In this document: piece after piece, positions 1 to 64,000 of the stretch
How positions within the stretch are numbered: the first letter of the stretch is position 1
Layout: every line of letters starts with the position of its first letter
Source: Polaribacter sejongensis
GTDB taxonomy: Bacteria > Bacteroidota > Bacteroidia > Flavobacteriales > Flavobacteriaceae
Reading direction: 5' to 3'
Length of the DNA: 64,000 nucleotides
NCBI RefSeq assembly: GCF_038024065.1
Contig: NZ_CP150667.1
Coordinates: 3,231,501 to 3,295,500 of the forward strand
The notes under the pieces: generated by a model
Told to the model about the DNA's origin: nothing
Seen by the model: the letters and a program-made list of their open reading frames with translations, nothing else
Database searches by the model: none
Program-made: the position numbers and the translations under genes

Positions 1-128
1 ATCCATCTAGTAGCATCTGGTTCTGGGGTATCAATTGGATCATCGTTAACATCTTCGCTACATGCCGTAAATAGGCCTAATGATAATACAAGGGCTAATG
101 CTTTGTGGTTTAAAAAAAATCTTTTCAT
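1..128 (-). CDS. Lipoprotein, 3' part cut by window edge
   Basis: This is the first 42 codons of a minus-strand gene that runs off the left edge. The N-terminus has a basic start, a hydrophobic stretch and a lipobox ending LFTAC (Cys23), followed by a very acidic stretch (SEDVNDDP). It is therefore an exported lipoprotein, probably on the outer membrane or cell surface. It begins only 11 bases after the stop of the TonB receptor at 140-2557, so the two are almost certainly cotranscribed, and it may be the receptor's surface partner. The functional domain lies outside the window, so the family cannot be named. Confidence 0.75.
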   Translation of the reverse strand, partial: MKRFFLNHKALALVLSLGLFTACSEDVNDDPIDTPEPDATRW

Positions 129-139
129 TTTTATTTTAT

Positions 140-2557
140 TTAGTTAAATTTATTGATTGTGTAATTTAATTTTATGTAAAAAGCTCTACCTGGTTTTTGT
201 ACAGATAAATTATCGAATACAGGTTTGTCAAATATGTTTTTAATATCGAAACTAGCAACAAGTTTTTTGTTTGGAAAAGAATAACTAAGACCAAAATCTT
301 GAGAAAATTGTTTCGGTACTTCAAAAAAATCATTACCAACTGTATTAGAACCTTGAGGAACTAAGTATGAAAACTCATCTGTAAAGTACATCGAGTAAAA
401 TAGGTTTAGTCTAGATTTTTTCTGTATTAAATCTTTAAAAGAGTAGCGTAAACTACCATTCATGGTAAAAAAAGGTGTGTTTGGTACATCTATTTCTACA
501 TTGCTATTTATAATTTGTAAATCGAAACGAGACACGTTAAAATTTACTCCAAAATTTCTGTCATAGGTATAATTTAATTGTGCGTCTATCCCTTTAGAAG
601 TTGCGGTTCCTTGGTTTACGTATACAATTAATTCGTCATCAACATTAAAAGATGTTTCTATAGGTAAGCCAATTCTGTCTTTAATGTTTCTTGTAAATAC
701 ATTGGTAGAGATAGAGAAATCATGGTCTTTTATGTTAAATGTTCCAAATCTAAAACCTAAGTTATAGTTGTTACTTTGTTCTGGTTTAATAGTTGGGTTT
801 GCTACTACATTATCACCATCATTACCAAATACTTCAGTTTCATCAGGTAAACGAACAGCTTTTTCCGCAGAAGTTAACAGTGTAACTTTTGGAGAAATAG
901 CATATGAAGCTGCAAAACCGTATCCATCTTTTTTGTTATTACTACTTATAATTTCATCAACGATACTTTTGTTTCCGTTTGTGTCTGTTTGTATTTCAGG
1001 ATCTATACTTGTTGTTTTTTGTTGATAATGTTTTCCAAATATGCTTGTTCTTAATCTATTATCAAAAGCTTTAAATTCATAGGTTAAAGAATAGATGTTT
1101 TTGTCAATATTTCTTGTGCCTTTAAAGGTGTTTTCTAATACCGAAACTAAAACATCGCTGTCTTCTCTGTCAACTCCGCTGTATACGTGGTTTACTAAAA
1201 CTTTATGGTGATCATTAAAATCATAAGACACACCAGTTCTAATAGAAGCTACTTTTCTTTTAATTTTGGCCAATGTTGGTCCTCCTTCTTGTTGAGATCC
1301 CCAAGTATATTTGTATTCGTTACCTCTAAAATCGATGGCTCTATCTCCAGTCCAACTATAAGCCCAAGCAACGGTATCGTTAATAGCACGGTTTCTTTTT
1401 CCGTACAACCCGTTTATTTTTACATCTAGCCCTTTGGTGAAAAGATTTTTCTTCTGATAAATTATGTTTGCCAACAAAGCGTCCGATTCTAAAAAACGGT
1501 CTTTATAAGGCGTGATGGTCATAAATGCCCCGTGTTGCACCTCTTTGTAGTCTTTAGAAGCGTTAAAACCAACTAAAAACTGGTCTGCCCATTTTACATC
1601 TGTAAAACCAGCTTGAAACATTCCGCCTGTAGATCTATAGGCATCATTAAATCTTTTTGCAGTAATTGGAGTTTGTACACCTCCTAAGCCTGTGTCTACA
1701 ACACTTCTTCCGGATACTTCGTAGTCATTATCAGAATAATTATGAAATATAGAAGATTTTACAGTAAATCCAGTTTCTTCAAAACGATATAAGCCATTAA
1801 CGTTAGCTTGCAGGGTGTTGAATGATCCGTATGAAACAGATGCGTTTAAATTTGTTTTGGTATCATTACGAAGTACGATGTTAATGGCGCCTCCTAAAGC
1901 ATCATCTGTCAAATGTCCAGGAACCACTCCTTTATACACTTCAATATTTTTAATCATGGAAGGCGGAATACTGTTTAGGTTGTAAGAAGATCCGTACATA
2001 GAGCTAGGGATTCCGTCAATAAAAATTCGTACAGCATTACCCGATAATCCATTTAAACTATAACTAACTTCTGATCCTAAACCACCATTTTGACGAATTT
2101 TTACGCCAACTGTAGTGTTTAATAAATCGTTTGTTTGAACGTTTCTAAGACCAGCTTCTTCAGTTTTTATAACATTTACAGCAAAACCTTGGGTTTCTTT
2201 TTTAGTTTCTTCTGTTTTGGTAGTTATACGTACTTCATCTAACTGATTCTTTATACTTTCTAATAAAACATTTACTTCCTTTTTATTTGAATTGAGTTGA
2301 GTGGTAATTGTTTTAGACTTTGAGTTTAATGAATGGAATTGAATTTTATGGGTTCCGTAAGGAACTGATTTTATATAGAATTCTCCATTAAAGTCGGTAA
2401 CCGTTTCTTTGTAGAAATGATCTCCTTTTATAACGACAAAAACATCTATACCTGGTTCATTATCGTCAACTTTTACTTTTCCGTAAAAATCTCCTTCTTG
2501 ACCAAAAGCGGTATATGATACAAGTAACAGTAAAAATGTTTTAAAAAAAGATGGCAT
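140..2557 (-). CDS. TonB-dependent receptor with N-terminal carboxypeptidase-regulatory domain
   Basis: The 805-residue product is an outer-membrane TonB-dependent receptor that would import a bulky ligand such as a siderophore, haem or another chelate using TonB energy. It has a signal peptide (residues 1-19, ending AFGQ), a carboxypeptidase-D-regulatory-like beta-sandwich at about 22-105, a plug domain at about 125-235 (with the typical IDGIP and GGAINIVLRND elements) and a long beta-barrel ending in an aromatic-rich strand. There is no SusD partner; a small lipoprotein follows 11 bases downstream. A TATATTTG box and, about 100 bases further up, a Fur-like box suggest iron control. The substrate is not readable from the sequence. 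Confidence 0.9.
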   Translation of the reverse strand: MPSFFKTFLLLLVSYTAFGQEGDFYGKVKVDDNEPGIDVFVVIKGDHFYKETVTDFNGEFYIKSVPYGTHKIQFHSLNSKSKTITTQLNSNKKEVNVLLESIKNQLDEVRITTKTEETKKETQGFAVNVIKTEEAGLRNVQTNDLLNTTVGVKIRQNGGLGSEVSYSLNGLSGNAVRIFIDGIPSSMYGSSYNLNSIPPSMIKNIEVYKGVVPGHLTDDALGGAINIVLRNDTKTNLNASVSYGSFNTLQANVNGLYRFEETGFTVKSSIFHNYSDNDYEVSGRSVVDTGLGGVQTPITAKRFNDAYRSTGGMFQAGFTDVKWADQFLVGFNASKDYKEVQHGAFMTITPYKDRFLESDALLANIIYQKKNLFTKGLDVKINGLYGKRNRAINDTVAWAYSWTGDRAIDFRGNEYKYTWGSQQEGGPTLAKIKRKVASIRTGVSYDFNDHHKVLVNHVYSGVDREDSDVLVSVLENTFKGTRNIDKNIYSLTYEFKAFDNRLRTSIFGKHYQQKTTSIDPEIQTDTNGNKSIVDEIISSNNKKDGYGFAASYAISPKVTLLTSAEKAVRLPDETEVFGNDGDNVVANPTIKPEQSNNYNLGFRFGTFNIKDHDFSISTNVFTRNIKDRIGLPIETSFNVDDELIVYVNQGTATSKGIDAQLNYTYDRNFGVNFNVSRFDLQIINSNVEIDVPNTPFFTMNGSLRYSFKDLIQKKSRLNLFYSMYFTDEFSYLVPQGSNTVGNDFFEVPKQFSQDFGLSYSFPNKKLVASFDIKNIFDKPVFDNLSVQKPGRAFYIKLNYTINKFN

Positions 2558-2573
2558 TCGTTTTATTTTTCGA

Positions 2574-2581
2574 CAAATATA
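2574..2581 (-). promoter_or_regulatory. -7 promoter box TATATTTG for the TonB receptor
   Basis: The minus strand reads TATATTTG, an exact match to the Bacteroidota -7 consensus TAnnTTTG, placed 16 bases before the start codon at 2557. No clear TTG -33 element lies at the usual distance, so this is a partial match. Confidence 0.5.
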
Positions 2582-2676
2582 AAACTATTTATAACGAGTC
2601 TAAATAAACTTAACAGTTTTGATAGATTATTTTTTTAAAGGGGTTTTTAAGGGGTATGTGATAATTTTTAAGTATT

Positions 2677-2695
2677 GATAATGATAATAATTAAA
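2677..2695. promoter_or_regulatory. Fur-box-like sequence upstream of the TonB receptor
   Basis: The plus strand has two consecutive GATAAT hexamers followed by AATTAAA. By eye this matches 16 of 19 positions of the classical Fur box. It lies about 100 bases upstream of the receptor's -7 box. The base composition here is very AT-rich, which raises the chance of a random match. Apart from this box and the receptor promoter I see nothing definite between 2558 and 2854. Confidence 0.3.
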
Positions 2696-2854
2696 AAAAC
2701 ACATACTATTTTTAATGATTCTATATAGTGGGTTTTTCTTTTTGCTGTTTTATAAGCGTTATTATCTTATATAAATGATTTTATTTTAGTTTTTGAGAAG
2801 AATAAATACAGGTGAGTAGTTAAATAAGATAGAGGGGAATAGTGATTTGTAATT

Positions 2855-3712
2855 TTATTTTTTACTTCTTACGCTTTCGACAATTACTGTAAATAAAATT
2901 AAGCTTCCTCCTATAATTGTATTCATACTCGGAATTTCATTTACAAATATGTAAGCGATAATAATACCAAAAACAGGTTGCACGCTGCTAATTATGCTTG
3001 CTGTAGCGACAGTGAAGTGTTTTAAGGAGTGAATCATCATGGTGTGGCCAATGGCTGTTGTTAATAAAGCAATTAATAATAACAAAGGCAATTGACTTTC
3101 AAAGTTAGAAATATCACTGAAGAATAAAACAGGTATTAATAATAGAGTCACAATAATTAATTGGTAAAGCATAATTGTGCTCCCGTTATAGTTGGTAACG
3201 TGCTTTTTGGTAGTTAAATTTCTTAAAGCATAACAAAGAGCAGATAAAATACCTAATAAAACTCCTTTGGCTTCGTTGTTTTCTATAGAAAAATCTGGTA
3301 CTAAAATATACACGCCAATTAATACAAAGATTCCTAATAAAACATGAATTTTATTTAGTTTTTGTTTAGAGAAAAAGGGCTCTAAAAGCGCAGCCATTAC
3401 TGGGAATGTGTATAAAGACAACATTCCTAAAGCAACGTTAGATAGCTTTAAAGCATAAAAATAGGTTACCCAATGAGCTCCTAAGAAAAAACCGTTAATT
3501 GCAAAAGAATAATAATCTTTCTTAAATTTTATTTTTAAATCTATTTTCTGGACTTTACAAAAAATATAAACTAAAACGGCGGCAAAACTAGCTCTACATA
3601 AAATAATTACTTCCGCTGGTAAAGCAATATATTTACCTAAAACACCAGAGGTGCTTATAAATAATGTTGCTAAAATTAAGAGGGATAAATTTTTTACGTG
3701 AGTATTTTCCAT
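2855..3712 (-). CDS. EamA-family (DMT superfamily) membrane transporter
   Basis: The 285-residue inner-membrane protein has about ten hydrophobic helices arranged as two homologous five-helix halves, the architecture of the drug/metabolite transporter superfamily. Motifs typical of EamA repeats are visible (LGAHWVTYFYALKLSNVALG in the first half and SSVQPVFGIIIAYIFVNE in the second). Members export or import small metabolites such as amino acids; the substrate cannot be predicted. It lies 40 bases after gldD on the same strand, so it may be read from the gldE-gldD transcript, although it is not part of the gliding machinery. Confidence 0.88.
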   Translation of the reverse strand: MENTHVKNLSLLILATLFISTSGVLGKYIALPAEVIILCRASFAAVLVYIFCKVQKIDLKIKFKKDYYSFAINGFFLGAHWVTYFYALKLSNVALGMLSLYTFPVMAALLEPFFSKQKLNKIHVLLGIFVLIGVYILVPDFSIENNEAKGVLLGILSALCYALRNLTTKKHVTNYNGSTIMLYQLIIVTLLLIPVLFFSDISNFESQLPLLLLIALLTTAIGHTMMIHSLKHFTVATASIISSVQPVFGIIIAYIFVNEIPSMNTIIGGSLILFTVIVESVRSKK

Positions 3713-3752
3713 TAAAGAAACTATGGGATTTGGTAGGGGTTTTAAGCCTTAT

Positions 3753-4304
3753 TTATTGTTTCCACTCTAGTGTTTCTACTAAACGTAAAATGTCTTTTTT
3801 AACATAATCTACTGCAGGTAAAATGGAGTCGTAGTTTGGTTTTGCGTAAAAATACAAGGATCCTTTTATAAAGTTTTTGGTACTATCTGTTATGTGGAAT
3901 TGAATTTGAGAGGCTGCATTACCTGTTATTTCATACATGCTACCAAAAACCCTTTTCTTAGGATTTACAAAATCTTTTGGAATAATTTGTTCTGCTTTTA
4001 TAGTGTGTTTAAAAACCAATTTTTCTGCTTCTGTTAGCAGTTCTTTAATGTTATTTTCTACAGGTCTGTAGGTAATGTCTATAGAAGCTTTTAAATTAGG
4101 GTATTTTATGGTAAGCCAATTTTTAGGGTCGTCATAAGTTTTTGTGTTTTCTAAGATATCAAAGGTATAAGGTCTTTCTAGGTCTAATTTTTTATATGCT
4201 TTTGTAGGGTATGTTAAACTTAAATATCCTTTTGGTTTGGGCAAAACATCTTCTTTACAAGATAGAAATAGGGTTACAAAAATTAATAGAAAAATATTAC
4301 GCAT
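3753..4304 (-). CDS. gldD: Gliding motility lipoprotein GldD
   Basis: The 183-residue product is recognised as GldD, a lipoprotein required for gliding and type IX secretion in Flavobacterium johnsoniae. The lipobox ends LFLSC (Cys16). The mature part carries the family's KPKGYLSLTYPTKAYK segment near the N-terminus and a C-terminal VDYVKKDILRLVETLEWK helix. Its start overlaps the end of gldE by 8 bases, showing translational coupling. The gldE-gldD order matches the known arrangement in gliding Bacteroidota. Its biochemical role in the motor/secretion complex is not known. No other gld, spr or por genes are in the window. Confidence 0.93.
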   Translation of the reverse strand: MRNIFLLIFVTLFLSCKEDVLPKPKGYLSLTYPTKAYKKLDLERPYTFDILENTKTYDDPKNWLTIKYPNLKASIDITYRPVENNIKELLTEAEKLVFKHTIKAEQIIPKDFVNPKKRVFGSMYEITGNAASQIQFHITDSTKNFIKGSLYFYAKPNYDSILPAVDYVKKDILRLVETLEWKQ

Positions 4305-5625
4305 TTCGTGTAGCTTTAACTTGTTTAATGCGTTTTTTATCTAACGCTTCTATGGTAAACGTATAGTTCTTGAAGTTTATTTTCTCTCCTTTCTTAGGGA
4401 ATTTACCGGAAATCTCTAAAATAAAGCCGGCTAAGGTTTCACTTTCTCCTTTTTCTTGTTCAAATATTTCTTCATCCTCGTCATCTAAAACTTTGCAGAA
4501 ATCTTTAATACTTGTTTTACCTTCAAAAATATAATTGTTAGCGTCTATTTTAGAATAATGTAAATCTTCATCATCAAATTCATCATTTATATCGCCAACA
4601 ATCTCTTCTATTACGTCTTCTAAAGTCAGTAAGCCGCTTGTTCCTCCATATTCATCAACAACAATTGCTAAGTGATTTTTCTTTTCTCTAAAATCGGCTA
4701 ATAAATCATCTAACTTTTTGTTTTCTGGTACAAAAAAAGTTTCTCTTAGTAATTCTTGCCATTTAAAAGTTGTTTTATTTAAATGAGCTAATAAGTCTTT
4801 AGCGTATAAAACCCCAACAATATTGTCTATGTTATCTTTGTAAACAGGGTTTCTAGAGTAGCCGTTTTTTAGGATTTTTTCTAAAACTACTTCGTAGGAT
4901 TCAGTATCAGAAAGTGCAAAAATATCTATACGAGGAACCATGATTTGTACGGTTTCTGTATTTCCGAAGTTTACAATTCCTTCAAGAATTTTTTGTTCGT
5001 CTTTTGTGGTTGCGCCTTCAGAAGTTAGCTCTAGTGCTTGTGATAGCGTTTCTACTGAAAAATTAGAATTTTTACTACCTAATTTTTTTTCTATCCACTT
5101 TGTTAGTGTAATTAAAGGTAAGCTAAAAGGTGTTAGTAAAATGTTTATGGTGTGTATAAACTTAGACATTGTTTTAGAAAAGCTAAGTGCATTTCTAGAA
5201 GCGTAAACCTTTGGTAAAACCTCGCCAAATAATAGGATTAGAAAGGTTACAAGAACAATTTCTAATAAAAAACGAGTAGGAATTAAAAGTGAAAATAGTT
5301 CTAGTTTAAAGTCGAAACTACCAAATAAGGTTTCTGCCAATGAAGCAAACAATAATACAATTAAGATATTTATAAAATTGTTGGTTATTAAAATTGTGGC
5401 TAATAACTTTCGAGGTTTTTCTAATAAACTAACGACTATGTTTTGATCTTTACCGTTGTTAGAAAGTTCGTTTAAATCTGTTTGTGAAAGTGAGAAAAAA
5501 GCAACTTCTGCTCCAGAAACTAAAGCAGAGCTAACAAGTAAAACAATTAGAAAAACTGAATTAAACGTAGTTACAAAATCTATTGAGGCAAATAATGAAA
5601 GTAATATTTCGGGATCTGGGTCCAA
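4297..5625 (-). CDS. gldE: Gliding motility-associated protein GldE (CNNM/CBS/CorC family)
   Basis: The 442-residue membrane protein has an N-terminal DUF21/CNNM region with hydrophobic helices (about 15-40, 65-95 and 115-140), a tandem CBS pair at about 205-330 (VPRIDIFALSD, then NHLAIVVDEYGGTSGLLT with the acidic EDVIEEIVGDINDE tail) and a CorC_HlyC domain at about 345-430. The family includes magnesium and cobalt transporters. In F. johnsoniae, extra GldE partly compensates for certain gldD mutations, in keeping with the overlapping gene pair here. It lies 19 bases downstream of ssb and is probably cotranscribed with it. Confidence 0.92.
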   Translation of the reverse strand: MDPDPEILLSLFASIDFVTTFNSVFLIVLLVSSALVSGAEVAFFSLSQTDLNELSNNGKDQNIVVSLLEKPRKLLATILITNNFINILIVLLFASLAETLFGSFDFKLELFSLLIPTRFLLEIVLVTFLILLFGEVLPKVYASRNALSFSKTMSKFIHTINILLTPFSLPLITLTKWIEKKLGSKNSNFSVETLSQALELTSEGATTKDEQKILEGIVNFGNTETVQIMVPRIDIFALSDTESYEVVLEKILKNGYSRNPVYKDNIDNIVGVLYAKDLLAHLNKTTFKWQELLRETFFVPENKKLDDLLADFREKKNHLAIVVDEYGGTSGLLTLEDVIEEIVGDINDEFDDEDLHYSKIDANNYIFEGKTSIKDFCKVLDDEDEEIFEQEKGESETLAGFILEISGKFPKKGEKINFKNYTFTIEALDKKRIKQVKATRNA

Positions 5626-5644
5626 TTGTTATAAGTTAGATTAA

Positions 5645-6088
5645 TTAAAATGGTAAATCATCGTCTTCTTCTGGGGTTTCAGCTTTTGGTGCTGGTGCAG
5701 AAGGTTTAGATTCTTGTTGTGGTGCAGCAGGGGTTGAATTATCCGCGTTTTTCTTGGTAGAAAGCATGGTCATTTCATTTATATGAACTTCTGTAGCGTA
5801 ACGTTTTACTCCGTCTTGTTCCCATTGGCGGTTTCTTAATTTCCCTTCTATATATACTTTATCTCCTTTAGATAAATATTTTTCACACACTTTTGCCAAT
5901 CCGTTTCTTACAACAAGATTGTGCCAATCGGTAGAAGTAACTTTTTCTCCGTTTTGTTTATTTGTATAGCTTTCACTGGTTGCTATTGGAAATCTACCTA
6001 CACAATTTTGATCATCAAAATAGTGCATTTTAACATCGTCACCTAAATTACCAATTAAAATCACCTTGTTTATTGTTCCTGCTGCCAT
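5645..6088 (-). CDS. ssb: Single-stranded DNA-binding protein
   Basis: The 147-residue SSB binds single-stranded DNA in replication and repair. Residues 1-110 form the OB fold (INKVILIGNLGDD start, TDWHNLVVRNGLAKVCEKYL, and YIEGKLRNRQWEQDG). A flexible proline/alanine-rich linker follows, and the acidic tip EEDDDLPF is the protein-interaction tail seen in bacterial SSBs. It sits between mutY, upstream by 176 bases, and gldE, downstream by 19 bases, an order conserved in many Flavobacteriaceae. Length and tail are normal. Confidence 0.96.
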   Translation of the reverse strand: MAAGTINKVILIGNLGDDVKMHYFDDQNCVGRFPIATSESYTNKQNGEKVTSTDWHNLVVRNGLAKVCEKYLSKGDKVYIEGKLRNRQWEQDGVKRYATEVHINEMTMLSTKKNADNSTPAAPQQESKPSAPAPKAETPEEDDDLPF

Positions 6089-6264
6089 CGCTTTCTTTTT
6101 TTTGTATTAAGTCTTGTTTAGTTTATATCTATCGATTTTAAACCTTCGAGAAACTACGTTGCTAAATGCAATTAAAATATTTAATTATTTTAATTTTAGT
6201 ACTACTTGAGTAGACAAACTTAATTTGTTTAATAACTGTACCTCAAAAGTACTAAAAATATCAA

Positions 6265-7308
6265 TTACTTTTTAGCTTGAAAAGCTTCTAAAAAATTTGC
6301 AATTAAAATAGGAACAGGATATTTTTCAATTTCATTCCATTTTATCGTTGTTTCGGCAGTATTTGCAGTTTCTACAATCCAGAATTGGGTATATAAATGT
6401 TGATGAGATAATTTATGTACAATCTCTTTTGGGTTAAAAAGTGAAATGGTGGTTTCTAAAGGAAATAAATTTATAAATTCTTCTGATGAAACTAATTCTT
6501 CTTTATTAATGATTTTATCACTTTCTATTAATGGAAATTGGTATAAACCTTGCCAGATTCCTTTTCCTTTTCTTTCTGATAAAATAGTGGTGTCGTCATC
6601 CGTTTTTATCACAAGAAAATTAAAGTATCTTTTTCTTACCTTTATTTTCTTCTCTTTTACAGGAAGTTCTTTGGTTAGCTTTTTTTCTAATGCCACACAG
6701 CTATCAGAAAAAGGGCAGGTTTCACATAGCGGGTTTTGAGGCTTGCAGTGTAATGCACCAAAATCCATAATGGCTTGGTTATATGTTCCAGGTTGCGTTT
6801 CGTCAATTAATGATTGCGCTAATGTTTTAAACTCTTTAATTCCTGCGGATGAGTTAATAGGTGTATTTATACCATAATAACGAGAAAGTACTCTGTAAAC
6901 GTTGCCATCTACAACTGCAGTTGGTTCGTTAAAGCAAATAGAGGCAATTGCAGAGGCGGTATAATCTCCAATTCCTTTTAGTTTTATAATCTCTTTATAT
7001 GTAGTAGGAAATTCGCCATTAAGTTCGTTTGCAATTTGTTTTGCAGAAAAATGTAGGTTCCTTGCTCTAGAATAATATCCTAGACCTTGCCACATTTTTA
7101 AAACGGTACTTTCATCCGCTTTAGCGAGGTTAAAAACAGTTGGAAAATCTGTTGTAAATTTTAGATAATAGGACAAACCTTGAGCAACTCTTGTTTGCTG
7201 TAACATAATTTCTGACAACCAAATAAAATATGGGTTTTTAGTTTTACGCCAAGGTAGATCTCGGTTGTTTTGTAAGTACCAGTATATTAGTATTTTATGG
7301 AATTTCAA
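6265..7308 (-). CDS. mutY: A/G-specific adenine glycosylase MutY
   Basis: The 347-residue base-excision repair enzyme removes adenine mispaired with 8-oxoguanine. It has the glycosylase segment LSEIMLQQTRV with its catalytic Glu, a helix-hairpin-helix (LKGIGDYTASAIAS), the catalytic-Asp segment VVDGNVYRVLSRY, and the iron-sulphur ligand pattern C-x6-C-x2-C-x5-C (CKPQNPLCETCPFSDSC). A C-terminal NUDIX-like domain (about 225-345) recognises 8-oxoG. The length is normal. In related genomes the next gene upstream is usually HU; here a 7-kb SusC/SusD locus lies in between. Confidence 0.96.
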   Translation of the reverse strand: MKFHKILIYWYLQNNRDLPWRKTKNPYFIWLSEIMLQQTRVAQGLSYYLKFTTDFPTVFNLAKADESTVLKMWQGLGYYSRARNLHFSAKQIANELNGEFPTTYKEIIKLKGIGDYTASAIASICFNEPTAVVDGNVYRVLSRYYGINTPINSSAGIKEFKTLAQSLIDETQPGTYNQAIMDFGALHCKPQNPLCETCPFSDSCVALEKKLTKELPVKEKKIKVRKRYFNFLVIKTDDDTTILSERKGKGIWQGLYQFPLIESDKIINKEELVSSEEFINLFPLETTISLFNPKEIVHKLSHQHLYTQFWIVETANTAETTIKWNEIEKYPVPILIANFLEAFQAKK

Positions 7309-7472
7309 TTTTTAATAGATTTTATGTTAAAATATAGTTTTATGTTAAAATTCATATGGCGTTTTAACTAATTTGGCAATTATTGGTATTATCATAGTTA
7401 AAATTAACATTTACCTTGCTTTATTAACAATAAATTGTGATGTTTACGGGAATTAATTCAAACAAGATATAA

Positions 7473-10400
7473 ATGAAATTAAAAACAAACTTTATTCTAA
7501 CGCTGTTTTTGGCGTTTGTGGTGCAAGTAACTTTTGCGCAAGGTAAAAAAATATCGGGAACTGTCTCCGATAAAACGGGAGTTCTACCAGGGGTTTCGGT
7601 AGTAGTGAAGAATACTAAGAAAGGTACAGAAACTAATTTTGATGGAGAGTATTCCATATTTGCAGAATCTGGTGATGTTGTAGTTTTTAGGTATTTAGGA
7701 ATGAGGTCTTTATCAAGAACTATTGGAGTTGGTACTACTCTTAATGTTGTTATGGAGGAAGATGATAACGTGTTAGATGAAATTGTTATTACTGGTATTA
7801 CAGAGACTGATAAGCGTATTTTTACGGGTGCTTCTACTTCATTAAAAGCTTCTGATGTTAAATTAGATGGTGTTCCAGAAATAAGTAGAGCGTTAGAAGG
7901 TAGGGCTGCTGGTGTTACTGTGCAAAATGTTTCGGGTACTTTTGGTGCTGCTCCAAGAATTAGAGTTCGTGGTGCTACTTCTATTTATGGTAACTCTAAA
8001 CCATTATGGGTAGTAGATGGTATTATTTTAGAAGATGCTATTGATATTTCTTCTGGAGATTTAGCGTCTGGAGATGCAACTACATTAATTAGTTCTTCTA
8101 TTGCTGGATTAAATGCAGATGACATTGCGTCTTTTGAAGTTTTAAAAGATGGTTCTGCTACCTCAATTTATGGAGCAAGAGCAATGGCTGGTGTAATTGT
8201 AATTACAACAAAAAAAGGTAAGGCTGGTGTGAGTAGTATTAATTATACTACTGAAACTACGTTTAGAATGAGACCTTCTTATAATGATTTTAATATAATG
8301 AATTCTCAAGAACAAATGTCTGTTTATGAAGAAATGCGTTCTGGTGGATGGTTAAATTACAGTACTGTTGCAAATGCTAGTGAAAGTGGTGTTTATGGAG
8401 AGATGTATCAATCATTAAATCAGTTAGATAGTAATGGTAATTTTGTTCTTGCAAATACGCCAGAAGCTAAAGCAGGTTTTTTAAGACAAGCAGAGTTAAG
8501 AAATACAAACTGGTTTAACGAGTTGTTTAATGTTAACGCAATGCAAAGTCATTCGGTTAATATGTCTTCTGGAACCGATAGAGCAACTTATTATGGTTCT
8601 ATTAGTGCATTAATAGATCCGGGATGGACTAAATCTAGTAATGTTAATCGTTATACAGCAAATTATAAGTCTTTATTTAAAGTTAATGATAGGTTATCAT
8701 TTAATACTATAAGTACAGCTTCTTTTAGAAAACAAAAAGCACCAGGAACATTGTCTCAAGATGTAGATGTGGTAACTGGAACTGTAAAAAGAGATTTTGA
8801 TATTAATCCGTATTCATTTGCTCTTAATTCTTCTAGAGCTTTAGATCCATCAAAATATTATACAAGAAATTATACTGACTTTAATATCATTGAAGAATTA
8901 GAAGAAAACTATATTGATATTAATGTTGTGGATTTAAAGTTTCAGGCAGAACTAAAGTATAAACTTAGTGAAAAAACAAACGTTAGTTTTTTAGGAGCCT
9001 TAAAATATCAATCTACATCTTTAGAGCATAATTCTACAGAATTTTCAAATCAAGCCAATGCTTTTAGAGCAATGGATAATGAGATTATTAGAGGTGCAAA
9101 TCCATTTTTATATACAGATCCAGATGATCAATATGCTGTGCCAATTAGTGTTTTGCCAGAAGGAGGTATTTATAGACGTACAGATTTTAGTATGTTAGGA
9201 TATGATTTTAGATCTACTTTTTCTTATAAAGACATTATTAAAGAGGATCATACTGTAAACTTTTATGCAGGAGCAGAGCTTAATTCAGCAGATAGACATA
9301 CATCTAATTTTACCGGATGGGGATTACAATATTCTTTAGGAGAGGTTCCTTTTTATGGATATGAATTATTTAAAAAAGGAGTTGAAGAGAATAGCTTGTA
9401 CTATGGTTTGGGTAACACTAGATACAGAAACTTAGCCTTTTTTGGTAATGCAACGTATTCTTGGAAAAGACGTTATACGCTTAATGGTACATTGCGTTAT
9501 GAAGGTTCTAATAAATTAGGGAAATCTACAGCGTCTAGATGGTTGCCAACATGGAATGTGTCTGGTGCGTGGAATGTGCATGAAGAAGATTTCTTTGAGC
9601 ATTTAGGTGCTTTAGATAGGCTTACTTTTAGAGCTTCTTATAGTTTAACAGCAGATAGAGGTCCAGATTATGTGTCTAATTCGTTAGCAGATATTAGAAG
9701 TATTAATCCTTGGAGACCTTCTTCGGGTGTTAAAGAAAGTGCTTTGTACGTTAGTTCTTTAGAAAATAGTGAATTGACTTATGAGAAAAAACACGAATTA
9801 AATATTGGTGTTGATGCTGGTTTTCTTAAAAACCGTATTAATGTAGGTGTAGACTGGTATACTAGAAATAATTTTGATTTAATTGGTAGAATTAATACGC
9901 AAGGTATTGGTGGAGAAGTTACAAAATATGGTAACGTTGCTGAAATGGAATCTGATGGATTAGAATTATCTATCTCTGCTACCCCAATAAAAACAGAAGA
10001 TTTTTCTTGGCAAACAGACTTTATATATTCTAAAACAAGTAACAAGGTAACGAGGTTAGATACTCAGCAAAGAGTAATAGATTTAGTTACAGGTTATGGT
10101 TTTGCAAGAGAAGGGTATTCAGTAAAATCTATTTTTTCAATCCCTTTTGCAGGGTTAAATGAAGAAGGGTTGCCTACTTTTTATGATCAAGACGGTAATG
10201 TTTCTATTAGTGATGTTTACTTTCAGGAAAGAGATAAATTAGACTTTTTAGAGTATTCTGGATCTGCAGACCCTACAGATGTAGGTAGTTTTGGTAATAT
10301 TTTTAAGTATAAAAATTTAACATTTAATGTGTTTACAACATTTTCATTTGGAAATGTAGTAAGGTTAGACCCTGTTTTTAGTTCTTCTTATTCAGACCTT

Positions 10401-10793
10401 ACGGCTTTACCAAGAGAATTTGAAAATAGATGGGTGTTGCCAGGAGATGAAAATACAACAAATGTGCCGGTAATAGCAACAACGAGACAGCAGGATACTT
10501 ATGGAGCATATGATCTAAGAACTGCTTATAATGCTTATAATTATTCTACCGAAAGAATTGCAAAAGGAGATTTTATTAGACTTAAACAAGTGTCTTTAGC
10601 ATATCAATTTCCTAAAGAACTTGTAGAAAAATTAAATTTTAATAGCCTTTCTGTAAAATTACAAGCTACTAATTTACTTTTATTATATTCAGATGATAAA
10701 TTAAATGGACAAGATCCAGAATTTTTTAACTCAGGTGGTGTTGCAAGTCCTTTAGCTAAGCAATTTACATTTACATTAAAATTAGGTTTATAA
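7473..10793 (+). CDS. SusC/RagA-family TonB-linked outer-membrane transporter
   Basis: The 1106-residue product is the barrel partner of a SusCD nutrient importer. A signal peptide (1-22, ending TFAQG) precedes a carboxypeptidase-regulatory-like domain (about 24-105), a plug (about 115-245, with RGATSIYGNSKPLWVVDGII and IYGARAMAGVIVITTKKGK, both typical of SusC) and a large barrel ending in FTFTLKLGL. The SusD partner follows 19 bases later. The HExxH lipoprotein and DUF4302 lipoprotein downstream suggest a peptide- or protein-related substrate rather than a glycan, since no glycoside hydrolase is present. No ECF sigma/anti-sigma pair or SusR regulator is visible nearby. Confidence 0.95.
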   Translation: MKLKTNFILTLFLAFVVQVTFAQGKKISGTVSDKTGVLPGVSVVVKNTKKGTETNFDGEYSIFAESGDVVVFRYLGMRSLSRTIGVGTTLNVVMEEDDNVLDEIVITGITETDKRIFTGASTSLKASDVKLDGVPEISRALEGRAAGVTVQNVSGTFGAAPRIRVRGATSIYGNSKPLWVVDGIILEDAIDISSGDLASGDATTLISSSIAGLNADDIASFEVLKDGSATSIYGARAMAGVIVITTKKGKAGVSSINYTTETTFRMRPSYNDFNIMNSQEQMSVYEEMRSGGWLNYSTVANASESGVYGEMYQSLNQLDSNGNFVLANTPEAKAGFLRQAELRNTNWFNELFNVNAMQSHSVNMSSGTDRATYYGSISALIDPGWTKSSNVNRYTANYKSLFKVNDRLSFNTISTASFRKQKAPGTLSQDVDVVTGTVKRDFDINPYSFALNSSRALDPSKYYTRNYTDFNIIEELEENYIDINVVDLKFQAELKYKLSEKTNVSFLGALKYQSTSLEHNSTEFSNQANAFRAMDNEIIRGANPFLYTDPDDQYAVPISVLPEGGIYRRTDFSMLGYDFRSTFSYKDIIKEDHTVNFYAGAELNSADRHTSNFTGWGLQYSLGEVPFYGYELFKKGVEENSLYYGLGNTRYRNLAFFGNATYSWKRRYTLNGTLRYEGSNKLGKSTASRWLPTWNVSGAWNVHEEDFFEHLGALDRLTFRASYSLTADRGPDYVSNSLADIRSINPWRPSSGVKESALYVSSLENSELTYEKKHELNIGVDAGFLKNRINVGVDWYTRNNFDLIGRINTQGIGGEVTKYGNVAEMESDGLELSISATPIKTEDFSWQTDFIYSKTSNKVTRLDTQQRVIDLVTGYGFAREGYSVKSIFSIPFAGLNEEGLPTFYDQDGNVSISDVYFQERDKLDFLEYSGSADPTDVGSFGNIFKYKNLTFNVFTTFSFGNVVRLDPVFSSSYSDLTALPREFENRWVLPGDENTTNVPVIATTRQQDTYGAYDLRTAYNAYNYSTERIAKGDFIRLKQVSLAYQFPKELVEKLNFNSLSVKLQATNLLLLYSDDKLNGQDPEFFNSGGVASPLAKQFTFTLKLGL

Positions 10794-10812
10794 AATATAA
10801 AATATATAAAAA

Positions 10813-12369
10813 ATGAAAAATAATAAAAAAATATTATTTGTAATATTTCTTTTTTCTCTTTTTGTGGTGTCTTGTGAAGATTTTTTAGATGAAACCCCAG
10901 ATAACAGAACAGAAGTAGATACAGCAGAGAAGGTTAGAAAAATATTAGTGTCAGCCTATCCTTCAACAACATACGGAATGGTTGCAGAGTTGTCTTCTGA
11001 TAATGTAGACGATATAGGAGCAGATAACCCTTATTCGGATAGGTTTACAGAGCAAGTTGTGTTCTGGGAGGATGTTACAGAAACAGATAACGATAGTCCT
11101 ACGTATGTTTGGGAAGGATGTTATAGTGCAATTGCGAATGCAAATCAAGCATTAGAAGGTATTGAGGCTCTTAATGATGATTCTTTATCAGCAGAAAAAG
11201 GAGAAGCTTTAATAGCAAGAGCTTATGCGCATTTTGTTTTGGTAAATATGTTTAGTAAACATTATAATACACAAAGTAGTAATACAGATTTAGGGGTTCC
11301 TTATTTAGAGACTGCAGAAACAACACTTAACCCTCAGTACGATAGAGGTTCTGTTTCTGAGGTATATGAAAAGATAAATAAAGATATTGAAACAGCTTTA
11401 CCGCTTATTAGAGATGATATTTACGATGTGCCTAAGTATCACTTTAATGTAAAAGCAGCATACGCATTTGCAGCAAGGTTTAATTTATATTATGAAAATT
11501 GGGAAAAAGCAAAGGAGTATGCAACTAAAGTTTTAACAGCAAACCCTTCTAGTTTATTAAGAGATTGGGAAGCGCAAAGTTTAGTTGTAAGAAGTCAATT
11601 ACCTGCGTCAACTGCATTTTATGAAGATACTAGTAACTTACTAACACAAGCTTACTCTTCTGCTTCAGGAGTGCATTTTGGGGCTTATTATACGGGTTCT
11701 CGTTTTAATCATACAAGTCAACTTTCTGATAGAGAGTCTCTTGGTGTTGCTTTGCCATGGGCAAGTAATGCTGGTTTATATCCTTATTACAGAGCATTTG
11801 TATATAATGCAGCTAACTTAAATAAAACATTATTTATGAAAATGCCTTATTTGTTTGAGTATACAGATGCTGTTGCAGGTATCGGTTTTAGTAAAACAAT
11901 TAAAAGCCCTTTTACTTATGATGAAACTTTAATGGTTAGAGCAGAGGCAAATGTAATGTTAAAGGATTATAATGCTGCTTTAGAAGATTTAAATACTTTT
12001 GGTGGTAATTACTATAATTACGGTGGTGGTATTACAACTATCGATCAAATTAATACTTTTTATACTGGTGTAGCTTATTCTACTGAAGATGATGCAACAC
12101 AAAAAAAGGTGTTAAGTCCTAAGTTTACTGTAGAAGCAGGTACACAAGAAAATATGTTGCATTATACACTTCAATTAAGAAGAATATTAACGATGCATGA
12201 TGGTTTAAGATGGTTTGATAACAAAAGATATGGTATGGTTGTACCGAGATATCAGTATACAGATTCTGAACCAATTGTTGTAGATGTGCTTACGGCAGAT
12301 GATCCTAGAAAAGCAATTCAATTGCCTCTAGATGTTATTTCAGCGGGTTTAACGCCAAACCCTAGATAA
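10813..12369 (+). CDS. RagB/SusD-family nutrient-binding outer-membrane lipoprotein
   Basis: The 518-residue lipoprotein forms the lid of the SusC channel and captures ligand at the surface. The signal peptide ends in a lipobox (FVVSC, Cys21) followed by EDFLDETPDNRTEV, the classic start of a mature SusD. The N-terminal TPR-like helices include the ALIARAYAHFVLVNMF segment, where SusD proteins usually carry an RAY/F element. The C-terminus has the WFDNKRYGM block near the end, as in RagB relatives. It lies 19 bases after susC and 18 before the next gene's nearest start, so this is one operon. The sequence does not reveal the ligand. Confidence 0.94.
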   Translation: MKNNKKILFVIFLFSLFVVSCEDFLDETPDNRTEVDTAEKVRKILVSAYPSTTYGMVAELSSDNVDDIGADNPYSDRFTEQVVFWEDVTETDNDSPTYVWEGCYSAIANANQALEGIEALNDDSLSAEKGEALIARAYAHFVLVNMFSKHYNTQSSNTDLGVPYLETAETTLNPQYDRGSVSEVYEKINKDIETALPLIRDDIYDVPKYHFNVKAAYAFAARFNLYYENWEKAKEYATKVLTANPSSLLRDWEAQSLVVRSQLPASTAFYEDTSNLLTQAYSSASGVHFGAYYTGSRFNHTSQLSDRESLGVALPWASNAGLYPYYRAFVYNAANLNKTLFMKMPYLFEYTDAVAGIGFSKTIKSPFTYDETLMVRAEANVMLKDYNAALEDLNTFGGNYYNYGGGITTIDQINTFYTGVAYSTEDDATQKKVLSPKFTVEAGTQENMLHYTLQLRRILTMHDGLRWFDNKRYGMVVPRYQYTDSEPIVVDVLTADDPRKAIQLPLDVISAGLTPNPR

Positions 12370-12396
12370 AATATTAATTATATAATTATGATAATC

Positions 12397-13272
12397 ATGA
12401 AAAAAATAAAATATTTATTATTCATTTTAGTAATTACGTTTAGTAGTTGTGAAGAGAATGATGTACCAAACCCAGACGAGAGTGCTATTAGCACAGATTT
12501 TGGATACCAAAACCAATTTGATAAGTTTTTGGCGAGAGAATTTGTAGAACCGTATAATATTGAGGTTTTATATAAATTGCCAGATATAGAATCTAATTAT
12601 AATTATACGCTAGTACCAGCGGAATATGAGAAATCTATTAAGTTAGCTAACTTAATTAAATATTTATGTTTAGATGCTTATAGTGCTGTTGCTCCAGCAG
12701 GTTTTTTAGAGAAAACATTTCCTAAGATGTTAGTATTTGTGGGTTCTTTTGGATATAATTCTAATGGAACAATTCTTTTAGGAACTGCCGAAGGTGGTTT
12801 AAAGGTTTCTTTATATGGGGTTAACGATTTAGATGAAACAAGCCCAGAGCAATTAAATAATTATTACTTTAATACTATACATCATGAGTTTGGACATGTG
12901 TTACATCAAAACATTCCTTTCTCTACAGATTTTACTCAGATAGTAGGTGCGGGTTATATTGGAGATGAATGGAGTACTGCATGGGGAGCAGGAGAGTCTT
13001 TACAGGCAGGTTTTATTAGTGATTACTCTAGTAATCAGGTTAGTGATGATTTTGTAGAGTTAATATCTCATTATATATTATCTACAGAGTCTGATTGGGC
13101 AACTACAATTGAAGAGGCAGGTGATGTAGGTGGACCGTTAATTAATCAAAAAATAGCAATAATTAAAGCTTATTTAACAAGTAGCTGGAGTATTGATATG
13201 GATGAGTTGAGAGCTGAAATACAAAACAGGTATGCTAATTTATCTTCGCAAGATTTAGATAATATAAACTAA
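12397..13272 (+). CDS. HExxH zinc metallohydrolase lipoprotein of a SusCD locus
   Basis: This is a predicted surface lipoprotein of 291 residues, counted from the ATG at 12397; an ATG three codons upstream (12388) is less likely because it would precede the MKK signal start. The lipobox is TFSSC (Cys18). The zinc-binding HEFGH motif is at residues 163-167, within TIHHEFGHVLHQ. It fits the 'substrate import-associated zinc metallohydrolase lipoprotein' family that accompanies SusC/SusD pairs. It may trim peptides before import; that is inferred from the motif and neighbours. The DUF4302 gene starts 8 bases downstream. Confidence 0.85.
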   Translation: MKKIKYLLFILVITFSSCEENDVPNPDESAISTDFGYQNQFDKFLAREFVEPYNIEVLYKLPDIESNYNYTLVPAEYEKSIKLANLIKYLCLDAYSAVAPAGFLEKTFPKMLVFVGSFGYNSNGTILLGTAEGGLKVSLYGVNDLDETSPEQLNNYYFNTIHHEFGHVLHQNIPFSTDFTQIVGAGYIGDEWSTAWGAGESLQAGFISDYSSNQVSDDFVELISHYILSTESDWATTIEEAGDVGGPLINQKIAIIKAYLTSSWSIDMDELRAEIQNRYANLSSQDLDNIN

Positions 13273-13280
13273 AAAGACAC

Positions 13281-14507
13281 ATGAAAAAATATATAAAAAA
13301 ATCATTAGCTTTTTTGCTGTTAATTGTAATGGCAACTTCTTGTATTGATAATACGGAAGAAATGGTATTTGAAGAGTCTAGTTCAGACAGAATTCAAAAC
13401 GCAATTAGTGAGTACAAAGATCTGTTAACTTCATCAGAAAATGGTTGGGTTGTTGAGTACTATGCAGGAATAGATCAATCTAACGGAGGTTTTAATTTTG
13501 TTATGAAATTTAATGAAGATTTAACATCAAATGTGTTAATGGAATTAGCTTTTGATGATTCTCAATCTAATATGTATGATGTTATTGCTTCAGGAGGACC
13601 TGTTTTAACTTTTAATACATATAATTGGCTTACGCACTTCTTTGCTACTCCAAGTCCAACTAATGCTGATGGGTTTGAAGGAGATTACGAATTCTTCTTA
13701 TTGTCTATGACTGACGATGTTATTACTATGAAAGGCAAGAAATTTGGTAATATTATGAGGATGGTTAAGTTTTCTGGAGTTGCGGATGACTTTTTAACTG
13801 ACGTAAACGGTATTAGTTATGTATTGTCATTAGCATCTGGTGTTGCTGTTAATGGAGAAGATAATAATGTTGCTTTAGGTGGCCGTCATTTGGCTTTTTC
13901 AATCGCAGGAGAAGAAGCTGTTGATGTGGCATATATTTTTACTACTACAGGTATTAAATTATATGAACCAATTACTATTGACGGTAATGAAATATTAGAA
14001 TTTACTTTAGATAAGGCTAAAAACCAATTGATATCTATTGATGGTTCTCTGATTATAGATTTAATTATTGCTCCTTTTGATATAAATCAAGATTGGACTA
14101 TTAGTACATTTTTACCCGATATTTCAGCAAACTTTTTTAGTAAATATATAGAGATATATGATGCTAATGGTGCTCTTTATGGAGAAACTTTACAAAGATC
14201 TATTTCATTTGGTAATACTGTAAACGGAAGTGGAATTCAATTTCAGTCATTAGAAGGACCATCTACTTTCTGGACTTCTGAGTATAATTTAGCATTTTCA
14301 GCTGTATTAGGTAATTCAGATCAAATAGCAATTGCTAAAGCTGGTGAGGGTTTAAATTGGTCTTATTACACTCATTTAAATCCTTTAGTAGATTATATTG
14401 TAGATAATGCTCCATACACTGCAGAGTTAGCTACACCAACAAATCCAACAGAAGTTAAATTAACTAGTACAGTTGATGCTAATGCTTGGTTTGTAATCAA
14501 ATTATAA
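13281..14507 (+). CDS. DUF4302-type lipoprotein
   Basis: The 408-residue exported lipoprotein has a lipobox ending ATSC (Cys21) and an early segment (ISEYKDLLTSSENGWVVEYY, followed by a glycine/phenylalanine-rich stretch) that I recognise as the DUF4302 signature. The remainder is beta-rich with no catalytic motif that I can see. DUF4302 genes are regularly last in loci that carry SusC, SusD and the HExxH lipoprotein, as here, so it is probably an accessory binding protein on the cell surface. A good hairpin terminator follows at 14541. Confidence 0.82.
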   Translation: MKKYIKKSLAFLLLIVMATSCIDNTEEMVFEESSSDRIQNAISEYKDLLTSSENGWVVEYYAGIDQSNGGFNFVMKFNEDLTSNVLMELAFDDSQSNMYDVIASGGPVLTFNTYNWLTHFFATPSPTNADGFEGDYEFFLLSMTDDVITMKGKKFGNIMRMVKFSGVADDFLTDVNGISYVLSLASGVAVNGEDNNVALGGRHLAFSIAGEEAVDVAYIFTTTGIKLYEPITIDGNEILEFTLDKAKNQLISIDGSLIIDLIIAPFDINQDWTISTFLPDISANFFSKYIEIYDANGALYGETLQRSISFGNTVNGSGIQFQSLEGPSTFWTSEYNLAFSAVLGNSDQIAIAKAGEGLNWSYYTHLNPLVDYIVDNAPYTAELATPTNPTEVKLTSTVDANAWFVIKL

Positions 14508-14540
14508 ACGTATCTTTAGCATAAAGAAAAACACTATAAG

Positions 14541-14577
14541 AAAGTCTTAGGTTTTGTAGAAAATCTAGGACTTTTTT
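14541..14577 (+). terminator. Terminator of the SusCD operon
   Basis: AAAGTCTTAG and CTAGGACTTT pair as a 10-bp stem with one G-T wobble and a run of T after it. Four further A-T pairs are possible inside the loop. It ends the transcript that starts with susC. Confidence 0.75.
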
Positions 14578-14638
14578 ATTTGAATAATTTAATTTTTACT
14601 TTAATATTCTTTTTTTTCTTCGAATTGATTAATTATCA

Positions 14639-14646
14639 TATATTTG
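14639..14646 (+). promoter_or_regulatory. -7 promoter box TATATTTG for HU
   Basis: This exactly matches the Bacteroidota -7 consensus TAnnTTTG, about 50 bases before the HU start. It is followed by GCATCCGCATTTT, almost the same as the sequence after the rplU promoter (GCACCCGCATTTT at 45340). No TTG lies at the usual -33 distance. Confidence 0.55.
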
Positions 14647-14696
14647 CATCCGCATTTTTGAAAGTAAATTAATAAAAATATAGTAAATATAGAGAC

Positions 14697-14987
14697 ATGA
14701 CGAAAGCAGATATAGTATCAAAAATTTCAGATAAATCAGGAATCGAAAAAACAGATGTATTAGCAACTGTAGAGGCATTCATGACTGAAGTGAAAGATGC
14801 ATTAGAAAATGGCGACAACGTTTATTTGAGAGGTTTTGGTAGTTTTATTATCAAAACAAGAGCAGAAAAGACAGGTAGAAATATTTCTAAGAATACTACA
14901 ATTAAGATTCCAGCACACAATATTCCTGCCTTTAAACCGGCAAAAACTTTTACAGAAGGAGTGAAAAGTAAAGTAGTAGTTAAGTAA
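14697..14987 (+). CDS. HU-family DNA-binding protein
   Basis: The 96-residue protein is a nucleoid-associated DNA-bending protein of the HU/IHF family. The N-terminal helices (MTKADIVSKISDKSGIEK) and the beta-arm region (GFGSFIIKTRAEKTGRN, then INIPAFKP-like NIPAFKPAKTF) are clear, and the length is normal. A -7 box at 14639 drives it. It is followed by the 30-residue basic protein at 15040 and by rng. In related genomes HU usually sits directly beside mutY; here a transport locus separates them. Confidence 0.95.
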   Translation: MTKADIVSKISDKSGIEKTDVLATVEAFMTEVKDALENGDNVYLRGFGSFIIKTRAEKTGRNISKNTTIKIPAHNIPAFKPAKTFTEGVKSKVVVK

Positions 14988-15039
14988 CAAACACACAATA
15001 TTAATCTAAATCTTAACGGATTTAAAAATTCTAAACATT

Positions 15040-15132
15040 ATGCCAAGCGGTAAAAAAAGAAAAAGAGCTAAGATCTCTACACACAAGAGAAAGAAAAGAG
15101 CAAGAGCAAATAGACACAAGAAGAAAAAGTAA
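15040..15132 (+). CDS. Very basic 30-residue protein (possibly ribosome-associated)
   Basis: The ATG at 15040 opens 30 codons ending TAA at 15130-15132. The product starts MPSGKKRKRAK and ends ANRHKKKK, with about 60% Lys, Arg and His and no acidic residue. A frame this short and basic with an adjacent terminator is unlikely to be accidental, and I recall near-identical short proteins beside HU and rng in other Flavobacteriaceae. The composition suggests RNA or ribosome binding. It does not look like protein THX; a relation to the Bacteroidota-specific ribosomal protein bL38 is possible but I cannot confirm it. Its stop codon lies inside the terminator stem. Confidence 0.7.
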   Translation: MPSGKKRKRAKISTHKRKKRARANRHKKKK

Positions 15133-15149
15133 GCATCCGCTTACTTTTT
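15124..15149 (+). terminator. Terminator overlapping the stop codon of the small basic gene
   Basis: AAAAAGTAAGC and GCTTACTTTTT form a perfect 11-bp stem with loop ATCC. The left arm includes the last two lysine codons and the TAA stop of the 30-residue gene, so the coding sequence and the terminator are fused. Confidence 0.85.
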
Positions 15150-15191
15150 CGTTTATTGTAAGCGAAAAAACAAAAAAGTTCATTGACATAA

Positions 15192-15264
15192 GAGATTATA
15201 CAATCTCACACGGTATTACAAAATACCTGACAATATTAATCCCATCTGCACAATTATGTGTAGA
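15192..15264 (+). promoter_or_regulatory. Three stacked hairpins in the leader of rng
   Basis: Three hairpins with four-base loops lie in a row: GAGATT/AATCTC (15192-15207), GGTATT/AATACC (15212-15227) and TCTGCACA/TGTGTAGA with one G-T pair (15245-15264). The last ends 17 bases before the rng start codon. In Escherichia coli the leader of RNase E mRNA folds into hairpins used for feedback control by the enzyme. The same logic could apply here by analogy only. Confidence 0.45.
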
Positions 15265-15281
15265 GTTAAAACCATTTCAGC

Positions 15282-16805
15282 ATGAAAACAGAATTAATAA
15301 TTCGTTCAAATTCATCTGATATTGATTTTGCCTTATTAAGAGATGGAAAACTTATTGAATTAAATAATGAAACTAGTGATAACAAATTCTCGGTTGGCGA
15401 TATATTTTTAGCTAAAATAGGAAAAGTTTTAACTGGTTTAAATGCAGCCTTTGTAAATGTAGGGTACCCAAAAGATGGGTTTTTACATTATCATGATTTA
15501 GGTGCGCAAGTAAACTCATTAAATTCGTTCATTAAGAAAGTAAGCACAGGTAAGTATAAAGAATTCACTTTAAAGAACTTCCAAAAAGAGGAAGACATTA
15601 ACAAAGACGGTAGTATTAACCAAGTACTAAAAACAGGGCAAAACCTATTAGTACAAATAGTAAAAGAACCAATTTCTACAAAAGGACCAAGATTAAGTTC
15701 AGAGTTGTCTATAGCAGGTAGATATTTGGTTTTAGTTCCTTTTTCTAACCGAGTTTCTGTTTCTCAAAAAATAGCAGACCCAAAAGAAAAAGAACGTTTA
15801 AAAAGATTAGCAAAAAGCATTAAACCTAAAGGGTTTGGTGTTATTTTAAGAACTGTTGCCGAGGGCAAAAAAGTTGCAGAACTAGACAAAGATTTGCAAA
15901 ACTCATTAGAACGTTGGGTAAAAATGTGTAAAAGTATACCAAATACAAACACGCCAACAAAAATCTTAAGCGAGTTAAACAGAGCATCGTCTATTTTAAG
16001 AGATGTTATGAATGATTCTTTTACTAGTATTGTAACAAATGATGAAACTTTGAAAGAAGAAATAAAAGAGTATTTACATGAAATTTATCCCGAAAAGGAG
16101 AAAATTGTAAAATTACACAGATCTGAAACTCCTATTTTTGAAAAATACGGAATAGAAAGACAAATTAAAACATCATTTGGAAAAACAGTTTCTATGAGTA
16201 AAGGTGCCTATTTAGTTATAGAGCACACAGAAGCATTACACGTTATTGATGTAAATAGCGGAAACCGTTCTAATAAAGCTGGCTCTCAAGAAGATACTGC
16301 ATTAGAAGTAAATCTAATTTCAGCTACCGAAATAGCACGACAGTTACAACTGCGTGATATGGGAGGTATTATTGTTGTAGATTTTATTGATATGCACAAA
16401 GCAGAAAACAGAAATAAACTGTTTCAGCACTTGAAAGATCAAATGGCTTTAGATAGAACAAAGCACAAAATATTACCTCCAAGTAAGTTTGGATTGGTAC
16501 AAATTACAAGACAAAGGGTAAGACCAGAGTTAAGTATAAAAACTACCGAAGCCAACCCAAATATAAATGGAGAAGTAGAAGCACCTATTGTTTTGTTAGA
16601 CAAAATAGAAGCAGATTTAGAGAAATTTATGTCAACCTCTAAAGCAGGAAAAGTACAGTTAAATGTACACCCTTTTATTGCATCTTATCTAACAAAAGGA
16701 GTGAATTCTATACGTTTTAAATGGTATTTAAAACATAAAAAGTGGATTACAATTATACCTCGTGACGCTTACACATACTTAAATTATAAATTTAAATCTA
16801 AATAG
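15282..16805 (+). CDS. rng: Ribonuclease E/G family endoribonuclease (RNase G type)
   Basis: The 507-residue RNA-processing and mRNA-decay enzyme has an S1 RNA-binding domain (about 36-130: VGDIFLAKIGKVLTGLNAAF) and a DNase-I-like catalytic core with the metal-binding Asp323 (VIDVNSG) and Asp367 (VDFIDMH), spaced as in E. coli RNase E. The usual CPxC zinc-link motif that joins dimers in RNase E is not visible after RQRVRPEL; the region reads TTEANPNINGE. There is no long C-terminal scaffold, so the protein is of RNase G size. A hairpin-rich leader precedes it and a strong terminator follows. Confidence 0.94.
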   Translation: MKTELIIRSNSSDIDFALLRDGKLIELNNETSDNKFSVGDIFLAKIGKVLTGLNAAFVNVGYPKDGFLHYHDLGAQVNSLNSFIKKVSTGKYKEFTLKNFQKEEDINKDGSINQVLKTGQNLLVQIVKEPISTKGPRLSSELSIAGRYLVLVPFSNRVSVSQKIADPKEKERLKRLAKSIKPKGFGVILRTVAEGKKVAELDKDLQNSLERWVKMCKSIPNTNTPTKILSELNRASSILRDVMNDSFTSIVTNDETLKEEIKEYLHEIYPEKEKIVKLHRSETPIFEKYGIERQIKTSFGKTVSMSKGAYLVIEHTEALHVIDVNSGNRSNKAGSQEDTALEVNLISATEIARQLQLRDMGGIIVVDFIDMHKAENRNKLFQHLKDQMALDRTKHKILPPSKFGLVQITRQRVRPELSIKTTEANPNINGEVEAPIVLLDKIEADLEKFMSTSKAGKVQLNVHPFIASYLTKGVNSIRFKWYLKHKKWITIIPRDAYTYLNYKFKSK

Positions 16806-16843
16806 ATTTAATTTATAAAATAAAGGCAATAATTTTTTATCAA

Positions 16844-16875
16844 AAAACCTCGAAACGTCTATGTTTCGGGGTTTT
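16844..16875 (+). terminator. Terminator of rng
   Basis: AAAACCTCGAAAC pairs with GTTTCGGGGTTTT in a 13-bp stem containing one T-G wobble around a six-base loop, followed by T-rich sequence. It lies about 40 bases after the rng stop. Confidence 0.85.
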
Positions 16876-16914
16876 GTGTTTTTATAAGGTTTTGGTAATT
16901 ATTTTAAAGATTCT

Positions 16915-17056
16915 TTTTGGGCGCCTGCCTGCCGGTAGGCAGGTTACCACAAGGGTCAGGCTTTCGCACTCGCTTTTTTTATTCAGAAAAAGAATAAAAA
17001 AGAGCTCAAAAATTGAGCCTGTCCTGAGCGTAGTCGAAAGGCTCTATCCTTAACGC
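16915..17056. repeat. Nested palindromic intergenic repeat with GC-rich insert
   Basis: This stretch is a chain of inverted repeats: the GC-rich CCTGCCTGCCGGTAGGCAGG (16924-16943), a T-rich/A-rich hairpin (16973-17002), GAGCTC (17002-17007), and GAGCCT/AGGCTC arms (17015-17020 and 17039-17044) around the motif CTGAGCGTAGTCGAAAGG. The GC-rich palindrome appears to interrupt a longer repeat (GGGCG before it, TTACCACAAGGGTC after it). Such elements are common between genes in this family as I recall. No coding capacity is seen. Confidence 0.6.
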
Positions 17057-17208
17057 GTATAGAATACTAGAAAAGTAAGTTATTTTAGAGTAACACAGAT
17101 CTCAAAGGTTTTTAAAACCTTTGAGGTATTTAATGTTAAATACTCAGTTAGTCCTTTCGACGCTAGGAGAAATCGTATAAATAATCCAACCCAAAACTGA
17201 GTAATTTT

Positions 17209-17253
17209 ATGAGATTTCTCAATCGCTTAAAAAAGCTCATTTCGAAATGACAC
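17209..17253. repeat. Dispersed intergenic repeat, copy 1 (second copy at 51952)
   Basis: About 44 bases beginning ATGAGATTTCTCAATCGCTT and ending AAATGACAC recur at 51952-51995 with about two differences. The element contains the palindrome TCATTTCGAAATGA. A related half copy (GTCATTTCGAA, then TTGAGAAATCC) follows around 17298-17324. The 67-codon open frame across this stretch is repeat-derived and not a gene. The rest of the gap 16806-17479 holds only these repeats and two hairpins. Confidence 0.65.
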
Positions 17254-17403
17254 ACAGCATGTTAATACAGAATGCAAAAGAAACCCCTGCAATTTGTCAT
17301 TTCGAAGTATTGAGAAATCCTATAACTGTGATAGCACAACAATTACCAAAATTTATGAGGTTTCTCCGCAAAAAGATCCAAAATGACAAACTGAAAAATA
17401 ACG

Positions 17404-17438
17404 TAGCCCCTTCTGGTTTAAAAAACCAGAAGGGGCTA
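17404..17438. terminator. Strong hairpin between rng and the phosphatase-family gene
   Basis: TAGCCCCTTCTGGTTT and its exact reverse complement form a perfect 16-bp stem with a three-base AAA loop, about 40 bases beyond the stop of the minus-strand gene at 17480. There is no long T run on either side. It may still act as a terminator for the minus-strand gene or as a transcript-end stabiliser. Confidence 0.55.
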
Positions 17439-17479
17439 TTATATAAATAGTATTAAGAAAAATGTTTTTATTCTTAAAA

Positions 17480-18535
17480 CTATTCAGCCTCTTTAATCAA
17501 ATACAAATAGACTGGGTAATGATCAGAATAACCACCGGTATAGTTTCCGCTAGAAAAACTTCTAAAAGGATATCCTTTATATTTTCCTTTTTTAGTGGTT
17601 AAAAAGCGCTTGTTAAAAATCATTGCTTTGTACATTTTGTAAGAAGAAAAATCTTTTTCACCTTTATCTAATAGAGGAGACGTAAAGAAAATCATATCAA
17701 ATAAATTTATTTTATCTCTATATTTTAATGTGTTAAACCCTCTGCGAAACATGTCTTCATAAGGGTTATATAAATCACCTTCTGCCACTTCTTTCTTTCT
17801 ACTTTTAGTCTTTAGCACATTTTTAAAGCTAGAATTATTAGGATCATCATTAAAATCTCCCATAATTAATATTTTAGCATTGGCGTCTTGTTTTCTAACT
17901 TGTTCTATAATCTTAGTATTTTGGTAGGCAGCTTTTTCTCTATTGGGCCTACTTGCAGCTTCGCCACCTCTTCTAGATGGCCAATGGTTTACAATAATAT
18001 GTATCAATTCATCATCTAAATACCCAGAAACTAATAATTGGTCTCTAGTATAAATAGGGTAATTATCTTTAAATATTTTAGGGTTAAACACTTCATGATG
18101 AATAGGGTTAAAGTATTTTTTCTGATACAATAAGGCAACGTCTATTCCTCTTTTGTCAGGAGAATCGTAATGTATAATCCCGTAATCATTTTGCACTAAA
18201 TGTTTAGAGTGTATTAAATCTTCTAGTACATTTAAATTCTCGACTTCAGAAACACCAATAATAGCCGGACTTGTTTTTGTTTTATCTTCTCCAATTTGAG
18301 CAATTGTACTGCTTAGTTTTTCAATTTTATCCCAATAAACCTTAGATTTATTCGATTTTAACTCCATAATTGGGCTTGCTTCGTCATTCTTATTTACGTC
18401 GTTAATTGTGTCAAATAAGTTTTCTAGATTGTAAAAAGCAATGGTTCTAATGTTGTGTTTTTTTTCGTTTTTCTGAGAATTACAGACCGTAATTGTTAGC
18501 GAAAAAATAAAAATAAAAAATATTTTCTTATTCAT
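17480..18535 (-). CDS. Exported endonuclease/exonuclease/phosphatase family protein
   Basis: The 351-residue product belongs to the DNase I-like EEP superfamily of metal-dependent phosphodiesterases. A signal peptide (1-20) sends it out of the cytoplasm. Family motifs are in order: FYNLENLFDT, IIGVSEVEN (metal-binding Glu), KRGIDVALLYQKKYF, HIIVNHWPSRRGG, LIMGDFNDDPNNSS, and a C-terminal GGYSDHYPVYL with the catalytic Asp-His. It is divergent from a TonB receptor and DUF5689 lipoprotein, so it could cut extracellular nucleic acid or another phosphodiester before uptake. A TACTTTTA-type promoter box lies at 18558. Confidence 0.88.
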   Translation of the reverse strand: MNKKIFFIFIFSLTITVCNSQKNEKKHNIRTIAFYNLENLFDTINDVNKNDEASPIMELKSNKSKVYWDKIEKLSSTIAQIGEDKTKTSPAIIGVSEVENLNVLEDLIHSKHLVQNDYGIIHYDSPDKRGIDVALLYQKKYFNPIHHEVFNPKIFKDNYPIYTRDQLLVSGYLDDELIHIIVNHWPSRRGGEAASRPNREKAAYQNTKIIEQVRKQDANAKILIMGDFNDDPNNSSFKNVLKTKSRKKEVAEGDLYNPYEDMFRRGFNTLKYRDKINLFDMIFFTSPLLDKGEKDFSSYKMYKAMIFNKRFLTTKKGKYKGYPFRSFSSGNYTGGYSDHYPVYLYLIKEAE

Positions 18536-18557
18536 TTTTAGTGTTTTTATAAAGTAG

Positions 18558-18565
18558 TAAAAGTA
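18558..18565 (-). promoter_or_regulatory. -7-like box TACTTTTA for the EEP gene
   Basis: The minus strand reads TACTTTTA, seven of eight positions of TAnnTTTG, 22 bases before the start codon. It lies in the 100-base divergent region shared with the TonB receptor at 18679. On the plus strand TAACTTTA at 18629 is a weaker box for that receptor. Confidence 0.35.
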
Positions 18566-18678
18566 AGAAACTAAAGTTATTTTATTAGTTAAGATAGATT
18601 GAAATTCAATGCTTTATTATTTTTTCGCTAACTTTAAGTGCAATGGAAAAAGAAAATTTAGAGTTCAATTTATGGTTT

Positions 18679-21435
18679 ATGAAAAAAAATGTTATGGTAA
18701 TATGCTTGCTGTTAGTTTCATTTTTAGAGGTTAATGGACAGAGTGTTATGAAGGGAATTATTTTAGGGAACAATTCTAAGAAACCGCTTAAAGGTGTTTT
18801 AGTTAAAATTAGAAACACGTCTCAAAACCAAACTACGGACCTAAATGGTAATTTTATATTTAAAAATTTCCAAAACGGAAAAGCTATTTTAGAATTAACA
18901 TTGGTTGGGTATGAAACTCAAAATATTCCCATAGAACTCTCGGGAAAAACTTTAGATTTAGGAAGTATCTTTTTATTTAAAACAGTTATAGAAAATCAAG
19001 ATTTAAGTTTGATTACACTAACAGATGATGAGTTAAATGATGATGCTAGCTCTGCAGATAATATTTCTGGATTACTACAAGCATCAAAAGATATCTTTCT
19101 TAGAACTGCTGCTTATGAATTTAGTTCTTCCTTTTTTAAGATAAAGGGATTGGATTCAGGAAATGGTAAAGTGCTTATTAACGGCATAGAAATGAATAAA
19201 ATCTATGATGGTAGAGCACAATGGGGAAATTGGGGCGGATTGAATGATGTGTTAAGAAATCAGGAGTTTAGAAACGGTTTAACTCCTTCAGATGTTACTT
19301 TTGGAGGTCTTTTAGGTGCTACAAATATGAATACGAGAGCATCAGAACAAAGACCTGGAATACGAATTTCGTATTCTTCTTCCAACAGAAGTTATCAGCA
19401 TAGAATGATGGCGACGTATTCTACCGGAATGTTAAAAAATAATTGGGCTTTTACATTTTCTGGAAGTAGAAGGACGGGAACTGAAGGTTTTAATGACGCT
19501 ACTTCTTACAATGCATATGCTTTTTTTACATCCATCGAAAAAAAGCTAAATGATAAAAGTAGTATTAATTTTACAGGGATTTTTACACCAAATAAAAGAG
19601 GGAAATCATCACCAAACACACAAGAAGTATTCGATTTAAAAGGAATAAAATACAATGATTATTGGGGTTTTTTAAATGGAAAGAAGGTAAATTCTAGAAT
19701 TAAAGAAGTTAGCGAGCCTATTTTAATGCTAAACCATTATTGGAATATTTCTGAAAAGACGGCCATAAATACTAATGTGTCGTATCAGTTTGGGAAGATT
19801 GGTAATAGTAGAATTGATTACAATGGAGGTGCTAATCCGAGTGCTGCTTATTATCAAAATTTACCTAGTTATTTTTTAAGATATGATGATTTTGAAGGAG
19901 CCTATGATGCAGAAAATAATTTTGTAAATGACGGACAGATAAATTGGAATCGGGTTTTTGACGCAAATAGAACGAACAATAATGTGGGATTACAAAATGC
20001 CTATGTTTTGTATGAAGATAGAAATGACGACAAACAATTTACTATAAATACCATTTTAAATACAGAGGTAAATGATCATATTTCTATCAACGGAAAAGTT
20101 GAGTACAAAAAATTACATTCTCATAATTTTGCAAGCGTTATCGATTTATTAGGCGGTGATACATATTTGGATATCGATCCTTTTGGCTCCACTGAAGAAG
20201 AGAAACAAAACGACCTTTTAAATCCGAATAGAATAGTAGGGGAAGGAGATGAATTTAAGTATAACTTCAATTTAAATTCTACTATTATTTCTGCTTTTAC
20301 ACAAGCTCAATTTAGATACAATAAATTAGACTTTTATGCTGCTATCAAAGTTTCTAACACAGCACATCAGCGAGAGGGTTTGTATAAAAATGGTAGTTTT
20401 TCTGAGAATTCTTTAGGAATGTCTGAAGCACAAAAATTCATGAATTATGGTTTTAAAACAGGAGTAACATATAAAATTACAGGTCGGCATTTAGTCGATA
20501 TAAATGCAGCATATATAACCACTGCGCCTACCACTAGAAATACGTTTTCTAACTCTAGAGAAAATAATAATGTGGTTTTAGATTTACAAAGTGAAAAAAC
20601 GCTTTCTACAGATGTTAGTTATGTATATAGAAGTCCGATTATTACCTCTAAAGTTACGGCTTACTATACATCTGTAAAAGATGCAACAGAGATTTCTTTT
20701 TATTTTGCAGATGGTGTTGGAGGAGATAATACGGCTTTTGTACAAGAAATTTTAAGCGGAATTAGTAAAAAACATATGGGGTTAGAATTGGGTTTGGAAG
20801 CTCAAGTTACAGCTAGCTTAAATTTAAAAGGAGCCGCTGCTATTGGTCAGTTTACGTATGGTAACAACCCTAATTTATATTTAACAACTGAAGCAGATAA
20901 TGAATCTTTAGTCGCTGGTTTTGTAAACGGATTTAAAGATTTTGGAACCACAAATCTTAAGAATTACAAATTAGCTGCCGGACCTCAAAATGCATATTCC
21001 GTGGGTTTTGAATACCGAGATCCTTCGTACTGGTGGGGCGGAGCAACACTTAACTTTTTTAGCAACACCTTTATAGATATTTCGCCTTTAAATAGGTCTC
21101 AAAATTTTTATTTAGATGATGACGGATTGCCCTTTTTAGAATATGATACTGAAATAGCTCAAGGACTTTTAAAGCAAGAGAAATTCGATAGTTATTCTGT
21201 CGTAAACTTAGTGGGAGGGAAATCTTTTCTTATTAATGGTTATTACATTAGTTTTTTTGCAACGGTAAATAATTTATTGAATAAAACTTATAAATCTGGC
21301 GGTTTTGAACAAGGAAGAAATGCAAATTACAGACAATTATTAGAAGATAAATCTCTAGACAAACCTGTTTTTGGAAATAAATACTGGTATGGTAGAGGTG
21401 CAACTTATTTTATGAATGTAAGTGTGTCATTTTAA
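18679..21435 (+). CDS. TonB-dependent receptor with carboxypeptidase-like regulatory domain
   Basis: This outer-membrane receptor is 918 residues from the ATG at 18679. I prefer that start over the one at 18643 because the signal peptide (KKNVMVICLLLVSFLEVNGQ) begins there and a -7-like box lies at 18629. A carboxypeptidase-regulatory beta-sandwich follows (GIILGNNSKKPLKGVLVKIR onward), then a plug-like region with GSGKVLINGIEMNK-type elements and a barrel ending YFMNVSVSF. There is no SusD partner. The DUF5689 lipoprotein gene overlaps its operon 19 bases on, and the EEP gene is divergent. The ligand is unknown; nucleic acid or a phosphorylated compound is my inference from the neighbours. 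Confidence 0.88.
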   Translation: MKKNVMVICLLLVSFLEVNGQSVMKGIILGNNSKKPLKGVLVKIRNTSQNQTTDLNGNFIFKNFQNGKAILELTLVGYETQNIPIELSGKTLDLGSIFLFKTVIENQDLSLITLTDDELNDDASSADNISGLLQASKDIFLRTAAYEFSSSFFKIKGLDSGNGKVLINGIEMNKIYDGRAQWGNWGGLNDVLRNQEFRNGLTPSDVTFGGLLGATNMNTRASEQRPGIRISYSSSNRSYQHRMMATYSTGMLKNNWAFTFSGSRRTGTEGFNDATSYNAYAFFTSIEKKLNDKSSINFTGIFTPNKRGKSSPNTQEVFDLKGIKYNDYWGFLNGKKVNSRIKEVSEPILMLNHYWNISEKTAINTNVSYQFGKIGNSRIDYNGGANPSAAYYQNLPSYFLRYDDFEGAYDAENNFVNDGQINWNRVFDANRTNNNVGLQNAYVLYEDRNDDKQFTINTILNTEVNDHISINGKVEYKKLHSHNFASVIDLLGGDTYLDIDPFGSTEEEKQNDLLNPNRIVGEGDEFKYNFNLNSTIISAFTQAQFRYNKLDFYAAIKVSNTAHQREGLYKNGSFSENSLGMSEAQKFMNYGFKTGVTYKITGRHLVDINAAYITTAPTTRNTFSNSRENNNVVLDLQSEKTLSTDVSYVYRSPIITSKVTAYYTSVKDATEISFYFADGVGGDNTAFVQEILSGISKKHMGLELGLEAQVTASLNLKGAAAIGQFTYGNNPNLYLTTEADNESLVAGFVNGFKDFGTTNLKNYKLAAGPQNAYSVGFEYRDPSYWWGGATLNFFSNTFIDISPLNRSQNFYLDDDGLPFLEYDTEIAQGLLKQEKFDSYSVVNLVGGKSFLINGYYISFFATVNNLLNKTYKSGGFEQGRNANYRQLLEDKSLDKPVFGNKYWYGRGATYFMNVSVSF

Positions 21436-21454
21436 CAAAAAGAAAAATAGAAAG

Positions 21455-22879
21455 ATGAAAAAGAAAAGAATAATCACAATAGTTTTGGCGCTAATAACAA
21501 GTATTTCTTTTGTAACTTGTATAGAAGATGCCGATTTTAAGGTGCCAGAAAGTTTAGGGAATGAAGAAAATGAAGCTGTAAGTAAGATAATAGATAGTAT
21601 TTCTTCTGGCACTCTTCAATTAAAAACCATAAAACAACTAAAGGAATTGTATATAATTGGTAATGATCCCTTAGAAATTGTTTCCGATATAGTTGTTAAA
21701 GGCTATGTTGTTTCATCAGATAAGTCAGGAAATTTCTATAAAGAATTTTACATGCAAGATACTCCAGAAAATCCAACAGCAGGTATAAGAGTTGCCTTGA
21801 ATTTAAGTAATAGTTATAATAAATTTAATATTGGTAGAGAGGTTTACATCCGTTTAAAGGGTTTGTATGTTGGCGAAACAAATTCTGGAGATGGTAATAT
21901 TACCATTGGTGGAAAAATAAGTACTACAGATCTTACTGAAATTGAAAATGTAACTACCAATCAAATTCCAAATCATATTTATAGAACAGAAATTACAGAA
22001 GACATTATTCCAAAATTAATTCCATTTGGAGGGATTAATGCCTCTAATATTGGGACTTTTATTATGCTAGAAAACGTTTTTTTCGATGCCAAATTATTAG
22101 GGAAATCTTATGTAGATCCAAAAGAAGATTTTGATACACAACGTAAAATTAAAACTTGTTTAGGGTTGGGGTATGATGAATTATTGGTAGAAACGAGTTC
22201 TTTCTCTCGTTTTTCAAACGAAACTTTGCCAGAAAAAGCAGGTACTATAAACGCGGTTGTTTCTAAAGATTATGGTGGAGATTTAATGGTGCTTGTTTTA
22301 AATGATACCAATGATGTTACTATGATTGATGAAAGGTGCATACCGTTAACTGCGGAAGAATATTCGACAATTTTGTTGGAAGAAAACTTTGATAATGAGT
22401 CTGGAGATATTGATGTTTTAAATTGGATTAACTTCAGAGAAGAAGGGACGAAATCATGGAGGTCTTATACGGATACTTATGCGCAAAGTAAAGCAGCTAG
22501 AGTTAATTCGATCAATTCTGGAGATGAAAGTACCATTACTTGGTTAATTACTAGCGGAATTAATTTAGACAATACATCTCAAGAGTTTTTATCTTTTGAA
22601 ACTTCTAATAGTTTTGGAAATGGAAGTGAGTTACAAGTTTTAATTTCTACAGATTTTAATGGAAAGGAAAACAATATAAATACTGCAATTTGGACAGTCT
22701 TACCTGCAAAAATTGTTTCTGATGGAGAGAATTATAAAAATTGGGTGCATTCTACTTATATCGATTTATCTGCTTTTTCCGGTATTGCTTTTATCGCTTT
22801 TAAATATACAGGTAATGGAAATGTAAATTTTAATGGAACTTATGAGTTGGATAATGTAATAATAAATGCAAAAGAATGA
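21455..22879 (+). CDS. DUF5689 lipoprotein with C-terminal jelly-roll-like domain
   Basis: The product is 474 residues from the ATG at 21455; an earlier in-frame ATG at 21422 would place 11 polar residues before the signal and overlap the receptor gene. The signal peptide ends FVTC (Cys22). Residues about 40-285 fit DUF5689, an OB-fold-like domain (VVKGYVVSSDKSGNFYKEFY and GREVYIRLKGLYVGETN are typical). Residues about 305-474 look like a 'choice-of-anchor J' jelly roll (FDNESGDIDVLNWIN, then a final YELDNVIINA). It lies 19 bases behind the TonB receptor and is presumably its surface partner, replacing SusD. Confidence 0.8.
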   Translation: MKKKRIITIVLALITSISFVTCIEDADFKVPESLGNEENEAVSKIIDSISSGTLQLKTIKQLKELYIIGNDPLEIVSDIVVKGYVVSSDKSGNFYKEFYMQDTPENPTAGIRVALNLSNSYNKFNIGREVYIRLKGLYVGETNSGDGNITIGGKISTTDLTEIENVTTNQIPNHIYRTEITEDIIPKLIPFGGINASNIGTFIMLENVFFDAKLLGKSYVDPKEDFDTQRKIKTCLGLGYDELLVETSSFSRFSNETLPEKAGTINAVVSKDYGGDLMVLVLNDTNDVTMIDERCIPLTAEEYSTILLEENFDNESGDIDVLNWINFREEGTKSWRSYTDTYAQSKAARVNSINSGDESTITWLITSGINLDNTSQEFLSFETSNSFGNGSELQVLISTDFNGKENNINTAIWTVLPAKIVSDGENYKNWVHSTYIDLSAFSGIAFIAFKYTGNGNVNFNGTYELDNVIINAKE

Positions 22880-22916
22880 TGCGTTTTTTTGATTTAGAAA
22901 AATTAAGAAGTTTTCT

Positions 22917-22924
22917 TATTTTTA
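22917..22924 (+). promoter_or_regulatory. -7-like box TATTTTTA four bases before the mce start codon
   Basis: TATTTTTA matches seven of eight positions of TAnnTTTG and is followed by CACT and then ATG. The Bacteroidota box normally ends about four bases before the transcription start, so transcription should begin at or next to the A of the start codon. Confidence 0.4.
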
Positions 22925-22928
22925 CACT

Positions 22929-23330
22929 ATGGATAAAATAGAACACATTGGTATTGCTGTAAAGGACTTAGACAAATCGAATGCGTTGTATGCTTCTTTG
23001 TTTGGAAAACCACATTATAAAACAGAAGAAGTAGTATCCGAAGGAGTAAAAACTTCTTTTTTTCAATCAGGACCTAATAAAATAGAATTATTAGAAGCTA
23101 CAAACCCCGAAAGTCCAATTGCTAAATTTATAGAAAAGAAAGGCGAAGGAATTCATCATATTGCTTTTGCGGTTTCAGATATTAAAGCAGAGATAAAAAG
23201 ACTCGAAAATGAAGGTTTTATTGTTTTAAATAAGGAACCAAAAAAAGGAGCAGATAATAAATTAGTTGCTTTTTTGCATCCAAAATCTACCAACGGGGTT
23301 CTTATTGAGTTGTGTCAAGAAATAGATTAG
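22929..23330 (+). CDS. mce: Methylmalonyl-CoA epimerase
   Basis: The 133-residue vicinal-oxygen-chelate enzyme interconverts the two methylmalonyl-CoA stereoisomers in the propionate-succinate route. Metal-ligand candidates are His6 (EHIGIAV), His76/77 (GIHHIAFAV) and Glu127 (GVLIELCQE), in the two paired beta-alpha-beta-beta-beta modules expected of the fold. Length is normal. No methylmalonyl-CoA mutase is in the window. The promoter box directly before ATG suggests a leaderless message, and the gene is probably independent of the DUF5689 operon upstream. Confidence 0.92.
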   Translation: MDKIEHIGIAVKDLDKSNALYASLFGKPHYKTEEVVSEGVKTSFFQSGPNKIELLEATNPESPIAKFIEKKGEGIHHIAFAVSDIKAEIKRLENEGFIVLNKEPKKGADNKLVAFLHPKSTNGVLIELCQEID

Positions 23331-23402
23331 TTAAAATACTGCTAACATTTACGGTAACTGCATTCTAATTATTATCTTGCAGGCTTAAAAAAATTCTATA
23401 AT

Positions 23403-24281
23403 ATGTCTTCTAAATTTGATGCTTATCAAAAACGACGACTGCTATCTTCTTACTTATCAGTAGTAGTAAGTATAGCCTTAGTGCTTTTTATGGTCGGTAT
23501 TTTAGGGTTAATTTTGTTGAAATCTACCTTTGTTGCCAATAAAGTAAAAGAAAAAGTAGCGATAACTTTGTTCTTAAAAGATAATGTTTCTACTAAAAAT
23601 AGAAACAGTTTTAAAGATTCTTTATTAGAAGAAGAGTTTACAAGAACAATTATTTATACCAGTAAAGAAAAAGCAGCCAAAATTTATAGTGAAGAAATTG
23701 GTGAAGACTTTTTAGAATTCTTAGGTGAAAATCCGTTAAAAAACGGAATAGACATCTACTTAAAAGCAGCTTATGTAACACCAGAAAAAATGCAAGAGTT
23801 AGAAGAAAGATTTCTTAAAAATGCTTTTGTTTCTGATGTTTCTTATGATAAACCTTTAATTAATTTATTAACAAAAAACATAAAACGAATTAGCTTTTGG
23901 CTATTGGTGGTTTGTGGTTTCTTTGGTTTAATAGCAATGATTTTAATAAATAGTTCTATAAGATTGTCTATTTACTCTAAGAGATTTAATATTAAAACCA
24001 TGCAAATGGTAGGTGCTACCAAGGGTTTTATTAGAAGACCTTTTATTTGGCAAAGTATTAAATTGGGTATTTTAGGGGCTCTTTTAGCGCTTGTAGCATT
24101 GGGCGTTATTATTTATTATGTAGATCAATTTGCACCTAGTTTACATCTAATTAAAGACTACGTTACCTTAGGATATTTAGTTGGCGGTGTTTTAATATCA
24201 GCCTTTTTAATTACTTGGATCAGTACTTACTTCGCAACACAACGTTTTTTAAACTTACAAACAGACGAACTTTATTATTAA
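23403..24281 (+). CDS. ftsX: Cell division protein FtsX
   Basis: The 292-residue integral membrane partner of the ABC ATPase FtsE controls peptidoglycan hydrolysis at the septum. One N-terminal transmembrane helix (about 20-45) is followed by an extracytoplasmic domain (about 50-160) and three C-terminal helices (about 165-190, 215-245 and 260-285) with the typical RLSIYSKRFNIKTMQMVGAT loop. ftsE is not adjacent, as is usual in Bacteroidota. It starts the conserved ftsX-DUF3098-uppP-truB cluster, with gaps of only 4 and 2 bases to the next two genes. Confidence 0.94.
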   Translation: MSSKFDAYQKRRLLSSYLSVVVSIALVLFMVGILGLILLKSTFVANKVKEKVAITLFLKDNVSTKNRNSFKDSLLEEEFTRTIIYTSKEKAAKIYSEEIGEDFLEFLGENPLKNGIDIYLKAAYVTPEKMQELEERFLKNAFVSDVSYDKPLINLLTKNIKRISFWLLVVCGFFGLIAMILINSSIRLSIYSKRFNIKTMQMVGATKGFIRRPFIWQSIKLGILGALLALVALGVIIYYVDQFAPSLHLIKDYVTLGYLVGGVLISAFLITWISTYFATQRFLNLQTDELYY

Positions 24282-24285
24282 TACA

Positions 24286-24528
24286 ATGACAAACGAAAAT
24301 ACAGAACAACCAGTTTTTTTATTTGGTAAAAGAAATTATACTTTTATGATTATTGGACTCATCGTTATTGCAATGGGTTTTATATTTATGGCAGGTGGCG
24401 GAAGTGACGATCCAGAGTTTTTTAATGAAGAAATCTACAATTGGCAACGCATTCGTTTAGCGCCAACATTAGTAATTATAGGTTTAGGAATTGAAATTTA
24501 TGCTATTTTAGCAAATCCAAAAAAATAA
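24286..24528 (+). CDS. DUF3098 small membrane protein
   Basis: The 80-residue protein has two hydrophobic helices (about 18-37 and 59-76) separated by a short polar loop (GGSDDPEFFNEEIYNWQRIR). This is the DUF3098 family, which is consistently placed between ftsX and uppP in Bacteroidota. It begins 4 bases after ftsX and ends 2 bases before uppP. A link to cell-envelope or division processes is inferred from position only. Confidence 0.88.
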   Translation: MTNENTEQPVFLFGKRNYTFMIIGLIVIAMGFIFMAGGGSDDPEFFNEEIYNWQRIRLAPTLVIIGLGIEIYAILANPKK

Positions 24529-24530
24529 TA

Positions 24531-25325
24531 ATGGATATATTAGAAGCAATAATCTTAGGTGTTATACAAGGATTAACAGAGTTTTTACCAGTTTCCTCAA
24601 GTGGTCATTTAGAATTGGCTAAGGTAATTTTAGGAGATACTTCTGTACCGGAAGAAAGTTTAACCTTTACAGTGGTTTTACACTTTGCTACAGCACTAAG
24701 TACTTTGGTTATTTTTAGAAAAGAAGTAGCAGAAATTTTTAAAGGATTGTTTCAATTTAAATGGAATGATGAATCTAAGTTTTCTTTAAAAATAATTCTT
24801 TCTATGATTCCAGCTGTTGCTGTTGGTTTACTTTTTGAAGAAGAATTAGAGTCTTTTTTTGGAGGAAAAATTCTATTAGTAGGGGGTATGTTGTTAGTAA
24901 CTGCTGTACTTTTATTATTAGCAGATAAAGCAAAAAATACAAATAAAGAAGTAACATTTTCTAATTCATTAATAATTGGAATTTCTCAAGCAATTGCAAT
25001 GTTGCCAGGTATTTCTAGATCTGGAGCAACAATTTCTACCTCTGTTTTATTAGGTATTGATAGAACAAAAGCAGCACGTTTTTCTTTCTTAATGGTTGTT
25101 CCATTAATTTTTGGTAAAATAGGTAAAGATTTACTAGGTGGAGATTTAAGTTTTCAATCTTCAGAAATGTTGCCAATTTCAATTGGTTTTGTAGCCGCTT
25201 TTTTATCAGGTTTATTAGCTTGTAAATGGATGATTGCATTGGTTAAAAAAAGTAAGTTATCTTACTTCTCATTATACTGTGCTATTGTTGGTTTTGTAGC
25301 TATTGGTTACGCTCTTTTAAATTAA
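24531..25325 (+). CDS. uppP: Undecaprenyl-diphosphate phosphatase (BacA type)
   Basis: The 264-residue inner-membrane enzyme recycles undecaprenyl pyrophosphate to the monophosphate carrier for peptidoglycan and polysaccharide synthesis; high levels give bacitracin resistance. Both signature motifs are present: GLTEFLPVSSSGHLELA near the N-terminus and LPGISRSGATIST at about 158-170. Seven to eight hydrophobic helices are visible. It fits the conserved ftsX-DUF3098-uppP-truB operon and is separated from truB by 58 bases. Confidence 0.96.
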   Translation: MDILEAIILGVIQGLTEFLPVSSSGHLELAKVILGDTSVPEESLTFTVVLHFATALSTLVIFRKEVAEIFKGLFQFKWNDESKFSLKIILSMIPAVAVGLLFEEELESFFGGKILLVGGMLLVTAVLLLLADKAKNTNKEVTFSNSLIIGISQAIAMLPGISRSGATISTSVLLGIDRTKAARFSFLMVVPLIFGKIGKDLLGGDLSFQSSEMLPISIGFVAAFLSGLLACKWMIALVKKSKLSYFSLYCAIVGFVAIGYALLN

Positions 25326-25383
25326 TTGTAGTCTGATATTTCTGTGAAAGCAGAGATTTCATCATAAAAAGTTTTTCTTCAAA

Positions 25384-26094
25384 ATGATAAAAACAGCAGA
25401 AGAGTATAAAAACGGTCAAGTCTTGTTAATAGACAAACCTTTAAATTGGACTTCTTTTCAGGTAGTAAACAAACTTCGTTGGGAAATTAGACAACGCTTT
25501 AATATTAAGAAAATTAAAGTTGGTCATGCAGGTACTTTAGATCCGCTTGCTACAGGTTTATTAATTATTTGTACAGGTAAGCAGACAAAAGAAATACATG
25601 TTTACCAAGGACAAGAAAAAGAATATACAGGTACATTTACAATCGGAGCAACGACACCGAGTTACGATTTAGAAACAGAAATAGATAAAACCTACTCTAC
25701 AGATCATATAACAGAAGAGTTACTGCACGAAACTACCAAGCAATTTATTGGTGATATTCAACAAAAACCACCTATTTTTTCGGCAATTAAGAAAGATGGT
25801 AAGCGCTTGTATGAGTTAGCTAGAAAGGGTGAAACTACAGAGATTAAAGCAAGAACTGTAAGCATAACAGAGTTTGAAATAACAAAAATAAATTTACCAG
25901 AAGTAGAATTTAGAGTGGTTTGTAGTAAAGGAACGTATATTCGTTCTTTAGCGTATGATTTTGGATTGGCTTTAAACTCAGGCGCACATTTATCAGCATT
26001 AAGAAGAACTAAAATTGGTGATTTTTCTGTTGTAAATGGAGTTTCAGTAGAGCAATTTATTGAAGATATACAAGAAGACACTCTAGAACCTTAA
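25384..26094 (+). CDS. truB: tRNA pseudouridine(55) synthase TruB
   Basis: The 236-residue enzyme makes pseudouridine 55 in the T loop of tRNA. The catalytic aspartate is Asp53 in GHAGTLDPLATG; KPPIFSAIKKDGKRLYELAR and CSKGTYIRSLAYDFG are further family motifs. It is short because it lacks the C-terminal PUA domain, as in other Bacteroidota. It is the last gene of its cluster and is followed by a strong hairpin at 26115. Confidence 0.96.
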   Translation: MIKTAEEYKNGQVLLIDKPLNWTSFQVVNKLRWEIRQRFNIKKIKVGHAGTLDPLATGLLIICTGKQTKEIHVYQGQEKEYTGTFTIGATTPSYDLETEIDKTYSTDHITEELLHETTKQFIGDIQQKPPIFSAIKKDGKRLYELARKGETTEIKARTVSITEFEITKINLPEVEFRVVCSKGTYIRSLAYDFGLALNSGAHLSALRRTKIGDFSVVNGVSVEQFIEDIQEDTLEP

Positions 26095-26114
26095 TAGTTA
26101 AAATATTTTATATA

Positions 26115-26142
26115 AAAAACCCAAGCATTTGCTTGGGTTTTT
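26115..26142. terminator. Bidirectional terminator between truB and mscL
   Basis: AAAAACCCAAGC and GCTTGGGTTTTT form a perfect 12-bp stem with loop ATTT. A run before it and T run after it serve the converging truB and mscL transcripts. Confidence 0.9.
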
Positions 26143-26165
26143 GTTTTATATAGAAGTGTAGAAAC

Positions 26166-26576
26166 TTATTTTTTAGCTAATAAATCTCTAATTTCTGCTA
26201 ATAAGTCTTCTTGACTTGGTCCTGCAGGAGCTGCTGGAGCTGGTTCTTCTTTCTTTTTAGTTGAGTTAATACCTTTTACAATCATAAACATTACAAAAGC
26301 AACAATTATAAAATCGATAACGTTTGTTAAGAAATCTCCGTATAAAACAGCTACTTCACCAACAACTTTTCCAGCGTCATCTACAACACCCTCTTTAGCG
26401 ATCCATTTCAAATCTTTTAAATCAGTATTAAATATTAATCCAATTAGTGGAGAAACAATTCCTCCTGTAAAAGAAGTTACAACTTGTTTAAAAGCTGCAC
26501 CCATTACAAAACCTACTGCAATGTCAATAAGGTTTCCCTTCATTGCAAAGTCTTTAAACTCTTTAAGCATTCCCAT
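26166..26576 (-). CDS. mscL: Large-conductance mechanosensitive channel MscL
   Basis: The 136-residue inner-membrane pore opens under osmotic shock. The amphipathic N-terminus (MGMLKEFKDFAMKGNLIDIAVGFV) leads into TM1 with the glycine-rich gate region (AVGFVMGAAFKQVVTSFTGG), a periplasmic loop, TM2 (FLTNVIDFIIVAFVMFMIVK) and a charged C-terminal helix (QEDLLAEIRDLLAKK). Length is standard. It has its own -7 box (TACTTTTG at 26607) and is probably monocistronic. Confidence 0.96.
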   Translation of the reverse strand: MGMLKEFKDFAMKGNLIDIAVGFVMGAAFKQVVTSFTGGIVSPLIGLIFNTDLKDLKWIAKEGVVDDAGKVVGEVAVLYGDFLTNVIDFIIVAFVMFMIVKGINSTKKKEEPAPAAPAGPSQEDLLAEIRDLLAKK

Positions 26577-26606
26577 TTTTTATTATTTTTATTATTTGTT
26601 AGAATA

Positions 26607-26614
26607 CAAAAGTA
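26607..26614 (-). promoter_or_regulatory. -7 promoter box TACTTTTG for mscL
   Basis: The minus strand reads TACTTTTG, an exact TAnnTTTG match, 30 bases before the mscL start and just downstream of the alr stop codon. Confidence 0.5.
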
Positions 26615-26627
26615 ATAAAAATAATCA

Positions 26628-27725
26628 TCACTTTAACATTTTGTTAACACGCTGTGAAATTGCGGTTAAGGTTTCGTAAGGTATGGTTTCAGAAACATCA
26701 GCAATATGTTGTATCATTTCTTGATTATTAAAGATGATTACTTCATCACCTTCAGCACAATCAATTTTAGTAATATCTACCATAATCATGTCCATACAAA
26801 CATTACCAATAATGGGTGCTTTTTGATTATTTATAAGCACATAGCCCTTTTTATTTCCCAATCTTCTAGACAAACCATCTGCATGACCAATTGGTATTGT
26901 TGCTGTTTTGCTTTGTCTTTTGGCGGTATAAGCTCTGTTGTAGCCTACTGTTTCTCCTGGTTCTATAATATGAATTTGAGAAATAATAGATTTTAGATTA
27001 TGTGTATTTTTAAGTTGAGCAGTTTCTTTTTCATCATTACCAAAACCATACAAGCCAATACCAATTCTAACCATATTAAATTGTGCTTTTGGGTAGTTTA
27101 TTACGCCAGAAGTATTTAGAATATGTAACATTGGTTCGTATCCTAAATGTTTGTAGAATTGTTGTGCAATGTATGCAAAGTTATTTATTTGATTAATGGT
27201 AAAGTCTTGTTCCTCTAGATCTTCACTTGCAGCCAAGTGAGAAAATAAAGAAGCTACTTTTACGTGTGTTGTTTCCTTTAAATCAGCAATTATATTAGGA
27301 ATATCTGTATGCCAAAACCCTAATCTATTTAACCCTGTATTAAACTTTATGTGAACTGGGTAATTCATTAACGGAATTTCATCTGACAGTTTTAAAAAGG
27401 CATTAAAAATTTTAAAATTGTATAAACAAGGCTCTAATCTATAATCTACAACAGATTGTAAGTTTTGTGTATGTGGGTGTAAGACTAAAATAGGACTTTC
27501 TACACCAGCTTCACGCAAAGCAATTCCTTCATGAACATAAGCTACGGCAAAATAATCTACCTTATCTTCTAAAAATTTAGCAATTTGTGCGGCATCACTA
27601 CCGTAGGCAAAAGCTTTAACAACCGCTAAAATTTTTGTTTCTGGTTGTAATTTGCCTTTAAAATAATTTAGGTTATGCAATAGAGCATCTCCATCAATTT
27701 CTAAAACTGTAACATGGTTATTCAT
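26628..27725 (-). CDS. alr: Alanine racemase
   Basis: The 365-residue PLP enzyme provides D-alanine for peptidoglycan. The cofactor lysine is Lys37 (LAVVKAFAYG). The N-terminal TIM-barrel motifs (HIKFNTGLNRLGF) and the C-terminal beta domain (IIGNVCMDMIMVDIT) are clear. Where well-studied racemases have the catalytic tyrosine in IGYADG or IGYGDG, this protein reads IGHADG with His281. I believe this is shared by other Bacteroidota but it is worth checking. The gene starts 1 base after the tdk stop, so the two form an operon. Confidence 0.93.
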   Translation of the reverse strand: MNNHVTVLEIDGDALLHNLNYFKGKLQPETKILAVVKAFAYGSDAAQIAKFLEDKVDYFAVAYVHEGIALREAGVESPILVLHPHTQNLQSVVDYRLEPCLYNFKIFNAFLKLSDEIPLMNYPVHIKFNTGLNRLGFWHTDIPNIIADLKETTHVKVASLFSHLAASEDLEEQDFTINQINNFAYIAQQFYKHLGYEPMLHILNTSGVINYPKAQFNMVRIGIGLYGFGNDEKETAQLKNTHNLKSIISQIHIIEPGETVGYNRAYTAKRQSKTATIPIGHADGLSRRLGNKKGYVLINNQKAPIIGNVCMDMIMVDITKIDCAEGDEVIIFNNQEMIQHIADVSETIPYETLTAISQRVNKMLK

Positions 27726-28346
27726 TTATTCCTCAGTTGAATCAACATCTTTTTGTGTTAACATTTTTTGTTTTTGGAGTGCCTTGTAATATGCAGCTCT
27801 ACTTAAAGGCTCATATTCTTGGGTTTCTCCTAATAGCACTAAATCCTCATTTTGGGTTTTTCTAAAACTGTAATTTGCCAAGTTTCCTGTATGTGTGCAT
27901 ACTGCATGCACTTTGGTAACATATTCTGCAGTTGCCATTAAAGCAGGCATTGGACCAAATGGTTTTCCTTTAAAATCCATATCTAATCCAGCAACAATTA
28001 CTCGGACACCTCGGTTGGCGAGGTCGTTACAAACGGCAACAATTTCATCGTCAAAAAACTGAGCTTCATCAATACCAACAACATCAACATCAGTGGCTAA
28101 TAAGCGAATGTTAGATGCAACAGGTACAGGTGTGGAGCGAATTCTATTATCATTATGAGAAACTACTTCTTCTTCATCATAGCGTGTATCAACCGCAGGT
28201 TTAAAGATTTCTACGCGTTGTTTTGCAAATTGAGCACGTTTTAGTCTTCTAATCAATTCTTCTGTTTTACCAGAAAACATAGAGCCGCAAACTACTTCAA
28301 TCCAGCCAAATTGTTCTGAATGATTTACTGTATTTTCGAGAAACAT
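27726..28346 (-). CDS. tdk: Thymidine kinase
   Basis: The 206-residue salvage enzyme phosphorylates thymidine. The P-loop is GSMFSGKT (about 21-28), the DEAQF motif ([13 protein letters not shown]) follows, and the substrate lasso is near [13 protein letters not shown]. Type II kinases normally carry four zinc-binding residues (CxxC and CRxC/H); here only the first Cys is kept (AVCTHTG) and the second pair is replaced by SRAAY. The zinc knuckle is therefore degenerate. It is followed directly by alr. Confidence 0.94.
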
Positions 28347-28446
28347 TTTGTAATTTTAGGCGTTAGAATATTAAATTTGATGTTACTTTGAATTTCAACA
28401 AATTTAGGAATATTTACGAGGAAAAAATAACTTCAACTTACAACTT

Positions 28447-29373
28447 ATGCACAAAAAATTAGAAGCCGATTTAATGAGTTTAGCACACAGCATTTTGCAA
28501 TTAAAAAATAAAGAAGATGTGTTTGCTTTAAAAGAAAAATCGAAAGAAATTTATGAGAAATTATCTTTATTAGCTTTTGTAGAGGAATATATAAACACAA
28601 CACCCAATTTAGAAGTAACAAAAGATGAATTAATTGAAAATGTAGAAAAAGGAATCGCATTAAAAGAAGAACAAGAAGTTGTTTCGGTTGATATTGAGTC
28701 GGTTAAAGAAGATATTGAAGAAGAAATAGTAACGCTTTATGAAATAGAAGAAGAGGAAGTAACTTTACCTGTTGAAGACCAAATTGAGGAAGAGCTAATT
28801 GAAGAAGAATTAATTGAGGAAGAATTGGCAGAGGAGTTAGTGATAGAAGAAGCAGAAGAAGATGCCGAAGAGGAAATTGAAGAACAGATAGAAGAAGAGA
28901 TTGAAGAGGAGGTGAAAGAAGAAGTGAAGGTTGTAGTTGAAGAAATTATAGAACAACCTTTTGATGAAATAGAAGATATTATATTTGCAGAACCAGAGAC
29001 AGTTGAAGTAAAGGAAGAAGTTAAAATTGAAGAAAGTAAGACTTTATCTTTAGAAGAAGAGTTGCAAGACACTATCTCTGTAGATCAAATGGCTACTTTA
29101 TTTGATATTCCTGTTGCTGCACCAAAATCATTAAATGATAAATTTTCTGCCAATATTCAAATAGGTTTAAATGATAGAATTGCCTTTGTAAAGAATTTGT
29201 TTGATGGGAGTCAAGAAGATTTTAATAGAGTAGTTTCTCAATTAAATACGTACGGAACCGAAAAGGAAGCTTTAAAATTTATCAATAAAATGGTAAAACC
29301 AGATTACGACTGGTCTACTCAACAAGAATTAGAAGCTCGTTTTATAGAAATTGTAGAACGTAAATTTGCATAA
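28447..29373 (+). CDS. Conserved acidic protein with glutamate-rich middle
   Basis: The 308-residue protein has no signal peptide. Residues 1-60 form a helical start (LEADLMSLAHSILQLKNKED), residues about 70-200 are a very glutamate-rich low-complexity stretch that would be disordered or coiled, and residues about 205-308 form a conserved-looking domain (LNDRIAFVKNLFDGSQEDFN, ending LEARFIEIVERKFA). I recall similar proteins in other Flavobacteriaceae without known function. The acidic stretch also gives a serine-rich antisense frame that is not a gene. It is divergent from tdk and followed by its own terminator. Confidence 0.75.
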   Translation: MHKKLEADLMSLAHSILQLKNKEDVFALKEKSKEIYEKLSLLAFVEEYINTTPNLEVTKDELIENVEKGIALKEEQEVVSVDIESVKEDIEEEIVTLYEIEEEEVTLPVEDQIEEELIEEELIEEELAEELVIEEAEEDAEEEIEEQIEEEIEEEVKEEVKVVVEEIIEQPFDEIEDIIFAEPETVEVKEEVKIEESKTLSLEEELQDTISVDQMATLFDIPVAAPKSLNDKFSANIQIGLNDRIAFVKNLFDGSQEDFNRVVSQLNTYGTEKEALKFINKMVKPDYDWSTQQELEARFIEIVERKFA

Positions 29374-29386
29374 TTTTTTTTAAATG

Positions 29387-29431
29387 TAGCGCCGCAAATA
29401 TTTTTATAAAACAGTATTATTTGCTGCGCTA
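29387..29431 (+). terminator. Terminator after the acidic protein gene
   Basis: TAGCGCCGCAAATA pairs with TATTTGCTGCGCTA over 14 bases with one mismatch and is followed by TTTTATT. It ends the transcript starting upstream of 28447. Confidence 0.7.
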
Positions 29432-29465
29432 TTTTATTAATTAAATCCAGAAAACAGGACAACTC

Positions 29466-30449
29466 TTGAAACCAATTTTAATACATACACATTTTCATAA
29501 ACGAAGAACCGGAGTTACTAGAAGTATAGAAAACGTGCTTCCTTTTTTTGAAAAGGAATATGAAACCTATATTTATGGTTATAATGTGGAAGGGAAAAAA
29601 ATTACAACTTCAAAATTAAAGAAACTTCTTTTTTCTGATCGAGAAGTTGTTGTGCATTGTCATAGAAATAATGAAATAATGAGAATGTTATTTCTACGTT
29701 TTTTAGGTGCAAAGTTTACCTTGATTGCAACACGTCATGCAGAAACTACGCCGTCTGGTTTAACTTTAAAATTATTAAAAAAAGCAGATAAAGTGGTAAC
29801 ACTCATAGAAAGTATGAGTAAAAACTTAGGTATAAAAAATACCATTGTTGGTCATGGAGTAAATGTGGATTTGTTTTCTCCTAAAAAGGATGTTACTTTA
29901 GAAAACATTCAGCAAGAAAATATTATTTTATGTGCAGGGAGAGTTCGAAAAGCAAAAGGGCAAGTAGTTTTATTAGAAGCAGCTAAGGTTTTAAAAGACC
30001 ATAAAAACTGGGCTTTGGTAATAGTTGGTAAAGTAGATAAACCCGTTTTTTTAGAGGAATTAAAAACGATTTCTAAAAAACATCATATTGCAGATCAAGT
30101 ATATTTTGTAGATGAAACATCAGATATTGTTTCTTATTATCAAGCTTCAAAAATTGCTGTTGTACCTAGTTTTTCAGAAGGATTTTCTTTAGTAACTGCA
30201 GAAGCTATGTCTTGTGGATGTTCTGTAATTGCAACTAAAAATGTGGGAGTCCATTCTTCATTAATAGACAATCAAAAGAATGGTTATTTGGTTGAAGCAG
30301 GAAATATCTCTGAATTAGAAAAACTTTTATCTCAGTCATTAAATAGTGAAATTCCACTTCTAGGTAAAGAAGCAAGAGAAGAAATTCTAAAAAATTGGAG
30401 TGCAGAAAAAGAAGCAGAAAACTTAATAAAAGTATATCAATCCAATTAA
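29466..30449 (+). CDS. Family-4-type glycosyltransferase
   Basis: The 327-residue GT-B enzyme transfers a sugar, likely to a cell-surface glycan. The C-terminal nucleotide-sugar domain shows LCAGRVRKAKGQVVLLEA and the EX7E motif in SFSEGFSLVTAEAMSCG. The start is a TTG codon at 29466; there is no in-frame ATG upstream and the N-terminus from it (MKPILIHTHFHKRRTGVTRS) looks complete. It is short of the typical 360-380 residues. It is followed 17 bases later by a small membrane-protein gene. Confidence 0.88.
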   Translation: MKPILIHTHFHKRRTGVTRSIENVLPFFEKEYETYIYGYNVEGKKITTSKLKKLLFSDREVVVHCHRNNEIMRMLFLRFLGAKFTLIATRHAETTPSGLTLKLLKKADKVVTLIESMSKNLGIKNTIVGHGVNVDLFSPKKDVTLENIQQENIILCAGRVRKAKGQVVLLEAAKVLKDHKNWALVIVGKVDKPVFLEELKTISKKHHIADQVYFVDETSDIVSYYQASKIAVVPSFSEGFSLVTAEAMSCGCSVIATKNVGVHSSLIDNQKNGYLVEAGNISELEKLLSQSLNSEIPLLGKEAREEILKNWSAEKEAENLIKVYQSN

Positions 30450-30466
30450 CCAAAACTACATTTAAA

Positions 30467-30940
30467 ATGAAAAAACTAATTTTTACAATTGTCTTATCAG
30501 TTTTTGCATTATCCTTTGCGAATGCTCAAAAAATCGAAACAAAAAAAGTATTTGGAGGTTATATCTTTTCTCAAAATGACTCAAACTTAACTTTAAGTCA
30601 AATGCAAGAAGTAATGAAAGACAACAAACAAGCTTTTGAATTAATGAAATCTGCAAAATCAAATCAGACTTGGGGAATGATTTTAGGTGTTGCAGGTGGT
30701 GGTTTAGTTGGGTTTCCTGTAGGAACTGCAATTGGCGGAGGAGAACCAAAATGGGCTTTAGTAGGAGTAGGAGCAGCCTTCATTGTAGCGTCAATTCCTA
30801 TTGTAAAAGCCGTTAATAGAAAAACAAAAGAAGCTGTAGATTTATATAATGTAGATGTTCCAAGTGTAAGTTCTAACCTTAATCCGTCTTTTAATTTTAG
30901 TGTAAAAGGGGCTTCTATGGGGATTTCTATGAGTTTTTAA
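30467..30940 (+). CDS. Small exported protein with glycine-rich membrane segments
   Basis: The product is 157 residues from the ATG at 30467, chosen because the signal peptide (MKKLIFTIVLSVFALSFANA) begins there; the longer frame from 30395 would start inside the glycosyltransferase gene. The mature part has two hydrophobic glycine-rich stretches (about 70-90, GMILGVAGGGLVGFPVGTAI, and 97-115), and ends in FNFSVKGASMGISMSF, beta-strand-like. No family recognised. Envelope location is likely from the signal. Confidence 0.7.
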   Translation: MKKLIFTIVLSVFALSFANAQKIETKKVFGGYIFSQNDSNLTLSQMQEVMKDNKQAFELMKSAKSNQTWGMILGVAGGGLVGFPVGTAIGGGEPKWALVGVGAAFIVASIPIVKAVNRKTKEAVDLYNVDVPSVSSNLNPSFNFSVKGASMGISMSF

Positions 30941-31008
30941 TAACTCCAATTTTTAAACAATTGTAACAAATGTAGTTGGTGGTCGTCTTCAATTTAAAAC
31001 CGACTAAC

Positions 31009-31485
31009 ATGAAACATTTAGCAATAATTTTTTTCTCACTTTTTATAACTGCAATTTCTGCACAAGATGCAGCATTTCAAAATTTCTATAATTCAAATAA
31101 AGAAAAATCTACTTTTTCTATCAATTTATCAGCTTCTTTGGCTGGTTCATTTTTAGATAATGAAGAAGATGACGATTTAATGAACATCATTAGAAAATCG
31201 AGTGATTTTAAATTGATGATTTTCAATAATGAAGATAGCAATCTTTCCAAGGATTTTAGAAAATTCGGGAGAAAAAATAACCTAAAAACACTTGCTAGAG
31301 TAAAAGAAAACGGAAGTAAAGCTGAATTGTTTTTTATAGAAGAAGGCAAGTATATTAGAGAAATAATTATAAGAGCAAACAGCGACTCAGATAAAATGGT
31401 GCTTTTTGGTTTAAAAACTAAAATTACACACGATGAATTAGCGGCAATGATTTCTTCATCAGATTTAAAGGTTTCATCAAATTAA
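31009..31485 (+). CDS. DUF4252 exported protein
   Basis: The product is 158 residues from the ATG at 31009, where the signal peptide MKHLAIIFFSLFITAISAQ begins. The mature sequence (FQNFYNSNKEKSTFSINLSA, an acidic stretch, then the LMIFNNEDSNLSKDFRKF segment) fits DUF4252, a family found in Bacteroidota and often near extracytoplasmic sigma factors. None is present here. The role is unknown. A bidirectional hairpin separates it from the converging ArsC-family gene. Confidence 0.8.
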   Translation: MKHLAIIFFSLFITAISAQDAAFQNFYNSNKEKSTFSINLSASLAGSFLDNEEDDDLMNIIRKSSDFKLMIFNNEDSNLSKDFRKFGRKNNLKTLARVKENGSKAELFFIEEGKYIREIIIRANSDSDKMVLFGLKTKITHDELAAMISSSDLKVSSN

Positions 31486-31497
31486 AAAACAAGAATA

Positions 31498-31528
31498 AAA
31501 AGAGAAGGTTTAACTAATCTTCTCTTTT
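31498..31528. terminator. Bidirectional terminator overlapping the arsC-like stop codon
   Basis: AAAAGAGAAGGTT pairs with AATCTTCTCTTTT in a 13-bp stem with one G-T wobble. The loop side contains the stop codon of the minus-strand gene at 31510. It serves both converging transcripts. Confidence 0.8.
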
Positions 31529-31857
31529 AAAGCTTCAATTACTTTTTTACTATTTCCAATAAAAATTTCTTTATCAACAATAAAAACCGGACGCTTTAAA
31601 AACGTGTATTCATCCAAAAGAAACTGTCTATAATCAGACTCAGACAACATTTGGTTTTTTAAATCCATAGATTTATACAACTTTGCACGTTTATTAAAAA
31701 GTGCTTCATAACTACCGGAAAGGGCATACATTTCTTCTAATTGAGCTGCAGTAACGTTGTTTGCTTTAATTTCTTGTCGTTCAAAACCATCGGTATTTAC
31801 CTCTTTTAAAATTCTTCGGCAAGTATCACAAGTTTGTAAAAAATAGACTTTCTTCAT
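31510..31857 (-). CDS. ArsC/Spx-family thioredoxin-fold protein
   Basis: The 115-residue protein has the CxxC motif at Cys10-Cys13 (QTCDTCRRIL) at the start of a thioredoxin fold and the ArsC-family C-terminal segment (LKRPVFIVDKEIFIGN). Arsenate reductases of this family and Spx-like regulators are not separable by eye; there is no arsenic-resistance gene nearby, so a general redox role is at least as likely. Cytoplasmic. Confidence 0.85.
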   Translation of the reverse strand: MKKVYFLQTCDTCRRILKEVNTDGFERQEIKANNVTAAQLEEMYALSGSYEALFNKRAKLYKSMDLKNQMLSESDYRQFLLDEYTFLKRPVFIVDKEIFIGNSKKVIEALKEKIS

Positions 31858-31867
31858 TTTTATAGAT

Positions 31868-31875
31868 TATATTTA
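31868..31875 (+). promoter_or_regulatory. -7-like box TATATTTA for the DinB-family gene
   Basis: TATATTTA matches seven of eight positions of TAnnTTTG, 23 bases before the start at 31899, in the divergent region with the ArsC-family gene. Confidence 0.3.
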
Positions 31876-31898
31876 CATCTCCAAAATTACACAAAAAA

Positions 31899-32354
31899 AT
31901 GAACATACAATTCGATCTTTTAAGAACATCTCGCACACTAGTTTTAAAAGAATTAGAGGGCTTAACTTTAGAGCAAATCCATACAATTCCTGCAGGTTTT
32001 AAAAACAATATTGCTTGGAATGTGGCACATTTAGTGGTTACACAACAACTTTTAAACTACAAATTAGCAGATTTAAACTGTTTGTGTCCAGATGAGTTAA
32101 TTGAAGATTATAAAAAAGGAACGGTACCAACAAAGACTTTTACAGAAGAGGAGTTCGAAGAAGTTAAAGAGTTGCTTTTAGGTTTACCAGACACTTTACA
32201 AGAGGATTATGAAGCTGGTATTTTTGAGAATTTTGCAGAATACCCAACAAGCACTGGTTTTGTACTAAATTCTATAGAAGCTGCTATTTCTTTTAACAAT
32301 TTTCACGAAGGAATTCACTATGGAATTATAAGATCTATCAAGAAATTTTTATAG
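31899..32354 (+). CDS. DinB-family four-helix protein
   Basis: The 151-residue protein has the DinB/YfiT four-helix-bundle pattern with histidine metal-ligand candidates in NVAHLVVTQQ and in the C-terminal FHEGIHYGIIRSI. Family members include metal-dependent thiol transferases, so a detoxification role is possible. Its specific substrate cannot be read. It is divergent from the ArsC-family gene, suggesting a shared redox or thiol context, but this is inference. Confidence 0.85.
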   Translation: MNIQFDLLRTSRTLVLKELEGLTLEQIHTIPAGFKNNIAWNVAHLVVTQQLLNYKLADLNCLCPDELIEDYKKGTVPTKTFTEEEFEEVKELLLGLPDTLQEDYEAGIFENFAEYPTSTGFVLNSIEAAISFNNFHEGIHYGIIRSIKKFL

Positions 32355-32400
32355 GTTTATTAGAAGCTATTTCCAGCTTTTCGTTATATCTTTTTATAGC

Positions 32401-32443
32401 TGTCATTGCGAATCACACTTTTTCTGTGAGATTCGCAATCTCA
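32401..32443. repeat. Hairpin-forming intergenic repeat before metB
   Basis: GCGAATC (32408-32414) and GATTCGC (32430-32436) form a seven-bp stem extended by three further pairs past one mismatch, preceded by GTCATT and followed by AATCTCAT, wording shared with the 17209 and 51952 elements. Downstream, AAAAAGGATGCC at 32477 looks like a fragment of another family repeat. No gene is seen between 32355 and 32556. Confidence 0.45.
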
Positions 32444-32556
32444 TAGCTTAAAATAGATTTTCCTCATTATAGGTTATAAAAAGGATGCCACTTCAATCTG
32501 GGCTAAACTAGTTTGCTAACTTATAGCAATATAAAATTACCAATACATTTTTAAAG

Positions 32557-33705
32557 ATGAAATTCAATACAAAAACTATTCACGGAGGTCAAAAACCAGA
32601 AGAAACTACTGGAGCAGTAATGCCTCCAGTTTTTTTAACATCTACTTTTGCAAAAACGAGTCCTACAGAACATAAAGGATTCGAATACTCAAGAGGAGGA
32701 AACCCAACAAGAGCTGCTTTAGAAAATAGTTTAGCATCTTTAGAAAATGGAACACACGGATTTGCATTTGCATCTGGTTTGGCAGCAATAGATGCTGTTT
32801 TGCGTTTATTAAATCCGGGTGATGAAATTATTGCAGGAGACGATTTGTATGGAGGAAGTTATAGAATGTTTACCAAATTATTTCAAAAATACGGGTTAGA
32901 GTTTTCTTTTGTAAACATGGACGATGTTACAAACATTACAGATGCCATTACAGAAAATACAAAACTAGTTTGGATAGAAACACCTACAAATCCGTTGATG
33001 AAAATTGCCGATATAAAAGCAATTTCATCAGCTGTAAAAGATGTTGATTCAACTATTTTAATAGGGGTAGATAATACCTTTGCAACACCTTACTTACAGC
33101 AACCTTTAGACTTAGGAACAGATATTGTAATGCATTCTGCTACAAAATATTTAGGTGGTCATAGTGATTTAATTATGGGAGCTTTGGTTGTAAAAGATAA
33201 AAAGTTGGCAGAAGACATTCATTTTATTCAATCTGCAGCAGGAGCAATTGCTGGTCCGATGGATTCTTTTTTAGCATTAAGAGGTATAAAAACCTTACAT
33301 ATAAGAATGCAACGTCATTGCGAAAACGGAATTGCAGTAGCTAAATTTCTAGAAAAGCATCCGAAAGTTAGTCAAGTTTATTATCCTGGTTTAGAAAAGC
33401 ATCCAAATTATGAATTGGCAAAAAGTCAAATGAACGGTTTTGGCGGAATGGTATCTTTCCGATTAAAAGAGGAGACACAAGAAGCAGCGTATGCATTTTT
33501 AGAAAATACTAAAATATTTACGTTGGCAGAATCTTTAGGTGGCGTAGAGAGTTTATCTAATCATCCAATAACAATGTCTCATGGTTCTATGCCAGAAGAA
33601 CAAAAACAAAGAGTGGGAATTACAAATTCTTTAATTCGTTTAAGTGTTGGTATAGAAGATATAGAAGATATACTTGCTGATTTAGAACAAGCATTAAAAG
33701 CATAA
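32557..33705 (+). CDS. metB: Trans-sulphuration PLP enzyme (cystathionine gamma-synthase/lyase type)
   Basis: The 382-residue PLP enzyme acts in cysteine-methionine interconversion. The cofactor lysine is Lys197 (MHSATKYLGGHSD), and FEYSRGGNPTRAALE, WIETPTNPLMKI and ESLGGVESLSNHPITMSHGS are Cys/Met-metabolism family motifs. Synthase (MetB) and lyase activities are not separable by eye. It is monocistronic, with a terminator overlapping its stop codon. Confidence 0.9.
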   Translation: MKFNTKTIHGGQKPEETTGAVMPPVFLTSTFAKTSPTEHKGFEYSRGGNPTRAALENSLASLENGTHGFAFASGLAAIDAVLRLLNPGDEIIAGDDLYGGSYRMFTKLFQKYGLEFSFVNMDDVTNITDAITENTKLVWIETPTNPLMKIADIKAISSAVKDVDSTILIGVDNTFATPYLQQPLDLGTDIVMHSATKYLGGHSDLIMGALVVKDKKLAEDIHFIQSAAGAIAGPMDSFLALRGIKTLHIRMQRHCENGIAVAKFLEKHPKVSQVYYPGLEKHPNYELAKSQMNGFGGMVSFRLKEETQEAAYAFLENTKIFTLAESLGGVESLSNHPITMSHGSMPEEQKQRVGITNSLIRLSVGIEDIEDILADLEQALKA

Positions 33706-33733
33706 AAAAAAGAGCCAATTGGCTCTTTTTTTT
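33704..33733 (+). terminator. Terminator of metB
   Basis: The A run joined to AGAGCC pairs with GGCTCT joined to a T run, 13 bp in all with loop AATT. The left arm begins inside the TAA stop codon. Confidence 0.9.
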
Positions 33734-33924
33734 GTCAATCTGAATTTATTTCAGATTGTTATAATTTTCGAATTTCAGTAAGTTGAGATACTGAAACAAG
33801 TTCAGTATGACAAGATGGAATCCTTTTTAGAAAGCCTTTTTATGTCAATCTGAATTTATTTCAGATTCTTATGAAGATTGAATTTTAGAAATTTGAGATG
33901 CTAAAACAAGTTTAGCATCTCAAG
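33733..33924. repeat. Two tandem hairpin repeats with compensatory changes
   Basis: Copy A (33733-33812) and copy B (33842-33924) share the 21-base palindrome AATCTGAA-TTTAT-TTCAGATT and a second hairpin with loop ACAAG. The second stem reads ATACTGAA/TTCAGTAT in A (33788-33808) and TGAGATGCTAAA/TTTAGCATCTCA in B (33894-33922, 12 bp). Two base pairs have changed on both sides (A-T to G-C and G-C to A-T). The region between metB and the minus-strand lipoprotein holds nothing else. Confidence 0.7.
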
Positions 33925-33933
33925 TTTTTATAC

Positions 33934-35556
33934 TTATTCAGGATTCTTAACAGTAAACACATTTCCGTCTAAGTAGTAGTTTGCACGTAATTTTAATTCC
34001 TGAGGATAATAAATAATGCTTTCTGGTTGTTGTTTTAGCAAGTAATTACCAGTGTCCCATTTATTGTTTTTATTTTCATCAATAATGGCTCTAATAAAAT
34101 AGGTTTTTGGTTCTAATAGATTGTATCGTATTTGACCAGAACCTGAAATAAAACGTCTTTCTATAAGTTTGTCTTTGTTTTTTCCTTCTAAAAGTTCAAT
34201 AATTAAATGATTAGAAGTTTCGTTTACAATATCCATGGTAATTCTTCCGTAATCTTCAATTTCTTTTGTAGTAAATTTATAATTTAAGGTATCATTTTTT
34301 TGTTCAAAGATATCAGAAATAGCGTCTGGCATCATCTTAAAAGCATATTTCTGTTGTGGTTCTTTATCAAAAACAAAGGCTATTTTATTTTCTATGTTAG
34401 AAATAATACTAACAAAAGGAACTGACAATGTATCTTTATCTATCAAGGTAATCTTGCTCGTATCAATTTTTACAAGCGGGTTATTTCCTTTTATAAAAAA
34501 AGTATCTCTAAGTTGTAATGTTCCACTTACAGAAGAGCTTAAAATTAATGAGTCTGTTTTTTTCTTACGAAGTTTTACCGTAACCGTATCTATAAACCTA
34601 TCGTTTGTAACTATAAAATTTAAAGAATCTGCTTCAAAAGGTTTGTACCAGTAATTTAGTGTGTCTTTATCCATTTGAAGTTTAGAAACACTTTTAAAAT
34701 CATCCGGAGTATCAGAAATAATTTGAACTTTTAAATCTTTTATTTCACCTTCATAACCAAATTCAATCTTACCTCTCGTAATTTCTTTTCCACGTTTAAA
34801 TGAATAAGGTTGAGTTTCTTTAAACAATATTATTGGTTTTTTTATAATACTATCTCTAGGTAAAGTTATGGTATCTGTAAAAAAACCTATTTTATCTTCT
34901 TTAGGATTAAAAAGGTAATCATTAATAGATTCTTTTAATGCAATCATTAAATACTTACCTTCTTTTAAGTTAGTAAGATTAAAAAGTGAAGTATCTAAAG
35001 AGTTTGCTACATAATTCGGTTTGTTTTTAAAAACAATAGAATCTGTAAAAGAACTATCAATTTTATACAAAAGAACATTAATGTTTTTCTGAATTTCGTC
35101 TGAGGAAGCATCTTTAATTGCTCCAGAAGTAGAAAGTGAATCTATATATTTTCCGGTAGAAAAAACATATTTAAAGTTTTCTAACTTATTTCCTTCATTA
35201 TTGTCTTCAATAGCGTTACCAAAGTTTATAATATAAGTAGTGTTTTTAGTTAAAGTATCTAGAATTTCTATATTTAAAAATTTACTGGCTGTACTTTGTG
35301 GTGTAACCAATAAAGGTGTTTTTAAAGGAGGAGAAACAATAAGTTGTGTGTTTAGATCCTTTAATTTTATGTATTCATTAAAGTTAAGTTCTATTTCTTT
35401 TGCATCAAAATTAATAGTTTCATACGCAGGTGTAGAAGTAACAAACAAAGGTGCATCTTCATCTTTCGGGCCACCTTCAGGGTTTCCTGTTCTTGCGCAG
35501 TTGGTTAAAATTAGAATTGAAATGCTAAAAAAAATAAATTTAAAAAAGTGTCTCAC
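33934..35556 (-). CDS. Ig-like (SbsA/Big_5-type) domain lipoprotein
   Basis: The 540-residue lipoprotein has a lipobox ending ILTNC (Cys20) and a conserved start to the mature protein (ARTGNPEGGPKDEDAPLF). Residues about 35-135 form an SbsA Ig-like domain (FNEYIKLKDLNTQLIVSPPL, then TYIINFGNAIEDNNEGN), followed by beta-rich stretches and a C-terminal carboxypeptidase-like part (LLEPKTYFIRAIIDENKNNK, WDTGNYLLKQQPE). The apparent start is GTG at 35556; there is no nearby ATG giving the signal peptide. Role unknown; presumed surface or outer-membrane structural protein, conserved in Bacteroidota as far as I recall. Confidence 0.82.
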   Translation of the reverse strand: MRHFFKFIFFSISILILTNCARTGNPEGGPKDEDAPLFVTSTPAYETINFDAKEIELNFNEYIKLKDLNTQLIVSPPLKTPLLVTPQSTASKFLNIEILDTLTKNTTYIINFGNAIEDNNEGNKLENFKYVFSTGKYIDSLSTSGAIKDASSDEIQKNINVLLYKIDSSFTDSIVFKNKPNYVANSLDTSLFNLTNLKEGKYLMIALKESINDYLFNPKEDKIGFFTDTITLPRDSIIKKPIILFKETQPYSFKRGKEITRGKIEFGYEGEIKDLKVQIISDTPDDFKSVSKLQMDKDTLNYWYKPFEADSLNFIVTNDRFIDTVTVKLRKKKTDSLILSSSVSGTLQLRDTFFIKGNNPLVKIDTSKITLIDKDTLSVPFVSIISNIENKIAFVFDKEPQQKYAFKMMPDAISDIFEQKNDTLNYKFTTKEIEDYGRITMDIVNETSNHLIIELLEGKNKDKLIERRFISGSGQIRYNLLEPKTYFIRAIIDENKNNKWDTGNYLLKQQPESIIYYPQELKLRANYYLDGNVFTVKNPE

Positions 35557-35612
35557 AAAAAGTAAATTTTATACAAATTAACAATATATTTTTGACTTAA
35601 AAATCATAAAGT

Positions 35613-36299
35613 TTATTCGGTGTATGCCATTGTTAAAATACTAATTTTTACACCTTCGGTTTTTTGCAGTTCTTTTGCACATGCTTCTAGGGTTGCGCCA
35701 GTTGTAATAACATCATCAATTAGTAAAATGTGTTTGTTTTTTAAGGCTGCTACATTAGATAACTGAAATTTGGTGTCGTTATTATTAAAACGCTCAAAAC
35801 GAGCCTTAAAAGTTTGAGTTTTTGAAGTAGAGGTTCTTAATAAAATATCTTCTACAAAGGGTTTTTCTAGATGATTACTCAAGGCCTTACCAAATTTTGA
35901 AACTTGATTATAACCTCTTTCCCTTCGTTTTTTAGGATGTAACGGAACTGGAACAATAACGTCAATAGCAGAAAATTCATTATTTTCTATTAACATTTCT
36001 CCCAACCAATTTCCGAAAAAGACACCAACTTCTTCATTTCCTTTGTATTTTAATTCGTGAATTAATTTTTTGGTAATCCCTATTTTTCTGTAAAATAATA
36101 AAGAATATGCTTTTTCTATGGTAATTCTTCCATAGAATGTTTTAGTTATTTTATTTTCAGAATAGTTTGTAAAATTAGTTAAAGGTAAGTCGTGCCTGCA
36201 AAATGTACATATTGCATTTTCATTCTTAATGAGTTGATTATCGCAATTTGCACATAATTTAGGGTAAAAAAGATTGAATAAGTCTTTTAAAATTCGCAT
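35613..36299 (-). CDS. ComF-family phosphoribosyltransferase-like protein
   Basis: The 228-residue protein has a double zinc ribbon at the N-terminus (Cys16, Cys19, Cys31, Cys34) and a type I phosphoribosyltransferase domain with the PRPP loop ILLIDDVITTGAT near the end. KRRERGYNQVSKFGKAL is the usual ComF/GntX central motif. ComF proteins help take transforming DNA into the cytoplasm in competent bacteria, but homologues are widespread in non-competent ones. No other com genes are nearby. Monocistronic as far as visible. Confidence 0.92.
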   Translation of the reverse strand: MRILKDLFNLFYPKLCANCDNQLIKNENAICTFCRHDLPLTNFTNYSENKITKTFYGRITIEKAYSLLFYRKIGITKKLIHELKYKGNEEVGVFFGNWLGEMLIENNEFSAIDVIVPVPLHPKKRRERGYNQVSKFGKALSNHLEKPFVEDILLRTSTSKTQTFKARFERFNNNDTKFQLSNVAALKNKHILLIDDVITTGATLEACAKELQKTEGVKISILTMAYTE

Positions 36300-36351
36300 T
36301 TTTACAAAGCCTTTTTTTTAGAAAGATAAGATTATAATTTAAGAACAAGAT

Positions 36352-36915
36352 TTGAACAACAGAATAAATTTTTTAAAAGAGTCAATTAAGAACTTAAAGA
36401 CCTTAGGAACCGTTACACCGAGTTCTCGATTTTTGGCAGAAAGAATGTTAAAGAAAATAGATTTTTCTAAAGTAGAAGTTTTAGTAGAATTTGGTCCTGG
36501 AAACGGAGCGATAACCAAACTTATTTTAGAGAAGTTGCCCATTAATGCAACTCTAATTTGTTTTGAAATTAATGATTGTTTTTACAATGAACTATCCGAA
36601 ATAAAAAATAAGCAACTAATTGTTGTAAAATCATCTGCAGAAAAAATTGAAGAAGAACTGAAAAAACTCAACTTAAATAAAACGTGTCACATTATTTCTA
36701 GTTTGCCTTTAACGATCATTCCGGAGGAAGTTACAGATGAAATTTTAGAAAAATCTTTTCATGCTTTAGCAGATAATGGAACCTTTATTCAGTTTCAGTA
36801 TAGTTTAACATATTTTAAAAAACTTAAAAATGTGTTTAATGAATCTATATCTTTAGGTTTTGAGCCCTTAAATTTTCCTCCAGCTTTTGTTTATCATTGT
36901 AAAAAAGTAGGTTAA
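36352..36915 (+). CDS. Class I SAM-dependent methyltransferase (PmtA/KsgA-like)
   Basis: The 187-residue enzyme has SAM-binding motif I VEFGPGNGAITKLIL, the acidic strand end ICFEIN, and a post-motif segment ISSLPLTIIPEEV similar to phospholipid N-methyltransferases and rRNA dimethyltransferases. The TTG at 36352 is taken as the start because the N-terminus (MNNRINFLKESIKNLKTLG) is typical and no ATG is in range; the N-terminal FLKESIKNLKTLGTVTPSSR pattern favours a lipid-type enzyme. The substrate is uncertain. Confidence 0.78.
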   Translation: MNNRINFLKESIKNLKTLGTVTPSSRFLAERMLKKIDFSKVEVLVEFGPGNGAITKLILEKLPINATLICFEINDCFYNELSEIKNKQLIVVKSSAEKIEEELKKLNLNKTCHIISSLPLTIIPEEVTDEILEKSFHALADNGTFIQFQYSLTYFKKLKNVFNESISLGFEPLNFPPAFVYHCKKVG

Positions 36916-36919
36916 TTTT

Positions 36920-39436
36920 TTATTGATATCTTTTTATAAAAGTTTCTTTAACTCTTTCTGATAATAATAAATAAGGAATAATAATTCCTGTAGAAATAAA
37001 ACTTTTTATCAATTGATTTTCCTCTACACTTGTTAAACTATTAACACCTGTTAAAGCTGTTGCTATAAATGAGTCTGCTACTATAAATACAAAATAAACG
37101 ATTAAAAAGATTGCATATACTTTTGGGAAACTACTTCTCTTTTTTATAAATAAAAGAATAATTAGTGGTAAAAAGACTAAAACTGCTGCGTTAAATATTG
37201 TTTCAATAATCAATAATAGCCCTATAGAGAAACTAAAGTCTGCACCACCAAAATAGACTAACCAATCTCCATTTAAATATACTTCTGTATTTAATAAATC
37301 CATAAAAACTCTTATTGGTGAGATACAAAGTCCAATACCAATTAAAATTAACCAACCACCAATAGGTTTATTTTCTTGATAATAAGATTCAATTTTTGGT
37401 GTTACATCGTAGTGATAAAGTTTAAAAGCTAACCAAGTAAAAAAGATTAAAAAACAAATAAATACAAAAATGCCTAAGTATTTTAATGCTGAACCAGTTG
37501 AGGTAGAACTACCTCCTATATTATAGGAAATGTTATAGTTTAACTCACTATCTAGTTTTTTTAAGTCATTATAAAATGCAGGGAATTCGGCTACACTTAC
37601 AAAGTCTTTTTGTATTTTAAGTAAATGTTTTAAAGTTAATATGTTTTTAGACTTATTATATAATACATCAAAATCGTAAAAAATATTTGGAGAACTCAAG
37701 TTGAAATTATCTTCATCAACATTCCATTCTTCTGGTAACTCTACATTAATGGTATGGCTTCTTGTAATGGGATAGCTAAGTTCAAAAGGTGTTTCTCTTT
37801 CAATTTTAGAAGGCATTGATAGTACATTTGTTATTGTGTAAGGTGTAAAATCCACACCAATCTGGTTTTCCATGTATGATGGTTGCCAAATACTATCAAT
37901 CTTATAAGTTTCATTTATTGTAAATGTGTTTGTTTTAAGATTGTCTGTATATTCGGGTTTACCTAAACTTTTTATATTCGCATGATAGTCTGAGTAAAAT
38001 TTTTCAAACTCCTTTTGGATGTTGATAATACTATTGTTTTTAAAATAAAAACGAATATTATCTGCTTCTGCTTCACTGTAAACACTAGTTATTTTTAAGA
38101 TTGCACCTTTGCCAACTTCCTCTAAAATATAATTATCTGTTATATCGATGGTATTTTCTGCAAACGGAAAAATTTCTTCAAAACCTTTATTTCCTTTTTT
38201 AAGAACTAATCCAAATCTATAATCAGGAAAAACAACTTTATTAAAAGTACCACCTTGATTTGTGATTGTTGGATCATACCAACGCTCACCTTCATTACCA
38301 TCGATAACTTTAACTACACAATGATTAAAATGAGCAGGATTTGGCAATAAGTTGGTAACCGTTTTCTTTAGATAAGTACTCACTAAAACAGGATACGCTT
38401 CAATGTTCATTTGATTAAGCATGGTTACTAATAATAGACTTTTGTCTTTACAGTCACCAAATCGTTGGTTATAAACCTTGTTGGGAGACGAAGGCTTATA
38501 GGCGCTAATTCCGTTTTCTAACCCTAAATATCTTACTTCATCTTGCACAAACCTTAATGTCGCCTCTATTTTTTGACCTTTAGTATTGTTTTCTTTATCA
38601 ATTTCCTTAATTTTTTTTAATAGACTAGTAGATAGGTTGTCTTTAACTTTAAAAAGCTGAACACCCCAATCAATTAAATTCTCCCAAGATTTGTAATTAC
38701 CTATTTCTATAAAGTTAGCGTCTAGAAACCAAGAAGGTGTGTTGTCTTCAAAATGTGTAGCGCTTATGTTTTCTTCTAATAAAGAATACGTGTATTTGTT
38801 ATTATTAAAAGTTTCTTTAAATTTTAATTGGTTTTTAAATGACTTTACTTCAAGTTTGTTTTTAGAGTTAATTTTGATGTTTATTTTACCTATCGGATGG
38901 GAGTTATCTAAATTATAATATTCTGCAAAATAATTTTTATGAATAGGGTTGTAGCCCTTTCGTGTAAAACTATAGGCTATAATATCTCCAACTCTTACAT
39001 CACTTATATGGGTTACTGCAGACAAACTACCGTCATATATATAATTTTCTGCATCTAACTCTTGTCTTATAGTTTGAAACTCTGAACTGTTGAGTTTACT
39101 GATAGTTTGGCCGTTTCTGATAATATCAATTTCATGAAAACTAAGGTTTTGATAACTTGGGTCAAAAGAAATATTAATACTCGATGCTTCTTGTATACCT
39201 ACATTTTCCGTAATTTTAGTGACAACTTTAAAGTAATTCTCTTCGCTATCTACCTGTGTTTGCTGATCGTATAAGAGAATTAAAGTTCCTTGTGTTACTT
39301 CATCTAAATCAATATTTGGCTCGCTTGCATACGTTTGTATTTCAACCCAATTAGGTGTTGATGTTTTTTTAATCTGAGCAAAATTTAAAGAGATAAAAAG
39401 GAAGGAGAAAACAACCGTAAAAAGGCTTTTTAACAT
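36920..39436 (-). CDS. DUF3857/transglutaminase-like protein with C-terminal DUF2569-like membrane domain
   Basis: The 838-residue protein has a signal peptide (1-20), a DUF3857 beta-domain (about 50-230), a transglutaminase-like core (about 270-400) with Cys near 328 (FGDCKDKSLLLVTMLNQ), His in HFNHCVV and Asp in RWYDPT, then a beta-rich segment. After a helix at about 650 it ends with four or so hydrophobic segments (GGWLILIGIGLCISPIRV and others) resembling DUF2569. The first part is a common Bacteroidota periplasmic arrangement; the fused membrane part is unusual. It is divergent from glyS and has its own promoter box. Confidence 0.85.
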   Translation of the reverse strand: MLKSLFTVVFSFLFISLNFAQIKKTSTPNWVEIQTYASEPNIDLDEVTQGTLILLYDQQTQVDSEENYFKVVTKITENVGIQEASSINISFDPSYQNLSFHEIDIIRNGQTISKLNSSEFQTIRQELDAENYIYDGSLSAVTHISDVRVGDIIAYSFTRKGYNPIHKNYFAEYYNLDNSHPIGKINIKINSKNKLEVKSFKNQLKFKETFNNNKYTYSLLEENISATHFEDNTPSWFLDANFIEIGNYKSWENLIDWGVQLFKVKDNLSTSLLKKIKEIDKENNTKGQKIEATLRFVQDEVRYLGLENGISAYKPSSPNKVYNQRFGDCKDKSLLLVTMLNQMNIEAYPVLVSTYLKKTVTNLLPNPAHFNHCVVKVIDGNEGERWYDPTITNQGGTFNKVVFPDYRFGLVLKKGNKGFEEIFPFAENTIDITDNYILEEVGKGAILKITSVYSEAEADNIRFYFKNNSIINIQKEFEKFYSDYHANIKSLGKPEYTDNLKTNTFTINETYKIDSIWQPSYMENQIGVDFTPYTITNVLSMPSKIERETPFELSYPITRSHTINVELPEEWNVDEDNFNLSSPNIFYDFDVLYNKSKNILTLKHLLKIQKDFVSVAEFPAFYNDLKKLDSELNYNISYNIGGSSTSTGSALKYLGIFVFICFLIFFTWLAFKLYHYDVTPKIESYYQENKPIGGWLILIGIGLCISPIRVFMDLLNTEVYLNGDWLVYFGGADFSFSIGLLLIIETIFNAAVLVFLPLIILLFIKKRSSFPKVYAIFLIVYFVFIVADSFIATALTGVNSLTSVEENQLIKSFISTGIIIPYLLLSERVKETFIKRYQ

Positions 39437-39452
39437 GTTATAAAAGTTTTAA

Positions 39453-39460
39453 CAAAAGTA
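39453..39460 (-). promoter_or_regulatory. -7 promoter box TACTTTTG for the DUF3857 gene
   Basis: The minus strand reads TACTTTTG, an exact TAnnTTTG match, 16 bases before the start at 39436, in the 70-base divergent region with glyS. Confidence 0.5.
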
Positions 39461-39494
39461 ATTTTTAATATATAAAAAATTGATATAAATAATT

Positions 39495-39502
39495 TATTTT
39501 TG
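39495..39502 (+). promoter_or_regulatory. -7 promoter box TATTTTTG four bases before the glyS start codon
   Basis: TATTTTTG exactly matches TAnnTTTG and is followed by CTGC and ATG. Transcription would start at or beside the A of the start codon, giving a message without a leader. Confidence 0.5.
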
Positions 39503-39506
39503 CTGC

Positions 39507-41048
39507 ATGGCAAAACAAGAAGATCAATTTAAGAAAGTATTATCGCACGCTAAAGAATATGGTTATGTTTTTCAGTCTTCTGAAATTTATGACGGATTAA
39601 GTGCGGTTTACGATTATGCTCAAAACGGAGTTGAGCTAAAGAAAAATATTAGAGATTATTGGTGGAAAGCAATGGTGCAAATGCACGATAACATTGTAGG
39701 TATAGATGCTTCTATATTAATGCATCCTACAACTTGGAAAGCTTCTGGACACGTAGATGCTTTTAACGATCCATTAATTGATAACAAAGATTCTAAAAAA
39801 CGTTACAGAGCTGATGTTTTAATTGAAGAATATTGTGCTAAAATTGAAGGTAAAATAAATAAAGAAGTTGCTAAAGCAGAAAAACGTTTTGGTGATGCTT
39901 TTAATAAAGAAGAATTTTTAGCTACCAACGGAAGAGTTGTTGGGTATCAAGAAAAAATAAATACAATTTTAGCTAGAATGGGGTCTTCTCTAGAAAAAGA
40001 AGACTTAGCCGATGTAAAGTTGTTAATTGAAGAATTAGAAATTGCAGATCCTTTAACAGGTTCTAGAAATTGGACTGATGTAAAACAGTTTAATTTAATG
40101 TTTGGTACCAAATTAGGTGCTTCTGCAGAAACTGCAATGGATTTATATTTGCGTCCGGAAACTGCACAAGGAATTTTTGTAAATTTCTTAAACGTGCAAA
40201 AAACGGGTAGAATGAAAATTCCTTTCGGAATTGCACAAACTGGTAAGGCTTTTAGAAATGAAATTGTTGCAAGACAATTTATTTTTAGAATGCGTGAGTT
40301 TGAACAAATGGAAATGCAATTTTTTGTAAAACCAGGAACTCAAAAAGAATGGTACGATCAATGGAAAGAAACGCGTTTAAAATGGCATTTATCTTTAGGA
40401 ATGGGAGCGGAGAACTATCGTTTTCATGACCACGATAAATTAGCTCACTATGCAGATGCTGCAGCAGATATTGAGTTTAACTTCCCATTCGGATTTAAAG
40501 AATTAGAAGGTATTCACTCTCGTACAGATTTCGATTTAAAAGCACACGAAGAATTTTCTGGTAAGAAATTACAGTATTTCGATCACGAAGAAAATAAAAG
40601 TTACACACCTTATGTTGTAGAAACTTCTATTGGTTTAGATAGAATGTTTTTAGCTGTTTTCTCTAACTCTTTACAAGAGGAAGCGTTAGAAAATGGAACT
40701 ACAAGAACTGTTTTAAAATTACCTGCAGTTTTAGCGCCTTTTAAAGCAGCTATCTTTCCTTTAGTTAAAAAGGATGGTTTACCAGAAGTAGCGCGTGAAA
40801 TAATGGACGATTTAAAATGGGATTTCAACGTTTTTTACGATGAAAAAGATGCCGTTGGTAAACGTTATAGAAGACAAGATGCAGCAGGAACACCATTTTG
40901 TATTACTGTAGATCATGACACTTTAGAAGATAAATGTGTTACTATAAGACATAGAGACACTATGGAGCAAAAACGTGTTGCAATAGCTGATTTAAAAGAA
41001 ATTATTAAAGCAGAAGTAGCAGTTAAAACTTGGTTACAGAAAATGTAA
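39507..41048 (+). CDS. glyS: Glycine-tRNA ligase (homodimeric type)
   Basis: The 513-residue class II synthetase charges tRNA-Gly. Motif 2-like segments (RPETAQGIFVNFLNVQ, RNEIVARQFIFRMREFEQME) and motif 3 with the C-terminal anticodon domain (VVETSIGLDRMFLAVFSNS, YDEKDAVGKRYRRQDAAGTP) are intact. It is the homodimeric eukaryote/archaea-like form, as in Bacteroidota, not the alpha2-beta2 form. The length is close to normal. The promoter box directly before the start codon suggests a leaderless transcript. Confidence 0.96.
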   Translation: MAKQEDQFKKVLSHAKEYGYVFQSSEIYDGLSAVYDYAQNGVELKKNIRDYWWKAMVQMHDNIVGIDASILMHPTTWKASGHVDAFNDPLIDNKDSKKRYRADVLIEEYCAKIEGKINKEVAKAEKRFGDAFNKEEFLATNGRVVGYQEKINTILARMGSSLEKEDLADVKLLIEELEIADPLTGSRNWTDVKQFNLMFGTKLGASAETAMDLYLRPETAQGIFVNFLNVQKTGRMKIPFGIAQTGKAFRNEIVARQFIFRMREFEQMEMQFFVKPGTQKEWYDQWKETRLKWHLSLGMGAENYRFHDHDKLAHYADAAADIEFNFPFGFKELEGIHSRTDFDLKAHEEFSGKKLQYFDHEENKSYTPYVVETSIGLDRMFLAVFSNSLQEEALENGTTRTVLKLPAVLAPFKAAIFPLVKKDGLPEVAREIMDDLKWDFNVFYDEKDAVGKRYRRQDAAGTPFCITVDHDTLEDKCVTIRHRDTMEQKRVAIADLKEIIKAEVAVKTWLQKM

Positions 41049-41063
41049 TTAAAGTTTAAGGAT

Positions 41064-41103
41064 AAAAAAAGCTGAATCTCAATTGAGATTCAGCTTTTTT
41101 TTT
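41064..41103. terminator. Bidirectional terminator between glyS and the HMA lipoprotein gene
   Basis: GCTGAATCTCAATTGAGATTCAGC is described here by its arms: GCTGAATCTC and GAGATTCAGC pair perfectly with an AATT loop, with an A run before and a long T run after. It ends both converging transcripts. Confidence 0.9.
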
Positions 41104-41121
41104 TTGCTTTTAAAATAAGTG

Positions 41122-41610
41122 TTATGCTGCTATTTTGTCTGCACAACAAGCCATTTTACAGTCTTCTTTACAAAATGTTGTTCCATCTTCATTAACAGAG
41201 CAACAAGCTTTCTCTGTTTCTGTAGCAGTTGTTTTATTCTGGCAAGTTTCTTTACAATCTTCTGTACAAGTATGTGCTACTTTTTTAGGAGCAATAGAAG
41301 CTTTATAAAGTTCTCCGCCAGCAATACCGCTAACAAAAGCAACTAAATCTTCTTTAGAAGTTGTGTTTGCATCAAACGCAATGTTTGCAATGCTGTCTGT
41401 AAAAACAACTTTTGCATCTATAACACCTTCCTTTTTAGATAATTTAGATTGAATCGTTTTTGCACAACCAATTTCGCAAGTCATACCAGAAATAGCTAAA
41501 GAAACGTTCTCTTTCTGTACAGGTAATTTTTCTTTTTTAACTTCATTTTTACATCCTATTAAAAGGAAACAAGCAAGTGCGAAAGAAAATAATATTTTTT
41601 GAATTTTCAT
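41122..41610 (-). CDS. Heavy-metal-associated (HMA) lipoprotein with cysteine-rich tail
   Basis: The 162-residue lipoprotein has a lipobox ending LLIGC (Cys20) and an HMA ferredoxin-like domain at about 35-105. The metal motif is GMTCEIGC (Cys45, Cys49), a CxxxC variant of the usual CxxC. The tail from about 110 carries nine cysteines in clusters (HTCTEDCKETC, KACC, FCKEDCKMACC), like a small metallothionein. It probably binds copper or another soft metal at the cell envelope. No P-type ATPase or regulator is adjacent. A TAAATTTG promoter box lies at 41636. Confidence 0.85.
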   Translation of the reverse strand: MKIQKILFSFALACFLLIGCKNEVKKEKLPVQKENVSLAISGMTCEIGCAKTIQSKLSKKEGVIDAKVVFTDSIANIAFDANTTSKEDLVAFVSGIAGGELYKASIAPKKVAHTCTEDCKETCQNKTTATETEKACCSVNEDGTTFCKEDCKMACCADKIAA

Positions 41611-41635
41611 TATTATAAGTTATAAAATTATTTTA

Positions 41636-41643
41636 CAAATTTA
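41636..41643 (-). promoter_or_regulatory. -7 promoter box TAAATTTG for the HMA lipoprotein gene
   Basis: The minus strand reads TAAATTTG, an exact TAnnTTTG match, 25 bases before the start codon at 41610. Confidence 0.5.
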
Positions 41644-41700
41644 TCAATAAATGCGTTGGTATTTAAATATTTATAGAGTTTTGTACTAATTTTACATAAA

Positions 41701-41732
41701 AAAAGGTTGAAAACCGAAATTTTCAACCTTTT
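41701..41732 (-). terminator. Terminator of the M16 protease operon
   Basis: AAAAGGTTGAAAA pairs with TTTTCAACCTTTT in a 13-bp stem around CCGAAA. The A run on its left is the T tract of the minus-strand transcript ending at 41751. Confidence 0.85.
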
Positions 41733-41750
41733 ATACTTTTTTAAAGTAGC

Positions 41751-43799
41751 TTATTTAAAATCTTCGTCAGTAACACCTTCGTTAATTTTAATTTCTGTTA
41801 CCTCAAATTTTATGTCCATAGGACCCATTTTTTGTCCCATTGAAAATGGAAATTTAACACCCTTTACTTCTTTGTAATTAGAAAAAGTAGAAGGTACTCT
41901 TACTTCCTTTCCGTCTGGAGTTTTTACAACTTGAACTTCTTGTAATTTTAATCCAGATTTTACATCAAAAAATATTTCTTTATCATCATATTTAATAACG
42001 TAAGCTTTGCTATCTTCTAAAGGTTCAATTCTTAAAAGCTCTCCTTCTTTATATGCTAATTCTCCTATAATTGTATTTTTAGCTTTTGATTTTGTAATTT
42101 CTTCTGCTGTCATTTCCTTTTTGTTACCTCGTGCTTCTTGGTAACCAGTTTCACCATCAAAAACCATTTTTTGTAAAACTTGTCCCATCCCAGAAACAAT
42201 AACAACACTTTTATTAGGTGCAGCAGTTTTTGTTACTAAAGAAATATCCATTCCTTGTACTTTTGCCGCAGAAGTAATTGAAACAGATTCAATTGCCATT
42301 AATTTATCTTCTCCTCCAATAGCATCAATGTAAGAATCAATAACAGAACTTGCAGTAACTCCTTCTGGAATTGCTATAGTCATTTCTGGCTTTTCAGTAG
42401 TATTTCCATTTTTATCAAAGTAGTTAATGGTATATCCTGTTTTTTCTAAATTATCTAAAACATCAATCGCTTTACCTGTAACAATTATACGAGCTTCATC
42501 ACTTTTAAAGTATTTTAAAGCTGCATTTTGAACATCTTCTGCAGTAACTGCATTTATGTTAGTTAAATAGTTTTCGTAAAAATCTGTTGGTAAATTATAA
42601 CGTGCAATATTTAAAGCAAAACTAGCAGCAGTTGCAGGTTTTTGTACATCCATAACAAAGTTACCAACATATTGTGCTTTTGCATTTTTTAATTCTTCTT
42701 CGGTAACTTTTTCAGCACGAATTTTATCGATTTCCTTTTTAATTTCTACTATAGAGCTGTCTGTGACTACGTTACGAACACTTGCAGAAGCTCTAAAAGT
42801 TGCAGCTACCTTACTTTGTCTAACACTAGAATAAGATCCGTAAGTATAACCTTTGTCTTCACGTAAATTCATAAATAAACGTGCGGTTCCACCACCACCA
42901 AGAATGTTGTTTGCTAATAAAGCTGCGTAATAATCTTTGTCACCTAATTTTAAATCGATATTGTTAGCAATTACCACTTCAGATTGTACTGCATTAGGCA
43001 TATTGATAAAATTGATTTCTGTTTTAGAAACATTTTCTGGTTTTGTAAAAGCAACTTCTGGTACATCACTTTTTTTCCATTTTTTAAATAAACTTTTTAC
43101 TAATTTCTTAGTTTCTTTAGGGTTGATGTCTCCAACAATTATTAAGTAAGCGTTATTAGGCTTGTAATATGTGTTGTAGTTGTTTTTAACATCTTCTAAA
43201 GTAATGTTGTTTACAGTTTCTTTAGCGATAAACTCTCCGTAGGGATGGTTTTTACCATACAATAAAGCGCTTTCTACTCTTCTGGCTGTGCTAGTAACAT
43301 TTTTTTCATCAGATTTTAATCCGTCTAAAGTTATTTTAATTTCTTTATCGAATTCTTCTTGAGTAAATTGAGAGTTTTTAACTCCGTCTGCCATCAATTC
43401 TAATACTTCTGGAAAATATTTTGTTAATGATCTTGCAGAAGCTCCAGAACTATAAAAATTAACTCCGGCTCCTAAGAAATCTACTTTTTCGTTAAATTCA
43501 TCTTTGGTAATGTTTTCTGTTCCTCTACCTAATAAACTTCCCATTATGGTAGAAACTCCAGCTTTATCTCCTTCTACTACAGGTCTATTATCTATAGTTA
43601 AATTAGCAGACGCTCTTGGTAATTTATGGTTTTCTACCATAATTACTTGTAGTCCGTTAGATAAAGTAAATTTTTCTGATTTTCCTAATTGAACCTTTGG
43701 TGCTGGTCCTGGTTTAGGTTGTTGGCTTCTATCTATTTGCGCAGTTGTAGCAAAAGACATTGCTATAAGTGCGATAAGTGATATTATCTGTTTTTTCAT
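41751..43799 (-). CDS. M16-family peptidase-like protein lacking the zinc motif, with C-terminal LolA-like domain
   Basis: The 682-residue exported protein has a signal peptide (1-20) and the two M16 halves (about 35-250 and 260-440); LREDKGYTYGSYSS is the typical second-half motif. The HxxEH zinc motif is absent: the equivalent segment reads GVSTIMGSLLGRGTEN. Such inactive subunits usually pair with an active partner, here the gene just upstream (23 bases). After residue about 455 there is an extra 225-residue beta-rich domain (IDAIGGEDKLMAIESV onward) like LolA/LolB-type lipoprotein-sorting proteins. Confidence 0.85.
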   Translation of the reverse strand: MKKQIISLIALIAMSFATTAQIDRSQQPKPGPAPKVQLGKSEKFTLSNGLQVIMVENHKLPRASANLTIDNRPVVEGDKAGVSTIMGSLLGRGTENITKDEFNEKVDFLGAGVNFYSSGASARSLTKYFPEVLELMADGVKNSQFTQEEFDKEIKITLDGLKSDEKNVTSTARRVESALLYGKNHPYGEFIAKETVNNITLEDVKNNYNTYYKPNNAYLIIVGDINPKETKKLVKSLFKKWKKSDVPEVAFTKPENVSKTEINFINMPNAVQSEVVIANNIDLKLGDKDYYAALLANNILGGGGTARLFMNLREDKGYTYGSYSSVRQSKVAATFRASASVRNVVTDSSIVEIKKEIDKIRAEKVTEEELKNAKAQYVGNFVMDVQKPATAASFALNIARYNLPTDFYENYLTNINAVTAEDVQNAALKYFKSDEARIIVTGKAIDVLDNLEKTGYTINYFDKNGNTTEKPEMTIAIPEGVTASSVIDSYIDAIGGEDKLMAIESVSITSAAKVQGMDISLVTKTAAPNKSVVIVSGMGQVLQKMVFDGETGYQEARGNKKEMTAEEITKSKAKNTIIGELAYKEGELLRIEPLEDSKAYVIKYDDKEIFFDVKSGLKLQEVQVVKTPDGKEVRVPSTFSNYKEVKGVKFPFSMGQKMGPMDIKFEVTEIKINEGVTDEDFK

Positions 43800-43822
43800 T
43801 GTATATGTATGTCTTTTGTTAA

Positions 43823-45133
43823 TTATTTTTTAGGTAAATACTCTAAAGTTACTCTTTGATTTGGGTTTAGATATTTTTTAGCTACTTCTCTAATATCTTC
43901 ACGAGTAATAGAACGATAAATCTCAATTTCTGTATTAATTAAATTTGTATCTCCGTATAATACATTGTATCGTGCTAAAGAGTTTGCAATTCCTTCTACA
44001 CTTGAGTTAGAATTTACAAATTGATTTTCGAATTGATTTTGAAGTTTTTGGTATGTTTTTTCTGAAATTAATTCTGTTTGTAGTTTTACAATTTCTTCAT
44101 CAATTTCTGTAACAATGTCAGCTAATTTAGTTTCACCTTGTGGTAAGCCAAAAATAATATACGTTCCGTAATCCTCTTGACTTAAGTTAATAGCACCAGC
44201 TTGTAATGCCATTTTTTTAGTATCTACTAACTTTTTATATAGTACAGAACTTTTTCCTGTGCTTAAATAAGAAGAAATCATATCTAATACTCTTGAATCT
44301 TTTGTTTTCATAGATGGCGTTCTGTACGCTGTCATAATCGCTGGGATTTGAATATTAGGGTCATACCCTTTTGCTGCAATTGGAGAAGTAATAGGTTCTT
44401 CCTGTATTACTGTTCTTTCTAAATCTGCTCCACGAGGAATTGGACCAAAATAAGCTTCAATCAATTTTTTTGCGTTTGCAACATCAATATCACCTGCAAC
44501 CACTAAAGTAGCGTTATTTGGTACATAGAATTTTTTGTTAAATGCTAAAAAATCTTCTAAAGTAGCATCATCTAAGTGTTGCATTTCTCCAATTGTTGTT
44601 CCTTTATATGGATGTTTTTTAAAGATTTCTTTTTTTACATATTCTAAAAAACGAGAATAAGGTTGGTTATCTACTCTTAATCTTTTCTCTTCTTTTACAA
44701 CTTCGTTTTGAGTGTCTACACCATCTTGACCAATAATAGGATGTAATAAACGTTCAGACTCCATCCATAAACCTAATTTTAGATTGTTAGAAGGAAATAC
44801 TTCATAATAATAAGTTCTATCATCAGTTGTATTGGCATTATTTTTTCCACCATTTGCCGCAACTATTTTAAACCATTCTCCTTTATCAATATTTTCTGTT
44901 CCTTCAAATAACAAATGCTCAAAAAAGTGAGCCATACCAGTTCTGTCTGGTTGTTCGTCTTTTGCACCAACATGGTACATTACTGCCGTAGTAACTACGG
45001 GTGCAGATTTGTCTTGATGTAAAATAACGTGCATTCCGTTACTTAAGTCATACTCTTCAAATTCTACTTGTTGTGCATTTATAGAAAATGCGACTAAAAA
45101 AGCAGAAGTAAGAGATAAAATACTTTTCTTCAT
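43823..45133 (-). CDS. M16-family zinc metallopeptidase (active subunit)
   Basis: The 436-residue exported peptidase has a signal peptide (1-20) and the inverted zinc motif HFFEH (His69, Glu72, His73), with the third ligand expected in the NEVVKEEKRL helix around residue 145-150. The second half has the usual Arg/Tyr-type region (TGKSSVLYKKLVDTKKMALQ). With the inactive partner downstream it probably forms a two-subunit periplasmic peptidase that degrades peptides; substrates are unknown. It heads a two-gene operon. Confidence 0.92.
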   Translation of the reverse strand: MKKSILSLTSAFLVAFSINAQQVEFEEYDLSNGMHVILHQDKSAPVVTTAVMYHVGAKDEQPDRTGMAHFFEHLLFEGTENIDKGEWFKIVAANGGKNNANTTDDRTYYYEVFPSNNLKLGLWMESERLLHPIIGQDGVDTQNEVVKEEKRLRVDNQPYSRFLEYVKKEIFKKHPYKGTTIGEMQHLDDATLEDFLAFNKKFYVPNNATLVVAGDIDVANAKKLIEAYFGPIPRGADLERTVIQEEPITSPIAAKGYDPNIQIPAIMTAYRTPSMKTKDSRVLDMISSYLSTGKSSVLYKKLVDTKKMALQAGAINLSQEDYGTYIIFGLPQGETKLADIVTEIDEEIVKLQTELISEKTYQKLQNQFENQFVNSNSSVEGIANSLARYNVLYGDTNLINTEIEIYRSITREDIREVAKKYLNPNQRVTLEYLPKK

Positions 45134-45310
45134 AAAATTTATTTAATAAGTTATTAATTGATATTCTGTTTGACGCTCGGAGGTTTTATTTGTTACACTT
45201 TTTGTCAAACAATTTGTGTACACTTCAAAAATAAAAAAAGATATACTTAAAAAGTGGAGGTTATTTCTTTTATTGTGCTGATTTTGATAAAATTATTTAT
45301 AAAAACAATA

Positions 45311-45340
45311 TTGGTTAGTTGTAAAAAAGATGTATATTTG
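45311..45340 (+). promoter_or_regulatory. Promoter of rplU-rpmA
   Basis: TTG at 45311-45313, 19 bases, then TATATTTG at 45333-45340. This fits the Bacteroidota consensus TTG-N(17-23)-TAnnTTTG and is the best promoter in the window. The leader that follows is about 55 bases and contains inverted arms GCATT/AATGC (45346 and about 45362), which might regulate translation. The remaining part of 45134-45310 shows nothing clear. Confidence 0.7.
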
Positions 45341-45399
45341 CACCCGCATTTTCATTAGGATAATGCAAAATAATTAGTAATAAACGCAAAACAAATAGT

Positions 45400-46023
45400 A
45401 TGTACGCAATCGTAGAGATGGCAGGGCAGCAGTTTAAAGTTGCAAAAGACCAAAAAGTATACGTTCACCGTTTACAAGGAGAAGTAGGATCAAAAGTTAC
45501 TTTTGATAACGTTCTTTTACTTGATGAAGCAGGTAATGTAACTATTGGCGCCCCAGCTATAGAAGGAGCTTCAGTAACAGCTCAAATTTTAAGTCACTTA
45601 AAAGGTGATAAAGTAATCGTTTTCAAGAAGAAAAGAAGAAAAGGTTACATTAAGAAAAACGGACACAGACAATTTTTAAGCGAGATTCTTATCGAATCTA
45701 TTGCTGCTTCTGGTAGCACAAAAGCTGCTCCTAAGGCAACTAAAGCTGCTCCAAAGAAATCTGCTAAAGCAGATGACTTAAAGAAAATTGAAGGTGCAGG
45801 ACCTAAAGCTGCAGAAGCTTTAGTAGCTGCAGGATTAGATACTTTTGCAAAAGTAGCAAAAGCAGATCCAGCAAAATTGAGTGAAATCTTAACTGAAGCT
45901 AGTTCTAGATTATCTCATTTAGTAACAACTACTTGGCCTAAACAAGCTGGTTTAGCTGCAGAAGGTAAGTGGGATGAATTAAAAGAATTACAAGATAGAT
46001 TAGACGGAGGTATTGAAAAATAA
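45400..46023 (+). CDS. rplU: 50S ribosomal protein L21 with C-terminal helix-hairpin-helix extension
   Basis: The 207-residue protein is twice the usual L21 length (about 103). Residues 1-105 are a normal L21 ([36 protein letters not shown]). An Ala/Lys-rich linker leads to a helix-hairpin-helix domain (about 125-200: [20 protein letters not shown]) of the kind found in DNA- or RNA-binding proteins. This extension is known in Bacteroidota L21 as far as I recall; its role is not established. It forms an operon with rpmA, 40 bases downstream. Confidence 0.95.
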
Positions 46024-46063
46024 TTCCTAAAAATTTAACTTTAACCTATAAAAACTCAATAAC

Positions 46064-46324
46064 ATGGCACATAAAAAAGGTGTAGGTAGTTCGAAGAATG
46101 GTAGAGAATCAGAATCGAAACGACTAGGAGTAAAAATATTTGGAGGACAAGCTGCAATTGCAGGGAACATTATTGTTCGTCAAAGAGGAACAACTCACAA
46201 TCCGGGAGAAAACGTTTACATGGGTAAAGATCATACTTTACATGCAAAAGTTGACGGTGTTGTAGAATTCCGTAAGAAAAAGGATAACAGATCTTATGTA
46301 TCTATTACTCCATTTGAAGCTTAG
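46064..46324 (+). CDS. rpmA: 50S ribosomal protein L27
   Basis: The 86-residue protein sits near the peptidyl-transferase centre. The N-terminus [16 protein letters not shown] follows directly after the Met and lacks the cleavable leader seen in Firmicutes. [20 protein letters not shown] is the typical core. It follows rplU as in most bacteria and is ended by a strong hairpin. Confidence 0.97.
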
Positions 46325-46349
46325 TCTATTTAAGTTTTAAAATTATTAG

Positions 46350-46381
46350 AAACGCTCAAACATGAAAATGTTTGAGCGTTT
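46350..46381 (+). terminator. Terminator of rplU-rpmA
   Basis: AAACGCTCAAACAT and ATGTTTGAGCGTTT form a perfect 14-bp stem with loop GAAA, followed by CTGTTTTTA. It is 25 bases after the rpmA stop. Confidence 0.9.
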
Positions 46382-46628
46382 CTGTTTTTAGAAATTATTA
46401 CTAGTAAATTAATTACTTTTTAGATTGCTAAAGTGAATCATTTCCTATTTTAAGAAAGGTAATTCAGGTGATAAATCAGTATATATCTAGCCTATTAAAT
46501 AAATTTCACAATAAGAATAAAAGTAAGTTGTTGTAATAGAGAATGGGTGTAAGTACGTGTTTTTTAGATTATTATAACTGTATTTTGTGGTGTTTACAAC
46601 TGCTAGTCATTTTATTGTTGTATATTTA

Positions 46629-46740
46629 ACCATGAAATTTAATTTACTTGTAACATTTTTTTCGGGGGAATATGAATGTTATTAATAATAGTTAAATTTC
46701 ATAAATAAAAATAAGCTACTCTTCGGGTAGCTTTTTTTTT
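46629..46740 (+). ncRNA. Candidate small structured RNA
   Basis: Within the 469-base gap between rpmA and waaA there is a second Rho-independent terminator (46714-46740) with no gene before it. About 110 bases upstream a -7-like box TATATTTA (46621-46628) lies next to ATGAAATTTAA (46632-46642), whose exact reverse complement is at 46692-46702, just before the terminator. A closing stem plus terminator is the layout of a small RNA. A 17-codon frame also starts at 46632. The rest of the gap (46382-46610) shows no feature. Confidence 0.35.
46714..46740 (+). terminator. Terminator without an upstream gene
   Basis: AAGCTAC and GTAGCTT pair around a short loop containing TCTTCGG, followed by nine T. 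It lies about 50 bases before waaA and ends whatever transcript arises in the gap. Confidence 0.7.
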
Positions 46741-46780
46741 ATCTAGTTAATTATGTAGAAGCTTAGTTGTTACTATTTCG

Positions 46781-46788
46781 TATTTTTA
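46781..46788 (+). promoter_or_regulatory. -7-like box TATTTTTA five bases before the waaA start codon
   Basis: TATTTTTA matches seven of eight positions of TAnnTTTG and is followed by CGGCT and ATG. It predicts a transcript starting at or within a base of the start codon. Confidence 0.4.
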
Positions 46789-46793
46789 CGGCT

Positions 46794-48026
46794 ATGAAAT
46801 TTTTATACAACTTTGTCGTTTTTATTGCCGCTCTGTTACTGCCAATAATTGCTTTATTTAATAAAAAAATAAAACTTTTTGTATCTGGTAGAAATGAAAC
46901 ATTTTCTAAGATATCTGCCTTAAAGAACTCAGAAGTTATTTGGTTTCATGCAGCTTCTTTAGGCGAGTTTGAACAAGCAAGGCCAATTATCGAATCAATT
47001 AAAAAAGAATACCCAACATATAAAATTTTAGTCACTTTTTTTTCTCCTTCGGGATATGAAATTAGAAAAGATTATAATTTAGCAGATGTTATTTGTTATT
47101 TACCTTTAGACTCTAAAGCAAAAGCAAGAAAATTTGTAGAAACTGTAAATCCTAAATTTGCCGTTTTTGTAAAATATGAATTTTGGCCGAATCTTTTAAA
47201 TGAATTAAAATCAAAAGAAATTCCTACAATTTTAGTTTCTGGTATTTTAAGAGAAAAACAATTGTTCTTTAAGAGTTATGGCGGTTTTATGAGAGACGCA
47301 TTAAAAGCTTTTCATCATTTTTTTGTGCAAGACGAAAAATCTAAAGAATTACTAGAATCTATCAACTTTAAAAACGTTACCATTGCTGGTGATACTCGTT
47401 TTGATAGAGTTTCTAAAATATTAGAACAAGATAATGTATTAGGTTTTATCAATCAGTTTAAAGATGGTAAATACACAATTGTTGCAGGAAGTACTTGGCA
47501 AGAAGATGAAGCGTTGTTGGTAAATTACATCAATAATAATGCAACAGCAGATGAGAAGTTTATTATTGCACCACATAATATTAAACACGATGCAATTTTA
47601 GAATTACAGAATTCCATCAACAAAAAAACAGTTTTATTTTCCGATAAAGCGGATAAAAACCTCGCTGAATACCAAGTTTTTATTATTGATACGATTGGTA
47701 TTTTAACTAAGATTTATGCTGCAGCAGATTTAGCCTATGTCGGTGGAGGTTTAAAAACAGGTTTACATAATATATTAGAACCTGCAACTTTTGGTATTCC
47801 TGTTGTGATTGGTAATAATTACGACAAATTTAAAGAAGCGGTAGATTTGGTGAAAATAGGTGGCTGTATTTCAATTTCAAATCAAGAAGAATTTACATCT
47901 AATTTTATCAGTCTAAAAAATGATGAAAACTTTAGAAAGTTAACAGGAGTCATTAATAAGAGGTATATTCAAGATAACCTTGGAGCAACAAAATTAATTA
48001 TGAATTATTTAAAAGAGAAGATTTAA
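46794..48026 (+). CDS. waaA: 3-deoxy-D-manno-octulosonic acid (KDO) transferase
   Basis: The product is 410 residues from the ATG at 46794; a TTG nine codons upstream is less likely because it lies before the promoter box. It adds KDO to lipid A in LPS assembly at the inner membrane. An N-terminal membrane anchor (YNFVVFIAALLLPIIALF), the catalytic-base region WFHAASLGEFEQARPII and the C-terminal GT30 donor-binding part (YVGGGLKTGLHNILEPATFG) are clear. The transporter gene pair follows 2 bases later. Confidence 0.93.
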   Translation: MKFLYNFVVFIAALLLPIIALFNKKIKLFVSGRNETFSKISALKNSEVIWFHAASLGEFEQARPIIESIKKEYPTYKILVTFFSPSGYEIRKDYNLADVICYLPLDSKAKARKFVETVNPKFAVFVKYEFWPNLLNELKSKEIPTILVSGILREKQLFFKSYGGFMRDALKAFHHFFVQDEKSKELLESINFKNVTIAGDTRFDRVSKILEQDNVLGFINQFKDGKYTIVAGSTWQEDEALLVNYINNNATADEKFIIAPHNIKHDAILELQNSINKKTVLFSDKADKNLAEYQVFIIDTIGILTKIYAAADLAYVGGGLKTGLHNILEPATFGIPVVIGNNYDKFKEAVDLVKIGGCISISNQEEFTSNFISLKNDENFRKLTGVINKRYIQDNLGATKLIMNYLKEKI

Positions 48027-48028
48027 TA

Positions 48029-48586
48029 ATGGATTTTATATTACAACCTTGGGCTTGGTATGTTGGTGGGCCTTTAATAGCAATTTCATTACTCTTATAT
48101 TTTTACTTTGGTAAAAATTTTGGGGCATCAACAAATTTTGAAACTTTATGCACCATTGCTGGTGCAGATAAAGTATCGGATTATTTTAAGAAAGATTGGA
48201 AAGACAGAGATTTTGCATTGATGTTTGTAGTCGGTTTAATTATTGGTGGCTTTATTTCTGCAAATTTTTTAACGCCAAATCAAGCAATAGATTTAAACCC
48301 AAAAACGGTGCAAGAATTAACAGATTTAGGTTTTTCTAATGTTGGAAATCAATATTTTCCTGATGAAATTTTTAGTGAAGATGTTGTCTTCTCTTTAAAA
48401 GGATTTTTAATCTTAATTATTTCTGGAGTTTTAATTGGTTTTGGAACTCGTTATGCTGGCGGTTGTACTTCTGGCCACGCAATTACAGGTTTAAGTAATT
48501 TAGAGTTGCCTTCTTTATTGGCGGTAATCGGGTTTTTTATTGGTGGTATTATTGCTACTTGGTTTATAATTCCTTTAATTTTTTAG
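48029..48586 (+). CDS. YeeE/YedE-family transporter, first half
   Basis: The 185-residue membrane protein has about four to five hydrophobic helices and the family motif GTRYAGGCTSGHAITGLSN. A Cys in FETLCTIAGA near residue 42 may match another conserved thiol. YeeE/YedE proteins such as TsuA import thiosulphate or similar sulphur species through a line of cysteines. Single-chain forms are about 350 residues; here two half-size genes, 2 bases apart from each other's stop and start, appear to build the transporter. It lies 2 bases after waaA. Confidence 0.85.
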   Translation: MDFILQPWAWYVGGPLIAISLLLYFYFGKNFGASTNFETLCTIAGADKVSDYFKKDWKDRDFALMFVVGLIIGGFISANFLTPNQAIDLNPKTVQELTDLGFSNVGNQYFPDEIFSEDVVFSLKGFLILIISGVLIGFGTRYAGGCTSGHAITGLSNLELPSLLAVIGFFIGGIIATWFIIPLIF

Positions 48587-48588
48587 AT

Positions 48589-49002
48589 ATGAAAAACATT
48601 AAATTTTTAATATTAGGAATCTTTTTCGCAATCGTTTTAAGCAAAACACAAGCAATTAGTTGGTATCGATTTTACGAAATGTTTAAGTTTCAATCTTTTC
48701 ATATGTTTGGAATAATTGGAGGAGCAGTTGTAATTTCTATGATTTTTATGCAACTTTTTAAAAGTGGAAAAATAAAGGACATTCACGGGAATAAAATAAT
48801 ACCAAAACCGAAAGAAAAAGGATTTGTGAGAACTCTTTTAGGAGGAACCTTTTTTGGTTTAGGTTGGGGGATTTCTGGTGCTTGTGCAGCTCCAATTTTT
48901 GTTATACTTGGTTTCGAATTAATTCCTGCTTTAATTTTGTTGTTCGGATCGCTTTTAGGAACGTTATTGTATGGCGTTTTAAGTAAAAAACTACCCAATT
49001 AA
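48589..49002 (+). CDS. YeeE/YedE-family transporter, second half (DUF6691-type)
   Basis: The product is 138 residues from the ATG at 48589; a longer frame beginning at 48559 would overlap the previous gene and start before the natural MKNIKFLILG. It has four hydrophobic helices and the second family motif FGLGWGISGACAAPIFVILG. It complements the first half at 48029 to give the cysteine set of a sulphur-species transporter. moaA begins at the base after its stop, suggesting a shared operon with molybdenum cofactor synthesis. Confidence 0.83.
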   Translation: MKNIKFLILGIFFAIVLSKTQAISWYRFYEMFKFQSFHMFGIIGGAVVISMIFMQLFKSGKIKDIHGNKIIPKPKEKGFVRTLLGGTFFGLGWGISGACAAPIFVILGFELIPALILLFGSLLGTLLYGVLSKKLPN

Positions 49003-49995
49003 ATGAGCAAATTAGTAGATGGTTTTGGTAGGCAAATGGAATATGTGCGACTAGCAGTTACAGATCGTTGTAATTTGCGTTGCCAATATTGTATGCCTGC
49101 GCATGGTATAGATATTGTTCCGAGACAAGAATTACTTACTTTTAAAGAAATGTATCGTTTAATTCGTGTGTTAACCGAATTGGGGGTGAATAAAGTCCGT
49201 TTAACTGGTGGAGAACCTTTTGTGCGTAAAGATTTTGTTGGTTTTTTAGAAATGTTGTCTTATAACGATTTGTTAGACGCCATAAATATTACTACAAATG
49301 GTGCAATGATTTCTAAGCATATTTCTAAAATAGAGGAGTTAGAAAAAGTGAAAAATATCAATTTAAGTATTGATAGTTTAAATAGAGAAAAGTTTGCGAA
49401 AATTACTAGAAGAGATGTGTATCCAGAGGTTTATAAAACCTTTGAATTACTAGAGAAAAGTAGTTTAAATTTAAAACTAAATGTAGTTGTACAATCTGGT
49501 TTTAACACAAATGAAATTGTAGATTTTGTACGATTAACAAAAGATAAAAATGTTGCTGTCCGTTTTATAGAAGAAATGCCTTTTAATGGAAAAGGACAAC
49601 GAGATATGAAAGAAAATTGGACTTTTAAGAAGATTTTAAACGAGGTGAAAACTGAGTTTGATGTTAATGAAATTCAATCAGAAAAATCATCAACTTCTAG
49701 AAATTATAAAGTAGACAATCATGTTGGAACTTTCGGAATAATTCCTGCTTTTACAAGAACTATTTGTAACGATTGTAATAGAATAAGAATAACATCTACC
49801 GGAACTTTTAAAAACTGTTTGTTTGATGATGGCGTTTTTAATTTAAGAGATTTTATTAGAAAAGGTGCTTCTAATGACGATTTAAAAGAACTATTTTTAG
49901 GTTTGGTAAAACAGAAACCAGAAAATGGTTTTATAGCAGAAGCAAATAGAAAAGATGGTGGTGCTTCAGAGAGTATGAGTACTATTGGAGGGTAA
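49003..49995 (+). CDS. moaA: GTP 3',8-cyclase MoaA
   Basis: The 330-residue radical-SAM enzyme begins molybdopterin synthesis from GTP. The N-terminal cluster motif is CNLRCQYC within TDRCNLRCQYCMP, and the C-terminal cluster cysteines are in ICNDCNRIRIT and FKNCLFD. The protein ends in the conserved GG (STIGG). It starts directly after the second YeeE-type gene and is followed, after an inverted-repeat gap, by moeA and moaC. Confidence 0.96.
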   Translation: MSKLVDGFGRQMEYVRLAVTDRCNLRCQYCMPAHGIDIVPRQELLTFKEMYRLIRVLTELGVNKVRLTGGEPFVRKDFVGFLEMLSYNDLLDAINITTNGAMISKHISKIEELEKVKNINLSIDSLNREKFAKITRRDVYPEVYKTFELLEKSSLNLKLNVVVQSGFNTNEIVDFVRLTKDKNVAVRFIEEMPFNGKGQRDMKENWTFKKILNEVKTEFDVNEIQSEKSSTSRNYKVDNHVGTFGIIPAFTRTICNDCNRIRITSTGTFKNCLFDDGVFNLRDFIRKGASNDDLKELFLGLVKQKPENGFIAEANRKDGGASESMSTIGG

Positions 49996-50000
49996 AAAGA

Positions 50001-50077
50001 GTGTAATCGTGTAAGTGTTTAATTGTTTAAAACAGAGCGTTACAATTACACGATTAAACAAATAAACAATTACACGT
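50001..50077. repeat. Inverted repeat between moaA and moeA
   Basis: TAATCGTGTAA (50004-50014) and TTACACGATTA (50046-50056) are exact inverted arms, and a second overlapping pair (CGTGTAAGTGTTTAATTG near 50008 and CAATTACACG at 50067-50076) shares most of the arms. The element fills almost the whole 91-base gap and is built of one 20-odd-base word read in both directions. It might stabilise or attenuate the moa transcript. Confidence 0.55.
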
Positions 50078-50086
50078 TTTTAAAAT

Positions 50087-51346
50087 ATGATTTCAGTAGA
50101 AGAAGCTTTGCAAACCGTTTTAAATTCATATCAAGATTTTGGAGTTGAAGAAATTCCGTTTATAAAATCTGTTGGTAGAATTTTAAAGGAAGAAATTTTT
50201 GCAGATAGAGATTTTCCTCCATTTAATAGAGTTTCTATGGATGGAATTGCAATTGATTATTCTGCATTTACTTCTCGACTGCGCTCGAAGAGACCGTTAA
50301 GTTTCAAAATAGAAGGAATTCAAGCTGCGGGAAGTGAACAAATTACACTTAAAAACACTGAAAATTGTATTGAAGTAATGACTGGAGCTGTTTTACCAAA
50401 CAATGCAAATACTGTTATTCGATACGAAGATGTAACAATAGAAAACGGAGTTGCAACCATAAATATTGATGCAATTAACGATGGCCAAAATGTTCATTCG
50501 AAAGGAAAAGATGGACAAAAAGGAGATGTATTAATTGAAGAAAATAAAATAATTTCTGCAGCAGAAATTGGTGTTTTAGCTACCGTTGGGAAATCTACAG
50601 TAAAAGTTGCAAAACAATCAAAAGTAATGATTGTTTCTACGGGTGATGAATTGGTTGGGGTAGATGAAATTCCGCTAGAACATCAAATAAGAAGAAGCAA
50701 TGTGTTTACATTAGTGTCTTTGTTAGAAAGATTAAATATTCCATCAGAAACCGCACATATTACAGATGATAAGCCAATTTTAAAATCAAAAATAGAAAAC
50801 TACTTACAAGAATATGATGTTTTGCTTTTTAGTGGTGCTGTAAGTAAAGGTAAATATGACTTTTTGCCAGAAGTTTTTGATGAATTAGGAGTTGAAAAAC
50901 TGTTTCATAAAGTAGCACAAAGACCTGGAAAACCATTCTGGTTTGGAAGAAAATCTTTTCTTAATGAAAATAATTTAAATTCAGATAATCAGACAAATGA
51001 TAAATATAAAAAGAACACAATTGTATTCGGATTTCCTGGGAATCCAATTTCTACTTTTGTAAATTGTGTAGCCTATTTTTATCCTTGGTATTATAAATCT
51101 GTAGACATAAAGGCTGAAACTGAAACGGCAATTTTAAATGCTGATGTTTCTTTTAAACCTAATTTAACGTATTTTTTACAAGTAAAATTAAGTTCGAGGT
51201 TTGGGCATTTAATTGCGACTCCAATTATTGGAAATGGTTCTGGAGATTTAGCAAGTTTGGTAAAAACAGATGCTTTTATTCAGTTGCCAAATGATAAAAC
51301 AGAGTTTAAAAAAGGAGAGGTTTTTCCGATAATAAGATATAGATAA
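50087..51346 (+). CDS. moeA: Molybdopterin molybdenumtransferase MoeA
   Basis: The 419-residue enzyme inserts molybdate into molybdopterin. The N-terminal motif FPPFNRVSMDGIAI, the CIEVMTGAVLPNNANTVIRY domain, the MogA-like core (VSTGDELVG, LFSGAVSKGKYDFLPE, FGFPGNPISTFVNC) and the C-terminal beta domain are present. Two additions stand out: a GC-rich eight-residue piece SRLRSKRP at residues 63-70 and a polar insertion of about 20 residues (NENNLNSDNQTNDKYKKN) before FGFPGNP. moaC overlaps its end by one base. Confidence 0.94.
   Translation: MISVEEALQTVLNSYQDFGVEEIPFIKSVGRILKEEIFADRDFPPFNRVSMDGIAIDYSAFTSRLRSKRPLSFKIEGIQAAGSEQITLKNTENCIEVMTGAVLPNNANTVIRYEDVTIENGVATINIDAINDGQNVHSKGKDGQKGDVLIEENKIISAAEIGVLATVGKSTVKVAKQSKVMIVSTGDELVGVDEIPLEHQIRRSNVFTLVSLLERLNIPSETAHITDDKPILKSKIENYLQEYDVLLFSGAVSKGKYDFLPEVFDELGVEKLFHKVAQRPGKPFWFGRKSFLNENNLNSDNQTNDKYKKNTIVFGFPGNPISTFVNCVAYFYPWYYKSVDIKAETETAILNADVSFKPNLTYFLQVKLSSRFGHLIATPIIGNGSGDLASLVKTDAFIQLPNDKTEFKKGEVFPIIRYR
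50271..50296. repeat. GC-rich repeat fragment inside moeA
   Basis: CTTCTCGACTGCGCTCGAAG is unlike its AT-rich surroundings, uses codons otherwise rare here (CGA, CTG, CGC, TCG) and resembles the reverse of the intergenic word CTGAGCGTAGTCGAAAGG at 17023. It adds an extra polar patch to MoeA without a frameshift. Confidence 0.5.
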
Positions 51347-51819
51347 TGAGCGATTTTAGTCATTTAAACGAAAAGAACAATCCTAAAATGGTAAATGTTT
51401 CTGATAAGAAAATTACCAAAAGAACGGCAATTGCAAAGGCAACCATGTTTTTAGGAGAAGAAGTAATTGCTCATTTTACAAATGATGAGTTATTTACCAA
51501 AAAAGGACCTGTTTTTCAAACGGCAATTATTGCTGGAATTCAAGGTGTAAAAAAGACCTCAGAATTAATACCAATGTGCCATCCATTATTAATTAATGGT
51601 GTGGATATTGATATTAATATTATAGATTCAGAAAATATAGAAGTCTTTTGTGAAGTTACAATTACGGGTAAAACTGGTGTTGAAATGGAGGCTTTAACGG
51701 GAGCAAACATAACGTGTTTAACTATTTATGATATGTGTAAAAGCATCAGTCAGAAAATGGTTATTAAAGAAGTTAAATTGTTAGAGAAAACGGGAGGGAA
51801 ATCTGATATTAAGAATTAA
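51346..51819 (+). CDS. moaC: Cyclic pyranopterin monophosphate synthase MoaC
   Basis: The 157-residue enzyme completes the precursor-Z step after MoaA. KRTAIAKATMFLGEE, TSELIPMCHPLLINGVDIDI and TGVEMEALTGANITCLTIYD with the KSISQKM tail are typical, including the active-site Lys and His regions. It is single-domain and of normal length. moaD, moaE and moaB are not present in the window, so they must be elsewhere. The start overlaps the moeA stop by one base. Confidence 0.95.
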   Translation: MSDFSHLNEKNNPKMVNVSDKKITKRTAIAKATMFLGEEVIAHFTNDELFTKKGPVFQTAIIAGIQGVKKTSELIPMCHPLLINGVDIDINIIDSENIEVFCEVTITGKTGVEMEALTGANITCLTIYDMCKSISQKMVIKEVKLLEKTGGKSDIKN

Positions 51820-51951
51820 ATGTCATTCCGAAATGAGACTTTTCGTCGATTGAGGAATCTAATTTTATAGAGCAACCAATTCTGAGAAGTTCTGTTATTT
51901 CTTCTTTATGGAGAATTACATGAAAATTATAAAATTTTGGAGTTCTAAATG

Positions 51952-51995
51952 ATGAGATTTCTCAATCGCTTAAAAAGCTCATTTCTAAATGACAC
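51952..51995. repeat. Dispersed intergenic repeat, copy 2
   Basis: About 44 bases with two or so differences from 17209-17253, in the 203-base gap between moaC and mobA. The gap also begins with a related word (GTCATTCCGAAATGAGAC at 51829). No gene is seen in the gap. Confidence 0.65.
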
Positions 51996-52022
51996 TTGCT
52001 TTAGAAACAATAGAATAATATT

Positions 52023-53126
52023 ATGAAAAAACACAGCAAACATACCAATCTTGAAAGAAGAGATAACGATAATTTTGCTCCGAATGAAATTGCAATTTTG
52101 GGTACAAATTGTGGTGTTATTTCAGATTTGGTTCACAAGGTTTCTAAAAATTTATCAGATTATAAATTGGCTTATTTTGATGCTTCCCATGCTAAGGATG
52201 TCGTGAAGAATAACTTGTCAGAATATGTGTTTCATCACGAAGGAAATCTACAAATTACCACATCTGGAAATATCAATAAATTTCAACAACGATTAGATTT
52301 TGCCAAGTTTGATTATGTTTTTATCAACGGAAATCATTATCAAGGAGCAAAACAAATTCTAATTTTAGATGAGGCAAAAGAAGTCTCTGTTTTAAAAAGG
52401 TTAGATCAGTTAGATCGCATTCAATTTATAATTAAGTTGAAATCAGAAACTGAATATTTTAACTTTTTAGAAGAGAAATACCCACAGATAAAAAATATTA
52501 CTTGTTATACTATTGATGAAATTGATGCGATTTCAAATCACATCAATAATTTAATTCAAGAAAAAATAGCTCCTGTAAAAGGTTTGGTTTTAGTTGGTGG
52601 TAAAAGTACCAGAATGGGTCAAGATAAATCTGAATTGGATTATTTTGGAAAACCACAGAAAGAAGTTGTAAAAGAATTGTTAGAAAATAATGCTTTAGAA
52701 ACCTTTTATTCTGTTCAGAATTCATCAGAAAAAGGAGATGAAATTTCAGATAAATTCATCAATTTAGGTCCGTTTGGCGGAATTTGTTCTGCTTTTCAGA
52801 AAGATCCAAATTCAGCTTGGTTTGTGTTGGCAACAGATGTTCCTTTTGTAAATGAAGAAATTATTCAGTTAGTTTTAAAATACAGAAATCCTAGTAAGGC
52901 AGCAACGGCAATTAAGGGGAAAGGTAAAGATTTTCCGGAACCTTTAATTACTATTTACGAGCCGAAAGCATACGCTATTTTATTACAATATTTAGCACAA
53001 GGATATTCTTGTCCGCGTAAAATGTTAATTAATTCTGATGTAGAAATTGTTGAAATTGATGATGACTATATTAGAAATATAAATACTCCGGAAGAGTTTA
53101 ATGAAGCTAAAAAAGAGCTAAATTAG
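52023..53126 (+). CDS. mobA: MobA-like molybdenum cofactor guanylyltransferase with degenerate N-terminal domain
   Basis: The 367-residue protein has a C-terminal MobA nucleotidyltransferase (about 187-367) with the signature LVLVGGKSTRMGQDKSELDY, ATDVPFVNE and INTPEEF. It would attach GMP to molybdopterin. Residues about 20-185 form an extra domain (NEIAILGTNCGVISDLVHKV) that resembles the MobB GTPase start, but the P-loop lysine pattern GxxxxGK(S/T) is missing. The fusion is in the right order for a MobB-MobA relative. It follows the moa genes. Confidence 0.85.
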   Translation: MKKHSKHTNLERRDNDNFAPNEIAILGTNCGVISDLVHKVSKNLSDYKLAYFDASHAKDVVKNNLSEYVFHHEGNLQITTSGNINKFQQRLDFAKFDYVFINGNHYQGAKQILILDEAKEVSVLKRLDQLDRIQFIIKLKSETEYFNFLEEKYPQIKNITCYTIDEIDAISNHINNLIQEKIAPVKGLVLVGGKSTRMGQDKSELDYFGKPQKEVVKELLENNALETFYSVQNSSEKGDEISDKFINLGPFGGICSAFQKDPNSAWFVLATDVPFVNEEIIQLVLKYRNPSKAATAIKGKGKDFPEPLITIYEPKAYAILLQYLAQGYSCPRKMLINSDVEIVEIDDDYIRNINTPEEFNEAKKELN

Positions 53127-53169
53127 TTGTAAATTAGAATGTTTAAATTTATGTAATCTCACTTTTATT

Positions 53170-53634
53170 ATGAAAACAAAATCTTATTTTTTTATTCTTC
53201 TTTTCGGAATACTTTTTGCTAGTTGTACACCAGAACTTTCTACAAAAGAATTTATGGTAGATAATTGGGAAACCACTTACCTAAAAATAGAAATGTATAC
53301 GGTTAATAATACAGATTCTTTGCAAGTTTACGAAGACAAATTTGATGATAATCCAGAATTAGTAGCACAATCTCAATATAATAATGATGGTACCTTTTCT
53401 GCTTGGTTTAAAAACACAAAAGGAGAGCAAATATCTAAAGCTATTGGAGAGTGGGATGTAGTGGAAGATTCTTTAAAAGTAGCTTTTAACTATGGAGGAA
53501 AAGATAAGAAAGTAAGCTACTTTATTGAAAGGACTACAGAAGGTTTTATAGGTACAAGCAAGTATGATTGGGATGAAGATGGAAAATTTGATGACCTGTT
53601 AACCATGAAGACAAAGAGAATTAAATTAGATTAG
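53170..53634 (+). CDS. Lipocalin-like lipoprotein
   Basis: The 154-residue lipoprotein has a lipobox ending LFASC (Cys19) and a beta-rich mature part (FMVDNWETTYLKIEMYTVN, FSAWFKNTKGEQISKAIGEW, GKDKKVSYFIERTTEGF) that resembles small lipocalin-like Bacteroidota proteins. Its role is unknown. The histidine kinase gene starts 2 bases after its stop, so it might be a sensory partner; this is inferred from spacing only. Confidence 0.75.
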   Translation: MKTKSYFFILLFGILFASCTPELSTKEFMVDNWETTYLKIEMYTVNNTDSLQVYEDKFDDNPELVAQSQYNNDGTFSAWFKNTKGEQISKAIGEWDVVEDSLKVAFNYGGKDKKVSYFIERTTEGFIGTSKYDWDEDGKFDDLLTMKTKRIKLD

Positions 53635-53636
53635 AT

Positions 53637-55094
53637 TTGGTGAGTTTTAAAAAAATATCCTTAAGAATACGTATCTTTTTATCAATGATTTTATTGGTGT
53701 TATTGGCATCTGTATTAATCTTGGTGGTTACTATTTATCAGTATGATGAACAGACAAAAGACTACAATATTCAACGTTTTGAGCGGAAAGAGGCCACTAC
53801 CAAAGAAATTATAGAATTAGAGCTTAAAAACAAAACCACCTACCCAGTAAATACTGAAAATTTAGCTAAAATATTTCAAGAACGTATTTTTGAAATATCA
53901 TCTATTAATAAATTAAATATCTCGTTCTACGACTTAAAGGGGAATTTACTAAAATCTTCTACGGCAAATGCTTTTGAAAAAGTAGATATAAAACCGCTTC
54001 CGATAAATGTTTTAAAAGAATTATCGCAAAATTCTAATCATAAAATATTAAAAACAAGTGTAGAAAATGGAACGGGTTATCAATCTTCGTTCTCGTTTAT
54101 ACATGATCCAAAATTTAAAAGAATCGGTATTATTGAGTTGCAGTTTACGCAAGATAACTCGGAGATAGAGCATGAGCTGAGAGAGTTTATGTTGCGATTG
54201 GGTGTGGTGTATATATTAATGTTTCTAATTGCAATTGCAATTGCATATTTCTTATCAAGTTATATTACTAGGTCTATAAAAACCATTTCAGATAAAATGC
54301 AACAAACCCGTTTAAACAAACGGAATGAAAAGATTATTTTAGACAAGGCTAGTTCAGAAATAGAAATTTTGGTGGAAGCATACAATCATATGATTGATGA
54401 ATTGGGAGAAAGTGCTGCTAAATTAGCTAAAAGTGAGCGAGAACAAGCTTGGAGAGAAATGGCAAAACAAGTAGCGCATGAAATTAAAAATCCATTGACT
54501 CCAATGCGCTTAACAGTGCAAAGTTTTGAGCGAAGATTTGATCCTACAGACGAAAAAGCAAAAGAGAAGTTAAAAGAATTTAGCCAGACTTTAATTCAGC
54601 AGATAGATGTTATGAGTTCTATAGCATCTGCTTTTTCTGATTTTGCTAAAATGCCAACTCAAAAGAAAGAACAATTAGATGTAATTAGCGTTGTAAAGTT
54701 TGCTTTAGATATTTTTTCAGAGCGATATATAAAATACTATCCGCAAGAAAAAGAACTGCACGCTAATTTAGATAAAACGCAATTAATTAGAGTGATTACA
54801 AACTTAGTTAAAAATGCAATTCAGGCCGTAAATGTTGAGGAAAACCCTTTAATTGAAGTAAAAGTTTTTTCTGAAGATCTAAATATAAAGATTACAGTTT
54901 CTGATAATGGAAAGGGAATTTCTGACGACCTAAAAGATTTAATTTTTGAACCTAAATTTACTACAAAATCTAGTGGAATGGGATTAGGTCTCGGTATGAT
55001 AAGAAATATTATTGAAGCTTATAAAGGAACCATTTCTTTTACTTCTAAAGAAGGATTAGGAACTGTTTTTACAGTTATCTTAGCCAAAAGTTAA
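53637..55094 (+). CDS. NtrY-like HAMP sensor histidine kinase
   Basis: The 485-residue kinase has a transmembrane helix at about 12-33, an extracytoplasmic sensor domain (about 35-180), a second helix at about 185-208, a HAMP linker, a HisKA domain with His281 (QVAHEIKNPLTPMRL, as in NtrY) and an ATPase domain (NLVKNAIQAV, DNGKGI, GMGLGLGM). The start is TTG at 53637 or GTG at 53640. No response regulator lies beside it, so it is an orphan in this window. It follows a small lipoprotein by 2 bases. Confidence 0.92.
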   Translation: MVSFKKISLRIRIFLSMILLVLLASVLILVVTIYQYDEQTKDYNIQRFERKEATTKEIIELELKNKTTYPVNTENLAKIFQERIFEISSINKLNISFYDLKGNLLKSSTANAFEKVDIKPLPINVLKELSQNSNHKILKTSVENGTGYQSSFSFIHDPKFKRIGIIELQFTQDNSEIEHELREFMLRLGVVYILMFLIAIAIAYFLSSYITRSIKTISDKMQQTRLNKRNEKIILDKASSEIEILVEAYNHMIDELGESAAKLAKSEREQAWREMAKQVAHEIKNPLTPMRLTVQSFERRFDPTDEKAKEKLKEFSQTLIQQIDVMSSIASAFSDFAKMPTQKKEQLDVISVVKFALDIFSERYIKYYPQEKELHANLDKTQLIRVITNLVKNAIQAVNVEENPLIEVKVFSEDLNIKITVSDNGKGISDDLKDLIFEPKFTTKSSGMGLGLGMIRNIIEAYKGTISFTSKEGLGTVFTVILAKS

Positions 55095-55143
55095 TTTAAT
55101 CATTGCCTTGAATGTGAAGAATAGGCAACTAAATTTATAAAAA

Positions 55144-55917
55144 ATGAAATTCGAGAATATTTTAGTTGAGAAAAAAGATAGTTTGGCTCAAATAACAATC
55201 AACAGACCCAAAAAATTAAATGCTCTTAATAAGGCAACAATTATAGAATTGAATGAAGCTTTTGAAGGATTAGAAGATGATACTAATATTAGGGCAATTA
55301 TTTTAACGGGTAGCGGAGAGAAAGCTTTTGTTGCAGGAGCAGATATCTCTGAATTTGCAGATTTTTCTGTAGATGAAGGAACCCGATTATCTAAATTAGG
55401 GCACGATACTTTATTCGATTATGTAGAAAATTTATCTACACCTGTTATTGCAGCCGTAAATGGTTTTGCTTTAGGTGGTGGATTAGAGTTGGCGATGTCT
55501 TGTCATTTTAGAATAGCATCTGATAATGCAAAAATGGGCTTGCCAGAAGTATCTTTAGGGGTTATACCTGGTTATGGAGGTACACAGCGTTTGCCACAAT
55601 TAGTGGGGAAAGGAAAAGCAATGGAAATGATTATGACTGCAGGTATGATTTCTGCGGATGAGGCAAAAGAATATGGTTTGGTGAATCATGTTACTACCCA
55701 AGAGGAGTTATTGCCATTAGCCGAAAAGATTGCAAGTAAGATTATAAGAAATTCATCGTTAGCTATTAGCGCAGCCATTAGAGCTGTTAATGCAGGTTTT
55801 GAAGATGGTGTTAATGGTTTTGATGTTGAAGTAGATGAATTTGGAGAGTGTTTTGGAACAGATGATTTTATAGAAGGTACTGATGCATTTTTAAATAAAA
55901 GAAAACCAAATTTTTAG
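55144..55917 (+). CDS. Enoyl-CoA hydratase/isomerase (crotonase family)
   Basis: The 257-residue enzyme hydrates 2-enoyl-CoA in fatty-acid oxidation or a related path. The oxyanion elements are VAGADISEF and GFALGGGLELAM, and the catalytic glutamates are Glu115 and Glu135, spaced exactly as in the family. It is a single-domain crotonase of normal length. No other beta-oxidation genes are near, so the pathway is not fixed. It lies 49 bases after the kinase. Confidence 0.92.
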   Translation: MKFENILVEKKDSLAQITINRPKKLNALNKATIIELNEAFEGLEDDTNIRAIILTGSGEKAFVAGADISEFADFSVDEGTRLSKLGHDTLFDYVENLSTPVIAAVNGFALGGGLELAMSCHFRIASDNAKMGLPEVSLGVIPGYGGTQRLPQLVGKGKAMEMIMTAGMISADEAKEYGLVNHVTTQEELLPLAEKIASKIIRNSSLAISAAIRAVNAGFEDGVNGFDVEVDEFGECFGTDDFIEGTDAFLNKRKPNF

Positions 55918-55933
55918 AGATAGTTATAAAAAA

Positions 55934-55960
55934 AAAGCGAGTCTAAATTAGACTCGCTTT
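55934..55960. terminator. Bidirectional terminator, first of the GCGAGTC family
   Basis: AAAGCGAGTCTA and TAGACTCGCTTT form a 12-bp stem with a three-base loop, between the enoyl-CoA hydratase gene and array copy 1. Its GCGAGTC core is repeated after each array gene. Confidence 0.85.
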
Positions 55961-56006
55961 AAGCATCAAAGTATGGCAGTAGATTGATGATGAAATTTAC
56001 TGTTTT

Positions 56007-56591
56007 TTAAATTCTGAAGTTTTCTTCATAAGACCTGTTATCTGTAAATATGACAACCTTATACGTTCCTTTTTCTTCTTCGGATAACTTGTAAATCCTG
56101 TTTATAAGTTCTTTACCTTCTACTTTCTCAGAAAGAATAATAGCATCGTTGAAATATAAAGTTACTTCTAAAGGCTTATTGTTAAACGCTATTTTAGAAA
56201 TTAAGATTAAATCTCCTTCTGTTCTAATTACAGGTTTAAAAATTATTTCATCTTTTTCTTCAAAAAAAGTAACAAAACCATCTTTTACCTCAAATTTCTT
56301 AACAATAATTTCGAAGTCTTTTTCTAGTTCTGTTCTGTACAAGCCGTCTTCTAGATTTGTTAGATCGAAAGTTTTAGCATAGTTTCCAGAACTTTGTAAT
56401 ACTTGTTTATATATTGTTATTCCGTATTCATTTATAATAGTTAAAGCATTTCCTTTTTTTACGGCTTTGTATTCAACTTTAACTCTTTTTACAGCTACTG
56501 CATTAGTAGATTCCTTGTTGTCGTTTGCGTAACTAATTAATGTTCCAAACATTAATGTTACTACTAAAATTGTTTTGATTGTTGTTCTCAT
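56007..56591 (-). CDS. Tandem-array secreted protein, copy 1
   Basis: The 194-residue exported protein has a signal peptide (ending FGTLISYAN) and then two similar beta-sandwich domains (about 35-108 and 118-194), the second ending GTYKVVIFTDNRSYEENFRI. Both resemble the tail of type IX secretion substrates (a G-x-Y turn, then a final amphipathic strand). No catalytic motif is seen and the family is unknown to me. Compared with copy 2, residues 1-107 differ at about 6 positions and residues 108-194 at about 33. It has its own promoter box (56621) and terminator (55934). Confidence 0.85.
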   Translation of the reverse strand: MRTTIKTILVVTLMFGTLISYANDNKESTNAVAVKRVKVEYKAVKKGNALTIINEYGITIYKQVLQSSGNYAKTFDLTNLEDGLYRTELEKDFEIIVKKFEVKDGFVTFFEEKDEIIFKPVIRTEGDLILISKIAFNNKPLEVTLYFNDAIILSEKVEGKELINRIYKLSEEEKGTYKVVIFTDNRSYEENFRI

Positions 56592-56620
56592 TTTTTCTTA
56601 TTTAATGGTTAGTAACACTA

Positions 56621-56628
56621 CAAAGGTA
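56621..56628 (-). promoter_or_regulatory. -7 promoter box TACCTTTG of array copy 1
   Basis: The minus strand reads TACCTTTG, an exact TAnnTTTG match, 29 bases before the start codon. Copy 2 has the same box at the same distance. Confidence 0.5.
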
Positions 56629-56793
56629 TGGTGGTAGTTAAGTTCTAAAAACATCATAATTGGTAACTTTATGTTCTAAATTATCATTAAATATATTTAA
56701 GTATTTTAAAGTAGTTAATACAGTATACATTAATGCTAATTATCTATAATGTTATATAATTGGTATTATAACTATAGAGAACATTTTATACAA

Positions 56794-56823
56794 AAAAAGC
56801 GAGTCCATTTGGACTCGCTTTTT
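56794..56823 (-). terminator. GCGAGTC-family terminator of array copy 2
   Basis: The A run with GCGAGTCC pairs with GGACTCGC and a T run, 13 bp in all with loop ATTT. It lies about 50 bases after the copy 2 stop. Confidence 0.85.
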
Positions 56824-56869
56824 ATCATTAAATTATAGCAGTAATTTAACGAAACAATTAACTAAATTT

Positions 56870-57454
56870 TTATATTGTAAAATTTTTTACGTAAGTTCTG
56901 TCATTGGTGTTTACAACAACCTTGTATGTTCCTTTTTCAAATTCAGATAATTTGTAAACTCTATTTAATACTTTTTCACCACTTACTTCATCAGAAAGGA
57001 TAATGTTATTTTGGTAGTATAAAGTTACATTTAAAGGTTTTTCTTCAAATTCAATTTTAGAAATCATAACCAAATTTCCTTCGGTTCTAATTACTGGTTT
57101 AAAAATTATTTCATTTTCGTCCTTATAAAAAGTAACAAAACCATCTTTAACCTCTAGTTTTTTAACAATAATTTCGAAGTCTTTTTCTAGTTCAGTTGTG
57201 TATAAACCATCCTCTAAATTCGTTAAATCGAAAGTTTTAGTATAGTTTCCAGAACTTTGTAATACTTGTTTATATATTGTTATTCCATATTCATTTTTAA
57301 TCGTTAAAGCATTCCCCTTTTTTACGGCTTTATACTCAACTTTAACTCTTTTTACAGCTACTGCATTAGTAGATTCCTTGTTGTCGTTTGCGTAACTAAT
57401 TAATGTTCCAAACATTAATGTTACTACTAAAATTGTTTTGATTATTGTTTTCAT
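56870..57454 (-). CDS. Tandem-array secreted protein, copy 2
   Basis: The 194-residue paralogue of copy 1 has the same signal peptide and first domain; the second domain (about 118-194, ending VVVNTNDRTYVKNFTI) is much diverged in surface residues but keeps the GTYKVVV core. Domain layout is the same as in the other four copies. The first-half similarity to copy 1 extends to the DNA. It has its own promoter box (57485) and terminator (56794). Confidence 0.85.
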   Translation of the reverse strand: MKTIIKTILVVTLMFGTLISYANDNKESTNAVAVKRVKVEYKAVKKGNALTIKNEYGITIYKQVLQSSGNYTKTFDLTNLEDGLYTTELEKDFEIIVKKLEVKDGFVTFYKDENEIIFKPVIRTEGNLVMISKIEFEEKPLNVTLYYQNNIILSDEVSGEKVLNRVYKLSEFEKGTYKVVVNTNDRTYVKNFTI

Positions 57455-57484
57455 TTTTTTCTTATTTAATGGTTAGTAACACTA

Positions 57485-57492
57485 CAAAGGTA
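57485..57492 (-). promoter_or_regulatory. -7 promoter box TACCTTTG of array copy 2
   Basis: The minus strand reads TACCTTTG, 30 bases before the start, in a leader nearly identical to that of copy 1. Confidence 0.5.
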
Positions 57493-57633
57493 CGTTGGTA
57501 GTTAAGTTCTAAAAACATCATAATTGGTATGATTATATGTTATTTTACCAGTATTAATTAATGTTAATTAATTGTTAAGTTAATATAGAGTATATTTATG
57601 TTAATCTTATTTTTATCAAAAAGTATTTACAAA

Positions 57634-57663
57634 TAAAAATCGAGTCCTTTTGGACTCGCTTTT
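57634..57663 (-). terminator. GCGAGTC-family terminator of array copy 3, one pair broken
   Basis: CGAGTCC and GGACTCG pair with loop TTTT and flanking A and T runs, but the usual G next to the stem is T (TCGAGTCC opposite GGACTCGC), so one pair is lost. The others in the array are intact. Confidence 0.7.
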
Positions 57664-57709
57664 ACCATCAAACTATAGCAGTAATTTGACGAAACAATTA
57701 ACTAAATTT

Positions 57710-58300
57710 TTATATATTAAATTCCTTTGAATAAGTTCTTTCATCAGAACTAACAACTACTTTATAAGCACCAACTTCCTTTTCAGATAATTTGTAAACT
57801 CTTTTTAAAAGTCTGTCTCCAGATATGGTTTCAGAAAGTACAACTTCATCATTATAATAAAGAGTAACTTTTAAAGGTTCGTTGTTAAAATTAATTTTTG
57901 ATACTAATAATAAATCACCTTCAGTTCTAATGATCGGTTTAAATATTTTTTCATCTTTATTATTTAAAAATGTAACCAATCCATTTTCAACATAAAATTG
58001 TTTAATAACAATTTCGAAGTCTTTATTTAATTCAGCAGAGTAGATCCCATTTTCTAAAGCAGAAAAATCAAATGTTCTAGAATAGTCTCCAGAATTTTTA
58101 ATTTCATTATTATAAACAGTTAAACCGTTACTATTTTTAATAGTTAAAGTCTGACCTTTTTTTACATTATTAAATTCAACCTTAACAGTTTTCTTTGCTT
58201 CTTTATAATTGGTATTGTCTTTTTCGTTTGCGCTAGTTATTAATGTTCCGAACATTAAAGCAACTAATATAATTTTATTTATTTTCATTTTATATGTCAT
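57710..58300 (-). CDS. Tandem-array secreted protein, copy 3
   Basis: The 196-residue paralogue (a second Met at residue 5 may be the true start) has a signal peptide ending FGTLITSAN and domains at about 38-110 and 121-196. It is about 96% identical to copy 4 by eye (7 differences in 196). First domain: VEFNNVKKGQTLTIKNSNGL; second domain ends VVVSSDERTYSKEFNI. It has its own TAAATTTG promoter box at 58321. Confidence 0.85.
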   Translation of the reverse strand: MTYKMKINKIILVALMFGTLITSANEKDNTNYKEAKKTVKVEFNNVKKGQTLTIKNSNGLTVYNNEIKNSGDYSRTFDFSALENGIYSAELNKDFEIVIKQFYVENGLVTFLNNKDEKIFKPIIRTEGDLLLVSKINFNNEPLKVTLYYNDEVVLSETISGDRLLKRVYKLSEKEVGAYKVVVSSDERTYSKEFNI

Positions 58301-58320
58301 TTATATGATTAATAACACTG

Positions 58321-58328
58321 CAAATTTA
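58321..58328 (-). promoter_or_regulatory. -7 promoter box TAAATTTG of array copy 3
   Basis: The minus strand reads TAAATTTG, an exact TAnnTTTG match, 20 bases before the start at 58300. Copies 3, 4 and 5 share this box and its surroundings. Confidence 0.5.
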
Positions 58329-58482
58329 TGACAGCAATTTTGTTTAGAAAACATCGTAATTGGTGTTTTTATGTGTTATATTAACAAGTATGTTTATTTG
58401 TTGAATTTTAGTGTGTTAATATAGTATATGTTTGTGTTAATTTTATACAATAAATATTTTTAGTCTAGATGTTTATAAATAT

Positions 58483-58512
58483 AAAAAGCGAGTCCTTTTG
58501 GACTCGCTTTTA
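58483..58512 (-). terminator. GCGAGTC-family terminator of array copy 4
   Basis: AAAAAGCGAGTCC pairs with GGACTCGC plus a T run, with loop TTTT, about 45 bases after the copy 4 stop. Confidence 0.85.
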
Positions 58513-58557
58513 CCATCAAACTATAGCAGTAATTTGACGAAACAATTAACTAAATTT

Positions 58558-59148
58558 TTATATATTAAATTCTTTTGAATAAGTTCTTTCATCAGAACTA
58601 ACAACTACTTTATAAGCACCAACTTCCTTTTCAGATAATTTGTAAACTCTTTTTAAAAGTTTGTCTCCAGATATGGTTTCAGAAAGTACAACTTCATCAT
58701 TATAATAAAGAGTAACTTTTAAAGGTTCGTTGTTAAAATTAATTTTTGATACTAATAATAAATCACCTTCAGTTCTAATGATCGGTTTAAATATTTTTTC
58801 ATCTTTATTATTTAAAAATGTAACCAATCCATTTTCAACATAAAATTGTTTAATAACAATTTCGAAGTCTTTATTTAATTCAGCAGAGTAGATCCCGTTT
58901 TCTAAAGCAGAAAAATCAAATGTTTTAGAATAGTCTCCAGAATTTTGAATTTCATTATTGTAAACAGTTAAACCGTTACTATTTTTAATAGTTAAAGTCT
59001 GACCTTTTTTTACATTATTAAATTCAACCTTAACAGTTTTCTTTGCGTCTTTATAATTGGTATTGTCTTTTTCGTTTGCGTTAGTTATTAATGTTCCGAA
59101 CATTAAAGCAACTAATATAATTTTCTTTATTTTCATTTTATATATCAT
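58558..59148 (-). CDS. Tandem-array secreted protein, copy 4
   Basis: The 196-residue paralogue is almost identical to copy 3 and shares a first domain without a difference with copy 5 over about residues 35-115, while its second domain differs from copy 5 at about eight positions. It has a signal peptide ending FGTLITNAN, its own promoter box (59169) and its own terminator (58483). Confidence 0.85.
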   Translation of the reverse strand: MIYKMKIKKIILVALMFGTLITNANEKDNTNYKDAKKTVKVEFNNVKKGQTLTIKNSNGLTVYNNEIQNSGDYSKTFDFSALENGIYSAELNKDFEIVIKQFYVENGLVTFLNNKDEKIFKPIIRTEGDLLLVSKINFNNEPLKVTLYYNDEVVLSETISGDKLLKRVYKLSEKEVGAYKVVVSSDERTYSKEFNI

Positions 59149-59168
59149 TTATATGATTAATAACACTG

Positions 59169-59176
59169 CAAATTTA
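59169..59176 (-). promoter_or_regulatory. -7 promoter box TAAATTTG of array copy 4
   Basis: The minus strand reads TAAATTTG, 20 bases before the start codon at 59148. Confidence 0.5.
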
Positions 59177-59327
59177 TGACAGCAATTTTGTTTAGAAAAC
59201 ATCGTAATTGGTGTTTTTGTGTGTTATATTAACAAGCGTGTTTATTTGGTGGATTTTAATATGTTAATATAGTATATGTTTGTGTTAATTTATGCAATAA
59301 AGGTTTTGTCTAGATGTTTATAAACAT

Positions 59328-59356
59328 AAAAAGCGAGTCCTTTTGGACTCGCTTTT
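59328..59356 (-). terminator. GCGAGTC-family terminator of array copy 5
   Basis: AAAAAGCGAGTCC pairs with GGACTCGC plus a T run, loop TTTT. Bases after it (ACCATCAAACTATAGCAGTA) are also shared with the copies at 57664 and 58512. Confidence 0.85.
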
Positions 59357-59402
59357 ACCATCAAACTATAGCAGTAATTTGACGAAACAATTAACTAAAT
59401 TT

Positions 59403-59981
59403 TTATATATTAAATTCTTTTGAATAAGTTCTTTCATCAGAACTAACAATTACTTTATAAATACCAGTTTCTTTTTGAGACAATTTGTAAACTCTTTTTA
59501 AAATTTTGTCCCCAGATAAGGTTTCAGAAAGTACAGCTTCATCATTATAATAAAGAGTAACTTTTAAAGGTTCATTGTTAAAATTAATTTTTGATACTAA
59601 TAATAATTCACCTTCCGTTCTAATGATTGGTTTAAATATTTTTTCATCTTTATTGTTTAAAAATGTTACCAATCCATTTTCTACATAAAATTGTTTAATA
59701 ACAATTTCGAAGTCTTTATTTAACTCAGCAGAGTAGATCCCGTTTTCTAAAGCAGAAAAATCAAATGTTTTAGAATAGTCTCCAGAATTTTGAATTTCAT
59801 TATTATAAACAGTTAAACCGTTACTATTTTTAATAGTTAAAGTCTGACCTTTTTTTACATTATTAAATTCAACCTTTACAGTTTTCTTTGCGTCTTCAGT
59901 ATTGATGTTTTCGTTTGCATAACTAATTAATGTTCCGAACATTAAAGCAACTAATATAATTTTCTTCATTTTATTTGTCAT
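59403..59981 (-). CDS. Tandem-array secreted protein, copy 5
   Basis: The 192-residue paralogue at the head of the array has a slightly shorter signal region (MTNKMKKIILVALMF onward, ending FGTLISYAN, the same words as copies 1 and 2). The first domain equals that of copy 4; the second differs at about eight positions (RTEGELLL, ILKRVYKLSQKETGIYKVIV). It faces the AraC regulator gene across 196 bases. Function unknown. Confidence 0.85.
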   Translation of the reverse strand: MTNKMKKIILVALMFGTLISYANENINTEDAKKTVKVEFNNVKKGQTLTIKNSNGLTVYNNEIQNSGDYSKTFDFSALENGIYSAELNKDFEIVIKQFYVENGLVTFLNNKDEKIFKPIIRTEGELLLVSKINFNNEPLKVTLYYNDEAVLSETLSGDKILKRVYKLSQKETGIYKVIVSSDERTYSKEFNI

Positions 59982-60001
59982 TTATATGATTAATAACACT
60001 G

Positions 60002-60009
60002 CAAATTTA
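60002..60009 (-). promoter_or_regulatory. -7 promoter box TAAATTTG of array copy 5
   Basis: The minus strand reads TAAATTTG, 20 bases before the start codon at 59981, in a leader like those of copies 3 and 4. Confidence 0.5.
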
Positions 60010-60150
60010 TGGTAGCAATTCTGTTTAGAAAACATCTAAATTGGTAGGTTTATGTAGTAGATTAACTGTTATTTTTATGTTAAAAGAAAGTAAAGATAAT
60101 TTAGTCTATAATTTTGTTAATTTTATACAGCTTTTTAGTGTTAAGTGTCG

Positions 60151-60158
60151 TAAATTTG
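60151..60158 (+). promoter_or_regulatory. -7 promoter box TAAATTTG of the AraC gene
   Basis: An exact TAnnTTTG match 19 bases before the start at 60178. It is the divergent partner of the array promoter at 60002. Confidence 0.45.
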
Positions 60159-60177
60159 CCGTTAAATAGTACTATTT

Positions 60178-61050
60178 ATGAACGTTAAACCTACTTTAGA
60201 AAAAATTAGTCCAGATTTTGGAAGCTCAATACTTGTAAAAAAACACACAGAGTTTTTGAAACAAATAAAAGCATTCTGGCATTTTCACCCAGAAATCGAA
60301 TTAGTTTATGTGAATAAGGGAAAGGGTAAAAGACATATTGGTAATCATTTGTCTTACTTTAATAATAGTCAGTTATTATTAATAGGTTCTAATTTGCCAC
60401 ATAATGGTTTTACAGATAGGCTAACAACAAATGGTTCTGAAACCTTGGTACAATTTAAACCAGATTTTTTAGGAAATGAGTTTTTTGAAGTTCCAGAAAT
60501 GAAACCTATTAGTATTTTATTTGAAAAAGCTAAAAAAGGAATTCTTTTTGGTGTAAAAACAAAACAAAAATTAGGTCCAAAAATTGAAAAATTATCTGAA
60601 AAAGAGGGTTTTAAACAAGTTTTGATTTTGTTAGAAATTTTACACACACTTTCTAAATCAGACGATTATACTTTATTGAATGCAGATGGTTATGCTTTTG
60701 AGACGCAGCCACAAGACAGTAGTAAAATAGATGTAATCTTTAAACATATAAACGAAAACTTTAATCAACATATTAGTTTAGATGAAATTTCTGATCTTGT
60801 AAGTATGACGGTTCCTGCGTTTTGTAGATTTTTTAAGAAAACAACAGGAAGAACGTTTACTAAGTTGGTAAATGAATATAGAGTTGTACATGCAACTAAA
60901 TTGTTATCTGAAAGCCAAACGAGTATTACAGATATTTGTTTTGAATGTGGTTTTAATAACTTTTCTCACTTTAATAAATTATTTAAAGAATTTACAGGGA
61001 AATCAGCTTCAAAATATAGAAGTGAAATGATGAGTTTAATTCAGAATTAA
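60178..61050 (+). CDS. AraC-family transcriptional regulator with cupin sensor domain
   Basis: The 290-residue regulator has an N-terminal cupin-type effector domain (about 25-100: FWHFHPEIELVYVNKGKGKR and LLLIGSNLPHNGF) and a C-terminal double helix-turn-helix (about 190-288: HISLDEISDLVSMTVPAFCR, then TDICFECGFNNFSHFNKLFK). AraC regulators of this kind respond to small ligands and act on nearby genes. It is divergent from the array, so it may control it, although every array gene has its own promoter. Confidence 0.92.
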   Translation: MNVKPTLEKISPDFGSSILVKKHTEFLKQIKAFWHFHPEIELVYVNKGKGKRHIGNHLSYFNNSQLLLIGSNLPHNGFTDRLTTNGSETLVQFKPDFLGNEFFEVPEMKPISILFEKAKKGILFGVKTKQKLGPKIEKLSEKEGFKQVLILLEILHTLSKSDDYTLLNADGYAFETQPQDSSKIDVIFKHINENFNQHISLDEISDLVSMTVPAFCRFFKKTTGRTFTKLVNEYRVVHATKLLSESQTSITDICFECGFNNFSHFNKLFKEFTGKSASKYRSEMMSLIQN

Positions 61051-61060
61051 GCATTTTATA

Positions 61061-61720
61061 TTACTTAACTCCGTTCCATTCATCATCAAATTGCTTTAGA
61101 AATAATTCCATAAAAGAATGTCTTTCTGCAGCAATTTGCTGTCCAGCAAGAGTATTCATTTTATCTTTTAAGAGCAATAATTTTTCGTAAAAATGATTGA
61201 TTGTTGGAGCGGAAGAATTTTTATACTCTTCTTTTGTCATATTTAGATTTGGCAGAATTTCTGGGTCATACAAAGCTCTGTTTTTAAATCCACCATAATT
61301 AAAACAACGTGCAATACCAATGGCGCCTATTGCGTCTAACCTGTCTGCATCTTGCACAACTTCTAATTCTTTAGAAGTAAATTTTATAACATTAGTCTCT
61401 AAAGAATTTTTAAAAGAAATATGTTTTATAATATTTATAACATGCTCTACTATATCTTTAGCTACGTTTTGTTCTTCTAAAAAGGTTGTAGCTATTTTAG
61501 GACCAACAGATTCGTCTCCATCATAAAATTTAGGATCTGCAATATCATGCAACAAAGCACCTAAAGAAACTACAAAAGCATCTACATGTTCATCCTTAGA
61601 AATTAAAACAGCATTTTTATAGACACGTTCTATATGAAACCAATCATGTCCGCCTTCGGCATCTTTTAAGGTTTCTTTTACAAATTTTATAGTGTTTAGT
61701 ATGATGTTGTTTTTATCCAT
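61061..61720 (-). CDS. HD-domain phosphohydrolase
   Basis: The 219-residue protein has the HD metal-binding pattern: His in GGHDWFHIERVY, the HD pair in LGALLHDIADPKF and a later Asp in VVQDADRLDAIGAIG. Such enzymes cleave phosphomonoesters or nucleotides; the substrate is unknown. Usual length. Its -7 box TACTTTTG lies four bases before the start codon, suggesting a leaderless message. It converges with the AraC gene. Confidence 0.9.
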   Translation of the reverse strand: MDKNNIILNTIKFVKETLKDAEGGHDWFHIERVYKNAVLISKDEHVDAFVVSLGALLHDIADPKFYDGDESVGPKIATTFLEEQNVAKDIVEHVINIIKHISFKNSLETNVIKFTSKELEVVQDADRLDAIGAIGIARCFNYGGFKNRALYDPEILPNLNMTKEEYKNSSAPTINHFYEKLLLLKDKMNTLAGQQIAAERHSFMELFLKQFDDEWNGVK

Positions 61721-61724
61721 GTTA

Positions 61725-61732
61725 CAAAAGTA
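61725..61732 (-). promoter_or_regulatory. -7 promoter box TACTTTTG four bases before the HD gene start codon
   Basis: The minus strand reads TACTTTTG followed by TAAC and ATG. It is the exact consensus, placed as at glyS and mce. Confidence 0.5.
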
Positions 61733-61733
61733 A

Positions 61734-61765
61734 AAAATCTCAGATTAACATGAACCTGAGATTTT
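61734..61765 (-). terminator. Terminator of the universal stress protein gene
   Basis: AAAATCTCAG and CTGAGATTTT form a 10-bp stem around a 12-base loop, with an A run on the left that is the T tract of the minus strand. It lies 28 bases after the stop at 61793 and directly abuts the HD promoter. Confidence 0.8.
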
Positions 61766-61792
61766 AATTTTTAAACTAGATATTTGTATCTG

Positions 61793-62635
61793 TTACTTTT
61801 TATAAATAGCCATTACTGGGATATCAATATGATTGATTAAATCTTCGGCTAAACTAAAGGTAAATAAACGTTGGTATAAGTTACGTTCTTGATTTAATAA
61901 GCAAACCATGTCTATTTTATTTTCGGTACAATAATCTGTTAAAGATGTTTTTAAATGTAAAGTATCTATAGAAACAAATTTGGTTTTTTTATGTTTTAAA
62001 GTTAAGTTCTGTCTAAAGTTATCCATTAATGGAGAAATAGATTCGCCATGTGCTAAATCGAAATGTACAACGTGTAATTGAGCACTAAACTCTTTTGCAA
62101 CTTTGGTTATTTTTTCTAAAGGTTCAATTTCTTCATCTCTATAATCTACCAAAAACATAATATTGTCTAAAGAACCATCAAATTTTGCGTTTTCCGGAAC
62201 TGCGATTACAGGTTTGTCTATTTCTTCTAAAATTTTAATGGTATTGGTCTCCATAAAAATATTAAAAAGGCTGCTATTTTTTCCTTTGCTAGTTCCCATT
62301 ATAATGATGTCAATTTTGTCATCACGTTTGGCAACATATTTAAATAGTGAATCAGAAAAAACACCTTCATCAACAATATATTTTACTTTTAAGTCTCCTT
62401 TTTTACTTGCTTTTATCAGCTTTTGAAAAGGCGGAAATTTATCTTTTTTATTTCTAAAATTATCAATATCAATTTTTTCATAAATAGATTTTGTTTTTTC
62501 ATCTACCGATATGTCTTCATGATAGGCATGATATATAATTAAGGTAGCATCTAGCTTTTGTGCGTATTCCATTGCATACGCAAACGCGTTTAAAGAAATT
62601 TCTGAAAAGTCTGTTGGAAATAATATGTTTTTCAT
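61793..62635 (-). CDS. Universal stress protein with two Usp domains
   Basis: The 280-residue cytoplasmic protein has two tandem Usp folds: residues 1-150 (ILFPTDFSEISLNAFAYAME, then MGTSKGKNSS, the ATP-loop type motif) and 155-280 (IMFLVDYRDEEIEPLEKIT, ending HIDIPVMAIYKK). Such proteins bind nucleotides and help under stress. It is 11 bases downstream of the porin gene and probably cotranscribed with it. Confidence 0.9.
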   Translation of the reverse strand: MKNILFPTDFSEISLNAFAYAMEYAQKLDATLIIYHAYHEDISVDEKTKSIYEKIDIDNFRNKKDKFPPFQKLIKASKKGDLKVKYIVDEGVFSDSLFKYVAKRDDKIDIIIMGTSKGKNSSLFNIFMETNTIKILEEIDKPVIAVPENAKFDGSLDNIMFLVDYRDEEIEPLEKITKVAKEFSAQLHVVHFDLAHGESISPLMDNFRQNLTLKHKKTKFVSIDTLHLKTSLTDYCTENKIDMVCLLNQERNLYQRLFTFSLAEDLINHIDIPVMAIYKK

Positions 62636-62646
62636 AATTTTTAGTT

Positions 62647-63798
62647 TTAGAAAGATACTTCGAGGTTTAATTCGTAAATATTATTTTCGTTGGATGTTTT
62701 GTTGTTATGTTCTGCATTTAATACCAATCTTAGATATTTGTTTACGGTATAAGAAAGGCCACCAATAAAACGTTTTGTATTCGCATCGTCTAAAGTTTCT
62801 AAATGAAAGGAGTCATATCTTGCCCAAAGTGCTAAAGGCGATTTTTTAATTTTATATTCTCCAAAAAAACTATAGCCATCATTTTCAATTGCTTTACTAA
62901 AATCGTTTTCATCTACATATTCTCCTCTAAAATCTCCTATACCACTATGCATTTGTCCTGTTAAAGTTAATTGTTTTCCTGTATATGCAATAAACCCTAA
63001 TACCTGATTAAATTTAGGGTTGTATTCACTATTTCCTCTTCCAATATTAAAATATCCACTTATGTGTAGTTGAGGTACTTTATTAGCAAATGGTCTAACT
63101 GATAAACGCCCAGAAAATACTTTGTTATTGTTATTCTCTTCACCAGAATATCCTCCACCATTAAACAAACCGACTACATAACTTACGTATTTACCAGGCA
63201 TAGCACCGTTTACTTCTTTAAGAAACTTTTTATCCATTGCAGGACCAATATTTCCTCCGTAGGTGATACCAAAATCAGCAGAATTAAAAATTCTATTTCT
63301 TTCAATAAACATATTGTCTTGTACTCTGTAGGTGTTTATTTTTTGTTCAAAATCTAACCAAGGAGTATGTACCATACCAACTTCTACCCAGTTACCTGTA
63401 AAAACATCACTATTAAAATTGGGTTTTGCTTTTACATATAAATATTTTAAACGCGTTTCTATATTTCCAGCATCGGGTCCTTCTCTGTCCACGGTTAAAT
63501 CCATCGTATAACGTACAGAATAGGTTTTGTTTAGGTCTTTTTTTAAGGTAAAATAACTCCTTTTTAATACAAAAGCACTCTGATGATCATTTGTAATGCC
63601 TATTTCGTCATCGGCTTGTGTTTGAGAAATTCCATCTCTATAAGCGATAAACCAATTACCAGACATTTGAAGAAAATCTGCTATAGTGATTCCTTTTTCA
63701 TCGGTATCTATTCCGTTTTTTTGGCTTTGTGCCATTGTTAAATCAGTAAAAGAAAGTAGATAAACTAATATAATGCAAGTTTTAAATTTAAAATACAT
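62647..63798 (-). CDS. Phosphate-selective porin O/P-like outer-membrane protein
   Basis: The 383-residue protein has a signal peptide (1-23) and a beta-barrel of alternating strands ending INKYLRLVLNAEHNNKTSNE... with a terminal LEVSF. FVLKRSYFTLKKDLNKTYSV and the AADFGITYGG-like NSADFGITYGGNIG segment fit the OprO/OprP family. It would let anions such as phosphate through the outer membrane. The cut gene upstream at the window edge may be the matching permease. Confidence 0.82.
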   Translation of the reverse strand: MYFKFKTCIILVYLLSFTDLTMAQSQKNGIDTDEKGITIADFLQMSGNWFIAYRDGISQTQADDEIGITNDHQSAFVLKRSYFTLKKDLNKTYSVRYTMDLTVDREGPDAGNIETRLKYLYVKAKPNFNSDVFTGNWVEVGMVHTPWLDFEQKINTYRVQDNMFIERNRIFNSADFGITYGGNIGPAMDKKFLKEVNGAMPGKYVSYVVGLFNGGGYSGEENNNNKVFSGRLSVRPFANKVPQLHISGYFNIGRGNSEYNPKFNQVLGFIAYTGKQLTLTGQMHSGIGDFRGEYVDENDFSKAIENDGYSFFGEYKIKKSPLALWARYDSFHLETLDDANTKRFIGGLSYTVNKYLRLVLNAEHNNKTSNENNIYELNLEVSF

Positions 63799-63820
63799 TG
63801 GTTTTAATTTAGAATGATTG

Positions 63821-64000
63821 TTAAATTGAAGTTGCTATAAATTTGACACCATAGACAAGTGCAATACTTACTAAGAGGCCTATTAACACCTTAAATAAAT
63901 CTACTCCTAAACTTTTAAACATATCTCTACGAGCTTCGTTTTTACGCAATACAAAGTTTAAGGCAATTTCTCTACCTGCTAAAATTCCTATAAACACCCA
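63821..64000 (-). CDS. C-terminal part of a membrane protein, probably inorganic phosphate permease
   Basis: The last 59 codons of a minus-strand gene that enters from the right edge, ending TAA at 63821-63823. The piece has two hydrophobic helices (WVFIGILAGREIALNFVL and VLIGLLVSIALVYGVKFI) joined by a charged loop. I recall similar ends in Bacteroidota PiT-type phosphate permeases, and its position 22 bases before a phosphate-type porin supports that. The identification is tentative. Confidence 0.5.
   Translation of the reverse strand, partial: WVFIGILAGREIALNFVLRKNEARRDMFKSLGVDLFKVLIGLLVSIALVYGVKFIATSI

What the first reader, a model, noticed from the sequence alone, without database searches (positions are those of the whole stretch)
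56007..59981. Five tandem secreted paralogues with a conserved first domain and a diverging second domain
Five same-strand genes of 192-196 codons repeat with a period of about 845-860 bases. By eye, copies 1 and 2 differ at about 6 of the first 107 residues but about 33 of the last 87; copies 4 and 5 are identical over about residues 35-115 but differ at about eight positions in the second domain. Copies 3 and 4 do not follow this rule and are nearly identical throughout. The pattern could come from gene conversion of the first half or from selection for variation in the second half. A small, secreted, copy-number-variable family with a varying domain would suit surface recognition, adhesion or competition between cells.
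Basis: seen in the sequence. Interest (0 to 1): 0.75.

Follow-up and report, generated by a model that had tools for sequence, protein, structure and literature searches.

The report
Amplified target genes of an AraC regulator
Five side-by-side copies of a small, probably exported two-domain protein in a marine Polaribacter each carry the same private on-switch next to one regulator gene, a regulator-target pair that recurs in many Flavobacteriaceae and whose copy number varies between species.

Summary
In detail: five minus-strand genes (192-196 codons, spacing 840-863) with the stated difference counts. Homogenised 5' stretches exist (likely in copies 1/2, clear in relatives), but a bias of synonymous homogenisation to the first half is not significant over 14 groups. 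The second domain is under weaker purifying selection (dN/dS 0.21-0.34 against 0.10-0.14), without a sign of positive selection; compared with single-copy relatives the first domain is slowed rather than the second accelerated.

A pattern for it occurs five times in the 4.5-Mb genome, only at these genes, and in 66 of 67 units of 20 multi-copy genomes, always with 19 bases of spacing. In other genera of the family 88 of 96 listed genomes have the divergent pair. Each unit has its own promoter and terminator. Likely reading: an AraC-induced envelope or secreted Ig-like binding protein amplified for dose; regulator binding, ligand and partner are not shown. Six paper searches listed nothing on this family.

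The parts
59403..59981 (-). copy 5 (position 1 beside AraC; subtype A), probably exported two-domain protein, 192 aa
   Evidence: AlphaFold model mean pLDDT 81, two beta-sandwich domains
58558..59148 (-). copy 4 (position 2; subtype A), 196 aa
57710..58300 (-). copy 3 (position 3; subtype A), 196 aa
56870..57454 (-). copy 2 (position 4; subtype B), 194 aa
56007..56591 (-). copy 1 (position 5; subtype B), 194 aa
60178..61050 (+). divergent AraC-type regulator (HTH_18 and HTH_AraC over cut-off; cupin matches below cut-off), proposed dedicated activator
   Evidence: Pfam; synteny; co-occurrence
60002..60043 (-). operator/promoter of copy 5: CAATTnnGATGTTTT-N19-TAnnTTTG
59169..59210 (-). operator/promoter of copy 4
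58321..58362 (-). operator/promoter of copy 3
57485..57526 (-). operator/promoter of copy 2
56621..56662 (-). operator/promoter of copy 1
59329..59356 (-). terminator-like hairpin after copy 5
58484..58511 (-). terminator-like hairpin after copy 4
57641..57658 (-). terminator-like hairpin after copy 3
56794..56823 (-). terminator-like hairpin after copy 2 (same GCGAGTCC stem; read by eye, not listed by the scan)
   Evidence: sequence
55934..55960 (-). terminator-like hairpin after copy 1 (between it and the convergent enoyl-CoA hydratase gene)
56455..56584 (-). 5' stretch of copy 1 without a difference at polymorphic sites from copy 2 (57318-57447): candidate conversion tract; limits converted by hand from copy-5 numbering

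Best explanation
A one-regulator, one-target module in which the target has been amplified. An AraC-type activator (perhaps ligand-responsive through a cupin-like N-terminal half) binds CCAATTnnGATGTTTT, placed exactly 19 bases before the TAnnTTTG promoter element, and switches on a small exported protein made of two homologous Ig-like/DUF3244-like beta-sandwich domains. In this Polaribacter clade the whole transcription unit (operator, promoter, gene, terminator) has been duplicated head to tail, up to six copies, and split into two subtypes, A near the regulator and B farther away. Because every unit carries its own operator, each extra copy adds dose under the same regulator. Shared operator and 5' gene sequence gives homology for unequal crossing-over and gene conversion, which sometimes homogenise the first half; the first domain is held under strong purifying selection within each subtype while the second drifts faster under weaker purifying selection. 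SHOWN by sequence: array, motif and its uniqueness in this genome, linkage, two subtypes, internal domain homology, conversion runs in relatives, selection measures. INFERRED: that AraC binds this motif and activates, that copies raise dose, that the protein is exported and works in the envelope or outside the cell by binding something. The inducing ligand and the binding partner are not known.
For: Motif upstream of all 5 genes and at no other place in the genome, reversed-pattern control 0. Motif in 66 of 67 units of 20 multi-copy genomes (50 exact, 16 with 1-3 mismatches), each with a 19-base spacer; for the 67th, a copy with an in-frame stop, the ORF call starts mid-gene so its promoter was not looked at. 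AraC divergently adjacent in 62 of 68 loci (duplicates included; the 6 others: one contig end, four outside the family, one Eudoraea MAG), and within 1.5 kb in 88 of 96 listed family-bearing genomes of other genera; 6 of the other 8 have it in the genome, one of them (G249) at 1,507 bases. In 166 genomes of the genus: both 78, family only 5, AraC only 5, neither 78. G202 has the regulator about 270 kb from its five copies and keeps the motif with one mismatch at 4 of 5, the fifth poorly (5 mismatches). The pair persists with other flanks (Zobellia L063; L145; L146). 18 of 20 examined AraC-bearing genomes without a listed first-pass hit have a diverged relative beside AraC. Terminator-like hairpins after four of five copies by scan, the fifth by eye. 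Order A..A B..B in the eight nearest genomes examined that have both subtypes. Conversion runs. Domain 1 against domain 2: hhalign probability 77, at most 3.9 in 20 column shuffles.
Against: No binding, expression or ligand data. The motif overlaps the -33 region, so it could be a promoter element for a sigma factor rather than an AraC site. A search for a 21-base direct repeat was inconclusive (0.42 at 21 bases, about 0.5 at 30). Among 27 more distant AraC-linked units, 16 have the motif with at most 3 mismatches and 19-base spacing, 4 with 4-5 (possibly chance), 7 none (L049 and L137 appear to be one locus). N-biased homogenisation is not significant overall. Co-occurrence p-values are not corrected for phylogeny; the pair could partly hitch-hike in a conserved neighbourhood. 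Cupin matches of the regulator are below cut-off.
Confidence: 0.66

Rival explanations
1. Variable recognition or competition proteins: the second domain is a diversifying binding face (kin or surface recognition, adhesion), the array being a repertoire.
For: Ig-like fold; the family evolves far faster than its regulator (AraC aa distance 0.05-0.08 against 0.41/0.46 for the two domains, 12 single-copy pairs); copy number varies; in the second domain loops vary more than strands (0.89-0.96 against 0.72 bits).
Against: dN/dS well below 1 in both domains, dN above dS in 1 of 342 same-subtype pairs; second domain no faster than in single-copy relatives; no toxin or immunity partner recognised beside it; vertical synteny rather than island-like context.
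Confidence: 0.15
2. T9SS cargo: the protein is a short cargo carrying a type A C-terminal sorting domain, displayed or released by the type IX system.
Confidence: 0.15
3. Plain tandem duplication with no special mechanism: neutral copies, the half-and-half pattern being domain-level constraint only.
For: Same-subtype dN/dS is lower in the first domain between genomes too (0.13-0.14 against 0.26-0.32), so constraint alone gives much of the pattern; copies 4/5 have similar dS in both halves; the homogenisation bias is not significant.
Against: Operators kept at exact spacing in each unit while farther upstream DNA diverges; conversion runs in relatives also with third positions only (7 of 68 pairs); in single-copy genomes and between subtypes the two domains diverge about equally, so the asymmetry belongs mainly to array subtypes.
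Confidence: 0.2

Closest known systems
DUF3244 (PF11589), small Ig-like proteins of Bacteroidota; solved example 3sd2 (BT_3571)
   Different: two tandem domains; below the family cut-off; paired with an AraC regulator
Por_Secre_tail / T9SS type A sorting domain (PF18962, TIGR04183)
   Same: profile similarity of the first domain; fold similarity of the second to the RgpB CTD; one weak C-terminal TIGR04183 hit on copy 2
   Different: Pfam match internal and below cut-off; the C-terminal domain does not match the genome's sorting-domain profile
AraC-type local activators beside a surface-protein locus (for example YSIRK-antigen regulators, TIGR04094)
   Same: AraC regulator next to a gene it may control; hit of 51 bits
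   Different: far below the equivalog cut-off of 200; other phylum; target here is an amplified small protein

Membership tests
DUF3244 (PF11589) | score over the Pfam gathering cut-off (25 bits) | tested here: not met
   five copies: 15.8, 20.5, 24.8, 24.6, 22.7 bits; several close relatives carry precomputed PF11589
DUF3244 (PF11589) | Ig-like beta-sandwich | tested here: met
T9SS type A sorting-domain protein | sorting domain over cut-off at the extreme C terminus | tested here: not met
   PF18962 match lies within residues 31-103, 16.4-24.6 bits against 27; TIGR04183 13.8-17.1 bits against 23 where seen, at the C terminus only for copy 2; C domain against the genome's profile probability 2
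T9SS type A sorting-domain protein | secretion depends on the T9SS | not testable with these tools
   needs mutants
AraC/XylS regulators | C-terminal double HTH | tested here: met
   HTH_18 74 bits against 33.6, HTH_AraC 48.8 against 26.6
AraC/XylS regulators | cupin-type ligand-binding N-terminal domain (many members) | tested here: inconclusive
   Cupin_2 14.3 bits (cut-off 27.2) and AraC_binding 13.3 (21.1), both below cut-off
AraC/XylS regulators | operator of direct repeats spaced 21 bases, as for AraC itself (recalled) | tested here: inconclusive
   similarity 0.42 at 21 bases, about 0.5 at 30

The most novel reading that the evidence does not exclude
A widespread, apparently undescribed sensing module of Flavobacteriaceae: a dedicated AraC sensor whose only regulon is a fast-evolving exported Ig-like protein that itself binds or buffers the same environmental ligand or partner; in Polaribacter, operator-carrying units form an expandable array in which the shared operator and first domain act as the recombination anchor and the second domain, which most one-domain versions retain, supplies the binding variety.
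Probability: 0.22. Interest if true: 0.72.

Novelty: new variant of a known kind. Interest (0 to 1): 0.52.

Why it matters
It turns five hypothetical proteins into a testable regulon: one regulator, five promoters with a fixed-spacing motif found only there in the genome, and a natural copy-number series, 0 to 6, in one genus. In a sample of 249 genomes of the family the target was detected in 103 and a close relative of the regulator in 143, yet six paper searches listed no description. Units duplicated with promoter and terminator allow a direct test of whether bacteria raise the dose of a regulated protein by repeating the whole transcription unit, and of how conversion and selection act on two domains of one gene.

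Tried and rejected
Positive selection in the second domain: not supported by dN/dS. N-biased synonymous homogenisation as a general rule: not significant. The C-terminal domain as a T9SS sorting tail: not met by profile, though one weak C-terminal TIGR04183 hit exists. 21-base direct repeat in the operator: inconclusive. Rfam over 55900-60250: 0 matches at gathering scores. Solved structures by sequence: best E 0.37. Foldseek hits are general Ig folds with TM-scores of about 0.2-0.3 and large rmsd over both domains; VIA-align rows cover mainly residues 115-192, so the first domain was hardly tested by structure. NCBIfam: nothing over cut-off for the five secreted proteins; a bacteriocin family of Brevibacillus (NF053514, JUQZ-1) touches residues 1-61 of copies at 14-20 bits against 40 (best E 0.00076, copy 2); it lies on the signal-peptide end and I take it as chance similarity, not as evidence for a bacteriocin (two paper searches, listings only). 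PADLOC: 0 matches for six proteins. Sigma-70-type promoter scan: 27 sites against 29.3 in shuffles, uninformative. Paper searches on this family; nothing on it in the listings. Of PMC10434189 I read only the two passages with DUF3244 (table rows of B. thetaiotaomicron genes); all other papers were seen as listings.

Limits of counts. The W-clade tests use 38 units of 9 genomes that I chose, out of 67 units of 20 multi-copy genomes, out of 83 positive genomes of the genus. The copy G151_3 (in-frame stop) was left out. The subtype of G127_5 was set by hand to B, so differ slightly. The sorting-domain profile used 30 of the 66 matches, three of which are copies of this array below cut-off. One search listed places for 96 of its 102 other positive genomes; the six unlisted are weak. 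One search looked at 20 of the 48 AraC genomes without a listed hit; 2 of 20 had no relative. Two of the five 'family only' genomes (G067, G123) are weak partial matches, and G096 and G123 do have a shortened AraC ORF that fell below the threshold. The run test with all sites mixes selection and conversion. Single-copy pairs are mostly at large distances; the six single-copy loci nearest the window clade show a modest excess of second-domain change (13 of 15 pairs), against about twofold in array subtypes.
Full report
WHAT IS THERE. The window lies in a 4,504,946-base single-contig genome; the closest named proteins are from Polaribacter. Positions 1-3 form subtype A, 4-5 subtype B.

THE REGULATOR AND THE SWITCH. 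Beside position 1, divergently, lies an AraC-type gene (60178-61050; HTH domains over cut-off, cupin matches below). Upstream of each copy is CCAATTnnGATGTTTT, then 19 bases, then TAnnTTTG, which I recognise from memory as the Bacteroidetes -7 element. In 67 units from 20 multi-copy genomes the motif is found in 66 (50 exact, 16 with one to three mismatches), each with a 19-base spacer; the 67th is a copy with an in-frame stop whose ORF call starts mid-gene, so its promoter was not looked at. In the whole own genome the pattern CAATTNNGWTGTTTTN{16,26}TANNTTTG has five matches, all at these genes; the reversed control has none. A second conserved box, TAAtaTAgcAtAtAAA, lies just upstream. Among 27 more distant AraC-linked units, 16 have the motif with at most three mismatches and 19-base spacing, four with four or five, seven none; the five loci L060-L062, L064 and L065, without AraC, lack it. 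Terminator-like hairpins follow four copies by scan and the fifth by eye.

LINKAGE. Of 68 loci with the family, duplicates included, 62 have the regulator divergently adjacent. Of 166 genomes of the genus 78 have both, 5 the family only, 5 the regulator only, 78 neither (Fisher p 3e-34, not corrected for phylogeny). Exceptions look like decay: G096 keeps the target beside a shortened AraC ORF, G123 has a shortened AraC ORF and only a 39-residue remnant of the target, G109 lacks the target between AraC and the enoyl-CoA hydratase. In other genera of the family 88 of 96 listed genomes have the divergent pair within 1.5 kb, and 6 of the other 8 have the regulator in the genome, one just beyond that limit. 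Of 48 regulator-bearing genomes without a listed target, 20 were examined and 18 have a diverged relative beside it. The position between an HD-domain gene and an enoyl-CoA hydratase (Pfam) is shared by many genera, but the pair also persists with other flanks (Zobellia L063, L145, L146). In G202 the regulator lies about 270 kb from five copies; four keep the motif with one mismatch, the fifth poorly.

COPY NUMBER AND EXCHANGE. In the genus 83 of 166 genomes have matches; 23 have two or more, up to six (in G157 the two are pieces of one broken gene, and G144 and G097 include a partial match). Copies run head to tail away from the regulator. In the nine genomes of the W clade that I compared, A copies precede B copies in the eight that have both; G029 has A only (one copy typed by hand). 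In G127 positions 1/3 and 2/4 are near-identical or identical genes, a two-unit duplication, while the regulator-side DNA upstream of position 1 differs. In G120 positions 1/2 differ at none of the first 420 CDS bases and at 27 sites afterwards. Run tests over 68 within-genome pairs put 13 pairs at Bonferroni 0.023 with all sites and 7 at 0.05 or less with third positions only; apart from a 3'-end run in three G121 pairs the significant runs lie wholly or mostly in the first half. For the window's copies 1/2 the all-site test passes and the third-position test does not (0.61). Conversion in this very pair is likely, not proven.

SELECTION. Same-subtype pairs between genomes: mean dN over mean dS 0.14 and 0.13 in the first domain, 0.32 and 0.26 in the second (types A and B). 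Within genomes: 0.10 and 0.14 against 0.34 and 0.21. dN exceeds dS in 1 of 342 pairs in the second domain and in none in the first. The ratio of first- to second-domain dS is lower within than between genomes in 9 of 14 groups, p=0.43 (all). At regulator divergence 0.05-0.08, 12 pairs of single-copy relatives differ at 0.41 (first) and 0.46 (second) of residues, 64 array pairs of one subtype at 0.19 and 0.36. The first domain is slowed in arrays; the second is not sped up. In single-copy genomes overall and between subtypes A and B the two domains are about equally diverged, though the six nearest single-copy loci show a modest second-domain excess (13 of 15 pairs).

READING. The best account is a dedicated AraC-regulated exported protein whose complete transcription unit has been amplified, with dose as the simplest benefit and subtype A/B specialisation of the first domain as a second layer. 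Binding by AraC, activation, export route, ligand and partner are inferred or unknown. The fast evolution of both domains relative to the regulator would suit an outward-facing binding protein, which keeps the recognition reading alive without supporting it directly.

PRIOR KNOWLEDGE. Where a source names the listed proteins it calls them hypothetical, DUF3244 or T9SS/secretion-system sorting-domain proteins. Six paper searches listed nothing on this family or its pairing; that is a statement about those searches in an open-licence library only.

Noticed in passing
   Followed up: partly
L139 (G202:C1:755000-774000): Five copies without adjacent AraC, interrupted by two larger ORFs (982 and 430 codons); the regulator is about 270 kb away and four copies keep the motif.
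   Followed up: partly
L060, L061, L062 (Prolixibacteraceae): Distant relatives outside Flavobacteriaceae share a different divergent neighbour pair (about 390 and 235 aa) and lack AraC and the motif.
   Followed up: no
window 28774-28922: Overlapping 12- and 15-base tandem repeats (GAAGAA...), possibly a coding Glu-rich stretch.
   Followed up: no
L133 (G109), L136 (G123), L134 (G096): Loci where the target is missing or the regulator ORF is shortened: natural decay stages of the pair.
   Followed up: partly
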